From: Bradyrhizobium genosp. L
Lineage (GTDB): Bacteria > Pseudomonadota > Alphaproteobacteria > Rhizobiales > Xanthobacteraceae
Direction of reading: 5' to 3'
Assembly (NCBI RefSeq): GCF_015624485.1
Contig: NZ_CP061378.1
Coordinates: 5,890,001-5,954,000 of the forward strand
Length of the DNA: 64,000 nucleotides
Shown: in pieces, positions 1 through 64,000 of the stretch
Position numbering within the stretch: position 1 is the stretch's first letter
Layout: every line of letters starts with the position of its first letter
Program-made: the position numbers and the translations under genes
The notes under the pieces: generated by a model
The model's database searches: none
What the model saw: the letters and a program-made list of their open reading frames with translations, nothing else
Told to the model about the DNA's origin: nothing

Positions 1-961
1 CGCCGTGCATCTCGAGCTCGATCTGCTTGCCGAGTTCGCCGGAGAGGTCGCGGACGATGCGGGGCAGCTTCTGCCAGGCGTTACCAATGGGCTGCATGCG
101 CGTCTTCATGACGCCCTCCTGCAGCTCGGCGGTGACGTTGGAGAGGCGCTGCAGCGGCACCTTAAACTCGGTGTCCTCGTTGCGGCGGGAGATCTCGAGC
201 AGCTGGTTGCGGGTCAAGACCAGCTCGGAGACCATGGTCATGAGGTGTTCGAGGGTGTCGACATTGACCCGGATCGACTGGTTGGCGATCTTGTCGCCTT
301 CCTGGACCTCGCTCTCGGCGGCTGCCTTGCGGACCGGCTTCTTGGCGGCCTCGGTGGGCGCGGCCTCGGCAACGGGCGCGGCGGGTTTTGCCACCGGCGG
401 CGGGGCCGGCGCGGCCGCTTCGGTCTCGGTCTCGCGGAAGGCGCGCTCGAGCTCGTCGAGCGAGACCTCACCCGGACGCAGCGGACGCTCCAGCGTCTGC
501 ACCACCAGCGTGCCTTCGGTCATCGCCGGCTGCATCGACGGGGCTTCGACTTCAGGCACCTCTTCAGCGGCCGCCATGGCTGCCATACCGCGCTCGACCA
601 TCGCCTCCAGCTGATCGATCAGGTCGCGATCGTTGCCCTCGGGCTCGGCCTCGGTCGCCTCGAGGCCCGCCAAAATCTCCTTGATGCGGTCGATCGAGGA
701 CAGGATCAGCGTCACCGCCTCTGCCTTCACCGGCATGCCGTCGCGGAATTTGCCCATCAAGGTCTCGCCGGCGTGCGCCAGCGCTTCCAGCCGCGGCAAT
801 CCCAGGAAGCCGCAGGTGCCCTTGATGGTGTGCACAAGCCTAAAAATATTATCCAGGATCTTCGCGTTGTTCGGATCCTGCTCGAACTGCACCAGCTGAT
901 TGTCGACCGTATCCAGGCTCTCGCTGCTCTCCGTCAGGAACTCGCGCAACAGATCGTCCAT
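1..961 (-). CDS. cheA: Chemotaxis histidine kinase CheA, N-terminal part (runs off the left edge)
   Basis: The minus-strand frame opens with ATG at 961 and stays open to the window edge, about 320 residues. Residues 1-110 form a histidine phosphotransfer (HPt) domain, with the motif RLVHTIKGTCGFLG carrying the phospho-accepting His near residue 44. A proline/alanine-rich linker follows. The last visible part, with TRNQLLEISRR and KTRMQPIGNAWQKLPR, is the start of the CheA dimerisation/H-kinase region. CheA autophosphorylates in response to chemoreceptor arrays and passes phosphate to CheY and CheB; it acts in the cytoplasm at the receptor array. The catalytic HATPase and CheW-like domains lie outside the window. 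chpT lies upstream in the same orientation, separated by a terminator hairpin, so cheA probably has its own promoter between 962 and 1087. Confidence 0.95.
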   Translation of the reverse strand, partial: MDDLLREFLTESSESLDTVDNQLVQFEQDPNNAKILDNIFRLVHTIKGTCGFLGLPRLEALAHAGETLMGKFRDGMPVKAEAVTLILSSIDRIKEILAGLEATEAEPEGNDRDLIDQLEAMVERGMAAMAAAEEVPEVEAPSMQPAMTEGTLVVQTLERPLRPGEVSLDELERAFRETETEAAAPAPPPVAKPAAPVAEAAPTEAAKKPVRKAAAESEVQEGDKIANQSIRVNVDTLEHLMTMVSELVLTRNQLLEISRRNEDTEFKVPLQRLSNVTAELQEGVMKTRMQPIGNAWQKLPRIVRDLSGELGKQIELEMHG

Positions 962-1087
962 GAAACCAGCCTTTGAAAACGGGAGCGACGCGCGACATCG
1001 ACGCGCCTGACGGAACCGGGCCAGCTTCTCCGCAAACCGTTTAAGTTTGGTTGAGTAAATGGAAAAGAACGGGATCAACAAAGAGAT

Positions 1088-1116
1088 AAGGCCGCGCGAT
1101 CAAATCGCGCGGCCTT
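1088..1116 (-). terminator. Terminator hairpin after chpT
   Basis: A perfect 13-bp inverted repeat (1088-1100 and 1104-1116) with a 3-nt loop lies 32 bp downstream of the chpT stop codon. On the minus strand it is followed by a T-rich stretch, as in rho-independent terminators. It separates chpT from cheA. Confidence 0.8.
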
Positions 1117-1147
1117 TGGTAACGCCTGATTAATAAAGTTCCCGCGT

Positions 1148-1798
1148 TCAGGACGCGGCGATGATCACCGTCTCGCCCTCGAGCTTGAGCGTCACCTTCA
1201 AACCGCAGGCATCCGCCAGCAGACGGGTGTAATGCGGCTGCACCGCATGCGCATCGACCGTGTTCGACGAATTGCCGTCGAGGAGATCGACGATGTTCTG
1301 CGGCACGCGGGCATGGAGGCCTGCCGCCGTGATGCGGAAGCTCATCGTCTCGCCGTCGCCGACCGGATCGATGGTCAGCGAGCCGCCGCGCGGGATCGTC
1401 TGCTGCGCGACGACCAGCATGTTCAAGAGCAGCTTGACGCGATTTTTGGGCAGCAGCAGCCGCGGCAGATTCCAGGTCAACGTGACCTTGCCGTCCTCGA
1501 TATGGCCCTTGGCCATGGTCTGGGCGTCGCCGAGGTCGATCTGCGCGCCGGAGGAACCGGCGGCGCCGAACGCCAACCGGCAGAACTGCAGCCGCGCCGA
1601 GGCGGTCTTGGCGCTCTTGCGGATCAGATCGAGCGCGAAGTCGCGATCTTCGGGCTTGGGATTGTCGTCGAGCACCTCGAGCCCGTTGACGATCGCGCCA
1701 ACCGGACTGATGAGGTCGTGACAGACCCGCGAGCACAATAGCGCCGCGAGTTCGAGCGAATCGGGAGCGGGACCGGGAGACGAAGTGGCGGACATCAA
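1148..1798 (-). CDS. chpT: Histidine phosphotransferase ChpT
   Basis: A 216-residue protein that looks like a reduced histidine kinase. The four-helix DHp-like part carries CHDLISPVGAIVNGLE, whose His is the phosphorelay residue, followed by a degenerate ATPase-like domain without the kinase N/G boxes. In Caulobacter and relatives ChpT takes phosphate from the hybrid kinase CckA and passes it to CtrA and CpdR, so it sits at the centre of the alphaproteobacterial cell-cycle relay. Two adjacent Met codons (1798, 1795) can serve as start. It lies directly upstream of cheA in the same orientation but is separated from it by a hairpin. The length and the CHDL..P motif fit the family well. Confidence 0.9.
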   Translation of the reverse strand: MMSATSSPGPAPDSLELAALLCSRVCHDLISPVGAIVNGLEVLDDNPKPEDRDFALDLIRKSAKTASARLQFCRLAFGAAGSSGAQIDLGDAQTMAKGHIEDGKVTLTWNLPRLLLPKNRVKLLLNMLVVAQQTIPRGGSLTIDPVGDGETMSFRITAAGLHARVPQNIVDLLDGNSSNTVDAHAVQPHYTRLLADACGLKVTLKLEGETVIIAAS

Positions 1799-1931
1799 TT
1801 GTTCCTGGAAAACACGCCGCGGGAGGCGTGCGAATCACGCATGCCTGTCGGCTTGATACACTGCGAAGACGCATGCTGCCAGCTTGCGGCGGGGCTGATA
1901 TGGAGAGACGAACAGGATATGAGACCCGCCC

Positions 1932-2759
1932 ATGAATGAGGCAAAGCCGACCGTAATCGGCTGCGATAGCGCCGCCCCGCTGCTGGACGAGCTGACCGGG
2001 ATCGTCATCCGGGCCGGCGCGGCGATTCTCGGCATCGACCGTTCCCGCATGAATGTTGCCGGCAAGGGCGACGGGTCGCCGGTCACCGAAGCCGATCTCG
2101 CCGCCGACCACATCATCGTCGAAGGGCTGGCACGGCTGGCGCCGCATATCTCGCTGCTGTCGGAAGAGCGCGTTCATCTCGCGACGCCACCCTACAAGGA
2201 CAGTTTCTTCCTGATCGATCCACTCGACGGCACCAAGGAGTTCGTCGCCGGCCGCAACGAGTTCACGGTCAATCTGGCGCTGGTCACCCATGGTGCGCCG
2301 CTGCTCGGCATCGTCGGCGCGCCCGCGCTCGGCGTGATCTGGCGCGGCATCGTCGGCCGCGGCGCCGAGCGGCTGACGCTGCGGGACGGCGCGATTGCCG
2401 AGGCGGTCCCGATCCGCACCCGTCGATGTCCGCCGCGTGGTGCGCCATGGACGGTCGCGGTCAGCCGCTCGCATGGCGATGCGCGGACCGAGGGCTTCAT
2501 CGACGCGCGCGGCGGTGCCGTCCGCGCGGTGCTGGGCTCGGCGGTCAAGTTCGGCCGTGTCGCCGAGGGCGGGGTCGATATCTATCCGCGCCTGTCGCCG
2601 ACATCGGAATGGGATGTCGCGGCCGGCCATGCGGTCGTGGTCGCGGCCGGCGGCAAGGTGACGGACTCGGCCGGACATCCGCTGCATTTCGGGCTCGGCC
2701 GCGAGGATTTTCTGGTGCCGGAATTCATCGCCTGGGGCGACCCGGACGAGGCGCCCTGA
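1932..2759 (+). CDS. cysQ: 3'(2'),5'-bisphosphate nucleotidase (CysQ-type)
   Basis: A 275-residue member of the inositol-monophosphatase superfamily. The metal-binding motifs are in order: the GSPVTEAD segment, LLSEE, DPLDGTKEF with the catalytic Asp-Pro-Leu-Asp-Gly, and a C-terminal SEWDVAAGHAVV motif. CysQ removes the 3'-phosphate from 3'-phosphoadenosine 5'-phosphate (PAP), which builds up during sulfate assimilation and sulfation. GTKEFV after the DG motif is the CysQ-type variant, whereas SuhB-type enzymes differ there. The start ATG at 1932 follows a purine-rich stretch, and the gene is divergent from chpT. The neighbours give no pathway context. Confidence 0.88.
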   Translation: MNEAKPTVIGCDSAAPLLDELTGIVIRAGAAILGIDRSRMNVAGKGDGSPVTEADLAADHIIVEGLARLAPHISLLSEERVHLATPPYKDSFFLIDPLDGTKEFVAGRNEFTVNLALVTHGAPLLGIVGAPALGVIWRGIVGRGAERLTLRDGAIAEAVPIRTRRCPPRGAPWTVAVSRSHGDARTEGFIDARGGAVRAVLGSAVKFGRVAEGGVDIYPRLSPTSEWDVAAGHAVVVAAGGKVTDSAGHPLHFGLGREDFLVPEFIAWGDPDEAP

Positions 2760-2773
2760 TCAAGGCGTCCTGA

Positions 2774-3280
2774 TTATTGCGCGAGATCGGCTTCCAGCTC
2801 GGGCCACCGCGCCACCGCGTCGTTCAGGAAATGCGCCGGGTCGGCGGCAAAGGCGTCGCGGCTTTTCTCCCGGCTGAACAGATAGAGCCGGTTGCCGGCG
2901 ACCACGAAGAAGCGCGGATTGCCGGCGCAGGTCACCCCGCGCACCAGGTCGGTCGGATCGTAGCCGCCGAATTGCGGGCCATAGATTTCCGGATGTGCAA
3001 CGAACGAGGCGCGGTTGCCCTCGTTGCGGAAGCGCCAGACCGCGCCGGCTTCGGCGGCCTCGAATTCCGGCCGGCCCAAACTGGCCTCGGCATCGGTGAA
3101 ATAGGCCACCGGATCGAATCCCTCGATCGCAAGCCCGGAATAACGATTGGTCACCACCCGCTCGGTGGTGGAGGCGCGGACGGCCGGGTCGGGCGATGCG
3201 GTCGCCAAAATGCCCGCCAACAGGCCGAAAAACGCCATTCCCCGGCGCCAACCGTATCTTTCCTGCCGTTGTGCCGTCAT
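2774..3280 (-). CDS. YHS-domain protein, probably exported
   Basis: About 168 residues from ATG 3280 (an in-frame ATG at 3298 would add six). The N-terminus has basic residues (RQERYGWRRG) and a hydrophobic stretch ending near TASPDPAVRAS, consistent with a signal peptide or membrane anchor. The body contains a YHS-type segment, GFDPVAYFTDAEA, with conserved FRNEGNRASFVAHPEIYGPQ and a C-terminal LYLFSREKSRDAF. Such secreted YHS proteins are common in alphaproteobacteria; a metal-related role is often suggested but not established. The gene converges on cysQ with a 14-bp gap. Confidence 0.75.
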   Translation of the reverse strand: MTAQRQERYGWRRGMAFFGLLAGILATASPDPAVRASTTERVVTNRYSGLAIEGFDPVAYFTDAEASLGRPEFEAAEAGAVWRFRNEGNRASFVAHPEIYGPQFGGYDPTDLVRGVTCAGNPRFFVVAGNRLYLFSREKSRDAFAADPAHFLNDAVARWPELEADLAQ

Positions 3281-3391
3281 AGTTGGTACCGATAACATCC
3301 GAGTCGAGGGGACACTGGACGCAACCTAGAGCCGAGCTTGTTGGCGTCAGGTTAAGGGGCTGCGCCCGGATTTCGATAGCAGGGGTTCTTT

Positions 3392-4003
3392 ATGACTTTC
3401 GCATCACGCCTTGCCGCGGTCGCGTTCGCCGCGCTGATGTGCTGGACCGCACAGGCGTCCGCACAGCAACCCCCGGGCCCGCCGCCGCAATATCCGCCGC
3501 CCCAGCGTGACCCGACCCCGTATACTTACGGACCTGAGGAGCTGGTCAACGCCGGCCACAAATTCTTCGGCAACGTCTCGCGCGGGCTCGCCTCGGTGAT
3601 CGAGCGCGCGGTCAGCCAATGGGGCCTGCCCAACGGCTATGTGCTGGGCGAGGAAGGCTCCGGCGCGTTCGTGGCCGGACTGCGCTACGGCGAAGGCACG
3701 CTCTACACCAAGAACGCGGGCGACCTCCGGGTCTACTGGCAGGGTCCCTCGGTCGGCTTCGACTGGGGTGGCGATGGCGCGCGCACCATGACGCTGGTCT
3801 ATAACCTGCCCTCGACCCAGGCGATCTATCAGCGCTTCGTCGGCATCGACGGCTCGGCCTATATCGTTGGCGGTTTCGGCATGACCGCGCTGACCGCCAG
3901 CAACATCGTGCTGGTACCGATCCGCTCCGGCATCGGCTTGCGGCTCGGCGCCAATGTCGGCTATCTCAAATACACCCCGCGCGCGACCTGGAACCCGTTC
4001 TGA
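3392..4003 (+). CDS. eipA: Envelope integrity protein EipA (DUF1134 family)
   Basis: 203 residues with an N-terminal signal peptide (hydrophobic core AAVAFAALMCWTA, cleavage probably after ASA) and a proline-rich linker. The DUF1134 domain then follows, with the typical GYVLGEEGSGAFVAGLRYG and the Gly-rich C-terminal GIGLRLGANVGYLKY. DUF1134 proteins are periplasmic; EipA of Brucella is needed for envelope stress resistance, and a similar envelope role is inferred here. The start at 3392 precedes the signal sequence directly. It stands as a single gene between the divergent YHS gene and the coiled-coil gene. Confidence 0.85.
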   Translation: MTFASRLAAVAFAALMCWTAQASAQQPPGPPPQYPPPQRDPTPYTYGPEELVNAGHKFFGNVSRGLASVIERAVSQWGLPNGYVLGEEGSGAFVAGLRYGEGTLYTKNAGDLRVYWQGPSVGFDWGGDGARTMTLVYNLPSTQAIYQRFVGIDGSAYIVGGFGMTALTASNIVLVPIRSGIGLRLGANVGYLKYTPRATWNPF

Positions 4004-4143
4004 TCGCCGCATCGACGGGGTCGTGCCGCCCGGCCAAGCCGGCTGCTCATCGCAATAAAGGTTAACGCTGCGACGGGCTGGCCTTTGGCTGGCCCGCCGT
4101 GGCATTGTGATTAACGAATTCTTTCCTGGTGGAGTAACCCTTC

Positions 4144-5439
4144 ATGGTCGAACCGATCATGTACGCGGCGATCGGTTTCCTGATCTCGATGCTGTGCGGA
4201 CTGATGATCGTGCCGCTGGTGCACAACCGCGCGGTGCGGCTGACGACGCGCCGCCTGGAAGCCGCCACCCCGCTGTCGATGGCCGAGATCCAGGCCGACA
4301 AGGACCAGCTCCGCGCCGAATTCGCGATGTCGGCGCGCCGGCTCGAGATGAATGTCGAGCAGCTCAAGAACAAGACCACGAGCCAGCTCGCCGAGCTCGG
4401 CAAGAAGACCGACGCGATCAACCGCATGAAGATCGAGCTCGGCGAGAAGAACGCCGCGATCTTCGCGTTCGAAGCGCGCGAGAAGGCGGTCAAGCAGCAG
4501 CTGCGCGCCACCGAGGAGGAGTTTTCCGCCAAGGGGGAGCTGCTGCGCAGTGCCGAGCAGGCATTGAGCGACAAGCAGGCCGAGCTCGGCAAGATCAACG
4601 CCGAGCTCAGCGACCGCTCCATGACGGCCGACACCCGCCAGATCGAGCTGGTCGCGGTGCGGACCCAGGTCGAGGAGTTGAGGAGCCGCGTCGGCGAGGC
4701 CGAGAAGGAATTTTCGGCGACCCAGGCGCGCCTCCTCCAGGAGCGCAGTCAGTCGGAGACCGCGACGCGCGACCTCACGGACGCCCGCGGCCGGGTCGAG
4801 AATCTGAGCCAGCGCGTCACCGATCTCGATCGCCAATTGATCGTCCAGGTCAAGGAAGCCGAGATGCTCGGCAACCGCGTCAACGACCTCGAGGGCCGGC
4901 TTGCGACCCAGGGCAAGCTACTCACCGAGCGCGAATACGAGAACGGCCAGCTCAAGCAGGCCAATGCCGCCGCCGAACGCACCTTGCAGGAACTGCGCGA
5001 GGAGATCGCAGCATCGAGCGGGGGCAAGTCGTCCGCGCTGGAGAAGCTGCGCCAGGAGAAGGCCGCGGTCGAGGAGCAGTTGCGGGCCGCGCGCGACGAG
5101 CGCGGCAAGTTGCAGCGTGACATCAACGCGATCCAGCAGCAGGCGGAAAGCTCCTGGGCCACCGAGCGGATGGAGAACGCGCTGCTGCGCGAGCGCATCA
5201 ACGACATCGCTGCCGAAGTGGCGAAGCTCGCGATCCAGCTCGAGGGGCCGAATTCGGCGATCGAGGCGATGCTGGCGGCCGAGCCGACCGTACCGGCCAA
5301 GGCCGCCGCGAAGCCGGTCAACGGCACCGCCAATGGCGCGTCTGCGGCGAGCAGCCCGCCGGAAGGTGGCGGCACCCTGGCCGAACGCATCCGGGCGCTG
5401 CAGTCCCACGCCTCCCGTGCCCGCCAGCAGGGCGCGTGA
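4144..5439 (+). CDS. Membrane-anchored coiled-coil protein, unknown function
   Basis: 431 residues. Residues 6-26 (YAAIGFLISMLCGLMIVPLV) are one N-terminal transmembrane helix. About 300 residues of almost unbroken heptad-rich, Glu/Lys/Gln/Ala-rich coiled coil follow, and then an Ala/Pro-rich tail with GGTLAERIRALQSHA at the end. A ribosome-binding site (ggtggag) lies 8-12 nt before ATG 4144. The layout, a short anchor plus a long cytoplasmic coiled coil, suggests a scaffold, polar or division-related protein, but nothing in the sequence fixes this. Gene-length coiled coils can match myosin or SMC proteins spuriously, so no function is assigned. Confidence 0.75.
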   Translation: MVEPIMYAAIGFLISMLCGLMIVPLVHNRAVRLTTRRLEAATPLSMAEIQADKDQLRAEFAMSARRLEMNVEQLKNKTTSQLAELGKKTDAINRMKIELGEKNAAIFAFEAREKAVKQQLRATEEEFSAKGELLRSAEQALSDKQAELGKINAELSDRSMTADTRQIELVAVRTQVEELRSRVGEAEKEFSATQARLLQERSQSETATRDLTDARGRVENLSQRVTDLDRQLIVQVKEAEMLGNRVNDLEGRLATQGKLLTEREYENGQLKQANAAAERTLQELREEIAASSGGKSSALEKLRQEKAAVEEQLRAARDERGKLQRDINAIQQQAESSWATERMENALLRERINDIAAEVAKLAIQLEGPNSAIEAMLAAEPTVPAKAAAKPVNGTANGASAASSPPEGGGTLAERIRALQSHASRARQQGA

Positions 5440-5555
5440 TTTCGCGTGCTCCCGGCTTGACACCGCTACCCGGCACTTCGTAAATCGCACGCTCTGACCC
5501 AGCGCCTTTTCGACCGGCCCGCCGACCAAGACGGCCTGTCGCACCGTCAGATCCC

Positions 5556-5630
5556 GGACGCATAGCTCAGCGGGAGAGCGTTCCCTTCACACGGGAGAGG
5601 TCCAAGGTTCGATCCCTTGTGCGTCCACCA
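5556..5630 (+). tRNA. tRNA-Val (anticodon CAC)
   Basis: A complete cloverleaf can be drawn: acceptor GGACGCA/TGCGTCC, D stem GCTC/GAGC, anticodon stem TTCCC/GGGAG with loop TTCACAC (anticodon CAC), T stem CAAGG/CCTTG with loop TTCGATC, and an encoded ACCA end at 5627-5630. Its 3' half is the attachment site for the islands that follow. Confidence 0.96.
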
Positions 5631-5635
5631 TTAAC
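5583..5635 (+). repeat. Attachment-site repeat, left copy (inside the tRNA-Val 3' half)
   Basis: The 3' half of the tRNA plus five downstream bases is repeated exactly at 12745-12797 (53 bp). A 48-bp version (5584-5631) recurs at 6896-6943. This is the signature left by tyrosine-recombinase integration into a tRNA 3' end, where the tRNA is restored by the incoming DNA and the old 3' end is pushed downstream. Confidence 0.92.
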
Positions 5636-5895
5636 CCCTTGTTTTAAGGGTTTTTTGCTGCCCGCTTTAGTTCCAATGTGCGTTTCGTTGCTTTTTCGAG
5701 CGTCAGAATACGCTAGATTGGCCCAAAATCCGCCCACTCGAATGCTCGCAAATTGTTGCCGCAGACGCGCGAGAACGTTAAGGCGCTTTCGCTCAATGAC
5801 TTGTGGAGCTCGCAATTTTTGAAATGAGGTCGGGCGCTCTTCGTAGGATAGGGAGAGGTCAAAGGCCTAGTATCTGTGGCGATCTACCCTGCGGA

Positions 5896-6165
5896 ATGTC
5901 CATGGCGGCGCTCGTTCACGAGATATGGGAAGACGAAGATGAAGACAACATTATCGAGGGCGTGTGTCTTGCCGGCCCGGACGGCGATGATTTCCGCAAG
6001 CTCCTCAGTAGCAGGGCGAGGTGCGTCCACCGATTTGAGGCTGGATGCCATTTTGAGGCTATGACGATCTACTATCGCCTATATAGCCGGGGCATCTACA
6101 CTTCTGATTTTGCGGCGGATCACGAGCCCTATCCAGAGGATTGGGCTCAGCGACAAGCGAGTTAA
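5896..6165 (+). CDS. Small protein of unknown function (island 1)
   Basis: 89 residues from ATG 5896 (MSMAALVHEIWEDEDED...); the same frame is open upstream to a GTG at 5803, so the start is uncertain. The protein is acidic at the N-terminus and has a central GPDGDDFRKLL segment. It ends with a Tyr/Asp/Pro-rich tail (YSRGIYTSDFAADHEPYPE). There is no signal peptide and no membrane segment. I recognise no characterised domain. The gene sits 51 bp upstream of another unknown gene in the same orientation, inside the att-flanked 1.3-kb island. The context is that of accessory cargo; an immunity or regulatory role would be a guess. Confidence 0.6.
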   Translation: MSMAALVHEIWEDEDEDNIIEGVCLAGPDGDDFRKLLSSRARCVHRFEAGCHFEAMTIYYRLYSRGIYTSDFAADHEPYPEDWAQRQAS

Positions 6166-6216
6166 TGTGCTTGAAATGGACACGTTTGGGCAACGTGTGG
6201 ATGGGTGGGTCTAGGA

Positions 6217-6744
6217 ATGTCCGACAAGGTCCGCATCCAGTACAACCTTGGTCAACACGGTTGGTCGCGTTTCCAACTAGTCGTCGGCGCAACCTCAGTC
6301 GTTGTCGGCCCTTTCGGTTACTGCACGGATGCGTTGGGCGATCTCGTTCGCGCGGCGCTTATGATTGCAACTTCAGCATCGCGAGCAGAAGTCTCCCTTG
6401 ACGCCGAGCCCATGGAATGGCGATTAGTCGCCGGACCATATTGGAATCCCACCCAATCAAGCTGGACTGATTTCCGCCTTCGCGTCCTGACCTTTCAGTA
6501 TCTAGCCAACCCACCTTCCCCGGACGCGGAAGGTATTTGTTTGCTCGAAGCCCAATGCTCGCCGGAAGACTTTGCCCGTGCGGTCCTAGAAGCCGCGCAG
6601 GCGATCTGGGATGAGTACGGTGCCGACGGCTACGACAAGGCGTGGGGTGGACCGTGTGGATTTCCGCTTCGAGCATTGCATGCCTTGAAGACGGCTATGT
6701 CAGTTCCGGAGCCTCGGACTGGTTGGCTGAATTCGAGTTCCTGA
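6217..6744 (+). CDS. Protein of unknown function (island 1)
   Basis: 175 residues from ATG 6217; an in-frame GTG lies four codons upstream. The protein is soluble and starts with a beta-rich region (RIQYNLGQHGWSRFQLVVGA). A Trp/Tyr-rich middle (EWRLVAGPYWNPTQSSWTDFRLRVLTF) is broken here by a short turn, and a C-terminal helical part contains FARAVLEAAQAIWDEYG. The size and composition resemble small solitary immunity-type proteins, but I do not recognise the family. It follows the 89-residue gene and is the last gene before the second attachment repeat; about 150 bp of AT-rich, gene-free DNA follow. Confidence 0.65.
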   Translation: MSDKVRIQYNLGQHGWSRFQLVVGATSVVVGPFGYCTDALGDLVRAALMIATSASRAEVSLDAEPMEWRLVAGPYWNPTQSSWTDFRLRVLTFQYLANPPSPDAEGICLLEAQCSPEDFARAVLEAAQAIWDEYGADGYDKAWGGPCGFPLRALHALKTAMSVPEPRTGWLNSSS

Positions 6745-6895
6745 CGCTTCCGCAAGCAGAGAACGCATCGCCATTTGTCGCGCCTGAATCCACCTAGGAA
6801 TGCACTCTAAGGTCGTCGCCCAAAAAACGCCCAACCGACGCGCTCTGAGAAAAATATCTATTATATTTCAATAGCTTATAATTAGCTTTACAAGA

Positions 6896-6943
6896 CCTTC
6901 ACACGGGAGAGGTCCAAGGTTCGATCCCTTGTGCGTCCACCAT
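6896..6943 (+). repeat. Attachment-site repeat, middle copy
   Basis: 48 bp identical to 5584-5631, covering the anticodon-loop to CCA part of tRNA-Val plus one base. The downstream flank (taccgg) differs from that of the other two copies, so this copy belongs to a separate integration event. It divides the insertion into two tandem islands. Confidence 0.92.
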
Positions 6944-7163
6944 ACCGGACAAGCTACGACTCCCCCAGCTCGTTAGTTTAGCAGCCATTCCAGCCTCAGA
7001 TATCCGACTGACGACGCTACGTAACTGAACCTGAGTTCATACTGCGGCCCGCGCTCGTGCGAGTTCTATATCTTTAGAGTCTTTCCGACTTTGTCTGAAT
7101 CGGGGATTCCCAAATCAGGTGAGCTCTGATTCAAGCTTCCTGCTGGGACGGAGGCCAGCAAGG

Positions 7164-7538
7164 ATGGCGCGAGCATACTCACTGGATCTGCGTGAGCGTG
7201 TTGTTGGGTTGGTTGCAAGTGGCGAAACGTGCCGGGCGGTGGCGGAACTGTATGACGTCAGCGTTGCGAGCGTCGTGAAATGGTCGCAGCGGGCGCGAGC
7301 GACAGGCAGCGCGGCGGCCAGGCCGATGGGCGGCAGGCGGCCTTACCTGCTGGAAGGTGAGCGCGACTGGCTGCTGGCTCGGCTGACCGCGAAGCCTGAT
7401 CTGACCCTGCACGCGCTGTTGGCGGAGCTTGGGGAGCGCGGCGTCGTAGTGTCCTGCGACACGCTCTGGCGATTCCTCAAGCGCCAAGGCATCAGCTTCA
7501 AAAAAAACCGTGTTCGCGACAGAGCAGGATCGTCCTGA
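7164..7538 (+). CDS. IS630 transposase, upstream frame (DNA-binding part)
   Basis: 124 residues from ATG 7164 ([17 protein letters not shown]). It contains the helix-turn-helix typical of IS630 transposases ([20 protein letters not shown]), then a second winged-helix-like part with [22 protein letters not shown], and ends soon after the frame leaves the transposase reading at an eight-A run (7500-7507). With one A fewer, the frame would read straight through into the catalytic part as [14 protein letters not shown]. Transcriptional or ribosomal slippage on the A run probably makes the full transposase, as reported for other IS630 elements; a decayed copy is the alternative. Confidence 0.82.
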
Positions 7539-8106
7539 CATCGCGCGCCGCCGGGCCTGGTGGAGACGACACCAGTCGAAAATCGATCCTGCTCGTCTCG
7601 TCTTCATCGATGAGACCTGGGCAAAGACCAACATGGCCCGGACCCATGGCTGGTGGCGACGGGGCGCCCCTCTCAGGGCTCAGGTCCCGCACGGCCATTG
7701 GCGGACGATGACCTTCCTCGCAGCACTCCGGCACGACCGTATCGCGGCCCCCTGCGTCATCGACGGGCCGATCAACGGCGAGAGCTTCCGTGCCTATGTC
7801 GAGCAGTTGCTGGTGCCAACGCTCCAACCCGGCGACATTGTCGTCATGGACAATCTCGGCTCCCACAAGGGCCAAGCTATCCGCACGGCCATCCGCGCCG
7901 CGGGCGCCCGGCTCGTCTTCCTGCCGCCCTATAGCCCCGACCTCAATCCGATCGAGCAGGTCTTCGCAAAGCTCAAAATCCTGCTCCGCAAGGCTGAAGA
8001 ACGCACCGTCGACGGCGTCTGGCGTCGCATTGGCAGTCTTCTCCAACACTTCACACCGCAAGAATGCGCAAACTACCTGCGCAACGCAGGATATGCTTCT
8101 GTCTAA
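7510..8106 (+). CDS. IS630 transposase, downstream frame (DDE catalytic part)
   Basis: About 198 residues in the +1 frame relative to the upstream transposase frame. The three catalytic acids are visible: Asp in RLVFIDETW, Asp in [13 protein letters not shown], and Glu in [16 protein letters not shown], the classic IS630 DDE triad with the PIEQ motif. The C-terminus ends at the inverted repeat. It has no ribosome-binding site of its own, so it is most likely expressed as the second half of a slippage product starting at 7164. Confidence 0.85.
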
Positions 8107-8415
8107 ATCGGAAAGGCTCTAGTCACCGCTGGACCCGCCGCTTCCGTAGGCCGAGCTTTGCCGCAATCCCTCGAAGGCAGCGCTTCTTCAGCTTCGTCCC
8201 ACGAACAGGTTTGCGGTCAACGCTCCGCGACGATCTGCGAGCATGGCTCAGCGAACCTGATTGGCAGCTCGCCCTCCTAGTAGTGCACGGGGGTCGGAGC
8301 GCCCCTTACCTCTCGCCAATTTCGAAAATTTTCTGGACTCCTTATATCTAATAATTTAGAGGATATATTATACGATAATATACGGATAGGAATTCAAGCA
8401 CAAAGGAGAAGATAA

Positions 8416-8673
8416 ATGCTTGAAAAATCTGCTGGACAGAAGGATTCAGCAAAAAATATCAAGCGCGAAAAGTTCGTCGAACTAGCGGAAAGCCGTACAA
8501 TCAACGCCATCAAGGCTATCCGCGTCATCGGCAAATTGGGGAACAAAAATGCCTACCAATTTGACGACTCGGACGTAGCCAAAATTATCCGAGCTTTGAG
8601 CAAGGAAGTCGAAGCCTTGAAAGCCCGGATGTCCACAACCGGCGGAAAAGAGTCGGTGGAGTTCAAATTGTGA
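8416..8673 (+). CDS. Small helical protein upstream of the ATPase gene
   Basis: 85 residues, charged and mostly helical, with no signal or membrane segment. The first half is basic (KNIKREKFVELAESRTINAI, here cut at 20), followed by IRVIGKLGNKNAYQFDDSDV and a C-terminal coiled-coil-like helix (IIRALSKEVEALKARM). A strong ribosome-binding site (aaaggag) sits 9 nt before the ATG, and an AT-rich promoter-like stretch (8330-8400) lies upstream. The stop codon is 34 bp before the GHKL ATPase gene, so the two are probably cotranscribed. I do not recognise the family. It could be a regulator or a small subunit of the ATPase/methyltransferase system. Confidence 0.7.
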   Translation: MLEKSAGQKDSAKNIKREKFVELAESRTINAIKAIRVIGKLGNKNAYQFDDSDVAKIIRALSKEVEALKARMSTTGGKESVEFKL

Positions 8674-8706
8674 TGTACGGTTCTCACTAACGGGGGGTTG
8701 CAATCA

Positions 8707-11232
8707 ATGACGAACGGCCAGATTCGGGACCTTTGTCTCGCGCTTCTGCATGCTGAATCTGAAGATGAAGCGATCACGGTGCTGAAGGAGGCGGGATATT
8801 GGGACAAGCCTGAACTCTGGCGGCACTACGGGGACTTGGAGAACAACTGGGGCACCGGCGGCAACCAGCAGAGCCTTGCCGAGGCGGCCCTCGCCGAGAA
8901 GTTAGTGAACTCGGTGGACGCCCGACTCATTAACGAGTGCCTGGTGCGGAAAATCGACCCCAAGAGCAAGGAAGCGCCCCAGAGCATTCCGGCCGCGGTC
9001 GCGGCTTTTTTCGAGGAGCCGGGTAAGAAGCAGACGAGCGGCCTCATCGAGAACTGGACCGACGACCGCATCCGCAACGTCGCGCAGGGCATCACGCTCA
9101 CCGCCACCGGCACGCGCCCGACCCTCAATCTCACCATCGCGGACGTGGGCGAGGGTCAGAGCCCTCGCAGGCTGCCGAACACGATCCTGTCGCTCAGCCG
9201 GTCGAACAAGATGTATATCAAGTTCGTCCAGGGACAGTTCAATCAGGGCGGCGCGGGCGCGCTGCGCTTCTGCGGTCAGCGCAATCTCCAGCTCGTCATC
9301 AGCCGCCGTAACCCGGCGCTGCTCGGCCCCGATCCTGACGACATCGACAAGCAGTGGGGCTTCACCATCGTGCGCCGCGAGCGCGCGTCCGAAGCGACCG
9401 ACGGCCGCAAGAACTCGATTTTCACCTACCTCGCCCCGGTTGGGGTCGGCAAAGCACACGAGCCGCGCAACGGCGACGTGCTGGCGTTCACCGCGGCAAC
9501 GATGCCCCTGTTCCCGAATGATGACGAGCCGTTCGGCCGCGAGACCGGCTATGGCACCGCCATCAAGCTCTACGAGTACCAGTACATCGGCGAACGTTCG
9601 AACATCATCTTCGGCAAGCGTGTCATCTTGCGCCGTCTCGAGCTGTTGCTGCCGGAGGTCGCGTTGCCGGTGCGCTTGCACGAGTTTCGCAAAAACCCCG
9701 CCGGCAAGGTGCTGCCCAAGGGTAGCCGCGAGACCACGCTTGTCGGCCTGCGCCGCCGTCTGGTCGATAACGAGAATGTCGAAGCGGGATTCCCGATCAC
9801 GCTGAATTTCTCACCCAAGGGTGAGAAGCTGATCGCCGACGTGTTCGTGTTCAAGCCGGAGGGCACCGAGCGCGACGATGACGAGGAAGAAGGCAAGGAC
9901 CGCAAGAAGCTGGGTGGCATCAAGTCGTATCGCAAGCGCGAGGGCGTCGTGTTCGTCCGTAACGGTCAGACGCAGGGCAGCCTGCCGCGCGACTACTTCA
10001 AGCGCGAAACGCTGAAGCTCAAGTCGATCGCCGAGGACATGCTGGTTTTCGTGGACTGCGACCAGATGAGCCCGGACGTTCGCGAGGATCTGTTCATGCC
10101 TTCGCGCGACCGCCTCGCCGACATTGCGTTTAAGGCCGAGCTTATCGATTCCCTCGATCAGGCGCTCAAGGCCGATGAAACGCTCAAGCAACTCCGCAAC
10201 AAGCGGCAGCAGGAGCGCGTGTCCGAGCAGTTGAAGGACGACCGCCCGCTCAACGATGTATTGCAGACCCTCATCAAGAGTTCGCCCAACCTGACCCAGC
10301 TCTTGCAGCTCGGCCAGCGCATCTCCGCACCGTTCAACACGGTGATGGTATCGAGCCATCCGGAGGAGCCGTTCAAGGGCGAGATTTACCCGACTTTCTT
10401 CAAGACCAAGAACGTTGAGTACGGCAAGGTCTTCAAGCGCATCGCGCCGATCAACCAGCGCATGAAGTTCACATTCGAGACCGACGCGCGCGACGATTAC
10501 TTCCGCCGCCGCATTGAGCGTGGCAACTTCTCACTGATCTACGTGGACAAGAAAGGCAACGAGCAGGACTGCTCATATGTCGGGCCGAACCTGAAAAGCG
10601 GGATCGCGTCGGTCATGGCGAACTTGCCGGACGACGCTGAGATCGGGGATGTCATCAAGCTCATTGCCCGGACCGACGACCCGCACAGCACGTTCGAGAA
10701 TGTCATCGAAGCCACGGTGAAGCCTGCGACCGAGACCCAGCCGGGCGGCGGCGGCACCCGCAAGCCTCCGCAGAACAAGCCCGGCAACGACCGCGAAGCG
10801 CCGCGTCAGCTCTCGACGCCCGCGATCAAGCGCGTATTCCGTGAGGAATGGGAAACGCAGAACCCGCCGTTCAACGAGTGGACCGCCATGCGCGTCGATG
10901 TCGCCGGCTACGACGCGCAGGAGAACGAAATCTACGAGTTCAAGATCAACATGGACAACACCCCGCTCTTGAACGAGATCAAACAGCGTAAGCTTGAGGA
11001 CATGACCGCGCGCAATCAGTTCCTCTACGCGAATGTCCTGGTCGGTTTGTCCCTGCTGCTCCAGGACAAGCAGTCGCCGGAGAACAACGACGAGAACGCG
11101 CCGTCGATCGAGACGCGCATCGAGGAAACGACGCGAGCGATGGCGCCGTTCATACTCGCGCTGACTGGCCTCGGCCAGCAGGACTTGTCCGAGGGTGATG
11201 ATCTCGACGGACTTGAAGCTGCGACGGGCTGA
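8707..11232 (+). CDS. Large GHKL-type (Hsp90/MutL-like) ATPase, candidate defence protein
   Basis: 841 residues from ATG 8707, preceded by a run of G (8692-8697) that can serve as ribosome-binding site. The N-terminal third shows a GHKL ATP site: N box EKLVNSVDAR (Glu64, Asn68, Asp71), G1 box IADVGEGQSP (Asp146, Gly148, Gly150) and a Gly-rich lid FNQGGAGALRF (about 178-188). A long middle region without a recognisable domain follows, with charged segments (RDDDEEEGKDRKK). After a Pro/Gly-rich linker (about 685-700) comes a C-terminal domain with IYEFKINMDNTPLLNEIK and YANVLVGLSLLLQ. GHKL proteins act as ATP-driven clamps (MutL, MORC, Hsp90, topoisomerases). Its convergent partner is a DNA methyltransferase on the same island, which suggests a DNA-sensing defence role. 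I know of no named system that fits exactly. Confidence 0.8.
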   Translation: MTNGQIRDLCLALLHAESEDEAITVLKEAGYWDKPELWRHYGDLENNWGTGGNQQSLAEAALAEKLVNSVDARLINECLVRKIDPKSKEAPQSIPAAVAAFFEEPGKKQTSGLIENWTDDRIRNVAQGITLTATGTRPTLNLTIADVGEGQSPRRLPNTILSLSRSNKMYIKFVQGQFNQGGAGALRFCGQRNLQLVISRRNPALLGPDPDDIDKQWGFTIVRRERASEATDGRKNSIFTYLAPVGVGKAHEPRNGDVLAFTAATMPLFPNDDEPFGRETGYGTAIKLYEYQYIGERSNIIFGKRVILRRLELLLPEVALPVRLHEFRKNPAGKVLPKGSRETTLVGLRRRLVDNENVEAGFPITLNFSPKGEKLIADVFVFKPEGTERDDDEEEGKDRKKLGGIKSYRKREGVVFVRNGQTQGSLPRDYFKRETLKLKSIAEDMLVFVDCDQMSPDVREDLFMPSRDRLADIAFKAELIDSLDQALKADETLKQLRNKRQQERVSEQLKDDRPLNDVLQTLIKSSPNLTQLLQLGQRISAPFNTVMVSSHPEEPFKGEIYPTFFKTKNVEYGKVFKRIAPINQRMKFTFETDARDDYFRRRIERGNFSLIYVDKKGNEQDCSYVGPNLKSGIASVMANLPDDAEIGDVIKLIARTDDPHSTFENVIEATVKPATETQPGGGGTRKPPQNKPGNDREAPRQLSTPAIKRVFREEWETQNPPFNEWTAMRVDVAGYDAQENEIYEFKINMDNTPLLNEIKQRKLEDMTARNQFLYANVLVGLSLLLQDKQSPENNDENAPSIETRIEETTRAMAPFILALTGLGQQDLSEGDDLDGLEAATG

Positions 11233-12439
11233 CCGTCGCCTTCCGGTGAAAAAGAACAACCTCCTGCGAGCCAGGAGTTTCGCCGCGTTGCATGCTGTAC
11301 CAGCGGCGTCCCGGCACGCTACGCCAAAGTCTACCGTCTGCCTCCTGGGCCAGAACGGGCAGCGTCATTTCTGAAAGGCCACAAGCCTCCATCGCGTCCA
11401 GATAGCGCGCGAGCTGCCTACGGGCATCCGAGAACGCGATCATCTGGACGATGGTGGTGTCCTTGTTGGCGAGCGCCGCTACGGACGACATCGATGCCTT
11501 GATGTTCGCGAAATAGCTATCGAGTTGCGGATTCTTGCGGTCGCCCATCGTGTAATAGCTCGCGCCCGAACCATCGAGCTTGTTCGCGATCATGAAGGGC
11601 AGCGGCGTTTCCTTGCGCCCATCGACCTGCCAGCGGTGATACAGAACGTGGACGCCGGGATATGGCGGTGACGTGACCACGAGCCGAGGGGCGCGCATGC
11701 CTCGAACATTGTCATCGTGTTCAATGCCAGCGGTACTTCGCCGCAGGACTGTCACGCCTTGACGCCCATTCGCTTTCACGGCCGCGCGCAACTCCCGCGC
11801 CCCCTGCACCATGTCTTTCGCGGTATCCGTCAGGACGCGACGGAAGTCTTCAATGGTCGCTTGTTTACTTCTGCCGTCTAGCGCCCATTGTGCAGACCGC
11901 AGGACCACGCAGCGCCCAAAAGACTCCAGGCGCGGAGTACCGAGCTTCATTGCGCTCGCGATCGATTGCTCGATCGCCTTGCGCATGCGCCAACGGTCGG
12001 GGTGATCCAGATGCTTGTAGTAACCGAGGTCTTCATAGTCCGACAGCACGACGGACGGACGGTGGATATCCACCGATCTCGCCACCCGGTCGGACCACCA
12101 ATCGAGCCGATCAAGTTCGGCTTCGGAGTAAATCGTGCACTTCACAGTCGAGACGAACTCGGCGAGCGTGCTGATGTCAACGCCCATGCCTTCGCGCCCC
12201 GCGGCGAGCGCTTCGACGACCGTTGTTCCGCCGCCGACATGCGGATCGAGCACGAGATCGCCGGGATTAGTGAACGCTCCTATAGCGGCGCGGGCGAAGA
12301 CGGGTGAGAAGCGAGCAGGGTATTTGTAGAAGCCGTGTGTCAGTCCCCGGACGGGCTCCGTCGTGCGCGCAGCCGCTACCAATGCGCTCTGCGCATCGTC
12401 AGACAACTGCAAGTAGCGCTTATTCCGAGATTCATGCAT
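11150..12439 (-). CDS. DNA amino-methyltransferase (N4-cytosine/N6-adenine type)
   Basis: 429 residues. The SAM-binding motif I is LVLDPHVGGGTTVVEAL (residues 62-78), preceded by a motif X-like HGFYKYPARFSP. The catalytic motif IV is TSPPY (256-260), which marks an exocyclic-amino DNA methylase. About 180 residues lie between motifs I and IV, room for a target-recognition domain, as in alpha-class order (X-I-TRD-IV). The stop lies inside the 3' end of the convergent ATPase gene, an 83-bp overlap, and the basic tail after FHRKA may be non-conserved. No restriction nuclease gene is adjacent. Its likely job is to mark host DNA, with the GHKL ATPase as sensor or effector; an orphan methylase is the alternative. 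Confidence 0.85.
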   Translation of the reverse strand: MHESRNKRYLQLSDDAQSALVAAARTTEPVRGLTHGFYKYPARFSPVFARAAIGAFTNPGDLVLDPHVGGGTTVVEALAAGREGMGVDISTLAEFVSTVKCTIYSEAELDRLDWWSDRVARSVDIHRPSVVLSDYEDLGYYKHLDHPDRWRMRKAIEQSIASAMKLGTPRLESFGRCVVLRSAQWALDGRSKQATIEDFRRVLTDTAKDMVQGARELRAAVKANGRQGVTVLRRSTAGIEHDDNVRGMRAPRLVVTSPPYPGVHVLYHRWQVDGRKETPLPFMIANKLDGSGASYYTMGDRKNPQLDSYFANIKASMSSVAALANKDTTIVQMIAFSDARRQLARYLDAMEACGLSEMTLPVLAQEADGRLWRSVPGRRWYSMQRGETPGSQEVVLFHRKATVSPSQLQVRRDHHPRTSPAGRGQSARV

Positions 12440-12744
12440 CGGTAACCATAAACACCGAACATGGTTAACGCCCTCCTAACTGGAGTTCCATAGGCCGCAG
12501 GAGTTGTATGGACCCATCCCAGGCGACACCAAGCCTGATAGCTTTTCCCCGCAATCTCAGAGAGTTAGCCGGGCGTGGATCGATCCCCTTCCCAGGGAGG
12601 GGCTTAGGCAACCAAAAATATCCAATATTTTCAATCACTTAGATGCATGAGTTCTTCACAAGGAACGGCGTGCAAAATGTGTGATCGAACAACGATTTCG
12701 CTTACAACGTATTGATATTGTTTATATTTTATCCTCGACTATCG
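12440..12744. other. Gene-free, AT-rich right end of island 2
   Basis: I find no convincing coding frame between the methyltransferase start and the third attachment repeat. The stretch 12605-12740 is markedly AT-rich, similar to the DNA before the middle repeat. It may hold the methyltransferase promoter and recombinase arm-binding sites. Confidence 0.5.
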
Positions 12745-12797
12745 CCCTTCACACGGGAGAGGTCCAAGGTTCGATCCCTTGTGCGTCCACCATTAAC
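12745..12797 (+). repeat. Attachment-site repeat, right copy
   Basis: 53 bp identical to 5583-5635 (tRNA-Val 3' half through ccaccattaac). It most likely represents the original chromosomal end of the tRNA gene, displaced by the islands, and marks the right boundary of the inserted DNA. Confidence 0.92.
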
Positions 12798-13338
12798 TCA
12801 GCGAAATCAATCGATTGTCGGACCGAGATGTTCTCCGCCTTGCTGTGGAGCGGGCGAAACAACCTGATCAGAGCGGTACGAACATGCGCAAAATCGATGG
12901 AGGCTATCGATACTCAGCCACTCACGACGGTCTGGCTGCAGGTTCGGCTCCTGCCGGACCACCGATAAATCGACGGCTTCGTCCGCGCGGCACAACCGAC
13001 GTCGGATTTTTGCAAACACAAGTGGTCGCTACTGGCGATCCGCACGAGACCATGTTGAGGTCACGAAATTTCGTAGTCGTTTTGCCGACCGGCCGCGACT
13101 CCGATACGTCTTGGATCGTATTGCCTCAGCTTGAGCACATCGGAATGGCATCGGCAAAAAATTGTCGTTCAGCAAAGAGGCGTCTCAAAATATAAATTTT
13201 TCCTTGCTTCATAATTGATCTGTGAACCAACGCATAAAGTCTGCGGCGGAAATATGGCAAGAACTTTCCGTCGAGACTTCCCGCTGACCAGCGTTCCTCA
13301 AGACCAGACGGAAAGTCGGCAGAGCGTTGGGGGCTCAA
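12798..13338. other. Gene-free interval right of the islands
   Basis: 541 bp with no frame I would call a gene. The frame at 12815-13195 lacks a ribosome-binding site and any recognisable domain. The 3' part (about 13185-13240) is AT-rich and may hold the promoter of the operon starting at 13339. Confidence 0.5.
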
Positions 13339-15867
13339 ATGAACGCTGTCGTTTTCAATACGGCTCGCCGTGACCAGCGGCGATGGCTACGCCACAGGGC
13401 CGTCTATTATGTTCTCATTCACGACGGCGATACGTTCGTCCCGAACGCCCGCCTCACATCGATCGTCCTTGATAACGGCGCGCTGATCGTCGGCGGAACG
13501 CCGATCTACAACGCCCGGTTCACGGCGGATCACATTGCTTGGGTCCAGCAGAGCGCGGGCCTGTACTCGGCCGGCCACATCTATCTCCATGGCGAAGGGC
13601 TGAACGCGCACGGCGTGGTCTATCAGGGCACGTCGCGCGCGGATGCCGTCAGCCATGACTTCATCGGGACGAGCATCAAGCCTGCCGCCTACAGGACGGC
13701 GGTCACGACCTCCGCCTACCCTGATTCCAGCGATCACCCGGCGGTCCCCTCGAGCGATTGGCGGGCCGGACCCGAACTCGCGATCGGCTACGAGATGCGG
13801 GTGGGGTTTACGATGCCGGAGCCCGTCGTGGCGCTGGGCGGTCGCGACGTCACGCGTTTCGCGACCTGGTCGGTCGACGCCAAGGGCGAAGCACTGCTGT
13901 TTCTTGCGCTGGACGACGCCGCATGTGCGGCGCTCGGCCCCGATGCGCCGAGATCGGCTTGGCTGGCGTTTGATATCTCCAGCCCGCATCCGACAGGCGC
14001 CGGCGCCGTCACGGCATGCTGCGGACCGACACCGCCGCCGGGACAGCGTTTCCTCTTCACCGCCACTCCGGTCGCGGAGACCGCGAGGCTCGCGATCGCG
14101 CCGCTGAGGAGCATCCCGCGCGAAACGCTGACCGCCGCCGTCGGCGCGCTGACCATCGCCGATCTCATGACGATCCTGCCCGACGACACCGTCACCGACT
14201 ACGCGCGAGCGGCCCTGTTGCGCAACATGAAATGGGCGATGGGACAGGACGATACCCAGCGCGACTGGCTGGACAAATTTCTCGGCCAGATTCCGCCGAC
14301 GATCGAGTCCACAGAGGCGACCGATCTCATTCGCAGCAGTCTGTCATGGTATCAGAGTGACTTCGCCAAGGCCTACCTGACCGAGATGTTTCAGAAATAC
14401 GACGGCCACGACGTTCCCGAATATCGGCGCCTCAACGATCAGCAGGCCGCGAAGCTGGATGAATATTTTGTATCCGGTCTGGCGGCGTCGGCCGACTACA
14501 GCAAGCAGCAGAGCGGCCTCTATGTCGAGGCGTTCCGCACCAGCCTTCCGGCCATCAACGCGTATCTCTCCGATGGTCCCGGCGGGGGCGAGAAATGGGC
14601 CCAGGCGCTGTTCGAAAAGCTGACCGACGGCGCTCAATTCACACTGATGGTCAATCGGGTGGCGGGAGCGCTGGGCGACAAGGCGGCGATGGCGCCCGTG
14701 AACAATTTCGCATCGCTTCTGACCGCGCTGCAGCCCGACGCGACGCTGGCGCGATCCTATTTCAAATCGATCCTGACCGGAACCGTCACAAAGCTCGCGC
14801 CCAAGGCGATCCATTCCGACAAAGACATGATCATGCAATGGCTTCCATCGGCGCTGGAAGCGATACTGCGGCATTTCGCCGATCACGACGGCGACAGGCC
14901 CGACGGCGTCGACATCACCGAGCAAGAAGCCAAGGACATGCTGGACCTCTATTTGAAGAGTCCGGCCGATATCAGTTCCGCCCTCGGCGACTTGATCGCC
15001 AAAGTGATCGCGAGCGACCTGCTCGATCAGATCGTGCAATTGGAAGACCAGTTCGGCAGCATCGCCGAACGCTGGCCCGCCTTCGCGAAGGCGTCGAAAC
15101 TGTTGTTCGCCCTCGGCTGGATCGGCAGCGTCAGCAACATTCTCGTGATCCTGATCAAGGGCGATTGGTCGAAGATGACCGACGTCCAGAAGGCCCAGTT
15201 CGTGACGGACTTCGCAAAGACGACGTTGGACGGGTTCGACGCCGTGCCCGAAATCTACAACGGGGTGAAGTCGATCACGGTCAAGGTCTGGAGCAGGGCG
15301 ATGAGCGAAGCCAACGCGCCCGAACTCCAGATCGAGATGCAGTCGATTTCCGAACAGGCCCTGGACGGAGAGGACCTGGTCGTCGCCGTTGCGAATGAGG
15401 TGAGCCCGCTGCTGGAGGCTGGTGCGGCCGAAACCAGCGCCTTCGCAAGGATATTCGCCGAGGGCGTCGTGAGCGGCGTCGTCAAGATCTTCGGCGCGGT
15501 CGCAGCGCTCGCGATGGCCGGCTATTCGCTTTGGCAGGCGATCAAGGACATCGAGGGCGGAAAGGGCGTCACCATCATCGTTCTCGACTTCCTGATCGTC
15601 ACGGCGAATCTGGTGAGCGCGGGACTCCTGATCGCAGGCTTGATGACCGCCACCAGCATATTTCCGCCTGCCGCCGCGCTCGCAGCCCTCGCCGGCGCGA
15701 TTCTGTCGATCATCGAGGTGTCTCTGGAACCGCCGCCACCGAATCCGATTGACGATTTCATGAAGGATGTCGGCATTCCGTGGGTCGATGCGTACAGCTC
15801 GCCCTTGACCACCAAGCAGCCCTCGCCTCAGTTGATGCGTTTGGCGCGGACGGGGTGGGCCCGATGA
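13339..15867 (+). CDS. Large protein of unknown function with C-terminal hydrophobic hairpins
   Basis: 842 residues from ATG 13339; a TTG four codons upstream is also in frame. The N-terminal third is beta-rich with no signal peptide. The middle (about 280-640) is alpha-helical and charged, with a short hydrophobic stretch at KLLFALGWIGSVSNILVILI. The last 150 residues contain two or three strongly hydrophobic segments (VVSGVVKIFGAVAALAMAGY, TIIVLDFLIVTANLVSAGLL, AAALAALAGAILSIIEVSL), then a Pro-rich tail. This build, a soluble body with late hydrophobic hairpins and no leader, recalls pore-forming or membrane-inserting effectors, but no family is recognised. It is the first gene of a three-gene operon joined by ATGA overlaps. 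Confidence 0.7.
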   Translation: MNAVVFNTARRDQRRWLRHRAVYYVLIHDGDTFVPNARLTSIVLDNGALIVGGTPIYNARFTADHIAWVQQSAGLYSAGHIYLHGEGLNAHGVVYQGTSRADAVSHDFIGTSIKPAAYRTAVTTSAYPDSSDHPAVPSSDWRAGPELAIGYEMRVGFTMPEPVVALGGRDVTRFATWSVDAKGEALLFLALDDAACAALGPDAPRSAWLAFDISSPHPTGAGAVTACCGPTPPPGQRFLFTATPVAETARLAIAPLRSIPRETLTAAVGALTIADLMTILPDDTVTDYARAALLRNMKWAMGQDDTQRDWLDKFLGQIPPTIESTEATDLIRSSLSWYQSDFAKAYLTEMFQKYDGHDVPEYRRLNDQQAAKLDEYFVSGLAASADYSKQQSGLYVEAFRTSLPAINAYLSDGPGGGEKWAQALFEKLTDGAQFTLMVNRVAGALGDKAAMAPVNNFASLLTALQPDATLARSYFKSILTGTVTKLAPKAIHSDKDMIMQWLPSALEAILRHFADHDGDRPDGVDITEQEAKDMLDLYLKSPADISSALGDLIAKVIASDLLDQIVQLEDQFGSIAERWPAFAKASKLLFALGWIGSVSNILVILIKGDWSKMTDVQKAQFVTDFAKTTLDGFDAVPEIYNGVKSITVKVWSRAMSEANAPELQIEMQSISEQALDGEDLVVAVANEVSPLLEAGAAETSAFARIFAEGVVSGVVKIFGAVAALAMAGYSLWQAIKDIEGGKGVTIIVLDFLIVTANLVSAGLLIAGLMTATSIFPPAAALAALAGAILSIIEVSLEPPPPNPIDDFMKDVGIPWVDAYSSPLTTKQPSPQLMRLARTGWAR

Positions 15868-16361
15868 GCGCGAACGCCGGCGGCACCACCACCTCGACCT
15901 TCCAGACCATGATCGGATCGACGCGCGTGCCGCCATCGTCGACAGAGACGACGCACCCCTCGGCCCCGGGCTTGCCGTTGACCTTGTCAGTGACGATGGA
16001 GGGGGACGATCCGAACATAACTGTCCAGCTCGGAGATACCGACGTGCTCGGCGGCGACGATGACGCCTCCTACGCCGATCTGGTCGCGGGAGCGGGCGAC
16101 ACGCTCGTCATCAAGATCGACCTCAGCGCGATCGCGAGCCTCGCCTGCAACGGATCGCCGGATTTCTATCTGATTTGCTCGGCGACGATCGATGCGGCGG
16201 GGGCGGCCTTCCAGGGCTCGGTTCAGTCGATCTGCCGGGACCGCAAGGGCGTCGGCGACTTCAAATGGACAGGTCATGTTCCGCCGGGCGTCGCTGCGGA
16301 GACGCGGCGCGTCTGTCGCCGGATCGTCGATGAGCTCAAGCGCCGGGAGATCAAAGCATGA
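15864..16361 (+). CDS. Small acidic protein of unknown function, second gene of the operon
   Basis: 165 residues from ATG 15864, which overlaps the preceding stop (ATGA), indicating translational coupling. The Thr/Ser/Pro-rich N-terminus leads into a beta-rich acidic domain (TLSVTMEGDDPNITVQLGDT, then VLGGDDDASYADLV) with two or three Cys residues (ASLACNGSP, FYLICSAT, SICRDR). A basic C-terminal helix follows (AETRRVCRRIVDELKRREIK). There is no signal peptide. The tight coupling to both neighbours suggests a partner or chaperone-like role for the large upstream protein; this is inference from gene order only. Confidence 0.65.
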   Translation: MSANAGGTTTSTFQTMIGSTRVPPSSTETTHPSAPGLPLTLSVTMEGDDPNITVQLGDTDVLGGDDDASYADLVAGAGDTLVIKIDLSAIASLACNGSPDFYLICSATIDAAGAAFQGSVQSICRDRKGVGDFKWTGHVPPGVAAETRRVCRRIVDELKRREIKA

Positions 16362-17386
16362 GCCGACCGCATCCCTCTCAAAGCAAGCGGATGATCGACA
16401 GGCGGTCGGTGTTGCGAGGCGCGGCCGCCGGCCTCGCCGGAGCGATCGCCGGGGTCGAGCCTTTGCGCGCGCAGTCCGGGGACGAGAATCTGCTCAATCA
16501 GTTGATCGCGATGGACGATCTGGAGCTGCGCAAGGCCGTTGGCACGACGTTTATTCAGTATTTGAAATGCGCCCCCCCTATCAAGGCCACGTTCTTTCCT
16601 GACGCGACGGCCCCCGACATTAAATATGACCCGCGATTTACTCTGGGTTCTTCCGACCCTCTCGTTAACGCCGGCTACCCGCTGGCAGAAGCTCTCATTG
16701 TTTGGGCGCTCGCGAACACCTCCGAATACGGCTTTAATAAAACCGCGAACGGCCCATCCGCGGCAAAGGTCGTCAGGACATTTTGCATCCTCGATTCTGG
16801 CAAAGGGGCCGTGGAACACGTTGCTGACATTCTTTACACCAGCATGTTCCCGCAATACGTCAAATCAGACGGGACGACATTCGCGTTCTTCCTCGATCCG
16901 GGCAAGCGGGACCACTTCACGGATCTGCTGGCAGAAACGTTGATCAGCGATGATTTCTTCAACAAGGCCATGGCGCGCAAGAAGGCCGACCCTTCGAATT
17001 TCCCACAATATGTCTATATGCAGCTCTTCAAGATCAGCGCTCTGATTGGGTACAACAACCACGTGAGTGACGATCCCCGCTACAAAAACGCGTTGAATAA
17101 ATGGCTGCCCTTTATCAACCGGCAACACTGGACGAAATATCAATACTTAACCATCGATAAGTTCTCGGAGCAGACTTTCATGCCCGAGGTTCAGGCCGCG
17201 ATCACCATGCCGACCGTCGTGTCGCATCACAGTGGCGGGACGTTTTGCGCAGGCGGCTCGAACGCCCGATGCCACACTGATCAGATCCCGGATTATAATC
17301 ACGGTCTCGGGGTCGAAGGGTGGCTGTTGGGTCCTCATGTGGATGCGTCGCTTTTCAACCGAGTTGCACCGGACAACAAGAAATAG
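16358..17386 (+). CDS. Tat-exported protein of unknown function, third gene of the operon
   Basis: 342 residues; the ATG at 16358 overlaps the previous stop. The N-terminus carries a twin-arginine signal (DRRSVLRGAAAGLAGAIAG, cleavage probably near LRAQS), so the protein is exported folded. The mature part is mostly helical with many aromatic residues. Its C-terminus has a Cys/His cluster (VSHHSGGTFCAGGSNARCHT) that could bind a metal or form a disulfide. Base composition dips in AT-rich patches from about 16570 to 17180, unlike the neighbours, a hint of separate origin. No family is recognised. Tat export could mean a cofactor is bound before export. Confidence 0.7.
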   Translation: MSRPHPSQSKRMIDRRSVLRGAAAGLAGAIAGVEPLRAQSGDENLLNQLIAMDDLELRKAVGTTFIQYLKCAPPIKATFFPDATAPDIKYDPRFTLGSSDPLVNAGYPLAEALIVWALANTSEYGFNKTANGPSAAKVVRTFCILDSGKGAVEHVADILYTSMFPQYVKSDGTTFAFFLDPGKRDHFTDLLAETLISDDFFNKAMARKKADPSNFPQYVYMQLFKISALIGYNNHVSDDPRYKNALNKWLPFINRQHWTKYQYLTIDKFSEQTFMPEVQAAITMPTVVSHHSGGTFCAGGSNARCHTDQIPDYNHGLGVEGWLLGPHVDASLFNRVAPDNKK

Positions 17387-17397
17387 CCAAGCGGGCC

Positions 17398-17781
17398 TCA
17401 CCGGTCTGTGCGCTGCGCGCCGCCGATCGGACCCGGCCGCACCTCGCGCGGCAATGACGGCGCTCCGGACGGGCGGCGGTTGAGCTCGCCGAGCAGGTCG
17501 CGCACCGCGCCGTCGAATTGATCGGGCTGGCGATTGTGGTCGACGGCTTGTTGGCGGCGGCGACTAGAGAGGTCGTCATTGGCGGCGACCAGCAGGCGTT
17601 CGAGATTGATGGCGTCTTCAGGCCCGGTGGGGGCGACCACGGCCTCGCTCCGCTGCGGCTGAGCCTTCGGCTGCTCGCCGCGCGCGAGTCTGCGGCGCTT
17701 CTGCGAGATCATCTCGCGCACGCCGTATCCCGCTACGAAACCGATGCCCATGGCGATGAGAATGATCAGAATTCCAAGCAT
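17398..17781 (-). CDS. Small single-helix membrane protein
   Basis: 127 residues from ATG 17781. The frame is open further upstream, but the hydrophobic helix (MLGILIILIAMGIGFVAGYG) is the natural N-terminus. A basic stop-transfer stretch (SQKRRRLARGEQPK) follows, then a soluble tail rich in Arg, Gln and Pro. The topology should be N-out, C-in. There is no known domain. It converges on the Tat-protein gene (11-bp gap) and is divergent from the DUF4118 gene. Confidence 0.6.
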   Translation of the reverse strand: MLGILIILIAMGIGFVAGYGVREMISQKRRRLARGEQPKAQPQRSEAVVAPTGPEDAINLERLLVAANDDLSSRRRQQAVDHNRQPDQFDGAVRDLLGELNRRPSGAPSLPREVRPGPIGGAQRTDR

Positions 17782-17974
17782 TGTCGTTGTCCCCGCGATC
17801 ACCCTGCCGCGACGCAGTAAGCGCCACAATGCGGCAGGGACTTGACCATCCAGGTTCCTGTTCGCCGTGTTGCGACGCAACCGTCGAGGCCTCCATAACA
17901 CGGATTCCTACGGGCTTTTATTTGCAATCCCCCTCGGTTAGCTTCCGTGGAACTCGCGGGGGCGGGAACGAGCG

Positions 17975-18346
17975 ATGCGCAAGGGCAACGACTACATTCT
18001 CACGCTGCGGCCGTGGTCGGTGTCGACGTTCATCGTCGCCGTGCTGGCGGTGGCGCTCGCCGCCGCGCTGCAGGAGATCGGCGCGACCTTCGGCCTGCAG
18101 CTCTATTTCGCCGCCTTCGTGCCGGCGATCCTGATCGCCGGCCTGCTCGGCGGCGCGCCCGCCGGCGCCTTTGCCACCATCATCTCGCTGCCGATCGTCT
18201 GCTGGGCGTTCATGCCGCCTTACTTCGAGTTCAGCTGGCCGAGCGCGGCCGACTGCGACAGCATCTCGGCATTCCTGCTGTCGAGCGCACTCGTCGTGTC
18301 GTTCTCGCAGCTCTACCGGGAAGCGCTGGTGATCCTGCGCAAGTGA
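17975..18346 (+). CDS. DUF4118 membrane-domain protein
   Basis: 123 residues with about three or four membrane segments (TFIVAVLAVALAAALQEIGA, QLYFAAFVPAILIAGLLGG, AFATIISLPIVCWAFMPP and a short C-terminal helix). Sequence and size match the stand-alone DUF4118 module, the membrane domain found in KdpD-type sensor kinases. No kinase domain is attached and no response regulator lies nearby. Stand-alone DUF4118 proteins have no defined function; a sensory or structural membrane role is possible. Confidence 0.72.
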   Translation: MRKGNDYILTLRPWSVSTFIVAVLAVALAAALQEIGATFGLQLYFAAFVPAILIAGLLGGAPAGAFATIISLPIVCWAFMPPYFEFSWPSAADCDSISAFLLSSALVVSFSQLYREALVILRK

Positions 18347-18396
18347 GCGGTTGCCCACCATCGACGGCGAGCCAGTGTCGCCCGGAGTAGCAGGCT

Positions 18397-18513
18397 TCAG
18401 ATCGCGAGCATCCATACCGTCACGATGGTGGCGAGCGTCGCCACGCCGCTGATGGTCCAGCCGGCCAAATCGGACGCTTCGTCGGTCGTTTCCGTCATTG
18501 ATCGTCGCCGCAT
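18397..18513 (-). CDS. Possible 38-residue single-helix membrane peptide
   Basis: A short minus-strand frame encoding MRRRSMTETTDEASDLAG followed by one hydrophobic helix (WTISGVATLATIVTVWMLAI) and a stop. A second ATG at 18498 could be the start. Charge distribution and helix length fit a genuine small membrane protein. The only evidence is composition, so this is tentative. Confidence 0.4.
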   Translation of the reverse strand: MRRRSMTETTDEASDLAGWTISGVATLATIVTVWMLAI

Positions 18514-18685
18514 GGCGCATCTCCTCGGACATCCTGCCCGGCTTCTCAACACGGCGCGCTGCTTTCCGGTTCCGGCCCGGCGCGCCGTTCACGCGGCGGT
18601 CACGGACAGCTGATCCGTGTAGTGGAACCCTGCGACATTCCGTCACGTTGAGGCGCGCCGGAAACCAACTTGGGAGAACCATCCG

Positions 18686-18910
18686 ATGCGAACAACAATC
18701 CTCGCCGCCACCGCCATTGCCTTCCTGTCGTCGACCGCGCTCGTGCATGCGCAAACCGCCGCCAGCCCTACGCCCGCGGCACAGGGCGACGACGCCAGCA
18801 AGGGCGATGCGACGAAGATGGCGCCGAAGAAGAAGGCCAAGAAGGCCGCCAAGAAATCGAGCGCCAAGTCTGGCGAAGCAAAGTCTGGCGACGACGCAGC
18901 CAAGCAATAA
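18686..18910 (+). CDS. Small secreted Lys/Ala-rich protein
   Basis: 74 residues. Residues 1-23 are a signal peptide (MRTTILAATAIAFLSSTALV, cleavage after VHAQ). The mature part is a low-complexity, highly basic Ala/Lys/Ser tail (MAPKKKAKKAAKKSSAKSGE). A ribosome-binding site (gggag) precedes the ATG, and a strong hairpin follows the stop by 28 bp, so it is a self-contained monocistronic gene. Such lysine-rich periplasmic peptides are common in Bradyrhizobium; their function is unknown. Confidence 0.7.
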   Translation: MRTTILAATAIAFLSSTALVHAQTAASPTPAAQGDDASKGDATKMAPKKKAKKAAKKSSAKSGEAKSGDDAAKQ

Positions 18911-18937
18911 GCAGAAACAGCCGCCGTCGCGCATCAC

Positions 18938-18965
18938 GCAAAGGCCGCCTCGAGGCGGCCTTTGC
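18938..18965. terminator. Palindromic terminator hairpin
   Basis: A perfect 28-bp palindrome (gcaaaggccgcctc and its complement) ends in TTT, 28 bp after the stop of the Lys-rich protein gene. It should work as a rho-independent terminator on the plus strand and possibly on both. Confidence 0.75.
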
Positions 18966-19205
18966 CCGTTCAGGCAGGCCATGATCTCGGTATCGGTGAA
19001 ATGCGGAAGGGGGAGCGAAACAGAGGCGGGACTGGTGATGCGCACCGCGATCGAATCGTGTTGAAAAAAACCACCAGCCCCTGAAATTGCTCCACCTGCC
19101 GCGCCACATTTGTGCCGCAGAGAGGCGACGCGCGCATGACCCAAACAGGGTATCACGCCGAACACCGCAACGATTCCGCGTTAGCGTTAACGCCGCGCGC
19201 CATCG

Positions 19206-19718
19206 TTATGCACCGAGGCCACTCTCACGCAGCCGCTCGGCGAACCACAGCGATATCGGCCGCTCGATGACGCCTCCCGCATAGATCTCCGACGCGCCGA
19301 CCCCGCTCCGTCCGAGTGTCACGAGCACGCCGGCGGCATAGGCGAACCAGACGTGCGGATCGGTCAGTGCCTGCAGCTTATGCTGATCGTGCTCGATCGG
19401 CTGGTGGTTACTGCCCTTGCGGACTTCGATCGCGAGCAGATTGTTGGGAATCTCGCGCTGATGCACCACGATGTCGGGATAGACCGACTTGCCGAGATGG
19501 TCGTCGGTCGAGACGATCGAACCGCGCGGCAGCCGCAGCGTGCGTTCGCCGAGCCGGTCGTAGTTGCAATCGACCTGCCAGCCGGAAAACTGCCGCTCGA
19601 TCTGCACCGCGAGGCGGTGAGTGAGCGTTCGCTCGCCGAGGTCGCGCTCCAGCAGGAACTTGTCCTGCCCGTAAAACTCCCTCAGCGCGGCGATCACCTT
19701 GTTCAGCTCGGTCTGCAT
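19206..19718 (-). CDS. Conserved-type unknown protein with a possible PD-(D/E)XK nuclease fold
   Basis: 170 residues, soluble. The central part reads SVYPDIVVHQREIPNNLLAI followed by EVRKG. A Pro-Asp at the end of a strand and an Ile-Glu-Val-Arg-Lys on the next strand are the spacing and pattern of the PD-(D/E)XK nuclease core, although Lys is one position later than in the textbook ExK. Helices before (LTHRLAVQIERQF) and after (EHDQHKLQALTDP) fit such a fold. No partner gene suggests a job; it is next to, and codirectional with, a TPP enzyme gene (50-bp gap). The nuclease idea is inference and could be wrong. Confidence 0.6.
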   Translation of the reverse strand: MQTELNKVIAALREFYGQDKFLLERDLGERTLTHRLAVQIERQFSGWQVDCNYDRLGERTLRLPRGSIVSTDDHLGKSVYPDIVVHQREIPNNLLAIEVRKGSNHQPIEHDQHKLQALTDPHVWFAYAAGVLVTLGRSGVGASEIYAGGVIERPISLWFAERLRESGLGA

Positions 19719-19768
19719 TGAAGCCTCCGACTGGACTGGACCGCCGCCGCGGTCGCCAAATGAACTCT

Positions 19769-21313
19769 CTATATCTGCACTTCGATCAGTCGCGGCCCCG
19801 GCTCCGCGACGGCGTCCGCGAGCGCCTGGTTGAACGCGTCCACGGTCGTGACTGCCCTGCCCGGCACGCCCATGCCCTTGGCGAGCGCGACGAAGTCGAG
19901 CGTCGGGCTATCGATCCTCAGCATGTCCTGCGCGCGCTTGCCCGGCTCGCCGGCGCCGACGCCGTCGAACTCGCCACGCAGGATCTGGTAGATGCGGTTG
20001 GCGAACACGATGGTGACGACGTTGAGCCCTTCGCGTGCCTGTGTCCACAGCGACTGGATCGTGTACATCGCCGAGCCGTCGCCGACCATGCAGATCACCT
20101 TGCGGTCCGGACAGGCGATCGCGGCGCCGGTCGCGACCGGCGTCGAGTAGCCGATCGAGCCGCCGAGGTTCTGGATCCAGTCATGCGGCGCAGCGCCCGC
20201 CATCACCGGAAAGAAGCCGCGCCCGGTCGTGATGGATTCGTCGACCAGGATGGCGTTGTCGGGAACCGCGACCGCGATGGCCTGCGCGATCGACGCGTGG
20301 GTCAAAGCGCCGGTCGGCTTGACCAAATCGACCTTGGCCTGCGGCTTGACGTCGGCCGCTCTGGCGCCGACCGCCGAAGCCAGCGCCTCCAGCGCCGCCA
20401 CCGAGTTCTCGCCGCTCGAGGTCATGCGATGCACCTCGCATCCCTCGGGCTTCAACAGGCTCGGCTTGTTCGGATAGGCGAAGAACGCCACCGGTTCGTT
20501 GGCTTCGACCAGGACGATGTGCCGAAAGCCCTTCAGCACCGCCAGCGCCTGATCGATCGGATAAGGGATCCGATCGATCGAGAACCGGCCGACGCCACGC
20601 GCCATCCGCGGGCTCGCCAGCGGCCCCATCACCTTGCAGCCGGTCTTGCCGGCGATCTGCGCCGCCAGCGCCAGCCCCTGCTCGGTCACCGCGCTGCCGG
20701 TCATCAGCAGCAATGTCGGCTCGCCACCGCGCAGCACCTTGGCGGCGGTCTCGACCGCCTGTGCCGAATAGCTCGGGCGCTGCGCGTCGGTCGCTACCTC
20801 GGCGATCCCGTCGGCCTCGTTCCACGCGGTGTCGGCGGGCAGGATCAAGGTCGCGATCTGCGGCGGTGCGCTCTTGGCGGCGGCGATCGCAGCGGCGCCA
20901 TCGGACGCGACCGACCTGGCATCCGGCGAGGTCCGCACCCAGGACGACATCGGCCGCGCCAGGCCCTCGATGTCGGAGGTCAGCGGCGCGTTGTAGCCGA
21001 TGTGGTAGGTGGCATGCTGGCCGACGATGTTGACGACGCCGGAATTGGCCTTCTTGGCGTTGTGCAGGTTGGCGAGGCCGTTGGCGAGACCGGGCCCGAG
21101 ATGCAGCAAGGTCGAGGCCGGCGAGCCCTTCATGCGGAAATAGCCGTCGGCGGCTCCGGTCACGATGCCCTCGAACAGGCCGAGCACGCAGCGCATGCCC
21201 GGCACCTTGTCGAGTGCGGCGACGAAATGCATCTCCGAGGTGCCGGGGTTGGTGAAACAGACATCCACGCCACCCGCGACCAATGTCCGCACCAGGCTTT
21301 CCGCACCATTCAT
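19769..21313 (-). CDS. Thiamine-diphosphate enzyme, acetolactate synthase large-subunit-like
   Basis: 514 residues from ATG 21313 (MNGAESLVRTLVAGG), with gggag just upstream. The N-terminal PYR domain carries the activating Glu in GLFEGIVTGAADGY. The C-terminal PP domain has the TPP motif GDGSAMYTIQSLW, with the closing Asn in FANRIYQILRGEF. The protein is shorter than catabolic AHAS (about 550-600), and no small subunit lies nearby, so it is probably not the biosynthetic IlvB. Relatives include benzoylformate decarboxylase-like and other 2-oxoacid decarboxylases or carboligases. The substrate is unknown. One of three TPP-dependent systems in this window. Confidence 0.82.
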   Translation of the reverse strand: MNGAESLVRTLVAGGVDVCFTNPGTSEMHFVAALDKVPGMRCVLGLFEGIVTGAADGYFRMKGSPASTLLHLGPGLANGLANLHNAKKANSGVVNIVGQHATYHIGYNAPLTSDIEGLARPMSSWVRTSPDARSVASDGAAAIAAAKSAPPQIATLILPADTAWNEADGIAEVATDAQRPSYSAQAVETAAKVLRGGEPTLLLMTGSAVTEQGLALAAQIAGKTGCKVMGPLASPRMARGVGRFSIDRIPYPIDQALAVLKGFRHIVLVEANEPVAFFAYPNKPSLLKPEGCEVHRMTSSGENSVAALEALASAVGARAADVKPQAKVDLVKPTGALTHASIAQAIAVAVPDNAILVDESITTGRGFFPVMAGAAPHDWIQNLGGSIGYSTPVATGAAIACPDRKVICMVGDGSAMYTIQSLWTQAREGLNVVTIVFANRIYQILRGEFDGVGAGEPGKRAQDMLRIDSPTLDFVALAKGMGVPGRAVTTVDAFNQALADAVAEPGPRLIEVQI

Positions 21314-21533
21314 CGCGCCGCTCCCAATCGCTGCTGTTCTTTGAGACCGGACCAGATCAACCATTGTTCGTCCGCTCCGTCAAAGGCTTGGCCCGACAAT
21401 GCAGGTATCGCCTGCGGTCTGTTGCCTTTTTAAACCGTGTTGCCGGAAAGTGGCTGCGCTCACGGCTTCGTCGCTTGCGAAACGCCGGCAAGTGTGGACT
21501 CTCTGGCGGCATATTTGATTGTTCGCGAGGACG

Positions 21534-22106
21534 ATGATGATGCGCCCGATTGCCCTGATATTTGCCGCGCTCGTGGTGGTCGCCGGCAGTGGCCAGGCAC
21601 TGGCCGAGAGCACCGATTTCCGCGACTTCTTCGGCGGCGGAAACATCTACGGCAGCGGCGTCAGCCCGATCCCGCGCACCACCGTCACCTACGAAACCAA
21701 CTACCCACCGGGCACCATCGTGGTGAACACCGCCGAGCGCCGGCTCTATCTTGTGCAGGGGAACGGCCAGGCGCTGCGCTACGGCATCGGCGTCGGCCGC
21801 GATGGCTTCCGCTGGAGCGGCACCCACCGCATCACCGCCAAGAAGGAATGGCCGTCCTGGACGCCGCCGTCGCAGATGGTGCACCGCCGCCCCGATTTGC
21901 CGCGTCACATGGCCGGCGGTATCGACAACCCGCTCGGCGCGCGGGCGATGTATCTCGGCTCGACGCTCTACCGCATCCACGGCTCGAACGAGCCGGAGAC
22001 GATCGGCCAGGCGGTCTCGTCGGGCTGCTTCCGCATGACCAATGACGACGTCAAGGACCTCTATGATCGCGTCTCGGTCGGCACCACCGTGGTGGTGAAG
22101 AACTGA
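21534..22106 (+). CDS. L,D-transpeptidase (YkuD domain), periplasmic
   Basis: About 190 residues; three ATG codons in a row (21534, 21537, 21540) follow a gagga site, so the exact start is open. There is an N-terminal signal peptide (RPIALIFAALVVVAGSGQ, cleavage near ALA). The YkuD catalytic signature is complete: HGSNEPETIGQAVSSGCFRM with the active-site His and Cys, preceded by YLVQGNGQALRYGIGVGRDG. These enzymes cross-link peptidoglycan through meso-diaminopimelate residues (3-3 bridges) or attach proteins to it. The size is typical for short rhizobial family members. Confidence 0.9.
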   Translation: MMMRPIALIFAALVVVAGSGQALAESTDFRDFFGGGNIYGSGVSPIPRTTVTYETNYPPGTIVVNTAERRLYLVQGNGQALRYGIGVGRDGFRWSGTHRITAKKEWPSWTPPSQMVHRRPDLPRHMAGGIDNPLGARAMYLGSTLYRIHGSNEPETIGQAVSSGCFRMTNDDVKDLYDRVSVGTTVVVKN

Positions 22107-22199
22107 TCGCGCCGATATTGAGGGAACGCGGCGCTGCCATCCGGCATGATCGCTGATCTCGCCTTGCGCTGCCGCACGCGTTGCGGCAGCGTCGTCAGG

Positions 22200-22991
22200 A
22201 TGTACCGACACCGCCTCCCGCTCCTTCTCGCCGTCGCGCTCGCCGCGCCCCTTGCCGACGCCGTGTTGACTGCGGCCGCCGCCGAGATCCCGGCGATCGC
22301 CTCGCGTCAGCGCAGTGAGAAGAAGAGTTTTACCGACACCGAGATCGTCGAGGGCTTTCTGAAGACCGCGTTCGGTGCCGAATATCATCTCGCCGGACGG
22401 GTCGACCGCATCAGGAAATATGACGGCCCGGTCCGCGTCTTCGCCGACGGCCGCGCCGACCGCAGAATTCAACTCGGCAAGGTCGTCGCCGACATCCGCG
22501 CCAAGATCCAGCATCTCGATATCGCGATGACCGAGAACGGTGAGACCGCCAACGTCACGGTCAAGCTGGTGCGCGACCGCGACCTCTACCGCACTATCGC
22601 GACCTCCTACGGCCGCGAGCGCGCCAAGGAGATCCGCACCTCGCTCGACCCGCAATGCCTGTCCGGCTTCCGCAAGAACGAGGCTTACGAGATCGAGCAT
22701 TCCGACGTGATCCTCACCGTCGACAATGGCGACTTCGTCTTCCTCGACTGCGCCTATGAGGAGCTGTTGCAGTCGCTCGGCCCGATCAACGACACCGCGA
22801 CGGTGCCGTGGACCATGTTCAACGACAGCGTCTCGATGGGCTTTTTCGACGTCTACGATCAATACATCCTCAACCTGCTCTACGACCCCCGCATCAAGCC
22901 CGGCATGACCGTGCAGGACGTCAAGGCTGTGCTGCCCGACGTCCTCCCCGACGTGCGGGCGTGGGTGACGCAGGTGAACCATCTGGAGTGA
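22200..22991 (+). CDS. DUF2927 exported protein
   Basis: 263 residues from ATG 22200, preceded by an agga-like site; an in-frame ATG at 22146 is less likely. A signal peptide (RLPLLLAVALAAPLADAVL) is followed by the DUF2927 domain: FTDTEIVEGFLKTAFGAEYH, later IRKYDGPVRVF, and a C-terminal part with LLYDPRIKPGMTVQDVKAVL. DUF2927 has weak similarity to metalloprotease-like folds, but no HExxH is visible here and the function is unknown. It follows the L,D-transpeptidase gene by 94 bp in the same direction, hinting at a cell-envelope context. Confidence 0.75.
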   Translation: MYRHRLPLLLAVALAAPLADAVLTAAAAEIPAIASRQRSEKKSFTDTEIVEGFLKTAFGAEYHLAGRVDRIRKYDGPVRVFADGRADRRIQLGKVVADIRAKIQHLDIAMTENGETANVTVKLVRDRDLYRTIATSYGRERAKEIRTSLDPQCLSGFRKNEAYEIEHSDVILTVDNGDFVFLDCAYEELLQSLGPINDTATVPWTMFNDSVSMGFFDVYDQYILNLLYDPRIKPGMTVQDVKAVLPDVLPDVRAWVTQVNHLE

Positions 22992-23022
22992 GGGGTGCGA
23001 GGCGGGCACCACATCAATTCTG

Positions 23023-23144
23023 TCGTCCTGGCGAAAGCCAGGACCCCATAACCGCAGGGTTGCGTTGTTGAACGACGCAGTGGCCCCAGCATCGCGCAAC
23101 GATCTGCATTCGGGGTAATGGGTCCTGGCTTTCGCCAGGACGAC
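23023..23144. repeat. Long inverted repeat (dispersed palindromic element)
   Basis: About 25-bp arms at 23023-23047 and 23120-23144 (gtcgtcctggcgaaagccag and complement) enclose about 72 bp. Each arm is itself a hairpin (tcctggc/gccagga). I recall this sequence as a dispersed intergenic element in Bradyrhizobium genomes. It may also end transcription of the DUF2927 gene. Confidence 0.7.
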
Positions 23145-23188
23145 TGCGTGTGGGTGGTTCTCGACTCACCAACCTCCACCGCGGTGTC

Positions 23189-23283
23189 ATCACCCGCGCA
23201 TGCGGGTGATCCAGTATTCCAGGGACAGTCGTGCTTGAGCCGATGGGCCGCGGCGTACTGGGTCGCCCGATTAAATCGGGCGA
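23189..23283. repeat. Second palindromic repeat pair
   Basis: Contains a perfect palindrome at 23189-23210 (atcacccgc/gcgggtgat) and a hairpin at 23263-23283 (tcgcccgatt/aatcgggcga). These two hairpins commonly occur together in Bradyrhizobium intergenic repeats, and translations of them are often mis-annotated as small proteins. Confidence 0.65.
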
Positions 23284-23329
23284 TGACAGCGGGGGTGGGG
23301 ATACAGCTTCGCGTTCTCGCGACATGATT

Positions 23330-23640
23330 TGTCCGAGCTTTGCTTGTCGTTTCGCCCTCGCTTTGCAGAGGGCGCAGGGAAAGCCGGGTGCCGATTGCAC
23401 CCATGGGCCCGGTGCAACAAAAAGCACCGGGGTAGGACCACAGGTGTAACCGGGAACAACCCGGCTTTCCCTGCGCGATGGGTTACGGCTTATACGTGCT
23501 CACCCCGGCGAGACTGGGCTTTTGTGTCACCGCGCTCGACAAGACGCTTACGCGCCTTGCGAGGGACATCTGCCACTAGGACGTCAGGCCTGCACGACTT
23601 CACCGTCCGCCTCGCATGCTGTCGTCACTGACACGCTCGG
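23330..23640. repeat. Dispersed repeat of about 300 bp, non-coding
   Basis: The segment contains cgcagggaaagccgg near 23370-23395 and its approximate complement ccggctttccctgcg near 23460-23475. I recognise it as a repeat found many times in Bradyrhizobium and Rhodopseudomonas genomes, where its frames are often listed as hypothetical proteins. I see no true gene between 22992 and 23773. Confidence 0.6.
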
Positions 23641-23773
23641 CGTCCACCGCATCTCACACCGCGTCTGTGACGATGCGCAGCGCCCCTCGATCGGGTGAGA
23701 CGCGCACATTAAACATCTGAGTTGGGGGCCACGTCAAGAGAAACTTCGGAAAATAAGAATGATGAGGATATGC

Positions 23774-23804
23774 TTGACCTTGCCCCTGCGGCCGCCCCCA
23801 TAAG
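23774..23804 (+). promoter_or_regulatory. Candidate MerR-type promoter with 19-bp spacer
   Basis: TTGACC (23774-23779) and CATAAG (23799-23804) are separated by 19 bp, longer than the usual 17 and characteristic of promoters that MerR-family regulators distort to activate. It lies 30 bp before the MerR-ATPase gene, so autoregulation is plausible. Confidence 0.45.
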
Positions 23805-23833
23805 AAGGACCTCAGATGAGGCGAGGTGATTCG

Positions 23834-24862
23834 ATGAACGCTGCCACGAAATTCTTCAGTCCCTCCGAAGCTGCGGAACGGCTCGGCATTTCGGCGAAGG
23901 CGCTGCGGCTCTATGAAGAGCGCGGGCTGATTGCGCCGGTGCGGACGCCGGCGGGATGGCGGGCCTATGGTCCAGCCGAGATGGCGCGCTGCGGCGAGAT
24001 CGTCGAGCTGCGCGCGCTCGGCCTCAGCCTCAGTGAGGTGGCACGGATCCTGAGCGGTGACGCCGACATCCTTGCGCGGGTGCTGGCGGCGCACGAGGCC
24101 GCGCTCGGGGCACGCGTCCGGCAATCCAGCGATGCCATCGCCAGGGTGCGCCGGCTGCGCGCCGAGTTGGCACACGGCCAAGTGCCCGCGGCGCGCGACC
24201 TGATCGGTGCGGTCCGGGCTCGCCCTGCTCTCAGCATTGCCTTCGACCTGCCCTGGCCGTGGGGTGGCGAGCGCTTCGAGCTGCGCGACATCAGGCCCCT
24301 CAACCACATCGTCGGACCGCTCGGCAGCGGCAAGACGCGGCTGGCGCAGCGTCTCGCCGAGGCGCTGCCCGACGGCGGGTTCATCGGGCTGGACCGTGCC
24401 GCGGATGGCGGCGCCGCGACGCGCGCACGTCTCGACACGGACCCGGCCCTGAAGGCAAAGGTCGACCAGGATCTGGCGACGCTTGTGGCCGACGGCGCGG
24501 TGGCGTCACCGGCGCTCATCGCACTGCTGGCGGTGCTCGGGGCCGACAGCCCGGCGATCGCCGTGATCGACATGCTGGAACAGGGGCTCGACACCGCGAC
24601 GCAGGAAGCCCTGATCGCGCATCTGCGCCGCCGCGCAGCCTGGGCGCGGCCGCTGTTCTTTCTGACGCGCTCCAGCGCGATCCTGGATCTCGACGCGGTC
24701 GGCCCCGACGAGGCGATCATCCTGTGCCCCGCCAACCACGGCCTGCCGAGCCTAGTCACGCCGGTTCCTGGTGCGCCCGGCCATGAAGCGGTCGCGACAT
24801 GCCTCGCCTCGCCCGAGGTGCGCGCCCGCACCGAAGGCGTGATCGCATGGCGGCCCGCATAA
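23834..24862 (+). CDS. MerR-family regulator fused to a P-loop ATPase domain
   Basis: 342 residues from ATG 23834 with a gaggtg site upstream. Residues 8-75 are a MerR winged helix (FFSPSEAAERLGISAKALRL, then YEERGLIAP and GWRAY). A helical dimerisation segment runs to about 115. The effector part is an ATP-binding domain, not a ligand pocket: Walker A GPLGSGKT (161-168), a Walker B/D-loop-like IAVIDMLEQGLDTATQEAL at about 238-256, and a C-terminal sensor-like region. Normal MerR proteins are 130-280 residues. A regulator that reads ATP or uses it is unusual. Target genes are unknown; a promoter with MerR-type spacing precedes it. Confidence 0.8.
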   Translation: MNAATKFFSPSEAAERLGISAKALRLYEERGLIAPVRTPAGWRAYGPAEMARCGEIVELRALGLSLSEVARILSGDADILARVLAAHEAALGARVRQSSDAIARVRRLRAELAHGQVPAARDLIGAVRARPALSIAFDLPWPWGGERFELRDIRPLNHIVGPLGSGKTRLAQRLAEALPDGGFIGLDRAADGGAATRARLDTDPALKAKVDQDLATLVADGAVASPALIALLAVLGADSPAIAVIDMLEQGLDTATQEALIAHLRRRAAWARPLFFLTRSSAILDLDAVGPDEAIILCPANHGLPSLVTPVPGAPGHEAVATCLASPEVRARTEGVIAWRPA

Positions 24863-24951
24863 CATCTACAGGTTGTGTCCGTAAGCATCCCTGACCTGTA
24901 CGCACGGTTCCGGTCGGATACGCCGACAAAACTGTGCTATAAGCCGGGCAA

Positions 24952-25947
24952 ATGAGCGAGCTACCCCGCACCCAGGCCCTGCGCTGCTTCATCACTGTCG
25001 CCCGCGAAGGCACCGTCTCACGCGCCGCAGCCGTGTTGAAACTGACCCAGCCGGCGGTCAGCCTGCAGCTCAAGGCGCTGGAGGAAGCCTCCGGCTTGCA
25101 GCTGTTCAACCGCACGCCCGGCGGCTTCACGCTGACCGAGGCCGGCGCGGCGCTGCTGCCGCTGGCGCACAAGGCGGTCGCGGCGGCGTCCGATTTCAAG
25201 ACCACCGCCGAGCAGCTGAAGGAGGCGCAACGCGGCACGCTGCGCGTCGGCACCATCCTCGATCCCGAATTCACCCGGCTCGGCCCGTTCGTGCGCAGCC
25301 TCGCCACCTCGCCGCCACGGACCGAGGTGTTTTTGCGCCATGGCGTCAGCGACGACGTGCTGGCGCAGATCGGCCGCGGCGAGCTCGACGTCGGCTATTA
25401 TGTCGATGCGACGCCGGCCGAGCAGCTCGGCCATCACAGCTTCGCCGAGCGCACCATTGCCGACGGCCGCTACCAACTGGCGCCGCTGTTGAGCTACGAC
25501 TACCGGGTCATCGCACCGATCGGCTGGAGCGACAAGGTGATGGGCAAGGGCTGGGCCGAGCTCGCCGAGCTGCCCTGGATCGCAACGCCGCCGCATTCCG
25601 GCCACCGCCGGCTGCTCGACGACATCTTCCGTCCGCTCGGGAGCTTGCCGAAACGCGTCGCCTATACCGACCAGGAAGAGGCGATGATCGATTTCGTCGA
25701 GTCCGGCGTCTGCCTGTCGCTGGCGCGCGACAATCTGCTGGCCTCGCGGCTGGCGCGCCCGCATCATTTCGTGGTCGCCGACAAAGTGAAGATCACCTGC
25801 GACCTCAGCTTCGCCTGCCTCACCGTGCGCCGCCACGAACCCGCGATCACGCAGGCCTTCGCCGCGGTGCGCGCGGTGTGGAGCATCAAGCCGGCGGTCA
25901 CCGGCGCCGGCGCGACGCGGACGCGCAAGGTGGCGAAGAACGTCTAG
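24952..25947 (+). CDS. LysR-family transcriptional regulator
   Basis: 331 residues. The N-terminal winged helix-turn-helix is clear (LRCFITVAREGTVSRAAAVL and LTQPAVSLQLKALEEASGLQ). A standard two-lobed effector-binding domain (residues about 95-300) follows, with a longer basic tail (GAGATRTRKVAKN). LysR proteins bind as tetramers and usually control a divergent gene, but the gene upstream (MerR-ATPase) is codirectional, so the target is not evident. An 89-bp gap precedes it. The effector is unknown. Confidence 0.85.
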   Translation: MSELPRTQALRCFITVAREGTVSRAAAVLKLTQPAVSLQLKALEEASGLQLFNRTPGGFTLTEAGAALLPLAHKAVAAASDFKTTAEQLKEAQRGTLRVGTILDPEFTRLGPFVRSLATSPPRTEVFLRHGVSDDVLAQIGRGELDVGYYVDATPAEQLGHHSFAERTIADGRYQLAPLLSYDYRVIAPIGWSDKVMGKGWAELAELPWIATPPHSGHRRLLDDIFRPLGSLPKRVAYTDQEEAMIDFVESGVCLSLARDNLLASRLARPHHFVVADKVKITCDLSFACLTVRRHEPAITQAFAAVRAVWSIKPAVTGAGATRTRKVAKNV

Positions 25948-26065
25948 CCAGAGACGCATTGCGTACATTTTGATGGTGTGCGAAGGCGCACTTCTTAACG
26001 ATTGACCGGCATGGCTGGGCCACCGGCGCTTGCCCTGTTGCGGCCAGAGCGGAGGAGGCGCTTGC

Positions 26066-26227
26066 ATGAACCGCGATTTCTGGTCGGCCTTGTTTTCGTG
26101 GTGGCCGTTCGTCGCATTGATGGCTGCGTGGTTCCTGTTCGGGCGAAAGCGCGTGTTGGCGCTTGTAAGGTCGCGGATGCTCAGCAAGAGCGCGCCTTCA
26201 CGGGCAGATGACCGCAGCGACGGATAG
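26066..26227 (+). CDS. Small membrane protein, 53 residues
   Basis: ATG 26066 is preceded by a strong ggaggag site. The protein begins MNRDFWSALFSWWPFVALMA, forming one transmembrane helix up to AAWFLFGR, and then a short basic tail (KRVLALVRSRMLSKS). The N-terminus resembles the anchor segment of FtsH-like proteins but no ATPase follows. The function is unknown. Confidence 0.6.
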   Translation: MNRDFWSALFSWWPFVALMAAWFLFGRKRVLALVRSRMLSKSAPSRADDRSDG

Positions 26228-26509
26228 AGCAGGCCGGCGTGAATTCAAGGCGGGGAGCCGCGCGGTTCGCCGGGACGACTTAGTGAGCCAAACATCGTCA
26301 CATCCGGGACTGCGGGTCCGGCGCAGTCGTGAGGCTCAACCGCGGTTCAGGGTGCGGGCGGATGTTCGTTGCGTCAAGTGAGCGCCCTGCCCGACGTCCC
26401 CAATTCTTGGGACAGACGCAGTCGGCGGAATCAATATAATGCGGAGCCGACAGTCCGTCGGCTATCATCGGCGCATTATACAAAAAGAACTTCACGGGGA
26501 GGATTTGCA

Positions 26510-27658
26510 ATGAAACGAGCCGTTGCCGGACTCTGTCTATTGGCGAGCGCGATCCTGATCGCGCCGGAGGCACATGCAGACATCAAGGTCGGTATCGTGG
26601 TGTCCGGCTCCGGGCCGGGCTCGGCGCTCGGCCAGCCGCAGATGCGCGCAATCGCCGCGCTGCCGAAGGAGGTCGGCGGCGAGAAGGTGGTCTACATCGC
26701 GCTCGACGACGAATCCGACCCGACCAAGGGCACCCAGAACGCGCGCCGCCTGGTAATCCAGGACGGCGTCGACATCCTGATCGGCTCCTCGCTGACGCCG
26801 GTGACGATGCCGATGCTCGACGTCGCCTTCGAATCCAAGACGCCGATCATTTCGCTCGCCGCGGCGACCGCGATCGTGCGGCCGATCGACGACCGCCGCC
26901 GCTGGGCCTTCAAGGTGGTGCCCAATGACGATCTGATGGCGGCAGCGATCCTGAAATACATCGCCAAGTCCGGCATCAAGACGCTGGGCTATATCGGCGT
27001 CTCCGACGGCTATGGCGAAGGCTATTACAGCGAGATCTCCAAGCTTGCGCCGCCGCTCGGCATCACCGTGACGACGCACGAGGTCTATGCGCGCGCCGAC
27101 ACCAGCGCCATGGGCCAGGCGCTGAAGGTGATCGCGACCAATCCGGAGGCGGTGTTCATCGCCTCGGCCGGCACGCCGGCGGTGCTGCCGCAGGAGGCGC
27201 TGCGCGAGCGCGGCTACCAGGGCAAGATCTTTCAGACCCACGGCGTCGCCTCCGAGGAATTCATCAAGCTCGGCGGCAAGAATGTCGAGGGCGCGGTGTT
27301 CACGGGCGAGGCCTTCACCATCGCCGACGATCTCGCGCCGAACGATCCGTTCCGGCAGGCGCGCGACGAGCTGGTCGCGGCCTATGAAAAGGTCAACGGT
27401 GCGAAGCCGAACATCTTCGCCGCGCATCTGTGGGACGCGATCACGCTGTTCCGGCGGGCGGTGCCGAATGCATTGAAGGGTGCAAAGCCCGGCACGGCGG
27501 AATTCCGCGCCGCGCTGCGCGACGAATTGGAGCGCGGCAAGGACGTCTATCTCAACAACGGCCTGTCGACCATGAGCGCGACCGACCACAATGGCTATGA
27601 CGAGCGGTCGGCGTTCCTGATCAAGGTGGAGAACGGCAAGTTCCGGCTGCTGCAATAG
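26510..27658 (+). CDS. Branched-chain amino-acid-type ABC transporter substrate-binding protein
   Basis: 382 residues from ATG 26510, with gggagga 9 nt upstream. A signal peptide (AVAGLCLLASAILIAPEAHA) leads to a type I periplasmic binding protein of the Leu/Ile/Val (LivK) family: ADIKVGIVVSGSGPGSALGQ, the ALDDESDPTKGTQNARRLV segment, ILIGSSLTPVTMPML, then DGYGEGYYSEISKLAPPLGI. It binds a ligand in the periplasm for an ABC importer. The permease and ATPase genes are not adjacent, so it is an orphan binding protein. The ligand cannot be told from sequence; such orphans often bind aromatic or organic acids as well as amino acids. Confidence 0.87.
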   Translation: MKRAVAGLCLLASAILIAPEAHADIKVGIVVSGSGPGSALGQPQMRAIAALPKEVGGEKVVYIALDDESDPTKGTQNARRLVIQDGVDILIGSSLTPVTMPMLDVAFESKTPIISLAAATAIVRPIDDRRRWAFKVVPNDDLMAAAILKYIAKSGIKTLGYIGVSDGYGEGYYSEISKLAPPLGITVTTHEVYARADTSAMGQALKVIATNPEAVFIASAGTPAVLPQEALRERGYQGKIFQTHGVASEEFIKLGGKNVEGAVFTGEAFTIADDLAPNDPFRQARDELVAAYEKVNGAKPNIFAAHLWDAITLFRRAVPNALKGAKPGTAEFRAALRDELERGKDVYLNNGLSTMSATDHNGYDERSAFLIKVENGKFRLLQ

Positions 27659-27808
27659 GTCGCAGACGGATCCGCGCTTTTTCGCGCGCGGGCCATCAAA
27701 ACTTCACGCATGACGCAATCAGCCGTCATTGCGGCGGCGATCTCCACATCGCCGCCGCGGTTCCCGCACGCGATCAAACTCTGTCCCGAATTCCAGCAAA
27801 TCTCCGCC

Positions 27809-27825
27809 ATCTACCCAAGGTAGAT
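27809..27825. promoter_or_regulatory. Candidate operator upstream of the first RTX-like gene
   Basis: A perfect 7-bp inverted repeat ATCTACC-CAA-GGTAGAT about 90 bp before the gene start. It sits in a block (about 27776-27841) that is strongly conserved upstream of the second RTX-like gene, which argues for selection on a regulator site. Spacing and TACC..GGTA symmetry would suit a LuxR/FixJ-type regulator, but that is a guess. Confidence 0.5.
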
Positions 27826-27914
27826 ATCTCCCGGTGAAGCGTGGTCAACAACGCGTCGTGCAAGACATCGTGCTGACGTCGGCCCGCTTCAGGAAATGAA
27901 ACGGGAGCTACGCC

Positions 27915-29117
27915 ATGCAACATCTGCCGAACGACACCATCCATGTCGCGCTTGACCAGTTTGGCCAGGTCGAGACCGTCTACGGAGACCCCAACTTTCC
28001 GTCCGACGGCAACACCTGGGGCGGCGACGACACCATCACGGCCGATGTCACCGAGGCCAACACAAAGCTCACGATCTTCGGCGAAGACCACACCACGCTG
28101 CTCGGTCAATCCCACGGCGGCAACGACACGATCACGGCCAATATCGGCTACGGCTGGGACACCGCGCTTGTGGTCGGCGATGCCCCATCGATGATCGACA
28201 CCGCCAAGGGCGGTGATGACAAGATCGATGTCGACGCCCACGGAGCGGTGTTCAGCAGTGTCTCCGTCGACGGCGATGTCGCGGGCGACATGCTGGGGCA
28301 TTCGCAAGGCGGCGACGACGTCATCACCGGCGCGACCGGGTGGCGCGGCTACAGCAACGAGTTCTCCGGCGATGCCGGCGGTTCCATGATGGACACCGCG
28401 CAGGGCGGCAATGATACGATCAACGTCTCGGTGCAGACCATGGACGGCTACGCGAGCCTCAGCGGCGATGCCATGGGTTCACTGCGCGGCCTCGCGCATG
28501 GTGGCGACGACAATCTGACCCTCACCCTGAGCAGCGACAATTTCTTGGCCGGCGGATCGCTGTCGGGAGATTCGGCGACCTCCATGTTCGAAGCCGCCCA
28601 GGGCGGCAATGACGTCCTCACAGTCAAGCTCGGCAGCCCCGACTCGGTGGCCTACACGGAGCTGTACGGTGACGCCCCGGTGATGTCCGGCAATACCCAC
28701 GGCGGCAACGACGTCCTCACCGGCGGCGCGGGCACCGATTTCCTGTATGGCGATGCGCGGAGCTACGACCCGGCGGCGCCGGGCTCGATCACCGGCGGCA
28801 AAGACATCCTCAACGGTGGCGCCGGCAACGACCAGCTTGCGGGCGGGCCGAACGACGATAGCTTCGTCTTCAACAAAGGCTCCGGCAGCGACGTGATCGC
28901 CGACTTCGACCAGGGCAACAAGGCCATCGGCAGCACGGCGGCGGAGCACGATCTGATCAACGTGCACGATTACGGGTTCGCCAACTGGACGGCGCTGTCG
29001 AGCCTGATCAGCGACAATGCCGCCGGCGATGCCGTGATCCACCTCTCGGCCAACGACACCATCACGCTAGACGGAGTGCACGCGGCGGCCCTGCATCCGA
29101 CCGATTTCATCATCTGA
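27915..29117 (+). CDS. RTX-like calcium-binding repeat protein (first copy)
   Basis: 400 residues, very acidic and Gly/Asp-rich, without N-terminal signal. GGxD motifs (GGDDTI, GGNDTI, GGDDVI, GGNDVL) recur roughly every 40-45 residues, each preceded by a beta strand with the pattern GDAxxxM. Near the C-terminus are classical RTX nonamers (LNGGAGNDQLAGGPNDDSFV) and then a segment ending HPTDFII. RTX nonamers bind calcium outside the cell, and the uncleaved C-terminus fits type I secretion, although no secretion genes are nearby. A tandem paralogue lies 244 bp downstream. Role unknown; an adhesin or matrix protein is plausible. Confidence 0.85.
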   Translation: MQHLPNDTIHVALDQFGQVETVYGDPNFPSDGNTWGGDDTITADVTEANTKLTIFGEDHTTLLGQSHGGNDTITANIGYGWDTALVVGDAPSMIDTAKGGDDKIDVDAHGAVFSSVSVDGDVAGDMLGHSQGGDDVITGATGWRGYSNEFSGDAGGSMMDTAQGGNDTINVSVQTMDGYASLSGDAMGSLRGLAHGGDDNLTLTLSSDNFLAGGSLSGDSATSMFEAAQGGNDVLTVKLGSPDSVAYTELYGDAPVMSGNTHGGNDVLTGGAGTDFLYGDARSYDPAAPGSITGGKDILNGGAGNDQLAGGPNDDSFVFNKGSGSDVIADFDQGNKAIGSTAAEHDLINVHDYGFANWTALSSLISDNAAGDAVIHLSANDTITLDGVHAAALHPTDFII

Positions 29118-29273
29118 TGGCATTGCGTCGGGACGACGATCTCGTCCCGCGCAATCACGTCATCGAAACTTCACCAAACCGCAGCAATGCGACGCGACGG
29201 CGATCTCCCACATCGCCGTCGCGGCTGGCTGCGCGCCACCAAACTCTGTCCTGAATTTCGGCGAAACTCCGCC

Positions 29274-29290
29274 ATCTACCCAAGGTAGAC
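29274..29290. promoter_or_regulatory. Candidate operator upstream of the second RTX-like gene
   Basis: ATCTACC-CAA-GGTAGAC, the same site as upstream of the first RTX-like gene with one change, embedded in the duplicated block about 29243-29306. It lies about 70 bp before ATG 29362. Confidence 0.5.
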
Positions 29291-29361
29291 GTCTCCTGGT
29301 GAAGCGCGGCCGCAGCCGGCGCTCGCGAAGCGCTTTCGGAAATACAACCTGGAGTTAGGTC

Positions 29362-30576
29362 ATGCAGCATCTGCCCAACGATAGCCTCACCGTCACCTTT
29401 GACTACCCTGGCACAATCGAGACCCTGTACGGCGACGCCGGCTTTCCGACCACCGGCGATGTCGTGGGCGGGAACGATACGGTGGGGGTCGACATCGCCA
29501 CCGACGATGCAAGCGTCACGGTCTATGGCGAGGACAACACAACGTTGCACGGCCGGGATCACGGTGGCGACGACCTGCTGGTGGCGAGCCTGGAGAGCCA
29601 CCACGGCGACACCGTCGTCCTGATCGGCGATGCCCAGTCCATGATCGACGGCGCCAGGGGCGGCAATGACGGGCTCGTCGTCGATGCCTCCGGCGCTCTC
29701 AATAGCAACATCTCGGTCTATGGCGATGTCGCGGGCAACATGTCCGGCAATTCGCTCGGCGGCAATGACAGCATCATCGGCAGGTCCGGCGGAGGCTACA
29801 ACAACGTCTATGCCGGCGATGCCGGCGGCGCCATGAGCGATACCGCGCACGGCGGCAATGACACGCTCAATGTTGATCTGCCCACCGCACCCACGACAGA
29901 TGGCGGAGCGGTGCTGAGCGGCGACGCCATCGGAACCATGAGCGGGAGCGCCCATGGCGGCAACGACAGCCTGACCCTGACCGGCGGCGGCACCGACGGC
30001 GTTAGCCTCATTGGAACCCTGGCGGGGGATTCCGACACCGCGCTGATCGACACCGCCCAGGGCGGCGACGATACCCTCACCGTCAACATCAGCGGGCAGG
30101 CTGCGAACGTCTCCGTCACGATGTATGGCGACGCCCCTACCATGGCCGGCGCCGCGCATGGCGGCAACGACGTCCTCAACGGCGGGGCCGGCAACGATAT
30201 CCTCTACGGCGATGCCAGCAACTACGCCTTCGCGGACGCCGGCCTGATCACCGGCGGCAAGGACACGCTCAACGGCGGCGCTGGCGACGACCAGCTCTGG
30301 GGCGGGCCGAACGACGACACCTTCGTGTTCAACACCGGCTCCGGCAATGACGTGATCAATGATTTCGACCAGGGCAATAGTGCCGTGCACAGCACGGCAG
30401 CGGAGCACGACCTGATCAATGTGCACGATTACGGCTTCGCAAGCTGGGCGGCACTGTCGAGCCACATCACCTCGGATGCCGATGGCAATGCCATCATTTA
30501 CCTGTCGGCCAACGACACCATCACCTTGGACGGGGTGCACCCGGCCGCCTTGCATCAGACCGACTTCATCATCTGA
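29362..30576 (+). CDS. RTX-like calcium-binding repeat protein (second copy)
   Basis: 404 residues, clearly a paralogue of the gene at 27915. It has the same start (MQHLPND), the same GDA..M / GGND periodicity, RTX nonamers LNGGAGDDQLWGGPNDDTFV, and a nearly identical C-terminal domain (EHDLINVHDYGFASWAALSS and a final DFII). The middle repeats differ more than the ends. The upstream ~140 bp are duplicated with the gene, so the unit of about 1.45 kb was copied as a whole and should be co-regulated. There is no N-terminal signal; type I secretion is inferred from the RTX C-terminus. Confidence 0.85.
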   Translation: MQHLPNDSLTVTFDYPGTIETLYGDAGFPTTGDVVGGNDTVGVDIATDDASVTVYGEDNTTLHGRDHGGDDLLVASLESHHGDTVVLIGDAQSMIDGARGGNDGLVVDASGALNSNISVYGDVAGNMSGNSLGGNDSIIGRSGGGYNNVYAGDAGGAMSDTAHGGNDTLNVDLPTAPTTDGGAVLSGDAIGTMSGSAHGGNDSLTLTGGGTDGVSLIGTLAGDSDTALIDTAQGGDDTLTVNISGQAANVSVTMYGDAPTMAGAAHGGNDVLNGGAGNDILYGDASNYAFADAGLITGGKDTLNGGAGDDQLWGGPNDDTFVFNTGSGNDVINDFDQGNSAVHSTAAEHDLINVHDYGFASWAALSSHITSDADGNAIIYLSANDTITLDGVHPAALHQTDFII

Positions 30577-30629
30577 GCGCATTGCGCAGGGCGCGATCTC
30601 GCTCCGCGAAGCGCGGAGCGAGGGCCGCG

Positions 30630-30875
30630 CTACTCGCCGCCCCAGCGCCAGCGCGGCGGCTCGCCCTTCCACCAGCACACGGCGGCGAACAGCAGGCTCA
30701 ACACGACGACGTAGCCGATGAACTCCGGCCGCGAATGCCGGGCGATCGTCGCGGCGCCGATCGCGATCAGCGCCAGGAAACCCGCAAACGCCACCCAGCC
30801 TTGCCAGGTGATGGGAAATCCCCACCCCCAGCCATAGCGCTTGGCGGGAAACCAGTATCCGGGATCATGCTGCAT
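30630..30875 (-). CDS. Small two-helix membrane protein
   Basis: 81 residues: an aromatic-rich N-terminus (GYWFPAKRYGWGWGFP), two hydrophobic helices (GWVAFAGFLALIAIGAATIA and FIGYVVVLSLLFAAVCWW) and a short basic, Trp-rich tail (KGEPPRWRWGGE). The function is unknown; similar short proteins recur in Bradyrhizobium. It lies 27 bp downstream of the M48 protease gene in the same direction and may be the last gene of that operon. Confidence 0.65.
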   Translation of the reverse strand: MQHDPGYWFPAKRYGWGWGFPITWQGWVAFAGFLALIAIGAATIARHSRPEFIGYVVVLSLLFAAVCWWKGEPPRWRWGGE

Positions 30876-30902
30876 GGGATTGCTCCTACGCTTGCTTCGC
30901 GA

Positions 30903-32036
30903 TCACACCTTGCCCGCCCCGCAAATTCCCTTCAGCGCACCCCATTCGGCGGCCGACAGCAGCGGCGGCCCGCTGAGCGTGCTGCCGGCGTCGGCCTTGC
31001 TCATCCGCGCCAGGCGATCCTCGGTGAGCGGATGGCTGGAGGCGATCGAGATTCCCTTGCCCGCTTCCTTGCCGGTGACGCGGAAGATCAGCTCGCCCAT
31101 CGGCTTCGCCGGCCGGCCAAGCTTGTGCATAGTCTTGATCGCAAAACTGTCGGCGTTGCTTTCGGCGTCGCGCGAATAGGACGCCGTCACCAGCGAGCGC
31201 GAGGCGAAGATCAGCGCACCGGAGCCGGTGATGTCGCCGAACAGGAGTCCGATCAGGAACGAGCTTCCGCCATTATGGATCAGTTCGCGCATGCTGTCGC
31301 GATGCCGGAGATGGCCGAGCTCATGCGCCAGCACGCCCGCGACCTCGTCGGGATTTTCGGCCTTCGCCAGCAATCCGTCGAACAGATAGATCTTGCCGCC
31401 CGGTAGCGCGAAGGCATTCGGGACCGCCGTCGCCAGCACGCCCGATTGCACCGAATTGTCGAAGCCGCCGGAGGCGCGCAAGGTGCCGACCAGCTTTTCG
31501 AACGCGGCCTGCCCGGCGGCATTGTCGCATCGCTTGCCGCCATTGAAGATCACCTTGACCTGCGCCTCGGCGACATCGCCGAGCCGCCGCTCGAAGGAGG
31601 CCGGCACCAGCGGCGTCAGCCGCTCGGCGGCGAGCGGCACGCCGAACAGCACCACCAGCACGATCGAAACGGCGGCCCCCAGCGACCAGCCGACGATCGC
31701 AGCGACGCCCCTGCGGTTCGGCAGGCCGTCGTCGAGTTGGTCGCAGCGCACACCGAGATCGGCGGCCAGGCCGGCGTCGCGGATCTCGAGCCGCGCCAGC
31801 GCCGGCGCGCTCGTGCAGCTCAGCCGCAACAGGCCGGCCGGGCTGTCGGCGCGGCGGATGTCGTGATAGGCCCAGCGCGCGAGCAGCTCGCCGTCCTGAT
31901 CGCCGTTTTGGCGGATCTCCAGCGCATCGGACAATGTCAGCGCGACCACGCGGCGCCGGCTCGACGCTCCGTCGAAATAGACGCCGCCGGCCGCTGACTG
32001 CGCGGCGGGACTGAGCGCGCTGGGATCGGTGTCCAT
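30903..32036 (-). CDS. M48-family metallopeptidase, membrane-bound
   Basis: 377 residues. The zinc motif HELGHLRHRD lies at about residue 239, with a downstream Glu in the DAESNAD segment, the usual M48 arrangement (HExxH...E). A membrane helix near residues 110-135 (GVAAIVGWSLGAAVSIVLVV) separates an N-terminal beta-rich domain from the protease. M48 enzymes such as HtpX and BepA/LoiP handle membrane or periplasmic protein quality control; the catalytic part here probably faces the periplasm. The start lies 2 bp after the stop of the upstream DUF898 gene, so the two form an operon. Confidence 0.85.
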   Translation of the reverse strand: MDTDPSALSPAAQSAAGGVYFDGASSRRRVVALTLSDALEIRQNGDQDGELLARWAYHDIRRADSPAGLLRLSCTSAPALARLEIRDAGLAADLGVRCDQLDDGLPNRRGVAAIVGWSLGAAVSIVLVVLFGVPLAAERLTPLVPASFERRLGDVAEAQVKVIFNGGKRCDNAAGQAAFEKLVGTLRASGGFDNSVQSGVLATAVPNAFALPGGKIYLFDGLLAKAENPDEVAGVLAHELGHLRHRDSMRELIHNGGSSFLIGLLFGDITGSGALIFASRSLVTASYSRDAESNADSFAIKTMHKLGRPAKPMGELIFRVTGKEAGKGISIASSHPLTEDRLARMSKADAGSTLSGPPLLSAAEWGALKGICGAGKV

Positions 32037-32038
32037 GG

Positions 32039-33190
32039 CTAGAAGCCCGCGACGTCGAGGCCGTCGGCAAAGCCTTCGCCGAGCGCATTGGCGAGCTCGC
32101 CGCGCGCGGTGACGTTGGCGGCGGCCTGCAGATTATGCACGATGGTCGAGGACAGCACCCGCACCCAGAGATCGCGCATCAAATAGACCCGCATCACCAC
32201 GTTTGCCGCCAGCGCCATCGCGAGGTAGCCGATGCCGAACAGGATCAGGAGCGGAATGCTCTTGGTGAACGCCTCCTGCTTGAAGAAATCCGCGATCGAG
32301 GAGCCGCTCATGCTCGCAACCAGGAACGTGCAGAGCACGAGATAGAGCGCGAACACCAGGCCGAGCAGTGCCATCCAGCCGATCACCTTCCAGTACAGCC
32401 CGATCAGCGCGCTGCGCCGCATGGTGGATTCCAGCCTGACCTCGCCGAAGCGGATGCCCGACAGCCACCAGCGCCACTCGATCGCCTTGTAGGCGCCGTA
32501 GACGAACGGCGTGAAGACATAGAACGACAGCGCGAACGGCGTCAGCAGCCACAGCCACCAGCCGCGCTTGAAGAACTCCCAGCCGCGGCCCTCGAACGAG
32601 CCCTGCAGGTCGCCGTAATAAGAATGGCGCATCTTGTAGCGCTCGAGCGCGGCCTCGCGCCACGGCAGCGCCAGGCCGAAGGTGACGAGGACGAGAAGGC
32701 CCCACAGCGAGGACTGCAGCGCATAGATCCAGCCCGAGCCGCTCATCCAGAAACGGACGCCGCGCCACACCGTGCGCGTCAGCCGGTAGCGCCGCGCACG
32801 ATAGATCGCGAATTGCCCGAACACGTAGAAGAACGCGACCAGCGGCAGCGAGGCGAACGCCTTGAGATGCTCGGCCTCGATGCCGACCAGGAAATAGCCG
32901 AGATAGATCGGCACCAGGATCGCGAGCGCGACCAGGAAGCCGATCAGGAGCTCCTTGCCGCGGCCGGTATATTCCGGCGCGTCGCCGTCGATCACCGTGT
33001 TGGTCCAGAGGTGACGGCGGATATCGGTGGAAAGCCAGAACCGGTAGAAGCCGACCGTGACGAGCTCAAGGCCGGCGCCGCGGACCACGAGGTGGAAGAA
33101 ATCCTTCCGGTTCCCGGTAAACGCCACCGGCATCGGCGGCGGATCAGGCTGCGGCGGTGGAAGCGGCGGCCCCGGCGGGGTCCAACTCAT
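32039..33190 (-). CDS. DUF898 (YjgN-like) integral membrane protein
   Basis: 383 residues from ATG 33190. A Pro-rich N-terminus (MSWTPPGPPLPPPQPDPPPM) is followed by the DUF898 body (FTGNRKDFFHLVVRGAGLEL) with about seven membrane helices. Typical motifs include YRFWLSTDIRRHLWTNTVID and RWWLSGIRFGEVRLES. YjgN-family proteins are uncharacterised inner-membrane proteins. Coupling to an M48 protease gene (2-bp gap) is a recurrent arrangement and suggests the two work together, possibly with DUF898 as partner or substrate of the protease; this is inference. Confidence 0.82.
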   Translation of the reverse strand: MSWTPPGPPLPPPQPDPPPMPVAFTGNRKDFFHLVVRGAGLELVTVGFYRFWLSTDIRRHLWTNTVIDGDAPEYTGRGKELLIGFLVALAILVPIYLGYFLVGIEAEHLKAFASLPLVAFFYVFGQFAIYRARRYRLTRTVWRGVRFWMSGSGWIYALQSSLWGLLVLVTFGLALPWREAALERYKMRHSYYGDLQGSFEGRGWEFFKRGWWLWLLTPFALSFYVFTPFVYGAYKAIEWRWWLSGIRFGEVRLESTMRRSALIGLYWKVIGWMALLGLVFALYLVLCTFLVASMSGSSIADFFKQEAFTKSIPLLILFGIGYLAMALAANVVMRVYLMRDLWVRVLSSTIVHNLQAAANVTARGELANALGEGFADGLDVAGF

Positions 33191-33672
33191 GTCATTCACG
33201 GGACAGCTCCAGGACGGTGACGATCTCTGGCGGAGAGAAAGCACACATTTGTCGCAGCGAGTGTGATCCAGGTTTCACAGCAGGTCGAGGGAACGGGCAG
33301 GTTTTTGGCGAGATGCGCCTGGCTTGCATTAACGGGGGGTTGCCTCGGAGCGCGAAAATCGGCGAGCGGTGTGAGGGGGTTGTTGATCCAGTCGCGCGAG
33401 ATAACATCGGCCGTCGCCCGAAGGTGAGTGCTTCGTCGAATCAAATTTGTCGTCGCGCCGACATCGCCAAACCAAACGCTGTTTCAAACGGCGTTGGTTG
33501 CCACCCTGCCCTGCACCGTTCAGGAAAGGCCCGGAATTGGCCGCTTTGGGAGGCTATCGATGCGGCCAAATGTGTCGCGATAGTCCTTGCGCAAACCGCC
33601 GAATGAGAATGTAATTCGATAAAACATCGCGCCGGCCATGCTCCGGCGGCCGAACCGGTTGAGGAGCCGCTC
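33191..33672. other. Gene-free interval before the P450 pair
   Basis: 482 bp between the divergent DUF898 and P450 genes. I see no supported gene. It should contain both promoters. A weak gaggag ribosome-binding site lies at 33661-33667 for the P450 gene. Confidence 0.5.
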
Positions 33673-34944
33673 ATGCACGGGACCATCGATCTCGTCGAAG
33701 ACGCCAATCTGGATGCCGCGCGCGAGCGCGCCAATGCGCTGCCGCTCGCCGACTACGATCCGGGCGATCCCGAGCTGTTCAAGTCGGATACGTTCTGGCC
33801 GTATTTCGACCGGCTGCGCAAGGAAGACCCGGTGCATTACTGCAAGGACTCGATGTTCGGGCCGTACTGGTCGGTGACCAAGTACAACGACATCATGGAC
33901 ATCGAGACCAATCACGCGGTGTTCTCCTCGGCCGCCTCGCTCGGCGGCATCACCATCCGCGACGTACCGCCGGACCTGCGCCGCGAAAGCTTCATCGCGA
34001 TGGACCAGCCGCGGCATTCGGCGCAGCGCAGAACCGTGGCGCCGATGTTCACGCCGACGCATCTCGACGAGCTCGCCATCAACATCCGCAAGCGCTCGAC
34101 CGAATGCCTCGACAACCTGCCGCGCGGCGAAATGTTCGACTGGGTCGACAAGGTCTCGATCGAGCTGACCACGCAGATGCTGGCGGTGCTGTTCGACTTC
34201 CCCTGGGAGGACCGCCGCAAGCTGACGCGCTGGTCCGACGTCGCGACCACCCTGCCCGGTGCCGGCGGTTTAGTCGCCACGGAAGACGAACGGCAGGCCG
34301 AGCTGATGGAATGCGCCAGCTATTTCGCCCGGCTCTGGAAGGAGCGCGCGAACCAGCCGCCGAAGAGCGACCTGCTCTCGATGATGGCGCACTCCGACGC
34401 CACGCGGAACATGGACCCGAAGAATTTCCTCGGCAATCTGGTGCTGCTGATCGTCGGCGGCAACGACACCACGCGCAACACGCTGTCGGGGAGCATCTAC
34501 GCGCTCGCCAAGCACCCCGAGCAGTACAAGAAACTGAGGGACAACCCGGCATTGATCGATTCGTTCGTGCCCGAGGTGATCCGCTGGCAGACCCCGCTGG
34601 CGCATATGCGGCGCACCGCGCTCGCCGACTTCGAATTCCGCGGACGCCAGATCAAAAAGGGCGACAAGGTCGTGATGTGGTACGTCTCGGGCAACCGCGA
34701 CGAGGAGGCGATCGAGCGTCCTTACGTGTTCGACATCGAACGCGCCCGCCCGCGCACCCACATCTCGTTCGGCTTCGGCATTCACCGTTGCGTCGGCCTG
34801 CGGCTCGCCGAATTGCAGCTGAAGATCATCTGGGAGGAGATCCTCAAGCGCTTCGACACCATCGAGGTGGTGGACGAGCCGCAGCGGGTCTATTCCAGCT
34901 TCATCAAGGGCTACGAGACGCTGCCAGTGCGCATTACGGCGTGA
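33673..34944 (+). CDS. Cytochrome P450, CYP153-like (first copy)
   Basis: 423 residues. The heme-ligand loop is FGFGIHRCVGLRLAEL (Cys near residue 373), the I-helix oxygen motif is LIVGGNDTTRNTLSG, and the K-helix ExxR reads EVIRWQTPLAHMRR. The GGNDTTRN signature and the RVSIELTTQML-like segment are typical of CYP153, the soluble bacterial class I P450s that hydroxylate terminal carbons of alkanes, fatty acids and terpenes. A ferredoxin and reductase are needed but none is encoded nearby. The second copy follows 95 bp later. Confidence 0.85.
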   Translation: MHGTIDLVEDANLDAARERANALPLADYDPGDPELFKSDTFWPYFDRLRKEDPVHYCKDSMFGPYWSVTKYNDIMDIETNHAVFSSAASLGGITIRDVPPDLRRESFIAMDQPRHSAQRRTVAPMFTPTHLDELAINIRKRSTECLDNLPRGEMFDWVDKVSIELTTQMLAVLFDFPWEDRRKLTRWSDVATTLPGAGGLVATEDERQAELMECASYFARLWKERANQPPKSDLLSMMAHSDATRNMDPKNFLGNLVLLIVGGNDTTRNTLSGSIYALAKHPEQYKKLRDNPALIDSFVPEVIRWQTPLAHMRRTALADFEFRGRQIKKGDKVVMWYVSGNRDEEAIERPYVFDIERARPRTHISFGFGIHRCVGLRLAELQLKIIWEEILKRFDTIEVVDEPQRVYSSFIKGYETLPVRITA

Positions 34945-35039
34945 GGCAAGGGAAGTGCCTTCCCTCTCCCGCTTGCGGGTGCGACCTCCCCCGCAAGCGG
35001 GAAAGGTGCAAGTCAGAACATTCGCTGGAGCAAGAAACG

Positions 35040-36314
35040 ATGAACGTCCAGACCGCCGTCCGTGCCGACCGGGCCGAGCTGCTGCGTCAGGCGCGCGAGG
35101 AAGCCTATGCGACGCCGCTTGCGGATTTTCATCCCGGCGCGCCGCGCCTGTTCCAGAACGACACGCTGTGGCCGTTCTTCGAGCGGCTGCGCAAGGAAGA
35201 GCCGGTGCATTACTGCACCAATGCGCCGATCGAGCCTTATTGGTCGGTCGTGAAATACAACGACATCATGCATGTCGACACCAGCCACGGCATCTTCTCC
35301 TCGGATTCCACGCTGGGCGGCATCTCGATCCGCGACGTGCCGCCCGGCTATGACTGGCCGAGCTTCATCGCGATGGACCAGCCGAAGCACGCCCATCAGC
35401 GCAAGACCGTGTCGCCGATGTTCACGCCTGATCATCTCGACGAGTTGGCGAAACTGATCCGGCAGCGTTCGCAGAGCGTGCTCGACAATCTACCGCGCAA
35501 CGAGACCTTCAATTTCGTCGAGCGCGTCTCGATCGAGCTGACCACCCAGATGCTGGCGACGCTGTTCGATTTCCCCTGGGAAGAGCGGCGCAAGCTGACG
35601 CGCTGGTCCGACGTCTCGACCGCGCTGCCCAAAAGCGGCATCGTGGAATCGCCGGAACAGCGCCGCCGGGAGATGGACGAGTGCTATGGGTATTTCTCGA
35701 AGCTGTGGAACGAGCGCGTCAACGCCCCGCCGAAGAACGACCTCTTGTCGATGATGGCGCACTCGGACGCCACGCGACACATGGACCCCGACAATCTGAT
35801 GGGCAACATCATCCTGCTCATCGTCGGCGGCAACGACACCACCCGCAACACCATGAGCGGCTCGGTGCTGGCGCTGCATGAGCATCCCGAGCAGTTCGCG
35901 AAGCTGAAAGCGAACCCAGACCTGATCGACACCATGGTGCCCGAAGTGATCCGCTGGCAGACCCCGCTCGCCCATATGCGGCGCACCGCGCTGGTCGATA
36001 CCGAGATCGGCGGCAAAAAGATCAAGAAGGGCGACCGCGTCGTGATGTGGTACGTCTCCGGCAACCGTGACGACGAGGTGATCGACCGCCCCGACGAGTT
36101 CATCATCGACCGCCCCCGCCCGCGCATCCATCTCTCCTTCGGCTTCGGCATCCACCGCTGCGTCGGCATGCGGCTCGCCGAACTGCAGCTCAAGATCGTC
36201 TGGCAGGAGATGCTGAAGCGCTTCGACCGCATCGAGGTGGTCGGCGAGCCGAAGCGGGTCTATTCCAGCTTCGTGCGGGGGATCGAGAATTTGCCGGTGC
36301 GGATTCCGGGGTAA
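35040..36314 (+). CDS. Cytochrome P450, CYP153-like (second copy)
   Basis: 424 residues from ATG 35040. The frame is open far upstream through the other P450 gene, but this ATG opens the P450 alignment with its paralogue (ADRAELLRQAREEAYATPLA matches ARERANALPLADYD). The heme loop FGFGIHRCVGMRLAEL, I-helix LIVGGNDTTRNTMSG and ExxR segment are all intact. Protein identity to the first copy is high along the whole length, so they arose by tandem duplication. The same class and cofactor needs apply; a different substrate range is possible. Confidence 0.86.
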   Translation: MNVQTAVRADRAELLRQAREEAYATPLADFHPGAPRLFQNDTLWPFFERLRKEEPVHYCTNAPIEPYWSVVKYNDIMHVDTSHGIFSSDSTLGGISIRDVPPGYDWPSFIAMDQPKHAHQRKTVSPMFTPDHLDELAKLIRQRSQSVLDNLPRNETFNFVERVSIELTTQMLATLFDFPWEERRKLTRWSDVSTALPKSGIVESPEQRRREMDECYGYFSKLWNERVNAPPKNDLLSMMAHSDATRHMDPDNLMGNIILLIVGGNDTTRNTMSGSVLALHEHPEQFAKLKANPDLIDTMVPEVIRWQTPLAHMRRTALVDTEIGGKKIKKGDRVVMWYVSGNRDDEVIDRPDEFIIDRPRPRIHLSFGFGIHRCVGMRLAELQLKIVWQEMLKRFDRIEVVGEPKRVYSSFVRGIENLPVRIPG

Positions 36315-36316
36315 GC

Positions 36317-36709
36317 TCAGAACTGGAACGGGACAACCGACACGGACACCTTACCGTCCGACGCGCGCTGAACCGTGAAATCGATCTGCTTTGACGCCTT
36401 GGTGTTGCCGATGCTCACCGAAATGCCGCCGCTGCACTGTAGCGTCCGCTTGTCCGCGCTGGTCGAGGTCGTAACCATTCGCTCCGTGAGGAGATAAAGC
36501 GGCTTGTCATTATCGGGATTCGGCTTTGCGGTCGATTCCCTAGCCGCGTAGTTGACCAGTGGGTTGTGATGGTCGGCTTCGACGGTCTGCAGCACGGCAT
36601 TCCGGGTGTCGATCGAGTCGCAGCTAAGCTGCTGGTCGCCGCAGGCGCTCAATAGAAACAGCAACGGAAAACCACAGGCGGCAAACGATCGCTCGCAGAA
36701 ATTCGGCAT
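36317..36709 (-). CDS. Putative lipoprotein, unknown function
   Basis: 130 residues from ATG 36709. The N-terminus has a short hydrophobic segment and a lipobox (FPLLFLLSACGDQQ), so the mature protein should start at Cys22 and be lipid-anchored. The mature part is small and beta-rich (LQCSGGISVSIGNTKASKQI, then DFTVQRASDGKVSVSVVPF). It converges on the second P450 gene with a 2-bp gap. No domain is recognised. Frame extension upstream to 36781 exists but would bury the signal. Confidence 0.65.
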   Translation of the reverse strand: MPNFCERSFAACGFPLLFLLSACGDQQLSCDSIDTRNAVLQTVEADHHNPLVNYAARESTAKPNPDNDKPLYLLTERMVTTSTSADKRTLQCSGGISVSIGNTKASKQIDFTVQRASDGKVSVSVVPFQF

Positions 36710-36888
36710 CCAAAATGCCTCGCGTGATTGAGGACGTCTGACAATCGACCGCGGGACGCATTGTTCCAAACGCTGGATCACCCGAGTGGGTGATGACGAG
36801 CTATCGTAACATCCTTAAGTTGCGAAATCGCTCAGCAAACTCCAATAATCATCCCGACACCGGGATTGCATCCATATGGAGGACGTCA

Positions 36889-37188
36889 ATGCCGAAAGCC
36901 TTTATCGAATACGATAAGCGCCTCGATACGGTTGACGACGACTTGACCGCCAGCCCGGAGATCGCGGTGACCGAGGAGAAGCCGTTCGACGGCGCGACCT
37001 TGGTGACGCTGTCATTCATGATCACACCGTTCCTGATCGATCGCGTGCTAACTCATCTCGAGAGAATGAAGCATCCGCCGGACATGTATCTCAAGGTCGA
37101 GATCGATGATGGTAAGAGCAAGGGACCGGTCAAGGTCTTGATGTCGCAGTTGAAAGACTATTTGCTGAAGCAGCTTAAAAATGGCTGA
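36889..37188 (+). CDS. Small protein upstream of a HEIGH metalloprotein, unknown
   Basis: 99 residues from ATG 36889 with tggagga 5-11 nt upstream. The protein is soluble and acidic, with IEYDKRLDTVDDDLTASPEI, then a hydrophobic stretch (GATLVTLSFMITPFLIDRVL) and a basic end (LMSQLKDYLLKQLKNG). Its last 8 bp overlap the start of the next gene, so translation is coupled. No family is recognised. The coupling suggests a specific partner or inhibitor of the putative metallopeptidase. Confidence 0.6.
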   Translation: MPKAFIEYDKRLDTVDDDLTASPEIAVTEEKPFDGATLVTLSFMITPFLIDRVLTHLERMKHPPDMYLKVEIDDGKSKGPVKVLMSQLKDYLLKQLKNG

Positions 37189-38509
37189 CGCCGACCGCGA
37201 TGACCTCCTGATGCACAAGCTCAGGCGGCGCTGCGTCATACGGGACAACGAGTTTTTCCTGCCAGATCCGAAGGAAATCTCGTTGTTCCGCGCGCACGCA
37301 CCGAAAGGCGCGCTGCTGGCCGTGCTTGCCTCGGCGCAAGGTCAAATTTCGTCAGTCAAGACGCCGAGCAATCTGTGCATCATCTGGGATCGAATTCTGA
37401 TCCGCGTGTTCAACGATTGCTTCCTCGAAATCATGGGCACTCTGGCGAAGGAGCCACAACCATCGCTCAACGCCGCCAAAAGCTTGATCGCAGCCGTGCT
37501 TGCTCTTTTGTCGCTTCGATTCTTTGAACGGGAGCCGGCGCTGGGAACAGGCGTCGAAATCGCAAGAATGGCTCTTGTTCAGCAATTGCCCGATGAGCCG
37601 CAGACCACGATGTCCATTGCAGGCATGGACCTGTCCAGATTGTTCCGCTTGTTCGTGCTCGCGCACGAGATCGGTCATCTGCGATATATCAGAAATGAAG
37701 ACCTTGCTCGGTCAACGGGCTTCTTCCGTGACCTGCTCGATCAATTTCCCATGTGTCTGACTTATGTCGACGGCAACGTGATCTTCGGCGGCATGGAGGG
37801 CTTCGATCGCGAGAAGCACAACGCGCCTGAAAAGACACGTAGGTTGATTGCGGCGTTCAAGAAGGAGGTCGAGCGCAACGGAAATTTCGTCGAAGAGCTC
37901 GCCGTGGATGCCGTGGCGACCGAAGCCCTGGTATCCTTTGCGGTATTGCAGCTTGCCGCCAACCTGGAGGGAAGGACGATATCCGGAGAGGAAGCGAAGG
38001 GCGAATGGCGCCCCTTGTTCATCAACCTCTATCATCGCGACCCCGAACTGATCATGAAAGAGATGTTCAAGGCACGCACGGCGATCCGGCTCGGCGGCTA
38101 TTTATACAGCCTGACGGCCAACATCGAGAACCTGGTGCGGCAGGCGAGAAATGGATTCGACTTTTCCTTGCCGACCGCAACGGACCTATTGGCCGAAAAT
38201 GCCACGCTCACGGAATGGAGCTTTCGGAATGACTTTCGTCAGTTTTGCTTCGATCGATTTGTGATCTCCAATTTTACCAAGGAAATTCCCGAATTCATCG
38301 ACGCATACGAGAAGCTGGTCAACGATCCCTGCAACCTCGTCGAACGCAGGTTTTTCACTGTCTATCAAGGCATCGTTTCCTGGGACTTGCTGCGGCAGGT
38401 CACTGAAGTCGCGCATGAGGGCTATCGCAAGGCATCGGACGAACGGTTCGTCGGGATGGATGTGCCAATCCACGAGCCCGGCGCGGGAATCGAGTTCCTG
38501 CGGTGCTAG
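37181..38509 (+). CDS. Putative metallopeptidase with HEIGH zinc motif, unknown family
   Basis: 442 residues, soluble. A gluzincin-type zinc motif is visible in RLFVLAHEIGHLRYI (about residue 163), preceded by a long helical region. Further downstream, VEELAVDAVATEALVSFAVL supplies Glu and Asp residues placed as a third ligand helix would be (ExxxD type). No signal peptide, so it acts in the cytoplasm. The motif matches ImmA/IrrE-like and other stand-alone HExxH proteins in style, but the rest does not match a family I know. It is coupled to the 99-residue gene. Base composition is lower in GC than in the neighbours, which suggests transfer. Confidence 0.65.
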   Translation: MADADRDDLLMHKLRRRCVIRDNEFFLPDPKEISLFRAHAPKGALLAVLASAQGQISSVKTPSNLCIIWDRILIRVFNDCFLEIMGTLAKEPQPSLNAAKSLIAAVLALLSLRFFEREPALGTGVEIARMALVQQLPDEPQTTMSIAGMDLSRLFRLFVLAHEIGHLRYIRNEDLARSTGFFRDLLDQFPMCLTYVDGNVIFGGMEGFDREKHNAPEKTRRLIAAFKKEVERNGNFVEELAVDAVATEALVSFAVLQLAANLEGRTISGEEAKGEWRPLFINLYHRDPELIMKEMFKARTAIRLGGYLYSLTANIENLVRQARNGFDFSLPTATDLLAENATLTEWSFRNDFRQFCFDRFVISNFTKEIPEFIDAYEKLVNDPCNLVERRFFTVYQGIVSWDLLRQVTEVAHEGYRKASDERFVGMDVPIHEPGAGIEFLRC

Positions 38510-38921
38510 ATCGTTCACGAGCACCGGGCAGAGCCGCGGAGGGCAGTCCAATAGCGATGTGCTCAAGGCCGAGCTTCCTTGCAACGCATTGGATGCGATG
38601 AGTGCAGGGAATCAACCCGATTTGTGCATCGTCGCCGGCGATTCGGTTGCTTTGCTGGATGGTCGATTAGCCGATTGCTCGAACTTGGCCGGGCGCTTCG
38701 CGCGCCATCCTGGACAAGCCCGGCGTCCTGACGCGGATTCGCGTCGGAGACCCTGCGCCCAAAAAGGCGGCACCGTTCCTCGAGGCACTGGTTGCCAGCA
38801 GAGGCTATGACAGCCAGCGGGTGAGTGGTAGAGTCAAGCCGAGCTTGATCGTCTTTGGCAATGCGGGTGACGGGCAAGACGCCTGCTGTCCGGGCGCCGA
38901 CTCCCAAAAAGGAAGCCACCG
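38510..38921. other. Gene-free interval
   Basis: 412 bp between the HEIGH protein gene and the 740-residue orphan. Frames present lack ribosome-binding sites and recognisable products. A clear aaaggaag site at 38908-38915 serves the gene starting at 38922. Confidence 0.45.
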
Positions 38922-41144
38922 ATGACGTCTCCACGTGCCACCGCGAGCGCACTCGACGTGTACTCGCAAGGAGCCCCCTTTACCTATGCCACCGCGACCC
39001 GCATCCTGAAAACCACGGCGATATCGGTGTCGATGCCGGCTGGACATTCCTGGGACGCCGGCTGCGCGCAGTTCAGCGCCGTCTCCGTTCCCGATCCGAC
39101 CACGGGACAGCAGTATTTCTGCCTCATCGTCGACGGGGCGGGGATACGTTACGACTTCACGCTCACTCCGGTGCACACACCCGGGCACCCGGATTCCCTC
39201 CAGGGAGGATTCGTCCTCACTGGCGCCGGCGGCTCAATCACCGAGTTTACGGGCTGGACCTACGTCATCGACCCGACGAGCGACCAACATTATTTCGTTT
39301 GCTCCGCATCGACCGACCTGGGCAACGGCCTGTATTGGAGTTGCCTGACGCAGACCTACAAATTCATTCCGCCAATGATGGAAACATACGAGCCAAGCGC
39401 CGGCTCGGGGCCGCAGGGCGTTTGGTCCATCGGCGACACCATCTGGTTCACCAAGGGAGACAATTCGCTTTGGCAAGTTGCCTTCGCCGACATGCTCGCC
39501 GGCACGACCACATCGTTGCAGCAGATCGGCTCGACCGGAATTGTGCAGGCGGTCATTTCCGACGGCGCGGCGCCGCCGACCTGCTACGTGCTTGCGGCGG
39601 TCGCGAATGGCGGCAGCTACGACCTCGTCGAGTTTCCGGCAGGCAGCCCGGCGAATGCCGTCACGATCCAGTCGGGGTTTAGTCCCGGCGGCCTCAAGAC
39701 GACTCCCGACGGCGCGATATGGAATATCGTTCCCGATCTGAGCCAGAGCGATCTCAAGCAGCCGAAGTCGCAAGTCGCCATGCTGGTCCCGAGCTATCCG
39801 GTCAACGGACGTACGCCCGCATGGGTCGATCCATTTGCGGGCGCCGATCCATCGCTCTACGCAGCCGGAACGACGCAATCCATCATGGACGCGTTTCCGC
39901 TGTCTGCCACCGACGTCGTGCTGCTGACGACGCCGAATGCGAGCACTTACGTCTTCAATCAGTTTGCCCCAGCCACGGCGTGGCAGATGACGCGCGTTGC
40001 CATCGGCGTGTTCGATCAGCCCGCCGTTCCCTTCAATGCGTACACCGGCGATACGCTCAGCGCCTACACCCAGATCAGCCAAGACCTGATCAAGGCCGAC
40101 TCGAATGCAAACGACATCAGGGCGCTGTATGGCCAGATCTCGTCGTCGCAGGCCAGCCAGTACTACGCCGCCCTGTCGACGATGACGGCTCCCTCGACGT
40201 TTTCGGATACCGCGGCGTGGACCAGCGTTCAAAACGACGTCCTCAACGAGCTGGGTGATCTCGTCTCGACGTCGTCGTTCTGGGATTCGATGTCGCAGGT
40301 CGTCAGCATCCAGAACCAGATCAATTCGATGGCGGTCGGCTACGTCGCCAACAGCCTTGCGATTCCGACCACGGCAACCCTGATCGACACCACCGCCGGC
40401 ACGGTGAACGCGCTGAACATCGCGGCCCTCGGCGCAGGCAGCGGCGCCTCCATTCTCACCTGCATCGGCGGGTTTATCGCGGTCAGCGCGGCCGCGGACG
40501 CGGCGACGCTCGGCCTGTTCTCGGCAGGCGCGGCCATCGTCGGCATGCTGTGCTCGTTCTTCGGATCGCGCGCCACCAACTACACTATCAACGTCAGCGA
40601 TCCCATGTACTTCATCAGCGCCAAGCTCGGCGAGGTGGACGGCGTCCTGGGCCAGAACTTCACCGAGACCCTGAATACGATCCAGTCCTACGCCCAAGCC
40701 AACGCCAAGGACGGCGGGATGCTGGCCGCGGTCGGCTCGCTCTACAGAAACGGGACCTGGACGGCGACGCCGCCGCAGTTCGAGCCGGGCTCGAGCCAGC
40801 CGCCCAGCTCGTTCCAGGCCTATTACAACGACTGCGTGCTGTCGTTGTTGCCGGCCTTCGTGCCGCTCGTGACCGCGATGGATTACACCATCATCAACGA
40901 ACCTGGCGGTGCAAAGTGGAATACGTTCAAGGGGAAGCCGGTCTATGTGAGTCCTGCGCACACATTCTGGGACACGCAGGGCAACGAATACCAGGGCGCG
41001 TTGCTGCAATACGCGTCAAAGAGCGACCAGAGCAAGCCGCTCGGTCAGGATCTCGACGCGCTTCTGTTCACGACCTGGAATATTCCTTACGCAGAGGTCT
41101 TCCAGCAATGGAACATTTCGGAGCAGCCATCCTGGATTTCCTGA
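38922..41144 (+). CDS. Large orphan protein: beta-rich front, helical back with hydrophobic hairpin
   Basis: 740 residues without a signal peptide, starting at ATG 38922 behind aaaaaggaag. The first ~370 residues are beta-rich with repeated Trp/Gly/Asp motifs (GVWSIGDTIWFTKGDNSLWQ, KTTPDGAIWNIVPDLSQ) that look like propeller blades. Residues ~380-520 are helical, and ~495-560 contain a long hydrophobic segment (GAGSGASILTCIGGFIAVSA, ATLGLFSAGAAIVGMLCSFF). A mixed C-terminal domain follows. A carbohydrate- or receptor-binding front and an insertion hairpin would fit a pore-forming toxin-like protein, but this is a structural guess and no family is recognised. No partner gene is linked. Confidence 0.65.
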   Translation: MTSPRATASALDVYSQGAPFTYATATRILKTTAISVSMPAGHSWDAGCAQFSAVSVPDPTTGQQYFCLIVDGAGIRYDFTLTPVHTPGHPDSLQGGFVLTGAGGSITEFTGWTYVIDPTSDQHYFVCSASTDLGNGLYWSCLTQTYKFIPPMMETYEPSAGSGPQGVWSIGDTIWFTKGDNSLWQVAFADMLAGTTTSLQQIGSTGIVQAVISDGAAPPTCYVLAAVANGGSYDLVEFPAGSPANAVTIQSGFSPGGLKTTPDGAIWNIVPDLSQSDLKQPKSQVAMLVPSYPVNGRTPAWVDPFAGADPSLYAAGTTQSIMDAFPLSATDVVLLTTPNASTYVFNQFAPATAWQMTRVAIGVFDQPAVPFNAYTGDTLSAYTQISQDLIKADSNANDIRALYGQISSSQASQYYAALSTMTAPSTFSDTAAWTSVQNDVLNELGDLVSTSSFWDSMSQVVSIQNQINSMAVGYVANSLAIPTTATLIDTTAGTVNALNIAALGAGSGASILTCIGGFIAVSAAADAATLGLFSAGAAIVGMLCSFFGSRATNYTINVSDPMYFISAKLGEVDGVLGQNFTETLNTIQSYAQANAKDGGMLAAVGSLYRNGTWTATPPQFEPGSSQPPSSFQAYYNDCVLSLLPAFVPLVTAMDYTIINEPGGAKWNTFKGKPVYVSPAHTFWDTQGNEYQGALLQYASKSDQSKPLGQDLDALLFTTWNIPYAEVFQQWNISEQPSWIS

Positions 41145-41270
41145 TGACCGCGAACGCGCTCCTATAAAATTCCGGCATAGCTGCGCGCGCCAGATGCGAA
41201 GGGAATAATACCCCAACGCGCGGTAAACCTTCGGCATGACGACGCGCCAATGCGTCCCCATCCCGAGGCC

Positions 41271-41831
41271 ATGATGGACCAGATTGCCGTTCACCAAGAC
41301 AGCGCGACCAGCACCGACTGGCCGGTTGCGATCTACCGCACGCTGAAGCAGTTCGGCGTGGCGCAGGTGTCTTACGTGCCCGATGCCGGACATTCCAGGC
41401 TGATCAAGCTGTCGCATGCTGATGCCGCGATCAAGACCACGGTGCTGACCACCGAGGAGGAAGGCGTGGCGTTGTCCGCCGGCGCCTGGCTCGGTGGCGA
41501 TCGCGCAGTGCTGCTGATGCAATCGAGCGGCGTCGGCAATTGCGTCAACATGCTGTCGCTGATGGCGAGCTGCCGCTTCCCGCTGCTGACGCTGGTGACG
41601 ATGCGCGGCGAATGGGCGGAGTTCAATCCCTGGCAGATCCCGATGGGCAGGGCGACGCCGCAGGCGTTCGAGATCATGGGCGCCACGGTGCTGCGGCTCG
41701 ACGACCCCGACGACGCCGAGGAGGTGATCTCGGCGGCGGCCTCGCTCGCTTATGACGGCGACCAGCAGGTCGCGGTGCTGATCTCGCAAAAGATGATCGG
41801 CCGCAAGAAGTGGACCAAGGAGACGCACTGA
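41271..41831 (+). CDS. TPP-dependent decarboxylase, alpha-type subunit (sulfo-/phosphonopyruvate decarboxylase-like)
   Basis: 186 residues from ATG 41271 (alternatives 41250 and 41274). It corresponds to the PYR domain alone of a TPP enzyme: YVPDAGHSRLIKLSHAD, TTEEEGVALSAGAWLGGDRA with the catalytic Glu, LLMQSSGVGNCVNMLSLMA and TMRGEWAEFNPWQ. Its stop codon overlaps the start of the next gene (TGATG), which encodes the PP domain, so the two form one enzyme. Such split enzymes include sulfopyruvate decarboxylase (ComDE) and phosphonopyruvate decarboxylase relatives. The true substrate here is unknown. Confidence 0.78.
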   Translation: MMDQIAVHQDSATSTDWPVAIYRTLKQFGVAQVSYVPDAGHSRLIKLSHADAAIKTTVLTTEEEGVALSAGAWLGGDRAVLLMQSSGVGNCVNMLSLMASCRFPLLTLVTMRGEWAEFNPWQIPMGRATPQAFEIMGATVLRLDDPDDAEEVISAAASLAYDGDQQVAVLISQKMIGRKKWTKETH

Positions 41832-42424
41832 TGTCAGCCCCAACAGGTACGCTCGATCGCCGCGCCACGGTGAAGACCCTGCTCGCCGACCGCGGCGATC
41901 TCCTCGTGGTGTCCGGGCTCGGCTCCTCGACCTATGATCTGTTCGACGCCGGCGATCATGCCGGCAATTTCTATCTCTGGGGCGCGATGGGTGGCGCGGC
42001 GATGATCGGGCTCGGGCTGGCGCTGGCGCAGCCGAAGCGGCCGGTGCTCGTCATCACCGGCGACGGCGAGCAGCTGATGGGGATCGGCAGCCTGCTGACG
42101 ATCGCGACCAAGCAGCCCGGCAATCTGTCGATCGCGGTGCTCGACAACGGCCATTTCGGCGAGACCGGGATGCAGCTCAGCCATTCCGGGCTCGGCGCGA
42201 AGCTCGAGGTGATCGCGCGCGGCGCGGGCATTGCTTCGGTGAGCGATATCGCCGACATGGCGGGCATTGAAGCCTTCCGCACCGGCCTTCGCGATCTCAA
42301 CAGTGGCCCACGACTGGCAAGGATCAGGATCGCGACCGGCGAGGTCGAGCGCGCGTTGCCGCCGCGCGACGGCGCATACCTGAAGAACCGCTTCCGCGAA
42401 CATCTCGGCTTCGTGGTGAGATGA
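41831..42424 (+). CDS. TPP-dependent decarboxylase, beta-type subunit
   Basis: 197 residues from ATG 41831, overlapping the alpha-subunit stop by one base. It is the PP domain: LVITGDGEQLMGIGSLLTIA is the GDG...N-type TPP/Mg motif, with VLDNGHFGETGMQ as its Asn end, and WGAMGGAAMIGLGLALAQ is the cofactor-proximal segment. Together with the upstream product it forms an alpha-beta decarboxylase for a small 2-oxoacid such as sulfopyruvate or phosphonopyruvate. No sulfonate or phosphonate genes lie nearby, so the substrate is open. A palindromic repeat follows the gene. Confidence 0.8.
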   Translation: MSAPTGTLDRRATVKTLLADRGDLLVVSGLGSSTYDLFDAGDHAGNFYLWGAMGGAAMIGLGLALAQPKRPVLVITGDGEQLMGIGSLLTIATKQPGNLSIAVLDNGHFGETGMQLSHSGLGAKLEVIARGAGIASVSDIADMAGIEAFRTGLRDLNSGPRLARIRIATGEVERALPPRDGAYLKNRFREHLGFVVR

Positions 42425-42448
42425 GGGCCAGTGAATGCATGCAATCCT

Positions 42449-42533
42449 GTCATTGCGAGGAGCGCTAGCGACGAAGCAATCCATGCTTCCGCGTATGCCG
42501 CTCGATGGATTGCTTCGCTTCGCTCGCAATGAC
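42449..42533. repeat. Palindromic dispersed repeat between convergent genes
   Basis: Arms 42449-42483 and 42506-42533 (gtcattgcgag...gaagcaatcca and complement) form an imperfect long hairpin; the left arm has about seven extra bases. This tcattgcgaggagcg element is a known-looking dispersed repeat in Bradyrhizobium. It fills the gap between the convergent decarboxylase and LysR genes and may terminate both. Confidence 0.75.
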
Positions 42534-42542
42534 GGGGCCCGC

Positions 42543-43466
42543 TCAGGCGAGCTGGATGTCCCAGAGCCCCTCGGCGCGCAACGCGGCGACCTCGTCGCGC
42601 AACAGCTTTGCGATCAGCGTGATCGCATTCGAGCCGGGATGCTCGACCGGCGCAGCCAGCGCCAGTTCGCGCCGTGGTGCGGGCCGCGCGATCGGTGCGG
42701 TCTCGAGCCGGCCCTCCGCCACCTCGCCGCGCACCGAGGACGGCGGCAGCAGCGTATAGCCGAGCCCCTCCTCGACCAGGCTGGTCAGCACGCGGAACGA
42801 ATCCGCCTCGAGCTTGACGTCGACGGCGATCTTCTTCTTCGCGGCCGCATGCTCGATCAGCGCGCGGAGCCCGTGCGAATGGCTCGGCAGCACCAGGCGC
42901 TGGCGCAACAGCCAGCCGATATCGACCTGCTTCTTCTGCTTCAATCCGCTGCCGCGCGGGCCGACCGCGACGATCGAGTCGCGGCCGAGGCTCTGCACCG
43001 CCAGATGCAGGTCGACCGAGGGGCCGTAGATCACCGCAAGGTCCATCTCGCCGCGGTGCAACCATTCGATCAGGTGGCCACTGTAGCTCTCGACGATGCA
43101 GAGCGCGATGCCGGGATAGCGTTCCACCGTGCGCCGCGCCAGCCGCGCCGACAGCACGCAGCTCACCGTCGGAATCAGTCCCAGCACCACCCGACCGGAC
43201 GGCGCGCCGCCGGCGGACTGGATGTCGTCGCGGATCTGGTCGATCTGCCGCACGATGCCGCTGGTGCGCGCCAGCAGCAGGCGGCCGGCATCGGTCAGCA
43301 CCATGCCGCGGCCGTTGCGCGTGAACAGCTCAGTGCGCAGCTCGTGTTCCAGCAGCTTGATCTGCCGGCTCAGCGCCGGCTGCGCGACCCGCAGCGTATC
43401 GGAGGCCTTGCTCAGGCTGCCGAGTTCTGCGACGCACGCAAAGGTCCTGAGCTGGCGGAAATCCAT
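42543..43466 (-). CDS. LysR-family regulator, divergent from the acyl-CoA operon
   Basis: 307 residues from ATG 43466 (MDFRQLRTFACVAELGSLSK), with the HTH completed by ASDTLRVAQPALSRQIKLLE. A typical effector-binding domain follows (GRVVLGLIPTVSCVLSARLA; VEEGLGYTLLPPSSV). It is transcribed away from the acyl-CoA dehydrogenase gene at 43589 over a 122-bp gap that contains a T-N11-A type LysR box. It therefore probably activates the divergent operon in response to a pathway acid or CoA thioester, and represses itself. The closest general type is the CynR/GltC-like regulators. Confidence 0.87.
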   Translation of the reverse strand: MDFRQLRTFACVAELGSLSKASDTLRVAQPALSRQIKLLEHELRTELFTRNGRGMVLTDAGRLLLARTSGIVRQIDQIRDDIQSAGGAPSGRVVLGLIPTVSCVLSARLARRTVERYPGIALCIVESYSGHLIEWLHRGEMDLAVIYGPSVDLHLAVQSLGRDSIVAVGPRGSGLKQKKQVDIGWLLRQRLVLPSHSHGLRALIEHAAAKKKIAVDVKLEADSFRVLTSLVEEGLGYTLLPPSSVRGEVAEGRLETAPIARPAPRRELALAAPVEHPGSNAITLIAKLLRDEVAALRAEGLWDIQLA

Positions 43467-43497
43467 ACTTGCCAATCCTGGAAGGCAGGTTCATACG

Positions 43498-43516
43498 CTA
43501 TAACAAAACAGCATAG
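43498..43516. promoter_or_regulatory. LysR-type binding box (CTAT-N11-ATAG)
   Basis: CTAT (43498-43501) and ATAG (43513-43516) are a perfect inverted repeat with 11 bases between, the T-N11-A architecture of LysR recognition sites. It lies 32 bp upstream of the LysR start and 73 bp before the acyl-CoA dehydrogenase start, where an activator should bind. Confidence 0.65.
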
Positions 43517-43588
43517 GGAGTTTACCGGGGCCCCACAACAGCGGGCGCAGCACCCGGCATCCGCGCAACCACGCGATAAGAAGAACCA

Positions 43589-44758
43589 ATGACCGCACAC
43601 GACACCCCCATCGACGACCACACCGACATCCGCGGCGCCGTCGCAAAACTCTGCGCGCAGTTTCCCGGTGAATACTGGCGCAAGCTCGATCGCCAGATGG
43701 CCTATCCGAAGGAGTTCGTCGATGCGCTGACGGAGGCCGGCTACCTCTCGGTGCTGATCCCGGAAGAGTATGGCGGCGCGGGCCTGAAGCTGTCGGCGGC
43801 GGCGGCGATCCTGGAAGAGATCCAGCGCGCCGGCTGCAATGGCGGCGGCTGCCACGCCCAGATGTACACGATGGGCACCGTGCTGCGGCACGGCAACGAC
43901 GCGCAGAAGGCCAAATACCTGCCGAAGGTCGCGACCGGCGAGTTGCGGCTGCAGGCGTTCGGCGTCACCGAGCCGACCAGCGGCACCGATACGTCGTCGC
44001 TGAAGACCTTTGCGCGGCGCGATGGCGATCATTACGTCGTCAACGGCCAGAAGATCTGGACCAGCCGTGCCGAATATTCCGACCTGATGATCCTGTTGGC
44101 GCGCACCACGCCAAAGGACGAGGCGAAAAAGCGCACCGACGGGCTGTCGGTGTTCATCGTCGACATGCGCGAGGTCAAGGGCAAGGGTCTGGAGATCCGC
44201 CCGATCCGCACGATGATGAACCACGCCACGACCGAAGTGTTCTTCACCGACATGAAGGTGCCCGCAGAAAACCTGATCGGCGAGGAAGGCAAGGGCTTCC
44301 GCTATATCCTCTCCGGCATGAATGCCGAGCGGATCCTGATCGCCGCCGAATGCGTCGGCGATGCCAAATGGTTCATCGCGAAGGCGACCAACTACGCCAA
44401 GGAGCGCAGCGTGTTCGGCCGGCCGATCGGCCAGAATCAAGGCATCCAGTTTCCGATCGCCAAGGCTTACGCGTCGATGCGCGCGGCCGAGCTGATGGTC
44501 AAGGAAGCGACGCGCAAATACGAAGCCGGGCTCGATTGCGGCGCCGAGGCCAACATGGCCAAGATGCTGGCGGCGGACGCCTCCTGGGAAGCGGCCAATG
44601 CCTGCGTGCAGACCCATGGCGGTTTCGGCTTCGCCGAGGAGTATGACGTCGAGCGCAAGTTCCGTGAGACAAGGCTCTACCAGGTGGCGCCGATCTCGAC
44701 CAACCTGATCCTGTCGTTCGTCGCCGAGCACGTGCTCGGCATGCCCCGCTCCTACTGA
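43589..44758 (+). CDS. Acyl-CoA dehydrogenase
   Basis: 389 residues with the full ACAD fold. The FAD-binding signature is LQAFGVTEPTSGTDTSSLKT, the middle domain has YVVNGQKIWTSRAEYSDLMI, and the C-terminal helical domain contains RAAELMVKEATRKYEAGLD and the dimer/active-site segment NACVQTHGGFGFAEEYDVER. It oxidises an acyl-CoA to the enoyl-CoA, passing electrons to ETF. It opens an operon with a class III CoA-transferase (9-bp gap) and a FAS1/MaoC-type hydratase, so a route of CoA activation, dehydrogenation and hydration of a short or branched acid is likely. The chain specificity is not readable from sequence. Confidence 0.9.
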   Translation: MTAHDTPIDDHTDIRGAVAKLCAQFPGEYWRKLDRQMAYPKEFVDALTEAGYLSVLIPEEYGGAGLKLSAAAAILEEIQRAGCNGGGCHAQMYTMGTVLRHGNDAQKAKYLPKVATGELRLQAFGVTEPTSGTDTSSLKTFARRDGDHYVVNGQKIWTSRAEYSDLMILLARTTPKDEAKKRTDGLSVFIVDMREVKGKGLEIRPIRTMMNHATTEVFFTDMKVPAENLIGEEGKGFRYILSGMNAERILIAAECVGDAKWFIAKATNYAKERSVFGRPIGQNQGIQFPIAKAYASMRAAELMVKEATRKYEAGLDCGAEANMAKMLAADASWEAANACVQTHGGFGFAEEYDVERKFRETRLYQVAPISTNLILSFVAEHVLGMPRSY

Positions 44759-44767
44759 GTTTGCACC

Positions 44768-45868
44768 ATGTTGCCGCTTGAGGGATTGACCGTCATCGCC
44801 GTCGAACAGGCGGTCGCCGCGCCGTTCTGCTCGTCGCGCCTGGCCGACGCCGGCGCCCGTGTCATCAAGATCGAGCGGCCCGAAGGCGATTTCGCCCGCG
44901 GCTACGATGCCGCGGCGAAGGGTCAGAGCAGCTATTTCGTGTGGCTCAACCGCGGCAAGGATTCCGCTGTGGTCGATCTCGCCACCAAGGAAGGCCGCGC
45001 GCAGCTCGAAGAGCTGATCGCGGGCGCCGACGTGCTGTTGCAGAATCTCAAGCCGGGCTCGATGGACAGGCTCGGCTTCTCGCGCGAGCGGCTGCGCAAG
45101 GACTATCCGAAGCTGATCATGTGCACCATCACAGGCTATGGCGACACCGGCCCCTACGCCGATCGCAAGGCCTATGATCTGCTGATCCAGGCCGAGAGCG
45201 GGCTGGCCTCGATCACGGGCGGACCGGAAGGCGCCTCGCGTGTCGGCATGTCGATCGTCGACGTCGCGACCGGCGCCACCGCGCATGCCGCGATCCTGGA
45301 AGCGCTTATCGGGCGCGGCCGCACCGGGGATGGCGCCGACATCCGGATCTCGATGTTCGACGTGATGGCCGACTGGCTCACGGTGCCGCTGCTCAACGCC
45401 GAGGACGGCAAGCCGCCAAAGCGCATCGGCCTCGCCCACCCCTCGATCGCGCCCTACGGCGTGTTCCGCTCCAAGGACGGCAAGGAGATTCTGATCTCGA
45501 TCCAGAGCGAGCGCGAATGGAAGACGCTGTGCGCCAAGGTGCTCGATCAGCCCGCACTGCCCGATGACCCGCGCTTTGCCACCATGGTGGCGCGGGTGCA
45601 TAACCGCGCGCTGACCGACCAGATCGTCGGCGACGCCTTCGGCCGACTGACGCGCGAGGAATTGCTGACAAAACTTGCCGCGGCCGATATCGCCTTTGCC
45701 GAGGTCAACAGCATGGAAGACCTCGCCAGGCACCCGCATCTGCGCCGCATCGAGGTCGACACGCCGAACGGCAGGGTCAGCTATCCGGCGCCGGCCGCGA
45801 TCGTCGTCGGTGAAGACAGGCATTACGGCAAGGTGCCTGCGATCGGCGAGCGCAGCAAACGCTCTTAA
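44768..45868 (+). CDS. Class III CoA-transferase (CaiB/BaiF family)
   Basis: 366 residues: LPLEGLTVIAVEQAVAAPFC, RVIKIERPEGDFARGYDAAA, and the central FVWLNRGKDSAVVDLATKEG region. The acceptor Asp of this family is in YDLLIQAESGLASITGGPEG-like context (the DLLIQA segment); the C-terminal part has KRIGLAHPSIAPYGVFRSKD. It moves CoA between acyl groups without an acyl-enzyme-phosphate step. Position between an acyl-CoA dehydrogenase and a FAS1-like hydratase recalls the mesaconyl-CoA transferase/hydratase pairing of the 3-hydroxypropionate bicycle, a parallel and not proof. Confidence 0.9.
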   Translation: MLPLEGLTVIAVEQAVAAPFCSSRLADAGARVIKIERPEGDFARGYDAAAKGQSSYFVWLNRGKDSAVVDLATKEGRAQLEELIAGADVLLQNLKPGSMDRLGFSRERLRKDYPKLIMCTITGYGDTGPYADRKAYDLLIQAESGLASITGGPEGASRVGMSIVDVATGATAHAAILEALIGRGRTGDGADIRISMFDVMADWLTVPLLNAEDGKPPKRIGLAHPSIAPYGVFRSKDGKEILISIQSEREWKTLCAKVLDQPALPDDPRFATMVARVHNRALTDQIVGDAFGRLTREELLTKLAAADIAFAEVNSMEDLARHPHLRRIEVDTPNGRVSYPAPAAIVVGEDRHYGKVPAIGERSKRS

Positions 45869-45895
45869 GAACATCTCCTGCACGGAGCAAGACGC

Positions 45896-46750
45896 ATGAG
45901 CGACAAACTCGACCTCGATCATCTCCGCCAGTGGATCGGCAAGACCACGGAAGCCTCCGACATCGTCACCAAATATCTGGTGATGGGCCTGCGTGCGACG
46001 TTGTTCCAGGAGATCGGCGAGCCGAAGGCGGGCGACGCCGCGCCGTGGACCACGCATTGGTGCCTGGCGCAGCCGGTGTTTCCGATGTCGCAGCTCGGCC
46101 CCGATGGCCACCCGACTCGCGGCGGCTTCCTGCCGCCGGTGCCGCTGCCGCGCCGGATGTGGGCCGGCGGCGAGCTGGAATTCGTCGATAGCTTGCGGAT
46201 CGGTGACGAGGCCAAGCGCGTCTCGCGCATATCGGATGTCACGGTGAAATCGGGCTCGACCGGCACGCTGTGCTTCGTCTCGGTCAACCACGAGGTGACG
46301 ACCTCGCGCGGCATCGCGATCCGTGAGCGGCAGGACATCGTCTATCGCGAGATGACGAGCACGCAAGGCGCCGCGCCCGCCAAGGCGCCGCCGCCTCCGC
46401 CGGCCGCGCAACACCGCGAGAGCCATGTCTCGGACCCGGTGCTGCTGTTTCGTTACTCGGCGCTGACCTTCAACGGCCACCGCATCCATTACGACCGCGA
46501 CTACGTCACCAAGGTCGAGGGATACCCGGGGCTGATCTTCCATGGCCCGCTGCAGGCCGCCCTGATCGTCGAATTCGCTGCCAAGCTCAAGGGCGGCAAG
46601 GCGCCGAAGACATTCGCCTATCGAGGCGTGCAACCGCTGTTCGAAGGCAGCGAATTCTCGGTCAATGCCAACGACAAAGACGGCGGCTTGGAGCTGTGGA
46701 CCGCGAATGCCGAGGGGCAGCCGACCATGAAGGGCACTGCGAGCTGGTAG
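45896..46750 (+). CDS. FAS1-like/MaoC-type (HTD2, mesaconyl-CoA hydratase-like) dehydratase
   Basis: 284 residues with two hot-dog halves. The N-terminal half is FAS1-like ([20 protein letters not shown], then [20 protein letters not shown] and [20 protein letters not shown]). The C-terminal half is MaoC-like ([40 protein letters not shown]). The NGHRIHYD segment supplies the hydratase His and Asp. Family members hydrate enoyl-CoAs such as mesaconyl-C4-CoA. It closes the three-gene operon, 27 bp after the CoA-transferase gene. Product and chain length are inferred from context only. Confidence 0.82.
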
Positions 46751-46832
46751 GCCAAGCGCCGACGCAACAACAGCTTTCGCGAAAGCGTCGTATCCCCTAC
46801 TGTGCCGCGATCAATCCGTCAGGTCGCAGATC

Positions 46833-47885
46833 ATGAGTCGTTTCTGGAGTCCCCTCGTCCACACTTTGTCGCCCTATGTGCCCGGCGAGCAGCCGAAGCG
46901 CGATGGGCTGATCAAGCTCAACACCAACGAAAATCCCTACCCGCCGTCACCGCGCGCGCTGGCCGCGATCGCTTCCGCGACCGAGCGGCTGCGCCTCTAC
47001 CCTGACCCGCACGCGACCGCGCTGCGCGAAGCGATCGCGGCCCGCACCGGCGTGGCGCCCGACGAGGTGTTTGTCGGCAACGGCTCGGACGAGGTGCTCG
47101 CCCACACTTTCCAGGCGCTGCTGAAGCACGATGCGCCGCTGCTGTTTCCGGACATCACCTACAGCTTCTATCCGGTCTATTGCCGCCTCTACGGCGTCCA
47201 TCACGAGGTGGTGCCGCTCGACGATGCGATGCAGATCCAGCCCGCCGACTACCGGCGGCCCGGCAGCGCTATTCTGCTGTGCAATCCGAACGCGCCGACC
47301 GGCGTCGCGCTGCCGCGCGCCGCGATCGCCGCGCTCATTGCCGAACATCCCGATCGGCTCGTCATCGTCGACGAGGCCTATGTCGATTTCGGCGCCGAGA
47401 GCGCCGCGTCGCTGGTCAAGCGCCACGACAATCTGCTCGTGATCCAGACCCTCTCCAAGTCGCGCGCGCTGGCGGGCCTGCGCGTCGGCTTCGCCATCGG
47501 CCAGCGGCCGCTGATCGATGCACTGGAGCGGGTCAAGGACAGCTTCAACTCCTATCCGCTCGACGGCCTCGCACAGGCGGGCGCCGCCGCGGCCATCGCC
47601 GACGACGCATGGTTTACCGAGACGCGGGGGCGCATCATCGCGAGCCGCGAGAAGCTGACCGAGAGCCTGACCGCACTCGGCTTCGACGTGCTGCCGTCAC
47701 AGGCGAACTTCGTGTTCGCCCGCCATCCGGGCCACCGCGGCGCCGATCTCGCCGCGGGACTGCGCGAGCGCGGCGTGCTGGTGCGGCATTTCCAGAAGCC
47801 GCGGATCGCGGATTTTCTCCGCATCACGGTCGGGACCGAAGACGAGTGCAGCCAGTTGATCGCGCTGCTGCGCGAGCTGCTCTGA
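46833..47885 (+). CDS. hisC: Histidinol-phosphate aminotransferase-type enzyme (HisC family)
   Basis: 350 residues, PLP fold type I. Landmarks are [40 protein letters not shown], the pyridine-ring Asp in the [11 protein letters not shown] segment, and the Schiff-base Lys in [20 protein letters not shown]. HisC converts imidazole-acetol phosphate and glutamate to histidinol phosphate; aromatic amino-acid transamination is a common side activity. No his genes surround it. In rhizobia several HisC paralogues occur, so this could be a second copy with a catabolic or aromatic role. It lies 82 bp after the CoA operon and 26 bp before a tautomerase. Confidence 0.87.
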
Positions 47886-47911
47886 TCACGCCGTCACCAA
47901 GGAGCCCCACC

Positions 47912-48295
47912 ATGCCGTTCGTTCGCATCGACCTGAGGCGCGGCAAGTCCGCCGAATACCGCAAGACATTGGGCGAGATCGTCTACAAGGCGATGATCGA
48001 CCTGATCAACGTGCCGCTGAACGACAAATTCCAGGTCATCACCGAGCACGATCACGGCGATCTCAACCATGCCGACAGCTACATGGGCAATGATTACAGC
48101 AACGATGTCGTCTTCATCCAGATCACGCTGAACGCCGGCCGCACCGTCGAGATGAAAAAGGCGTTCTACAGGCGGATCGTGGACGACTTCCAGAGCGAGC
48201 TGCAGGGACGGCCGGACGACATCGTCATCAACCTGGTCGAGGTCGCCAAGGAAAACTGGTCGTTCGGCCACGGCATCGCCCAATACGCGACGTGA
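47912..48295 (+). CDS. Tautomerase-superfamily protein
   Basis: 127 residues with N-terminal Pro-Phe-Val-Arg after Met (MPFVRIDLRRGKSAEYRKTL). Pro1 becomes the catalytic base once Met is removed, as in 4-oxalocrotonate tautomerase and MIF-like enzymes. Later features are VIYKAMIDLINVPLNDKFQV-type helix/strand and IQITLNAGRTVEMKKAFYR. The length is that of a double-unit (about 130-residue) tautomerase. Substrate unknown. The ribosome-binding site is aaggag at 47899-47904. Confidence 0.82.
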   Translation: MPFVRIDLRRGKSAEYRKTLGEIVYKAMIDLINVPLNDKFQVITEHDHGDLNHADSYMGNDYSNDVVFIQITLNAGRTVEMKKAFYRRIVDDFQSELQGRPDDIVINLVEVAKENWSFGHGIAQYAT

Positions 48296-48403
48296 TCCTG
48301 CGCTGATTGCAAGCCGCGCCGGCGATGGCGCAGCTTGCGATCGATCCCGACAACACGCATAGTGCAGGCGGTCCGGCAACGACAACCAGCAGGGAGACGA
48401 CCA

Positions 48404-49291
48404 ATGAGGACGCTCGCAGCCGCGCTGTGCGCGCTCGCGCTGATCACGACCGGCGCACAAGCGCAGACGTTGAAGGACTTCATGGCCACCGTCATGAAGA
48501 AGTGGACCGCGCCGTTCGAGCCGTTCCAACTGGTCGGCAACATCTATTATGTCGGCACCGACGGGATCGCGGTCTACATCATCAAGACGTCGCAGGGCCT
48601 GATCCTGATGGACACTGCGATGCAGCAGTCGACCGGCATGATCAAGGACAATATCGCCAAACTCGGCTTCAAGGTCTCGGACATCAAGATCATCCTCAAC
48701 ACCCATGCGCATCTCGATCACACCGGCGGCTTTGCCCAGATCAAGCAGGAGACGGGCGCGCAGCTGATCGCGGGCGAGCGTGACAAGGCGCTGCTCGAAG
48801 GCGGCTACTATCCCGGTGACGAGAAGAACGCCGATCTCGGCTTCCCACCGGTCAAGGTCGACCGCACCGTCAAGGAAGGCGACACCGTGACGCTCGGCGA
48901 GGCGACGCTGACGGCGCACGCGACGCCGGGTCATTCGCCCGGCTGCACCAGCTGGGAAATGACCGTGAGCGACAGCGATCAGGACCGCAAGGTGCTGTTC
49001 TTCTGCTCGGGAACGGTGGCGCTGAACCGGCTGGTCGGCCATCCGACCTATCCCGGCATCGTCGACGACTACCGGTCGACCTTCGCCAAGGTGAAGGCGA
49101 TGAAGGTCGACGTGCTGCTCGGGCCGCATCCGGAAGTCTATGGCATGCAGGAGAAGCGTGCGGCGATGAAGGACGCCGCGGAAAATCCGTTCGTCAAGCC
49201 CGGCGAGAACGCGACCTATGTGTCGGCGCTCGAAGCGGATTTCGACAAGCAGCTCGCCAAGCAGACCGCGGCGCTGGACAAGCCGAACTAG
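48404..49291 (+). CDS. Subclass B3 metallo-beta-lactamase, BJP-1-like
   Basis: 295 residues from ATG 48404. The signal peptide is RTLAAALCALALITTGAQAQ. The mature sequence has the zinc motif NTHAHLDHTGGFAQI (HxHxDH), a third-zinc-ligand His in ATPGHSPGCTSWEM and the last His in LLGPHPEVYGMQ. This matches my recollection of BJP-1 of Bradyrhizobium, including FEPFQLVGNIYYVGTDGIAV and YYPGDEKN. Such enzymes hydrolyse penicillins, cephalosporins and carbapenems in the periplasm using two zinc ions. It is chromosomal, single and not flanked by mobile DNA, so intrinsic. A different physiological substrate cannot be ruled out. Confidence 0.88.
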   Translation: MRTLAAALCALALITTGAQAQTLKDFMATVMKKWTAPFEPFQLVGNIYYVGTDGIAVYIIKTSQGLILMDTAMQQSTGMIKDNIAKLGFKVSDIKIILNTHAHLDHTGGFAQIKQETGAQLIAGERDKALLEGGYYPGDEKNADLGFPPVKVDRTVKEGDTVTLGEATLTAHATPGHSPGCTSWEMTVSDSDQDRKVLFFCSGTVALNRLVGHPTYPGIVDDYRSTFAKVKAMKVDVLLGPHPEVYGMQEKRAAMKDAAENPFVKPGENATYVSALEADFDKQLAKQTAALDKPN

Positions 49292-49387
49292 CGCGCCGGT
49301 TCCGCGCTGCCGCCGTGCCGCTCGCAGCCCGTTGCGGCCGGCGCTGGAACGCATTGCATGCTCATGCGTTCCCCGCCAAACGGGAGG

Positions 49388-49585
49388 ATGCCATGCTCAG
49401 GGGATGAACAGGTCGCGGTGCTCTGCGATATCGCGCAATCCATCGCCTTCGCCGACGACATGCATGGCGAGGTCGACCGGCTCATCCGGGAAGGATATGT
49501 CGCCAAGGACGGCGACCTCTACGAGCTGACGCCCAAGGCGCAGAAGGTGTTGTCGGATCGCGGCGCAGGCCTCAACGAAGCCTGA
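49388..49585 (+). CDS. Small protein of unknown function with possible N-terminal frameshift
   Basis: 65 residues if started at ATG 49388, but that ATG is directly against the ribosome-binding site (gggagg, 49382-49387), too close for good initiation. ATG 49393 has good spacing but runs into a stop after four codons. Removing one G from the run at 49400-49403 would give MLRDEQVAVLCDIAQSIAFA in one frame, followed by EVDRLIREGYVAKDGDLYEL and TPKAQKV. Either a natural or sequencing frameshift, or real use of 49388. The end ...DRGAGLNEA looks like a conserved unknown small protein; the winged-helix-like content is only a suggestion. Confidence 0.5.
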   Translation: MPCSGDEQVAVLCDIAQSIAFADDMHGEVDRLIREGYVAKDGDLYELTPKAQKVLSDRGAGLNEA

Positions 49586-49722
49586 CATCCATCCTCCGCC
49601 CCTGCTTGACATTGCGCGGCAATCCATCGACAGGTGGATCGCTTTTCCGCGTTCGCTCTCCTGCAAATCGCGGAAGCCAAGACGCCAGCTGCCAACTCAC
49701 AGGCCATGGGGAGCCGCGCCCA

Positions 49723-51348
49723 ATGTCATCCCGCAAGCCCGCCGCAACGAACAAGACCGTCACCGTCAAGGACGCCACTTTCGGACTGTTGCGCGCGTTC
49801 GGCGTCAAAAAGGTGTTCGGCAATCCCGGCTCGACCGAACTACCGTTCCTGAGCGATTGGCCCGACGACATCGACTACGTGCTCGGCCTGCAGGAGGCCT
49901 CGGTGGTCGGCATGGCCGACGGCTATGCGCAGGCGACCCGCAACGCCGGTTTCGTCAATTTGCATTCGGGCGCCGGCGTCGGCAACGCGCTCGGCAATAT
50001 CTACACCGCGCATCGCAACCAGACGCCGCTGGTGATCACGGCCGGGCAGCAGGCGCGCTCGATCCTGCCGCTGCAGGCGTTCCTGTACGCCGAGCGCGCG
50101 TCCGAATTTCCACGTCCCTATGTGAAATACAGCGTCGAGCCGGCGCGCGCCGAAGACGTGCCAGCCGCGATCGCGCGGGCCTATTACGTCGCGATGCAGC
50201 CGCCCTGCGGACCGACCTTCGTCTCGGTGCCGATCGACGACTGGACCCATGCGACCCAGCCGATCAACGCGCGCCAGGTCAGCCGCGAGCTCGGGCCCGA
50301 TCCATCAGCAATGCAGGCGCTGGTCGCCGCGCTTGCCGACAGCAAGCACCCCGCGCTCGTCGTCGGCCCGGGCGTCGATCGTGCCGCGGCCGTCGACCTC
50401 ATGGTCAAGGTCGCCGAGAAGACCAAGGCCTCCGTCTGGGTCAGCCCATTCTCGGCGCGTTGCTCGTTTCCGGAACGCCATCCGCAATTCGCCGGCTTCC
50501 TGCATGCCTCGCCCGGCCAATTGTCGGATGCGCTGCGCGCGCATGATCTGGTCCTCGTGATCGGTGCGCCGGTGTTCACCTTCCATGTCGAAGGCCATGC
50601 CGCGATCTTCGATGGCGCGAATGCGATCTTCCAGATCACCGACGATCCGGACGCGGCCGCGGTGACGCCCGCGGGCCATAGCATCGTCGCGACCATGAAG
50701 CCGGCGCTGGCTGTTCTGCTCGACATGCTGCCGGAGACCGCGCGCGCGGCTCCTGCCGGCCGCACGCTGCCGCCGGCGCCCATCGCGGCCGATCCGATTC
50801 CGGTCGAATACGTCCTGCACACGCTCTCGGCCATGATGGGGCCGCAGGATGTGCTGGTGGAGGAAGCGCCGTCCCACCGGCCGGCGATGCAGAAGTTCAT
50901 GCCGATGCGCGGCCAGGACAGTTTCTACACCATGGCGAGCGGCGGCCTCGGCTACAGCCTGCCGGCCGCGGTCGGCATGGCGCTCGGCCGGCGCGAGGGA
51001 CGCACGGTCTGCCTGATTGGCGACGGATCCGCGATGTATTCGATCCAGGCGCTGTGGACCGCAGCCCAGCGCAAGCTGCCGCTGACGGTCGTCGTGCTCA
51101 ACAATTCCGGCTATGGCGCGATGCGCTCATTCAGCCAGGTGATGCAGGTCCGCAACGTGCCGGGCCTCGATCTGCCCGGTATCGATTTCGTCAGGATCGC
51201 CGAAGGCATGGGCTGCGACGCCACGCGGGTGACGACATCGGCCGAACTCGCGAAGGCCTACCAGCGCGGCCTGTCGCACCAGGGCACGAGCCTGATCGAG
51301 GTGATGGTGGATTCGGCGGTGCCGCTGCTCTACGCGAAGAACGGCTGA
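49723..51348 (+). CDS. Benzoylformate decarboxylase-like TPP enzyme
   Basis: 541 residues from ATG 49723. The PYR domain carries the catalytic Glu in YVLGLQEASVVGMADGYAQA and His in NLHSGAGVGNALGN; a second His lies in AGFLHASPGQL, all as in benzoylformate decarboxylase (MdlC). The PP domain has LIGDGSAMYSIQALWTAAQR with VVLNNSGYGAMRSF. The enzyme would split a 2-oxo acid such as benzoylformate to aldehyde and CO2. The neighbours (HpaB/AbfD-like enzyme, SDR) are compatible with aromatic-acid breakdown, but no mandelate genes are present. Another TPP enzyme of the same superfamily lies at 19769. Confidence 0.83.
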   Translation: MSSRKPAATNKTVTVKDATFGLLRAFGVKKVFGNPGSTELPFLSDWPDDIDYVLGLQEASVVGMADGYAQATRNAGFVNLHSGAGVGNALGNIYTAHRNQTPLVITAGQQARSILPLQAFLYAERASEFPRPYVKYSVEPARAEDVPAAIARAYYVAMQPPCGPTFVSVPIDDWTHATQPINARQVSRELGPDPSAMQALVAALADSKHPALVVGPGVDRAAAVDLMVKVAEKTKASVWVSPFSARCSFPERHPQFAGFLHASPGQLSDALRAHDLVLVIGAPVFTFHVEGHAAIFDGANAIFQITDDPDAAAVTPAGHSIVATMKPALAVLLDMLPETARAAPAGRTLPPAPIAADPIPVEYVLHTLSAMMGPQDVLVEEAPSHRPAMQKFMPMRGQDSFYTMASGGLGYSLPAAVGMALGRREGRTVCLIGDGSAMYSIQALWTAAQRKLPLTVVVLNNSGYGAMRSFSQVMQVRNVPGLDLPGIDFVRIAEGMGCDATRVTTSAELAKAYQRGLSHQGTSLIEVMVDSAVPLLYAKNG

Positions 51349-51355
51349 GGCGCGC

Positions 51356-51435
51356 AGGATGGGTGGAGCGCAGCGATACCCATCAATTTGTACCCGCGGT
51401 TAGGACGATGGGTATCGCTTCGCTCCACCCATCCT
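51356..51435. repeat. Palindromic dispersed repeat between convergent genes
   Basis: 29-bp arms (51356-51384 and 51407-51435) are complementary with one mismatch, around a 22-bp loop. This aggatgggtggagcg-type element is a dispersed repeat in Bradyrhizobium. It fills the gap between the convergent decarboxylase and HpaB/AbfD genes and could terminate both. Confidence 0.75.
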
Positions 51436-51440
51436 ACGAG

Positions 51441-52985
51441 CTACGAGAGCGCGTCTTGATGCTGCAGCGTCGGTGCAAACGGCTCCGGCACTTCACAGCC
51501 GGTCGCGCAGCAGCGGCCGGGCTGCTTTGAGACGCGGCGGCCCTCGTCGGCGAGGCCGCGGCCAAGCAGATTCTCGACCAGCTCGGCTTTTTCCATCACG
51601 GGATAGTTGCGCCAGATCTCGCGCTTCATCGCCTCCGGCGAGCCGCCGCCATGCAGCGAGATCACGGAATACCAGCCGGCCTCATGCGACACGGTGAGGT
51701 CCTCGATCAGCCGCGCCACCTCGGCGCGCTGCTCCGCCGGAATGTCGGGACGGCCGCCCATGACCGCGGCGAGCGAGGCGCGCGTTTCCGGATTGTGATC
51801 CTCGTCCGGCCCCGGCAGCGCGACGATCAAACCGCCCGACACGTAATGCGCGACGCGGTGCATGTCGTAGATCTTGGTTGCCAGCAGCAGCTTGCCGATG
51901 TTCGAGAACACCGCATCCGGCATCACCGAGCCGGCGGGATCCCTGGTGCAGTACACCGAAGATGCGACGCCGCAGGCGTAAAAACTCTCGGTGATGGTGA
52001 TCAGCTCGACCATCGCCTCGCGAATATGTGCGTGCTTCTCGGCATCCAGCCCGTTGGCCTCGATCATCAGCGCGCCGGCACCGATCAGGAGATCGCCGAA
52101 GCCGGCGCGGGCGCCGATGCAGGAATGCCGATGATGCGTGGCATAGGAGGTGGTGAGGAAACCGCCCTCCTCGGTTTCGCCCGCCAGGAAGATGCGATCG
52201 TGCGGCACGAACACGTCATCGAACACGACGACGCCGACCGACTGGCCGTATTTCGCCGAGAATTTCGCCGCGGCCTCGCCGGGCCGGCCGGCGGGTCGCG
52301 CGATGATGGTGACGCCGGGCGCATCGACCGGCACGGCGCTGCACACCGCAAAATCCTTGTCGTCGGGTGCGTGGGTGCGGCACGGCATCACCAGGAATTC
52401 GTGCATGTAGGGCGCTCCGGTGACGATCGCCTTGGTGCCGCGGATCACGATGCCGTCCGCGCGGCGCTCCCTGATGTGGACGTAGACGTCGGGATTGGCC
52501 TGCAGGCCCGGCCGCTTCGAGCGGTCGCCCTTGGCGTCGGTCATGGCGACGCCGAGCGTGAGATCCTGGTCCTGCACCTCATGCATGTAGTTGAGGAAGC
52601 GCTGGCGGTAGTCGGTACCGTGGCGGTCGTCGGTGAGCCTCGTCGCCTGATAGAGGCCGTTGAGCGCATCATGGGTGAGATAGCGCTGGGCGCAGCCCGA
52701 CGTCCTGCACACCAGCCGCACCGCCTCGAGCTTGTAGAGCAGGTCCTGCGAGCTCTCGTTGATGTGGAGCATGCGGTTGACGGTCTTGCCCGAGGTGCCC
52801 TGCCGCGCCGTCATGATCGGCACATGCTCGGCCCGGTGGGCGAAGTCGTAGGTGACGCCGACGCCGGCGACGCCGGGCGCCAGCAAGGGCTCGTCGGCGA
52901 CGCTCGCGATCGCCTCACCGTTGACGAACACCCGCGGCTTGTAGCGGCGCAGGGATTCCCGGTAGTCCGCAGCCGTCATCAGCAT
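51441..52985 (-). CDS. HpaB/AbfD-family flavin enzyme (4-hydroxyphenylacetate 3-hydroxylase or 4-hydroxybutyryl-CoA dehydratase type)
   Basis: 514 residues from ATG 52985 with gggag 8 nt upstream. It has the HpaB fold: TAADYRESLRRYKPRVFVNG, the FAD-region IRGTKAIVTGAPYMHEFLVM, and a conserved SYATHHRHSCIGARAGFGDL. AbfD-type dehydratases need Fe-S ligands Cys99, Cys103, His292 and Cys299. Here Cys93 and Cys98 (VCRTSGCAQRY) and His284-Cys289 are close but differently spaced, so the cluster is uncertain. HpaB-type monooxygenases lack it. A Cys-rich tail (PGRCCATGCE) is odd. The gene is divergent from a TetR regulator over an 84-bp operator region. Substrate unknown. Confidence 0.75.
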   Translation of the reverse strand: MLMTAADYRESLRRYKPRVFVNGEAIASVADEPLLAPGVAGVGVTYDFAHRAEHVPIMTARQGTSGKTVNRMLHINESSQDLLYKLEAVRLVCRTSGCAQRYLTHDALNGLYQATRLTDDRHGTDYRQRFLNYMHEVQDQDLTLGVAMTDAKGDRSKRPGLQANPDVYVHIRERRADGIVIRGTKAIVTGAPYMHEFLVMPCRTHAPDDKDFAVCSAVPVDAPGVTIIARPAGRPGEAAAKFSAKYGQSVGVVVFDDVFVPHDRIFLAGETEEGGFLTTSYATHHRHSCIGARAGFGDLLIGAGALMIEANGLDAEKHAHIREAMVELITITESFYACGVASSVYCTRDPAGSVMPDAVFSNIGKLLLATKIYDMHRVAHYVSGGLIVALPGPDEDHNPETRASLAAVMGGRPDIPAEQRAEVARLIEDLTVSHEAGWYSVISLHGGGSPEAMKREIWRNYPVMEKAELVENLLGRGLADEGRRVSKQPGRCCATGCEVPEPFAPTLQHQDALS

Positions 52986-53011
52986 GGCGATACTCCCTTG
53001 CTCATTTTTTC

Positions 53012-53040
53012 TAACACTGTTAAATTATCTAACAGTGTTC
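53012..53040. promoter_or_regulatory. Double TetR-type operator
   Basis: Two palindromic boxes, TAACACTGTTA (53012-53022) and TAACAGTGTT(C) (53030-53040), start 18 bp apart. Together they also form a perfect 10-bp inverted repeat (53013-53022 and 53030-53039). They lie in the 84 bp between the divergent enzyme and TetR genes, the expected place for a repressor controlling both. Confidence 0.75.
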
Positions 53041-53069
53041 AAATCGAGTCAAGACGGGATTGCCCGCCG

Positions 53070-53690
53070 ATGCAGATGCGCGAGAGCCGGAAAGAGGCGG
53101 TCAGCCGCCACAAGCGGGAGCTGATCCTCGACGCCGCGCGCAGCGTGTTCGCGGAAGAAGGTCTCGAGGGCGCCAGCCTGCGGGCGATCGCGACCCGCGC
53201 CGGCTACACGCCGGCGGCGCTGTACTTCCACTTCGATTCCAAGGAAGCGATCTATGCCGAGGTGCTGCGGCAATCGCTGGCCTCGCTCGGCGAAGCCGTC
53301 GGCGCGGCGGTCGCGACGACGCGCGGCGCCAGGCAAAGACTGCACGCCGCCGGCATGGCGTTCTTCCGCTACTACGCGGACAACCCGCGCGACCTCGACC
53401 TCGGATTCTATCTGTTTCGCGGCGGCATGAAGCCGGCCGGGCTCGGCCATGACCGCGACCACGCGCTGAACACTGCGTTGGAGGCGGCGCTGCATCCGAT
53501 CGCGGAAGCCGCGGAGGCGCTCGGTGCGTCCAGGGCAAAGGCCAACACCGTGATGGTGGACTGCTTCGCGCACGCCACCGGCCTCCTGCTGTTGCTGCAC
53601 ACCGGCCGCATCAGGATGTTCGGCGCGTCAGCACCCGAATTGATGGACGCCTATCTGCGCGAGAAGATCGCGCAACTCGGCAAGGCGTGA
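53070..53690 (+). CDS. TetR-family transcriptional regulator
   Basis: 206 residues from ATG 53070 (a second ATG at 53076 is also possible). The N-terminal DNA-binding domain is clear: LILDAARSVFAEEGLEGASL, RAIATRAGYTPAALYFHFDS and KEAIYAEVLRQSLASLGEA. The helical ligand-binding domain contains FFRYYADNPRDLDLGFYLFR. The gene is divergent from the HpaB/AbfD-like enzyme, and a double palindromic operator lies between them. The natural model is repression of both genes, relieved by the enzyme's substrate or its CoA ester. Confidence 0.9.
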   Translation: MQMRESRKEAVSRHKRELILDAARSVFAEEGLEGASLRAIATRAGYTPAALYFHFDSKEAIYAEVLRQSLASLGEAVGAAVATTRGARQRLHAAGMAFFRYYADNPRDLDLGFYLFRGGMKPAGLGHDRDHALNTALEAALHPIAEAAEALGASRAKANTVMVDCFAHATGLLLLLHTGRIRMFGASAPELMDAYLREKIAQLGKA

Positions 53691-53727
53691 GCCCGCGCCC
53701 ACGTGAGGAAGCCACCGGCGGAAGGGT

Positions 53728-53897
53728 TCCCTCCCCCCTTGCGGGGGAGGGTTAGGGAGAGGGGTGCCACACGACGTGCTCTCTCGACGTGGGTCTCAAC
53801 GACGTACGCGATCGAGATTTGCGAGGGCGAGACTCACATCAATTATCTCGCCCGGGGCCACCCCTCTCCCCAACCCTCCCCCGCAAGGGGGGAGGGA
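53728..53897. repeat. Long palindromic dispersed repeat between convergent genes
   Basis: Arms 53728-53767 and 53859-53897 (tccctcccccctt... and its complement) enclose about 90 bp. It is a G/C-run-rich element of a type seen many times in Bradyrhizobium intergenic DNA, placed between the convergent TetR and SDR genes. Confidence 0.7.
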
Positions 53898-53944
53898 GCC
53901 CGATGTGCGTGCTCACCTTACGCAAGTCACGCGCGCTTCGCCTC

Positions 53945-54745
53945 TCACTTCCCGTAACTCTCGCGCATCTTGGCCTGGATCTTGGCCATGCCGCCGATCC
54001 AGCGGTCGTAGTTCTCGGTCTTCTTGCGCATGTAGCCGAGCACTTGGGGGTGCGGCAGGATCAGGAAGGTCTCCTGATCGAGGGCCTTCAGCACATCCTG
54101 CGCGACCTGCTCGGGTGACAGATCGCCGTCGCCGGACTGCGGTCCCTTGGGAATTCCGCGCAGCATGTTGGTGTCGACGCCCTGCGGGCAGAGGATCGAG
54201 ACCTTGATGTTGTCGGCGCGGTGCGAGATCGCGAGATTCTCGGCAAAGCCGACCGCGGCATGCTTGGTGGTCGAATAGGCTGGGCTGCCGACCTGCGACA
54301 GCAGGCCCGCCGCCGAGATCGTGTTGAGGAAATAGCCGCCGCCGCGCGCCTTCATGCGTGGCACCAGATGCCGCGCAGCATAGACATGCGCCATGACGTG
54401 GATCGCCCAGCTCCGCGACCACGGCTCGTCCGAGCTGCCGCCGGCGTTCACCGAGAGCGGATCGAAGCCGCCGCCGATGCCGGCGTTGGAGCAGAACAGC
54501 GCGATCGGGCCGAACATCCGTTCGGTCTCCTCGATCACATGCAGGATGTTCTTCTCCTGACCGACATCGCATTTGAACGCGGCGCCGCCCGCTGATGCTG
54601 CGACCTTCTCCGCCGCCGCATGATCGAGGTCCACGACCACGACCTTGGCGGCGCCGGCGGCATGGAACGCCTCGCACAGCGCCTTGCCGATGCCATTGCC
54701 ACCGCCGGTGACCACCACAACTTTACCAGCCACCTGCATGGCCAT
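53945..54745 (-). CDS. Short-chain dehydrogenase/reductase (SDR)
   Basis: 266 residues (a start at 54739, MQVAGK, is also possible). The cofactor motif is VVVVTGGGNGIGKALCEAFH with an Asp-type acidic residue after the second strand (VVVVDLDHAA), which favours NAD(H). The catalytic Tyr-Lys is in SPAYSTTKHAAVGFAENLA, and the Asn in LFCSNAGIGGG completes the set. The C-terminus (LGYMRKKTENYDRWIGGMAK) is typical of alcohol-dehydrogenase-like SDRs in Bradyrhizobium. Substrate unknown. It sits next to the TetR-controlled enzyme but is separated by a palindromic repeat, so it is probably a separate unit. Confidence 0.87.
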   Translation of the reverse strand: MAMQVAGKVVVVTGGGNGIGKALCEAFHAAGAAKVVVVDLDHAAAEKVAASAGGAAFKCDVGQEKNILHVIEETERMFGPIALFCSNAGIGGGFDPLSVNAGGSSDEPWSRSWAIHVMAHVYAARHLVPRMKARGGGYFLNTISAAGLLSQVGSPAYSTTKHAAVGFAENLAISHRADNIKVSILCPQGVDTNMLRGIPKGPQSGDGDLSPEQVAQDVLKALDQETFLILPHPQVLGYMRKKTENYDRWIGGMAKIQAKMRESYGK

Positions 54746-54806
54746 CCTCCCGGAATCTCAGAGCGCTCGGGATATGATAGCCCATTCGCCGCGCTTGGCG
54801 AGAACT

Positions 54807-55502
54807 TCAACTCGCCAGCACGACGTCGAACACGGCGGTGTAGTGGCAGGCGGCGCCGAGCAGCACGAAACAGTGCCAGATCGCGTTCTGGAAGCGCAAC
54901 CGCCGCCAGGAATGGAAGATCACGCCCAGGCTGTACAGGATGCCGCCGGCGAGCACGAAGCCGAGCGCGGTCGCCGGCAGCGTCTTCACCACGGCGTCGT
55001 ACAGCATGACGCCGCTCCAGCCCATCGCGAGATAAAGCCCGATCGAGAGCCGGTCGAAACGGCCGGGATAGCGCAGCTTGAGCCAGATGCCGAGGATCGC
55101 CACGCACCACACGCCGGTGAGCAGCGCGATCGCCAGATAGCTTTCCTTCAGTTCCACGATGAACGGCGTATAGGTCGCGGCGATCAACAGATAGATCGCC
55201 GAATGATCGAACCGCCGCAACACCCATTTGGCGCGCGACACCGGCCAGAGGTTATAGGTCGCCGACAGGACAAGCATCGCCAGGAGCCCGGCGACATAGA
55301 CCGACACCACGGCGACGTCGAACGGTCCGGCATAGACCGCGGTCAGCACGATCAGCGCGGTTGCGGCGACCAGCCCGAAGCAGACGCCGATGGCGTGGAC
55401 CACGCCGTCGGCGATCAGCTCGGCACGGTCGTAGTTCCACAGCGCGGCGCCGGCCGCGTGGATCGAGGTCGAGGCCAGTTGCTTCAAGCGAAAAACCGTC
55501 AT
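54807..55502 (-). CDS. Hemolysin III / PAQR-family membrane protein
   Basis: 231 residues with seven predicted helices. The family residues are in order: NYDRAELIADGVVHAIGVCF (first His), ATYNLWPVSRAKWVLRRFDHSA (broken here) with the Asp-His-Ser-Ala metal motif in RRFDHSAIYLLIAA, and GVIFHSWRRLRFQNAIWHCF near the end with the last two His. The bacterial family (YqfA/TrhA) shares the zinc-binding core of adiponectin receptors; the name hemolysin III comes from one early member and most probably do not lyse cells. Roles in membrane-fluidity control have been proposed. Confidence 0.85.
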   Translation of the reverse strand: MTVFRLKQLASTSIHAAGAALWNYDRAELIADGVVHAIGVCFGLVAATALIVLTAVYAGPFDVAVVSVYVAGLLAMLVLSATYNLWPVSRAKWVLRRFDHSAIYLLIAATYTPFIVELKESYLAIALLTGVWCVAILGIWLKLRYPGRFDRLSIGLYLAMGWSGVMLYDAVVKTLPATALGFVLAGGILYSLGVIFHSWRRLRFQNAIWHCFVLLGAACHYTAVFDVVLAS

Positions 55503-55560
55503 GCCGGGACGCTTTCCTCTGCCGACTAAACAATGGGTATCGCGGAAACCGCGACGCGTT

Positions 55561-55604
55561 CAACCCCCTTGCAACCCCCTTGCAATCCCCTTGCCATCCC
55601 CTCG
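55561..55604. repeat. Four-unit 11-bp tandem repeat
   Basis: Four consecutive 11-bp units, caacccccttg, caacccccttg, caatccccttg and ccatcccctcg, lie in the divergent promoter region between the PAQR and YcjX genes. It may be a slippage-prone microsatellite, or bind a regulator. Confidence 0.7.
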
Positions 55605-55713
55605 CCTGCAAAGGCGCCGGAAATGTGAAGCTTGATTTTGACCCGATAATCGCCACCTTGCGGATGACCGCCCGCCTTTTCGCCCCATTTTGCCGGGTTT
55701 CTGTTAACCCTCC

Positions 55714-57177
55714 ATGCCCCCCAGCTTTACCGATATCGTCGAGGAAGCCCGGCTCTCGGCGCGGGCGCTGCTCGACTATGGCGAGGGCTTCTTCAACCCC
55801 ACCGTGCGGCTCGGCGTCACCGGCCTGTCGCGCGCCGGCAAGACCGTGTTCATCACCGCGCTGGTGCACGGGCTGACCCGCGGCGGCCGCTTCCCGGTAT
55901 TCGAGCCCTACGCCTCGGGAAGGATCGCGCGTGCCTATCTTGCGCCGCAACCCGACGATGCGGTGCCGCGCTTCGCCTACGAGAACCATGTCCGCACCTT
56001 GGTCGAGGAACGGCGCTGGCCGAGCTCGACCACCGACATCTCCGAGCTGCGGCTCGTGATCGAATACCAGCGGCAAAATGGCGCGGACCGGACGCTGACG
56101 CTCGACATCGTCGATTATCCCGGCGAGTGGCTGCTCGACCTGCCGCTGCTGAACAAGAGCTTTGAGCAATGGTCGGCCGAGAGCCTTGCGCTGTCGCGCG
56201 AACCGTTGCGCGCGCAACTCGCCGCGCCATGGCAGGCGCATCTGGCGACGCTGCAGCCGGACGCGCGCGAGGACGAGCAGGCCGCGCTCGCTGAAGCAAG
56301 GCTGTTCACCGACTATCTGCGCGCCTGCCGCGACGATCGCTTCGCGATGAGCCTGCTGCCGCCCGGCCGCTTCCTGATGCCGGGCAATCTCGCCGATACG
56401 CCGGCGCTGACGTTTGCGCCGCTCGATGTGCCCATCGACGGCAGCGCGCCCGCTGGTTCGCTGTGGGCGATGATGCGGCGGCGCTACGAGGCCTACAAGG
56501 ATGTCGTGGTGCGACCCTTCTTCCGCGATCATTTCGCGCGGCTCGATCGCCAGATCGTGCTGGCCGACGCGCTTGCCGCATTCAACGCCGGACCCGAGGC
56601 GCTGCACGATCTCGAGGCCGCCCTCGCCGGCATCCTCGATTGCTTCCGGATCGGCCGCAGCACGATTTTGAGCGCGCTGTTCCGGCCGCGCATCGATCGC
56701 ATCCTATTCGCGGCGACCAAGGCCGACCATCTGCACCACCAGAGCCACGACCGGCTGGAAGCGGTGCTGCGGCGGATCGTGGCCAGGGCCGCCGAGCGCG
56801 CCGAATATGCCGGTGCTGCGATCGACGTGGTGGCGCTATCAGCGGTGCGCGCCACCCGCGAGGCGCAGGTGAGCCGCGGCCGCGACACGCTGCCGTCGAT
56901 CCTCGGCACGCCGGCGCCGGGCGAGGTCGCCAATGGCGAGACGCTGGACGGCGAGACCGAGGTCGCGACCTTTCCGGGCGACCTGCCCGAAAATCCCGAG
57001 GACCTGTTCAAAGGCACCTTCCGCGGCCTCTCGAGCGCCGATGCCGAGGCTGCCGACTACCGCTTCCTGCGCTTCCGTCCGCCCAAGCTGGAACGATCGG
57101 GCGATGCGGAGCCGTCGCTGCCTCACATCCGCCTTGACCGCGCCCTCCAGTTCCTGATCGGAGACCGACTGCAATGA
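55714..57177 (+). CDS. ycjX: YcjX-family P-loop GTPase
   Basis: 487 residues. The P-loop is RLGVTGLSRAGKTVFITALV (Walker A GLSRAGKT), with a switch-like LTLDIVDYPGEWLLDLPLLN (DYPGEW) and a C-terminal base-recognition-like ILFAATKADHLHHQ (TKAD). YcjX is a dynamin-like or Ras-like protein of unknown precise role, found with YcjF in stress-response and phage-shock-like operons. Here the pair is again present: the stop overlaps the next start (ATGA). No pspABC genes are in the window. Confidence 0.86.
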   Translation: MPPSFTDIVEEARLSARALLDYGEGFFNPTVRLGVTGLSRAGKTVFITALVHGLTRGGRFPVFEPYASGRIARAYLAPQPDDAVPRFAYENHVRTLVEERRWPSSTTDISELRLVIEYQRQNGADRTLTLDIVDYPGEWLLDLPLLNKSFEQWSAESLALSREPLRAQLAAPWQAHLATLQPDAREDEQAALAEARLFTDYLRACRDDRFAMSLLPPGRFLMPGNLADTPALTFAPLDVPIDGSAPAGSLWAMMRRRYEAYKDVVVRPFFRDHFARLDRQIVLADALAAFNAGPEALHDLEAALAGILDCFRIGRSTILSALFRPRIDRILFAATKADHLHHQSHDRLEAVLRRIVARAAERAEYAGAAIDVVALSAVRATREAQVSRGRDTLPSILGTPAPGEVANGETLDGETEVATFPGDLPENPEDLFKGTFRGLSSADAEAADYRFLRFRPPKLERSGDAEPSLPHIRLDRALQFLIGDRLQ

Positions 57178-58205
57178 ACGACAAGACGCCGCAGCGGCGG
57201 CCGGCGACGTTCAAGCTCGACGATCCCGGCGTGGTCGTGATCGATTCCGACGACACCGGCCGTCTCGCGCGCGGCACGATCCAGGTCGTGCCGGAAGCCG
57301 AGCCGTTGCTGCTGCCCGCGACGATCGACGCACCGCTACTGCCGGCGCGCCGCGGCTTCCGCTGGGGCACGCTGTTCTGGAGTTCGGTCGCGGGCCTGGT
57401 CGCGCTCGGCACCGGGCTCGGCGTCATCGATCTGATCGAGGATCTGTTCGCGCGGAATGAAGGCCTCGGCGTGCTCGGGCTGGCGCTCGCGGTGATCGCC
57501 GCGGTGGCGCTGGCGGTCGTGACCACGCGCGAGCTGGTCGGGCTGACGCGGCTTGCGACCATCGAGAAACTGCATCTGCGCGCGGCCGAGGTGCTGATCA
57601 GCGACGACCGCGCCGCGAGCCGAGCCGTCGTCGCCGACCTGCTCAAGCTCGCGCACCGGACCCCGCAGCTCGCCCGCGCCCGCAGCGCGCTGCAAAGCCA
57701 TACCGAAGACATCATCGACGGCGCCGACATGATCCGCCTCGCCGAGCGCGAATTGATGACGCCGCTCGACGAGGAAGCGCGGCGGCTGGTATCGAGCGCC
57801 GCACAGCGCGTCTCCGTCGTCACCGCGGTCAGCCCGCGCGCGCTGTTCGACGTGCTGTTCGTGTTCGTGGCGTCATTGCGGATGATCCGGCAATTGGCGC
57901 GACTTTACGGCGGCCGTCCCGGCGCGCTCGGCATGATCAGCCTGCTGCGCCAGGTGATCGCGCATCTCGCCATTACCGGCGGCATCGCCGCGAGCGACAG
58001 CCTGATCCAGCAGATGCTCGGCCACGGCATCGCCGCGAAACTTTCGCAGCGGCTCGGCGAAGGCATGCTCAACGGCCTGCTCACCGCGCGGCTCGGCCTC
58101 GCCGCCGTCGACGTGACCCGGCCAATGCCGTTCAATGCATTGCCACGCCCGGCGCTGGCGGATCTGGCAAAGGACCTGCTCCGCAAGCGGGAGGAGGAAG
58201 AGTGA
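57174..58205 (+). CDS. ycjF: YcjF-family (DUF697, TIGR01620) membrane protein
   Basis: 343 residues, overlapping ycjX by 4 bp. The N-terminal cytoplasmic stretch (RRPATFKLDDPGVVVIDSDD) is followed by two membrane helices (GTLFWSSVAGLVALGTGLGV and LGVLGLALAVIAAVALAVVT). The DUF697 domain contains LFDVLFVFVASLRMIRQLAR, and a basic C-terminus ends in the RKREEEE tail. The YcjX-YcjF pair is widely conserved; YcjF is thought to anchor or modulate the GTPase at the membrane. The gene end is followed by a palindromic repeat. Confidence 0.85.
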   Translation: MNDKTPQRRPATFKLDDPGVVVIDSDDTGRLARGTIQVVPEAEPLLLPATIDAPLLPARRGFRWGTLFWSSVAGLVALGTGLGVIDLIEDLFARNEGLGVLGLALAVIAAVALAVVTTRELVGLTRLATIEKLHLRAAEVLISDDRAASRAVVADLLKLAHRTPQLARARSALQSHTEDIIDGADMIRLAERELMTPLDEEARRLVSSAAQRVSVVTAVSPRALFDVLFVFVASLRMIRQLARLYGGRPGALGMISLLRQVIAHLAITGGIAASDSLIQQMLGHGIAAKLSQRLGEGMLNGLLTARLGLAAVDVTRPMPFNALPRPALADLAKDLLRKREEEE

Positions 58206-58208
58206 ATG

Positions 58209-58291
58209 CGTAGGGTGGGCAAAGCGCAGCGTGCCCACCATCACGAGCCGTGCAAGACGTGGTGGGCACGCTACGCTTTGCCCACCCTACG
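58209..58291. repeat. Palindromic dispersed repeat
   Basis: 32-bp arms (58209-58240 and 58260-58291) match as an inverted repeat with one mismatch (cgtagggtgggcaaagcg type). A familiar Bradyrhizobium dispersed element, placed right after the YcjF stop and before the next convergent gene. Confidence 0.78.
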
Positions 58292-58330
58292 AATGCGGCT
58301 CGCTCGGCGCATGTCCATGGCAGTTATTGC

Positions 58331-58480
58331 GCCCTCTCCCCTTGTGGGAGAGAGCAGCTCCGGTGTCAGCCCGAGCTCGCTTGGGTGAGGGGTATGTCTC
58401 CACGAGCGCTGCCCCTGCGGAGAGAGACCCCTCATCCGGCAGCCTTCGGCTGCCACCTTCTCCCACAAGGGGAGAAGGTG
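58331..58480. repeat. Second palindromic repeat, overlapping a gene end
   Basis: Arms around ctccccttgtgggag (about 58335-58349) and ctcccacaaggggag (about 58460-58474). The right half covers the last codons of the glycosyltransferase gene, so the repeat has entered its 3' end and supplies the tail and stop. Confidence 0.65.
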
Positions 58481-60174
58481 AAGTCGCCGCACTCATCCAG
58501 CAGCGCCAGCACGCGCCAGCGGAAGAAGGTGCTGTTCGGCGGCGGCGACAAATCAGGCGTCCAGCCAGAGATCTTCTCCAGCGCGTAGGTATCCATCACC
58601 GTGCCGCGCCAGCTGCGCACGACGCGCTCCAGCGGCTGCCGCACCGCGGTGGTCTCATTCCATAGCGGCAGATCGTGCTCGGGCTCGCGGCCGACATAGA
58701 GGCCGACGTGATCCCTGATCATGTTCAAGCCGGGATCGGCAAAGCCCTGGAAGCGACCGCGTTCGGCGATTTCGATGACAGGCACGCGGCCGCGCAGGAA
58801 CCAGCGCAGCATCGCATAGGTGCGGTAATCCGTGGTCGCGACCCAGGTCGCGCCGGTCGCCTTGAGTTGCGCCTCGGCGCGCGCGGCCAGCAGGTCGTAG
58901 CCTGCTTCGGTGCCAACCGGATCGGTGTGGCCGGTGATGTTCCACGGCACCACCGTGTAGTACAGGAACACGCAGACGACGAACGCGATGCCCGACGTAA
59001 CAGCGGTCCGCGCCCAGAACACCGTGGACTTGACCAGCCCGACCGACCAGCCCTCGAACGGCATCTTCGTGACGTTGATGGCGACCGCGGCAAGGCCGGC
59101 CGGCCACAGGAACATCGGCCAAGTGTCGCCGACCCGCAAGGTCAGCGACTTCCAGAGGAAGTAGACGAACGGCAGCAGCACCGCCGTCGACAGCAGGATC
59201 GCGACCGGCTCGCGCTTGCGATAGCCGCGCCACGCCGTCAGCGCGGTGCCGAACAGTGTGACCGGCAGCAGCACGAAGCCGACCAGGCCGAACTGCATGC
59301 CGATGAACTCACCGAGCGTGCGCAACTCGATCTCGCGCTCGACGGTCGCGCGCACCGCCTGGAAGCGGAACGAGGCCCAGTCGTGCTGCGCGTTCCAGAT
59401 CAGCACCGGCGAGAACACGAGAACCGCGAGCACTGCGGCGAGGTACGGATACGGGCTGCGTAGCCAGCGCCACCGCCAATCCGGCACCAGCGCGAACGCT
59501 ACCACCGCCGGCGCAAGCATGATCGCCGTGAATTTCGACAAGGCGGCGAGCCCGGCAAATAGCCCGGCGGCGAGCCACCAGCGCCCGTCATTCGTCTGTG
59601 CGAGCCGCACCAGCGACCACAGCATCGCCACCGCGAACGGGATCAGCGCGGTGTCGGGCGCGACCTTGGCCATCAACAATCCGTAATACAGCGCCGCCTC
59701 CGGCAGCAGCAGCGCCAGCATCACGGCGCGGACATTGTTGCCTGTGACGCGGCGGACGATGTCGGCGAGCAGCAGCTGGGTGACCAGCATCGCCACGATG
59801 CCGCCGAAGCGGACGCCGAAATTGGTGTCGCCGAAGATCGCCGTGCCGAAACGGATCGACCAGGCGATCATGGGCGGATGGTCGAGGAACGACAGCACGT
59901 TCTCCTTCGACCAGGTCCAGTAATAGGCCTCGTCGGTGCGCAGATCGAGCGCATGGGCATAGACCAGCCGCATCACCGTCATGGCCGCGATCACGGCGAT
60001 CACGCCGCGCCAGTCGGGCGCGCGGGAGCGCGCCGGCTTAACGCTGATGTTATCGGCTCCAGGTTCGGCTTGAGCTATCGTCACGGCGCGCTTTTTGTTC
60101 GACTCTGCGGGGGGTGTCAACGTGCCAGGGCATCCCCTATCCCCCACGCGGCGGCCGGCAATGGTGTTCAGCAC
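58432..60174 (-). CDS. Glycosyltransferase family 39 (ArnT/PMT-type) membrane protein
   Basis: 580 residues from GTG 60174; an internal GTG at 60084 (VTIAQAEPGADN) is an alternative that would give 550 residues. The first periplasmic loop has the GT39 signature HALDLRTDEAYYWTWSKENV with the catalytic Asp-Glu, then FLDHPPMIAWSIRF. About ten further membrane helices and a soluble C-terminal domain follow. GT39 enzymes transfer sugars from undecaprenyl or polyprenyl phosphate to lipid A, proteins or polymers at the periplasmic face. The last residues (FTFSPCGRRWQPKAAG) are encoded by a palindromic repeat, so the original C-terminus has been replaced. Confidence 0.82.
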   Translation of the reverse strand: MLNTIAGRRVGDRGCPGTLTPPAESNKKRAVTIAQAEPGADNISVKPARSRAPDWRGVIAVIAAMTVMRLVYAHALDLRTDEAYYWTWSKENVLSFLDHPPMIAWSIRFGTAIFGDTNFGVRFGGIVAMLVTQLLLADIVRRVTGNNVRAVMLALLLPEAALYYGLLMAKVAPDTALIPFAVAMLWSLVRLAQTNDGRWWLAAGLFAGLAALSKFTAIMLAPAVVAFALVPDWRWRWLRSPYPYLAAVLAVLVFSPVLIWNAQHDWASFRFQAVRATVEREIELRTLGEFIGMQFGLVGFVLLPVTLFGTALTAWRGYRKREPVAILLSTAVLLPFVYFLWKSLTLRVGDTWPMFLWPAGLAAVAINVTKMPFEGWSVGLVKSTVFWARTAVTSGIAFVVCVFLYYTVVPWNITGHTDPVGTEAGYDLLAARAEAQLKATGATWVATTDYRTYAMLRWFLRGRVPVIEIAERGRFQGFADPGLNMIRDHVGLYVGREPEHDLPLWNETTAVRQPLERVVRSWRGTVMDTYALEKISGWTPDLSPPPNSTFFRWRVLALLDECGDFTFSPCGRRWQPKAAG

Positions 60175-60201
60175 GGGAATTAACCACTAGACTTGCCGAT
60201 C

Positions 60202-61947
60202 ATGACTCACATGACCTCCCCTTCGCGTGACCATCTGCAGGAAATCGCCCGCGGCGTCGGCCTGCGGCAGGTCCGCCTGGCCTCGGGCGCGATCATGTTC
60301 GCCTATCTGGTCAGCCATTTCCTCAACCACGCGCTCGGCAACATCTCGACCGAGGCGCTGGCGATCGGCGTCCACTACCACACGCTGTTCTGGCGGTTCC
60401 TGCCGGTCACGATCCTGTTCTACGGCGCCTGCCTGGTGCACACCGCGCTCGGCATCTATGCGCTGTACCAGCGCCGCGAATTCCGCTGGAAGGCGATCGA
60501 GCCGTTGCAGCTCGTGCTCGGCCTCAGCGTCCCGATGCTGATCCTCTTTCACGTCGTTGGCGTTCGGCTCGGCTATTCGCTGTACGGACAGCAGAAGCTC
60601 TACCCGCAGGAGTTCTACAACTTCTTCGTCGCGGCGCCGTATCGGCTGTGGCAGACGCTGGCGGTGCTGGTCATCGCCTGGGTGCATGGCTGCATCGGGC
60701 TTTATTTCTGGCTGCGGATGCGCGCCTTCTTCGAGCGCGCCGCGCCGTTCCTGCTCGCCGCCGCGGTGCTGATCCCGACGCTGGCGATGCTCGGCATCTA
60801 CCAGGGCGGCCGCGCCACGCTCGCGGACTATGACGATCCCGACTGGCGCAAGCAGGAGCTCTCGGTCGAGAAGCTCGGCACGGCGGCCGAGGGCAACATG
60901 CTCGAACGCATCACCGGCGGTCTCACGATCGGCTATCTCGGCCTGCTCGGCCTCGTCCTCGTCGGCCGCGGGGCACGTGCGCTGCTGGAGCGTCGCGGCG
61001 GCATGATCGCGCTGTCCTACGGCAACGGCCGCACGCTGCGGGTGCCGAAGGGCTTGAGCGTGCTGGAGGCGAGCCTGCGCTACAACGTGCCGCATGCCAG
61101 CGTCTGCGGCGGCCGCGCACGCTGCTCGACCTGCCGCATCCGCATCATCGGCGACCACGCCACACTGCCCGAGCCGTCGCCGCGCGAGGCGTTCGTGCTG
61201 CATCGGGTCGGCAGCGCCGATCCGTCGATCCGGCTCGCCTGCCAGCTGCGGCCGAGCACCGACCTCTCCTTCTTCCAGCTGTTCCTGCCGAACACGATTT
61301 CGGCGGACGGCCATGCCACAAACCCGACACGGGTCGGCCAGGAGCGCTATCTGGTCAGCATGTTCGTCGACATGCGCGGCTCGACGCAACTCGCCGAGAA
61401 ACGGCTGCCGTTCGACACCGTGTTCATCGTCAACCGCTTCCTCGGCGCGGTGTCGCAGGCGGTGCTGGAAGCCGGCGGCCGGCCGAACCAGTTCATCGGC
61501 GACGGCATGCTGGCGCTGTTCGGGCTCAGCACGGACCGCCACACGGCCTGCCGCCAGGCGTTGCGCGCGGCGGCGCTGATCGCGGCCAATATCGAGGAGC
61601 TGAACCAGTTCCTCAGCCACGATCTGCGCGAGCCGATCCGCTTCGGCATCGGCATCCATGGCGGCGAGGTGATCGTCGGCGACATCGGCTATCGCGACCA
61701 CATGGTGTTCACCGCGCTGGGCGATGCCGTCAATGTCGCGGCGAGGCTGCAGGACATGACCAAGAGCCTGGCCTGCGAGGCCGTGATATCGGACGAGGTG
61801 CGCGCCACCGCCGACCTCGCTGAAGACGCCCTGCCCGCGCAGCAGGTCGCGATCCGCGGCCGCAACGAGCCGATGATCGTGCGCACGGTCGTCTCCACAC
61901 ACGTGCTGTCCGCGCTCGTCAGCGACGCGCGCGCGGTTGCGGCCTGA
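60202..61947 (+). CDS. CyaC-like membrane adenylate/guanylate cyclase with 2Fe-2S ferredoxin domain
   Basis: 581 residues from ATG 60202 (a TTG at 60193 and an ATG at 60211 are alternatives). The N-terminal ~260 residues have about six helices with conserved His (LVSHFLNHALG, GVHYHTLFW, LVHTALGIYALYQ, LFHVVGVRLG, WVHGCIGLYFW), like heme-binding succinate:quinone anchors. A plant-type 2Fe-2S ferredoxin domain follows (ASVCGGRARCSTCRIRI, plus LACQL). The C-terminal class III cyclase has VSMFVDMRGSTQLAEK, FIGDGMLALFG and TALGDAVNVAARLQ. It resembles Sinorhizobium CyaC, a redox-regulated cyclase; the layout suggests quinone- or redox-controlled second-messenger synthesis. Confidence 0.85.
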   Translation: MTHMTSPSRDHLQEIARGVGLRQVRLASGAIMFAYLVSHFLNHALGNISTEALAIGVHYHTLFWRFLPVTILFYGACLVHTALGIYALYQRREFRWKAIEPLQLVLGLSVPMLILFHVVGVRLGYSLYGQQKLYPQEFYNFFVAAPYRLWQTLAVLVIAWVHGCIGLYFWLRMRAFFERAAPFLLAAAVLIPTLAMLGIYQGGRATLADYDDPDWRKQELSVEKLGTAAEGNMLERITGGLTIGYLGLLGLVLVGRGARALLERRGGMIALSYGNGRTLRVPKGLSVLEASLRYNVPHASVCGGRARCSTCRIRIIGDHATLPEPSPREAFVLHRVGSADPSIRLACQLRPSTDLSFFQLFLPNTISADGHATNPTRVGQERYLVSMFVDMRGSTQLAEKRLPFDTVFIVNRFLGAVSQAVLEAGGRPNQFIGDGMLALFGLSTDRHTACRQALRAAALIAANIEELNQFLSHDLREPIRFGIGIHGGEVIVGDIGYRDHMVFTALGDAVNVAARLQDMTKSLACEAVISDEVRATADLAEDALPAQQVAIRGRNEPMIVRTVVSTHVLSALVSDARAVAA

Positions 61948-62110
61948 CCGGTTCAGCGCCTCCTCGTCACAGTGTGATCTGCAGCACACCTGAACATCCG
62001 TTCAGCGAATGCCCTCGAACGCGCCGCGCGCTCGGCGCGACTGATGGGCGATGGGTAACACTGCAACCGCGCCACGACAGAGCTCAACGCGCATCCAAAG
62101 GAGAAAGACC

Positions 62111-62332
62111 ATGTTTCGCAAACTGACCCTCGCAATCGCCACTGCCGCCACCCTCGGTGCCGCCGCGCTGGCTCCGACCGCCGCTTCCGCCAAGCCGTTC
62201 TTCTTTCATCCGCACCACTTCTGGGGCGGCCCCGGCATCGCCGTCGGCTTCGTCGACAGTGGCTGCTACGCCACCCGCCTGGTGCTGACGCCCTACGGCT
62301 ATCGCTATCGCACCGTGAACGTCTGCTACTGA
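62111..62332 (+). CDS. Small secreted protein, His/Phe-rich
   Basis: 73 residues from ATG 62111, with aaaggag 7-13 nt upstream. A signal peptide (KLTLAIATAATLGAAALAP, cleavage after SAKA-like TAASA) leads to a short mature part with KPFFFHPHHFWGGPGIAVGF and two Cys (SGCYATRL, VNVCY). Similar short Phe/His-rich periplasmic proteins are frequent in Bradyrhizobium and lack known function. A terminator hairpin follows 36 bp after the stop. Confidence 0.75.
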   Translation: MFRKLTLAIATAATLGAAALAPTAASAKPFFFHPHHFWGGPGIAVGFVDSGCYATRLVLTPYGYRYRTVNVCY

Positions 62333-62368
62333 TCGAACCCCGATCGAATCCTGCGGTTCGATCGAAAC

Positions 62369-62398
62369 GCCCCGGCCGCCGACGCGGTCGGGGCTTTT
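62369..62398 (+). terminator. Rho-independent terminator
   Basis: GCCCCGGCCG (62369-62378) pairs with CGGTCGGGGC (62385-62394) with one wobble pair, then TTTT. It ends the transcript of the small secreted protein. Confidence 0.8.
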
Positions 62399-62564
62399 CG
62401 TTGCTGCGACGCGAAGCCGGTGGACGCTGCGAAAGCTCAATTGACTCGGCCATCCCCGGTGCGACATTTGCACCTCGCGCGCACTCCATGATGCGACGGC
62501 GCGCGAGCCAGGCGGGTGTGGTGGTGACCAGCTCGCGACAAAGAACAGCTTCGGAGGAAGCGGA

Positions 62565-63764
62565 ATGCTCGATCGACGAGACTTGATGAAGCGCGCCGGC
62601 ATGGCCGCTTTGGTGACGGGGCTGGGATCACGCGGCGCATTCGCGCTCGACACGGTGACCTTGCCGATTGGCAATGGCGAACGGCCGCTGGTGCGCTATC
62701 CGCAGAAGCGCCCGTTGATCGGCCTCACCAGCCGGCCGCCGCAACTGGAAACGCCGTTCGCGATTTTCAATGACGGCCCGCTGACGCCGAACAACGCCTT
62801 CTTCGTCCGCTATCACCTCGCCGGCATTCCCTACAATCTCGATCCCGATACCTTCACGCTCGAGATCAAGGGCAAGGTCGACAAGCCGCTCAAGCTCTCG
62901 CTGAAGGACATCAGGAAGATGAAGGCGACCGAGCTCGTCGCCGTCAACCAGTGCTCCGGCAACAGCCGCGGCTTCTTCAATCCGCGCGTCGCCGGCGGCC
63001 AGCTCGGCAACGGCGCGATGGGCTGCGCGCGCTGGCACGGCGTGCCGCTGAAGACCGTGCTCGACATGGCGGGCGTGCAGGTCGGCGCCAAACAGGTGAC
63101 GTTCGGCGGCATGGACGGCCCGGTGATGGAGACGACACCCGATTTCGTCAAGGCGCTCGACATCGACCATGCGCGCGACGGCGAGGTGATGCTGGCCTAT
63201 GGCATGAACGGCGACGACCTGCCGTTCCTCAACGGCTTCCCGCTCCGCCTCGTGGTGCCCGGCTATTACGGCACCTATTGGGTGAAGCACCTCAACGAGA
63301 TCAACGTGATCGACAGCGTGTTCGACGGTTTCTGGATGAAGTCCGCCTACCGGATTCCGGATACGCCCAACAACGCGGTCGAGCCCGGCACCGCGCCGAA
63401 GGCGACGATCCCGATCAACCGCTTCACGGTGCGCTCCTTCATCACCAGCATCGCCGACGGCGGCAAGCTGAAGGCCGGCCGCACTTTGCTGCGCGGCATC
63501 GCCTTCGACGGCGGCAAGGGCATCAAGGAGGTCACGGTCTCGACCGACGGCGGCAAGAGTTGGACGCCGGCCAAGCTCGGCAGGGATCACGGCAATTACG
63601 CGTTCCGCGAATGGAAGCTGAAGGTCAGGCTCGCGGCTGGATCGTATGACCTGAAAGTGCGCGCCACCAACAATGCCGGCGACACCCAGCCAATGGATCC
63701 GCTGTGGAATCCGGCCGGGTATCTGCGCAATGTCGTCGAAACCGTGCACGTCACGGCGGCGTGA
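62565..63764 (+). CDS. sorA: Sulfite dehydrogenase, molybdopterin subunit SorA-like
   Basis: 399 residues. The N-terminus is a Tat-type signal (MLDRRDLMKRAGMAALVTGL, cleavage near AFA). The mature protein has the sulfite-oxidase fold; the molybdenum-ligand Cys is in ELVAVNQCSGNSRGFF (Cys130), followed by GAMGCARWHGVPLKTVL, GGMDGPVMETTPDFVKALDI and GYYGTYWVKHLNEINVID. The C-terminal Mo-co dimerisation domain is complete. SorA oxidises sulfite to sulfate in the periplasm with its cytochrome c partner SorB. The next gene, 13 bp downstream, has the CxxCH heme motif, so this is a sorAB-like operon. Confidence 0.9.
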   Translation: MLDRRDLMKRAGMAALVTGLGSRGAFALDTVTLPIGNGERPLVRYPQKRPLIGLTSRPPQLETPFAIFNDGPLTPNNAFFVRYHLAGIPYNLDPDTFTLEIKGKVDKPLKLSLKDIRKMKATELVAVNQCSGNSRGFFNPRVAGGQLGNGAMGCARWHGVPLKTVLDMAGVQVGAKQVTFGGMDGPVMETTPDFVKALDIDHARDGEVMLAYGMNGDDLPFLNGFPLRLVVPGYYGTYWVKHLNEINVIDSVFDGFWMKSAYRIPDTPNNAVEPGTAPKATIPINRFTVRSFITSIADGGKLKAGRTLLRGIAFDGGKGIKEVTVSTDGGKSWTPAKLGRDHGNYAFREWKLKVRLAAGSYDLKVRATNNAGDTQPMDPLWNPAGYLRNVVETVHVTAA

Positions 63765-63776
63765 GGAGACGCATCC

Positions 63777-64000
63777 ATGACATTCAACCTGCTCCCCACT
63801 TTCGCTGCGATCGCCACGCTCTCGATCGCCGCAGCCATGGCCGCGCCGGTGAACTACACGCTCCCCGAGGAGACCGCGTCGTTCAAGCCCGGCCCCAATC
63901 TCGAAATCGTGCAGAACAACTGCACCGCCTGCCACTCGGCCGACTACATCAAGACCCAGCCGCAGGGCGAGAAGTTCAAGAAGGATTTTTGGCAGGCCGA
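63777..64000 (+). CDS. sorB: Sulfite dehydrogenase cytochrome c subunit SorB-like (5' part)
   Basis: About 74 residues visible from ATG 63777; the gene continues past the window. A signal peptide (LLPTFAAIATLSIAAAMAAP) leads to a mature start and the heme site IVQNNCTACHSADYI (CxxCH). SorB carries one c-type heme and takes electrons from the molybdenum subunit to the respiratory chain. It follows sorA by 12 bp, with ggaga upstream of the ATG. Confidence 0.85.
   Translation, partial: MTFNLLPTFAAIATLSIAAAMAAPVNYTLPEETASFKPGPNLEIVQNNCTACHSADYIKTQPQGEKFKKDFWQA

Follow-up and report, generated by a model that had tools for sequence, protein, structure and literature searches.

A mobile three-gene set of a GHKL ATPase, a DNA amino-methyltransferase and a small conserved protein in Bradyrhizobium genosp. 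L, a candidate restriction-modification-like defence system

Locus organisation

The window, which here means the whole stretch of 64,000 nucleotides of Bradyrhizobium genosp. L contig NZ_CP061378.1 that was analysed, carries three adjoining genes. These encode a small partner protein of 85 aa, probably helical (8416..8673, forward strand), a GHKL ATPase of 841 aa (8707..11232, forward strand, with the ATG at 8707 and the stop at 11232) and a DNA amino-methyltransferase of 429 aa (11150..12439, reverse strand). The methyltransferase gene is convergent with the ATPase gene and overlaps it at its 3' end by 83 nt. The original prediction, made from the sequence alone, had described this arrangement on an att-flanked island, and coordinates, protein families and motif conservation agree with it, including the 85-aa ORF in front of the ATPase.

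The genes lie within a 5.9 kb cassette between the second and the third copies of the 3' end of tRNA-Val. The first, left copy (5583..5635, forward strand) sits inside the tRNA-Val(cac) gene itself, at the 3' end of the gene (5556-5630). The middle copy forms the left end of the cassette (6895..6947, forward strand; 91% identity over 53 nt, with an identical core of 43 bases), and the right copy (12745..12797, forward strand) matches the left one with 100% identity over 53 nt. When the one-contig genome of 7.4 Mb was searched for the 43-base core with up to 3 mismatches allowed, it turned up at 3 sites, all of them at this island. The cassette also carries, as a passenger, an IS630-type transposase whose two reading frames overlap (7119-7538 and 7510-8106; 7119..8106, forward strand; PF01710, 8.8e-08, and DDE_3, 3.3e-34). 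No integrase was found among the island ORFs scanned. The GC content is 0.47 in the 85-aa gene and in the stretch before the right att copy, compared with 0.66 in the 5.5 kb to the left of the island.

Three further features surround the cassette. A second att-flanked piece of 1.3 kb (5636-6894) has a low GC content (0.54) and two ORFs (120 and 179 aa), neither of which has a significant match in Pfam. To the right of the island, an 846-aa ORF (13327-15867) has no match in Pfam, NCBIfam or PADLOC. About 7 kb from the cassette, a 170-aa protein (19206-19718) matches PADLOC PD-Lambda-3_A (E 2.9e-21) and has no Pfam match.

The encoded proteins

The ATP site of the ATPase is complete, as had been read from the sequence. 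The N-box EKLVNSVDA (residues 64-72; 8896..8922), the G1 box DVGEG (residues 146-150; 9142..9156) and the G2 box GQFNQGGAGA (residues 176-185; 9232..9261) are all encoded on the forward strand, and E64, N68, D71, D146, G148, G150, G176 and G181 are invariant in an alignment of 76 rows, as is NGQ in the S5 domain (residues 419-421; 9961..9969, forward strand). In the AlphaFold model (pLDDT 81; 57.2 for an earlier model built from 29 similar rows), residues 43-505 form a GHKL+S5 module with the fold of Hsp90, MORC and MutL, and the structures of similar fold include MutL and MORC. The three boxes and this predicted fold together place the protein among the GHKL + S5 ATPases. Pfam and NCBIfam missed the GHKL domain in the window ATPase, for which the fold supports the assignment, and a distant homologue exceeds the Pfam HATPase_c_3 cutoff. 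A sequence search against solved structures gave nothing significant. The module is followed by a beta-rich part (residues ~565-672) and a C-terminal part of strands and helices (~706-822). We claim no fold class for residues 565-822 because the listed fold matches span 43-505 and barely test the rest. The C-terminal part holds the motif INMDN (residues 747-751; 10945..10959, forward strand), of which N748 is nearly invariant.

The methyltransferase belongs to the Pfam family N6_N4_Mtase (PF01555, E 1.5e-11). Motif I, DPHVGGGTT, lies near the N-terminus (residues 65-73; 12221..12247, reverse strand) and motif IV is TSPPY (residues 256-260; 11660..11674, reverse strand); D65, G69-T73 and all of motif IV are invariant in 16 of 16 sequences. 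A TSPPY motif favours m4C. We regard m4C as the likely, not the settled, product base because the DNA cytosine-N4 methyltransferase 8s9m ranks first among solved structures matched by the methyltransferase profile (1.1e-10), followed by other enzymes and by adenine enzymes.

In the alignment of the small protein 17 columns are invariant, and all 16 rows have F83 and L85 at the C-terminus or close to it. No solved relative was found below E 0.19. An L7/L12-like domain was rejected, as the Ribosomal_L12 matches were weak (E 0.0014, below the cutoff) and confined to 5 of the 16 members, and a HepT-like assignment was likewise set aside (7 of 16 members, E 0.016 or worse). Some boundaries of the small protein, methyltransferase and ATPase sequences were trimmed to the aligned start.

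Co-occurrence of the three genes

Joint presence in other genomes had earlier been set as a test of the prediction, and all three genes were found together at 23 distinct loci, mostly in Alphaproteobacteria. This number comprises 21 loci (duplicates merged, L092 added) and 2 on viral contigs (L096, L097). Duplicates were counted once (L055 with L014, L056 with L003, L091 with L012); L063 and L064 coincide with L016 and L015, and L095, whose ATPase is 100% identical to that of L060, was likewise counted once. A pattern scan based on the ATPase alignment, using one genome per species for 84,980 species, gave 13 confirmed loci, and 398 genomes of the phylum gave 3 matches, the window genome included. 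Every one of the 16 loci found through the ATPase (the window and 15 others) holds the small protein gene, the ATPase gene and a methyltransferase gene convergent with it. No other ORF cluster recurs in more than 2 of these 16 loci, some of which have short flanks.

The search was also run from the methyltransferase. Its profile gave 8 full-length matches (E < 1e-199) and 2 fragments in 296 genomes of the family, the next best match in any of them being partial at 7.5e-16. A small gene and a GHKL ATPase lie beside all 8 full-length methyltransferases. Neither gene was present in the 10-16 kb fetched around the two fragments (L061, L062), and the three weaker matches that were followed (L065-L067) are generic methylases without the ATPase.

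Homologues of the ATPase, with close ones in Bradyrhizobium, numbered 1658 among 7996 scored candidates. From these numbers and the conserved gene order, the ATPase and its neighbours are not a chance arrangement of ORFs; the three genes form a real, conserved and mobile system. Compared with type II restriction-modification (R-M), the system has the DNA methyltransferase (PF01555, with motifs I and IV) and no recognisable cognate nuclease, as no nuclease family was found in the small protein or the ATPase and no further gene is conserved. This is in line with the original reading, which saw no classical restriction nuclease.

Exchange of ATPase types

At least five ATPase types occur among the 23 loci. 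Type I is found at 15 loci, the window included, type II at L016, type III at L058, type IV at L057, L059 and L060, where the protein is split between a GHKL gene of 355-360 aa and a gene of 609-612 aa, and type V at L092, L096 and L097. Within a clade of 11 loci, the ATPase type differs in 42 of 55 pairs, and in those 42 pairs the methyltransferases are 62-83% identical, the small proteins 58-82% and the ATPases 17-38%. These identities reject a fixed pair of methyltransferase and ATPase. Since at least five ATPase types stand beside methyltransferases this similar, the two appear to be exchanged independently of each other. The methyltransferase has been exchanged too, because L057 and L060 have the small protein and ATPase in common (98%) while their methyltransferases are 70% identical.

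Across 21 loci, pairwise identities of the small protein and the methyltransferase are correlated (Spearman 0.80), and those of the ATPase with either partner are not (-0.02 with the methyltransferase, -0.02 with the small protein). Among type I loci alone, all three pairwise identities are coupled (0.61-0.81). A constant module of methyltransferase and small protein, with the ATPase alone being swapped, would fit the 21 loci; it fails inside the 11-locus clade, where the small protein tracks neither partner clearly (0.18 with the methyltransferase, 0.30 with the ATPase). On a tree of 20 methyltransferases, which covers four of the types (L092 not included) and has 4 of its 17 inner branches starred, the ATPase type labels need 5 changes (minimum 3), and shuffled labels need 4.9 on average. 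The starred branches force at least 3 changes for type I and at least 2 for type IV, and L014 (type I) and L057 (type IV) are sisters at 99/100.

Because the ATPase types diverge so far while the methyltransferase stays so similar, the ATPase is unlikely to recognise the site, and we infer that sequence recognition resides elsewhere.

Genomic surroundings and distant relatives

Three copies of the three-gene set lie on viral contigs, and L096 carries phage tail and head genes. Near the set at L006 are HamA and HamB (3.2e-88 and 8.9e-249; Hachiman) and a ThsB-like gene (4.5e-55; Thoeris). L011 has an insertion (8233-9980) that separates the small gene from the ATPase and encodes a D12 adenine methylase and a NotI-type nuclease; this locus also carries a Vsr gene. 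These Hachiman, Thoeris and R-M neighbours are examples from 10 chosen proteins, 5 of which have a PADLOC match. The L006 sequence, an Oceanobacillus record, groups near the alphaproteobacterial copies, and its assembly is possibly contaminated or misnamed. Adjoining the type IV set at L060 is a 455-aa ORF (4311-5678) with a sub-threshold match to the CAP12/Pycsar TIR family (PF10137, E 0.012) and no PADLOC match.

The ATPase matched in 7 of 289 genomes of the class, the window genome included, and the window genome and G139 carry the three-gene set. In G728 (L078, 7988-12507) the ATPase relative lies between a C5 methylase (PF00145, 3.9e-37) and Cas2 with a partial Cas1, and in G930 (L081) it is convergent with an amino-methylase (PF01555, 1.3e-29). 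The relative in G727 comes after a small gene and is cut close to the end of its contig; those in G844 and G795, each beside a small gene, are truncated or broken. Three of five plasmid relatives (L017, L018, L020) have SspB, SspC or SspD no more than 7 kb away, and the other two have no recognised modification gene nearby. Other candidate effectors are also near the SspBCD-type loci (SIR2 and DUF262 in L017), and L020 has a HEF_HK protein, just under the Pfam cutoff, near its ATPase relative. L018 and L020 both have a further GHKL protein beside the Ssp-linked relative. An Ssp-type ATPase profile gave no more Ssp-linked relatives in 297 genomes of the order, where it matched only the window genome, G287, G1155 and G1078, each of which carries the three-gene set.

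A single-protein search found no ATPase in phages, and a search of viral contigs with profile A8 found two distant relatives. One distant relative (L094, 9992-12412) lies on a 597-kb viral contig with no recognised modification gene nearby. For the methyltransferase, 8 of 15 matches on viral contigs count as clear relatives at E 2e-44 or better, with L095, a repeat of L060, among them; the other 7 (L103-L109) are weak (E 2e-6 or worse) and were left out. ATPase sequence adjoins 6 of the 8 (in tandem in L100, a fragment in L102) and the small gene 3 of the 8. The remaining two, L099 (4009-5181) and L101 (3091-4527), encode methyltransferase relatives at 43% and 38% identity without the ATPase; both contigs are short and carry genes for phage replication (DNA polymerase, DnaB). 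Such methyltransferases could serve phages in marking their own DNA against systems of this kind.

Proposed function

We consider it likely, judging from the sequence comparisons, that the three genes form a compact, mobile, R-M-like defence in which the methyltransferase marks self and an ATP-driven clamp is the exchangeable effector. The amino-methyltransferase, probably an N4-cytosine enzyme, would mark its site in host DNA, partnered by the small protein. The GHKL+S5 ATPase would act on the restriction side, as a dimer of the Hsp90/MORC/MutL type, gated by ATP, that closes on unmarked DNA and blocks it. The methyltransferase, with or without the small protein, is the more likely component to recognise the site, and it would recruit or license whichever ATPase is present. 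The ATPase might act on DNA by its own (hidden) cutting, by recruiting a host nuclease or by entrapment without cutting; restriction by cutting is unsupported, because no nuclease was found. Counted against the R-M-like reading are the ATPases without a recognised modification gene noted above (2 of 5 plasmid relatives and the 597-kb viral contig), the viral methyltransferase relatives, 2 of 8 without the ATPase and 1 of 8 (L100) tandem instead of convergent, the small protein that follows neither partner clearly within the 11-locus clade, the other candidate effectors near the SspBCD-type loci and the exchange of the methyltransferase shown by L057 and L060.

A bolder version of this model, which we hold only tentatively and think more doubtful than not, makes the methyltransferase the sensor and the exchangeable GHKL clamps nuclease-free effectors that would entrap or silence unmarked DNA. 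Exchange of either the clamp or the methylase would create new pairings, and the system would be a prokaryotic counterpart of MORC silencing.

Alternatively, the ATPase itself may be a nuclease with a fold unrecognised from sequence, located in the C-terminal part with INMDN, making the set an ATP-dependent Type II-like R-M system. This C-terminal part is conserved, and paraMORC3/Shedu proteins have a nuclease C-terminal to their GHKL module (VcSduA, in the available part of PMC12137116). We nevertheless find this alternative unlikely: a scan that covered every ATPase type with one or more proteins met no Pfam nuclease, there are few conserved polar residues elsewhere than in the ATP site (R467, T592, D593 and N748 among them), and the C-terminal part has no conserved nuclease-like cluster of acidic or His residues. 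The earlier suggestion that the C-terminus may be the effector part is thus unproven.

That the set is an epigenetic or DNA-maintenance module on mobile elements, acting in gene regulation or in a manner like mismatch repair and not in defence, is improbable. In its favour, the fold neighbours include MutL and MORC, and Iyer et al. (2008, PMC2292703), in the part of the paper available, suggest that some such GHKL proteins were recruited for repair; the sporadic presence (3 of 398 phylum genomes, the window genome among them), the exchange of the effector and the mobile or defence-gene surroundings at some loci speak against it. Least probable is addiction or abortive infection, with an ATPase toxic unless the methyltransferase marks host DNA and the infected cell killed instead of the phage DNA, for which the compactness of the set, its place on att-flanked DNA and on viral contigs, and the methyltransferase fragments without ATPase (L061, L062) can be cited, and against which stand the lack of any toxin domain found and the remnants L079 and L080, where a small gene and a broken ATPase lie without this methyltransferase, a state that a strict poison would disfavour.

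Comparison with known systems

GHKL+S5 ATPases of the MORC and paraMORC1-5 groups have been predicted in R-M operons, mostly with helicases, and a minority of these operons have a methylase or nuclease and no helicase (Iyer, Abhiman and Aravind 2008, available part of PMC2292703). Like these operons, as far as that part describes them, the window has a GHKL+S5 ATPase beside a DNA methylase in a mobile and sporadic set; unlike them, it has an 85-aa partner and ATPase types exchanged between conserved neighbours.

The signature comparison spans MORC and paraMORC2-5; paraMORC1 is marked by a conserved C-terminal extension of its own. The MORC S5 motif GhXhhpXXRhl occurs in 0 of the 76 aligned ATPases. 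The paraMORC2 signature is an ExxxH in the C-terminal S5 part, and the only ExxxH of the window ATPase is at residue 36. For the PD-(D/E)xK domain (DUF4263) of paraMORC3 and Shedu I-D, the window ATPase has no Pfam or PADLOC match. No paraMORC4-type TIR domain is fused to it or encoded by a conserved neighbour; the sub-threshold match next to the L060 set (E 0.012) and the ThsB TIR gene some 5 kb from the L006 set are the cases seen nearby. The C-terminal HxH of paraMORC5 is absent from the window ATPase and occurs after residue 480 in 2 of the 76 rows.

Among described defence systems, VcSduA (Shedu type I-D) needs its N-terminal GHKL ATPase for anti-phage activity and is a system alone, with a C-terminal DUF4263 nuclease fused to the GHKL module, according to the part of PMC12137116 available; the window ATPase is without a recognised DUF4263. 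HEF_HK proteins, related to paraMORC, have been reported near R-M systems (available part of PMC8011034). Like SspBCD phosphorothioation, as the accessible sources present it, the window set would combine a DNA-modification module with a separate effector, and distant ATPase relatives lie near SspB, SspC or SspD on 3 plasmids; unlike it, the modification would be made by a methyltransferase, and the SspBCD effectors those sources name are SspE and SspFGH, not GHKL proteins. The methyltransferase as self-marker recalls BREX as outlined in the same sources, whereas none of the five window proteins scanned matches BREX (PglZ, BrxC etc.) in PADLOC.

The original prediction called the system undescribed. 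This stands insofar as the ATPase and the small protein match no named PADLOC model, and, among the matches listed from the open-licence literature in its available parts, we found no described GHKL-methylase defence system and no description of this three-gene set. As regards the kind, the word goes too far, since R-M operons with GHKL ATPases were predicted in 2008 (Iyer et al., PMC2292703, as available); the three-gene set is a further variant of that kind. In the portions of the literature searched, we found no explanation of what a GHKL ATPase does beside a methylase with neither helicase nor recognisable nuclease. The window set is a minimal case of this question, with two or three proteins, and its natural swaps separate recognition from effector, which makes the question directly testable. 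The set is relevant, too, to the proposal that eukaryotic MORC proteins originated in bacteria.
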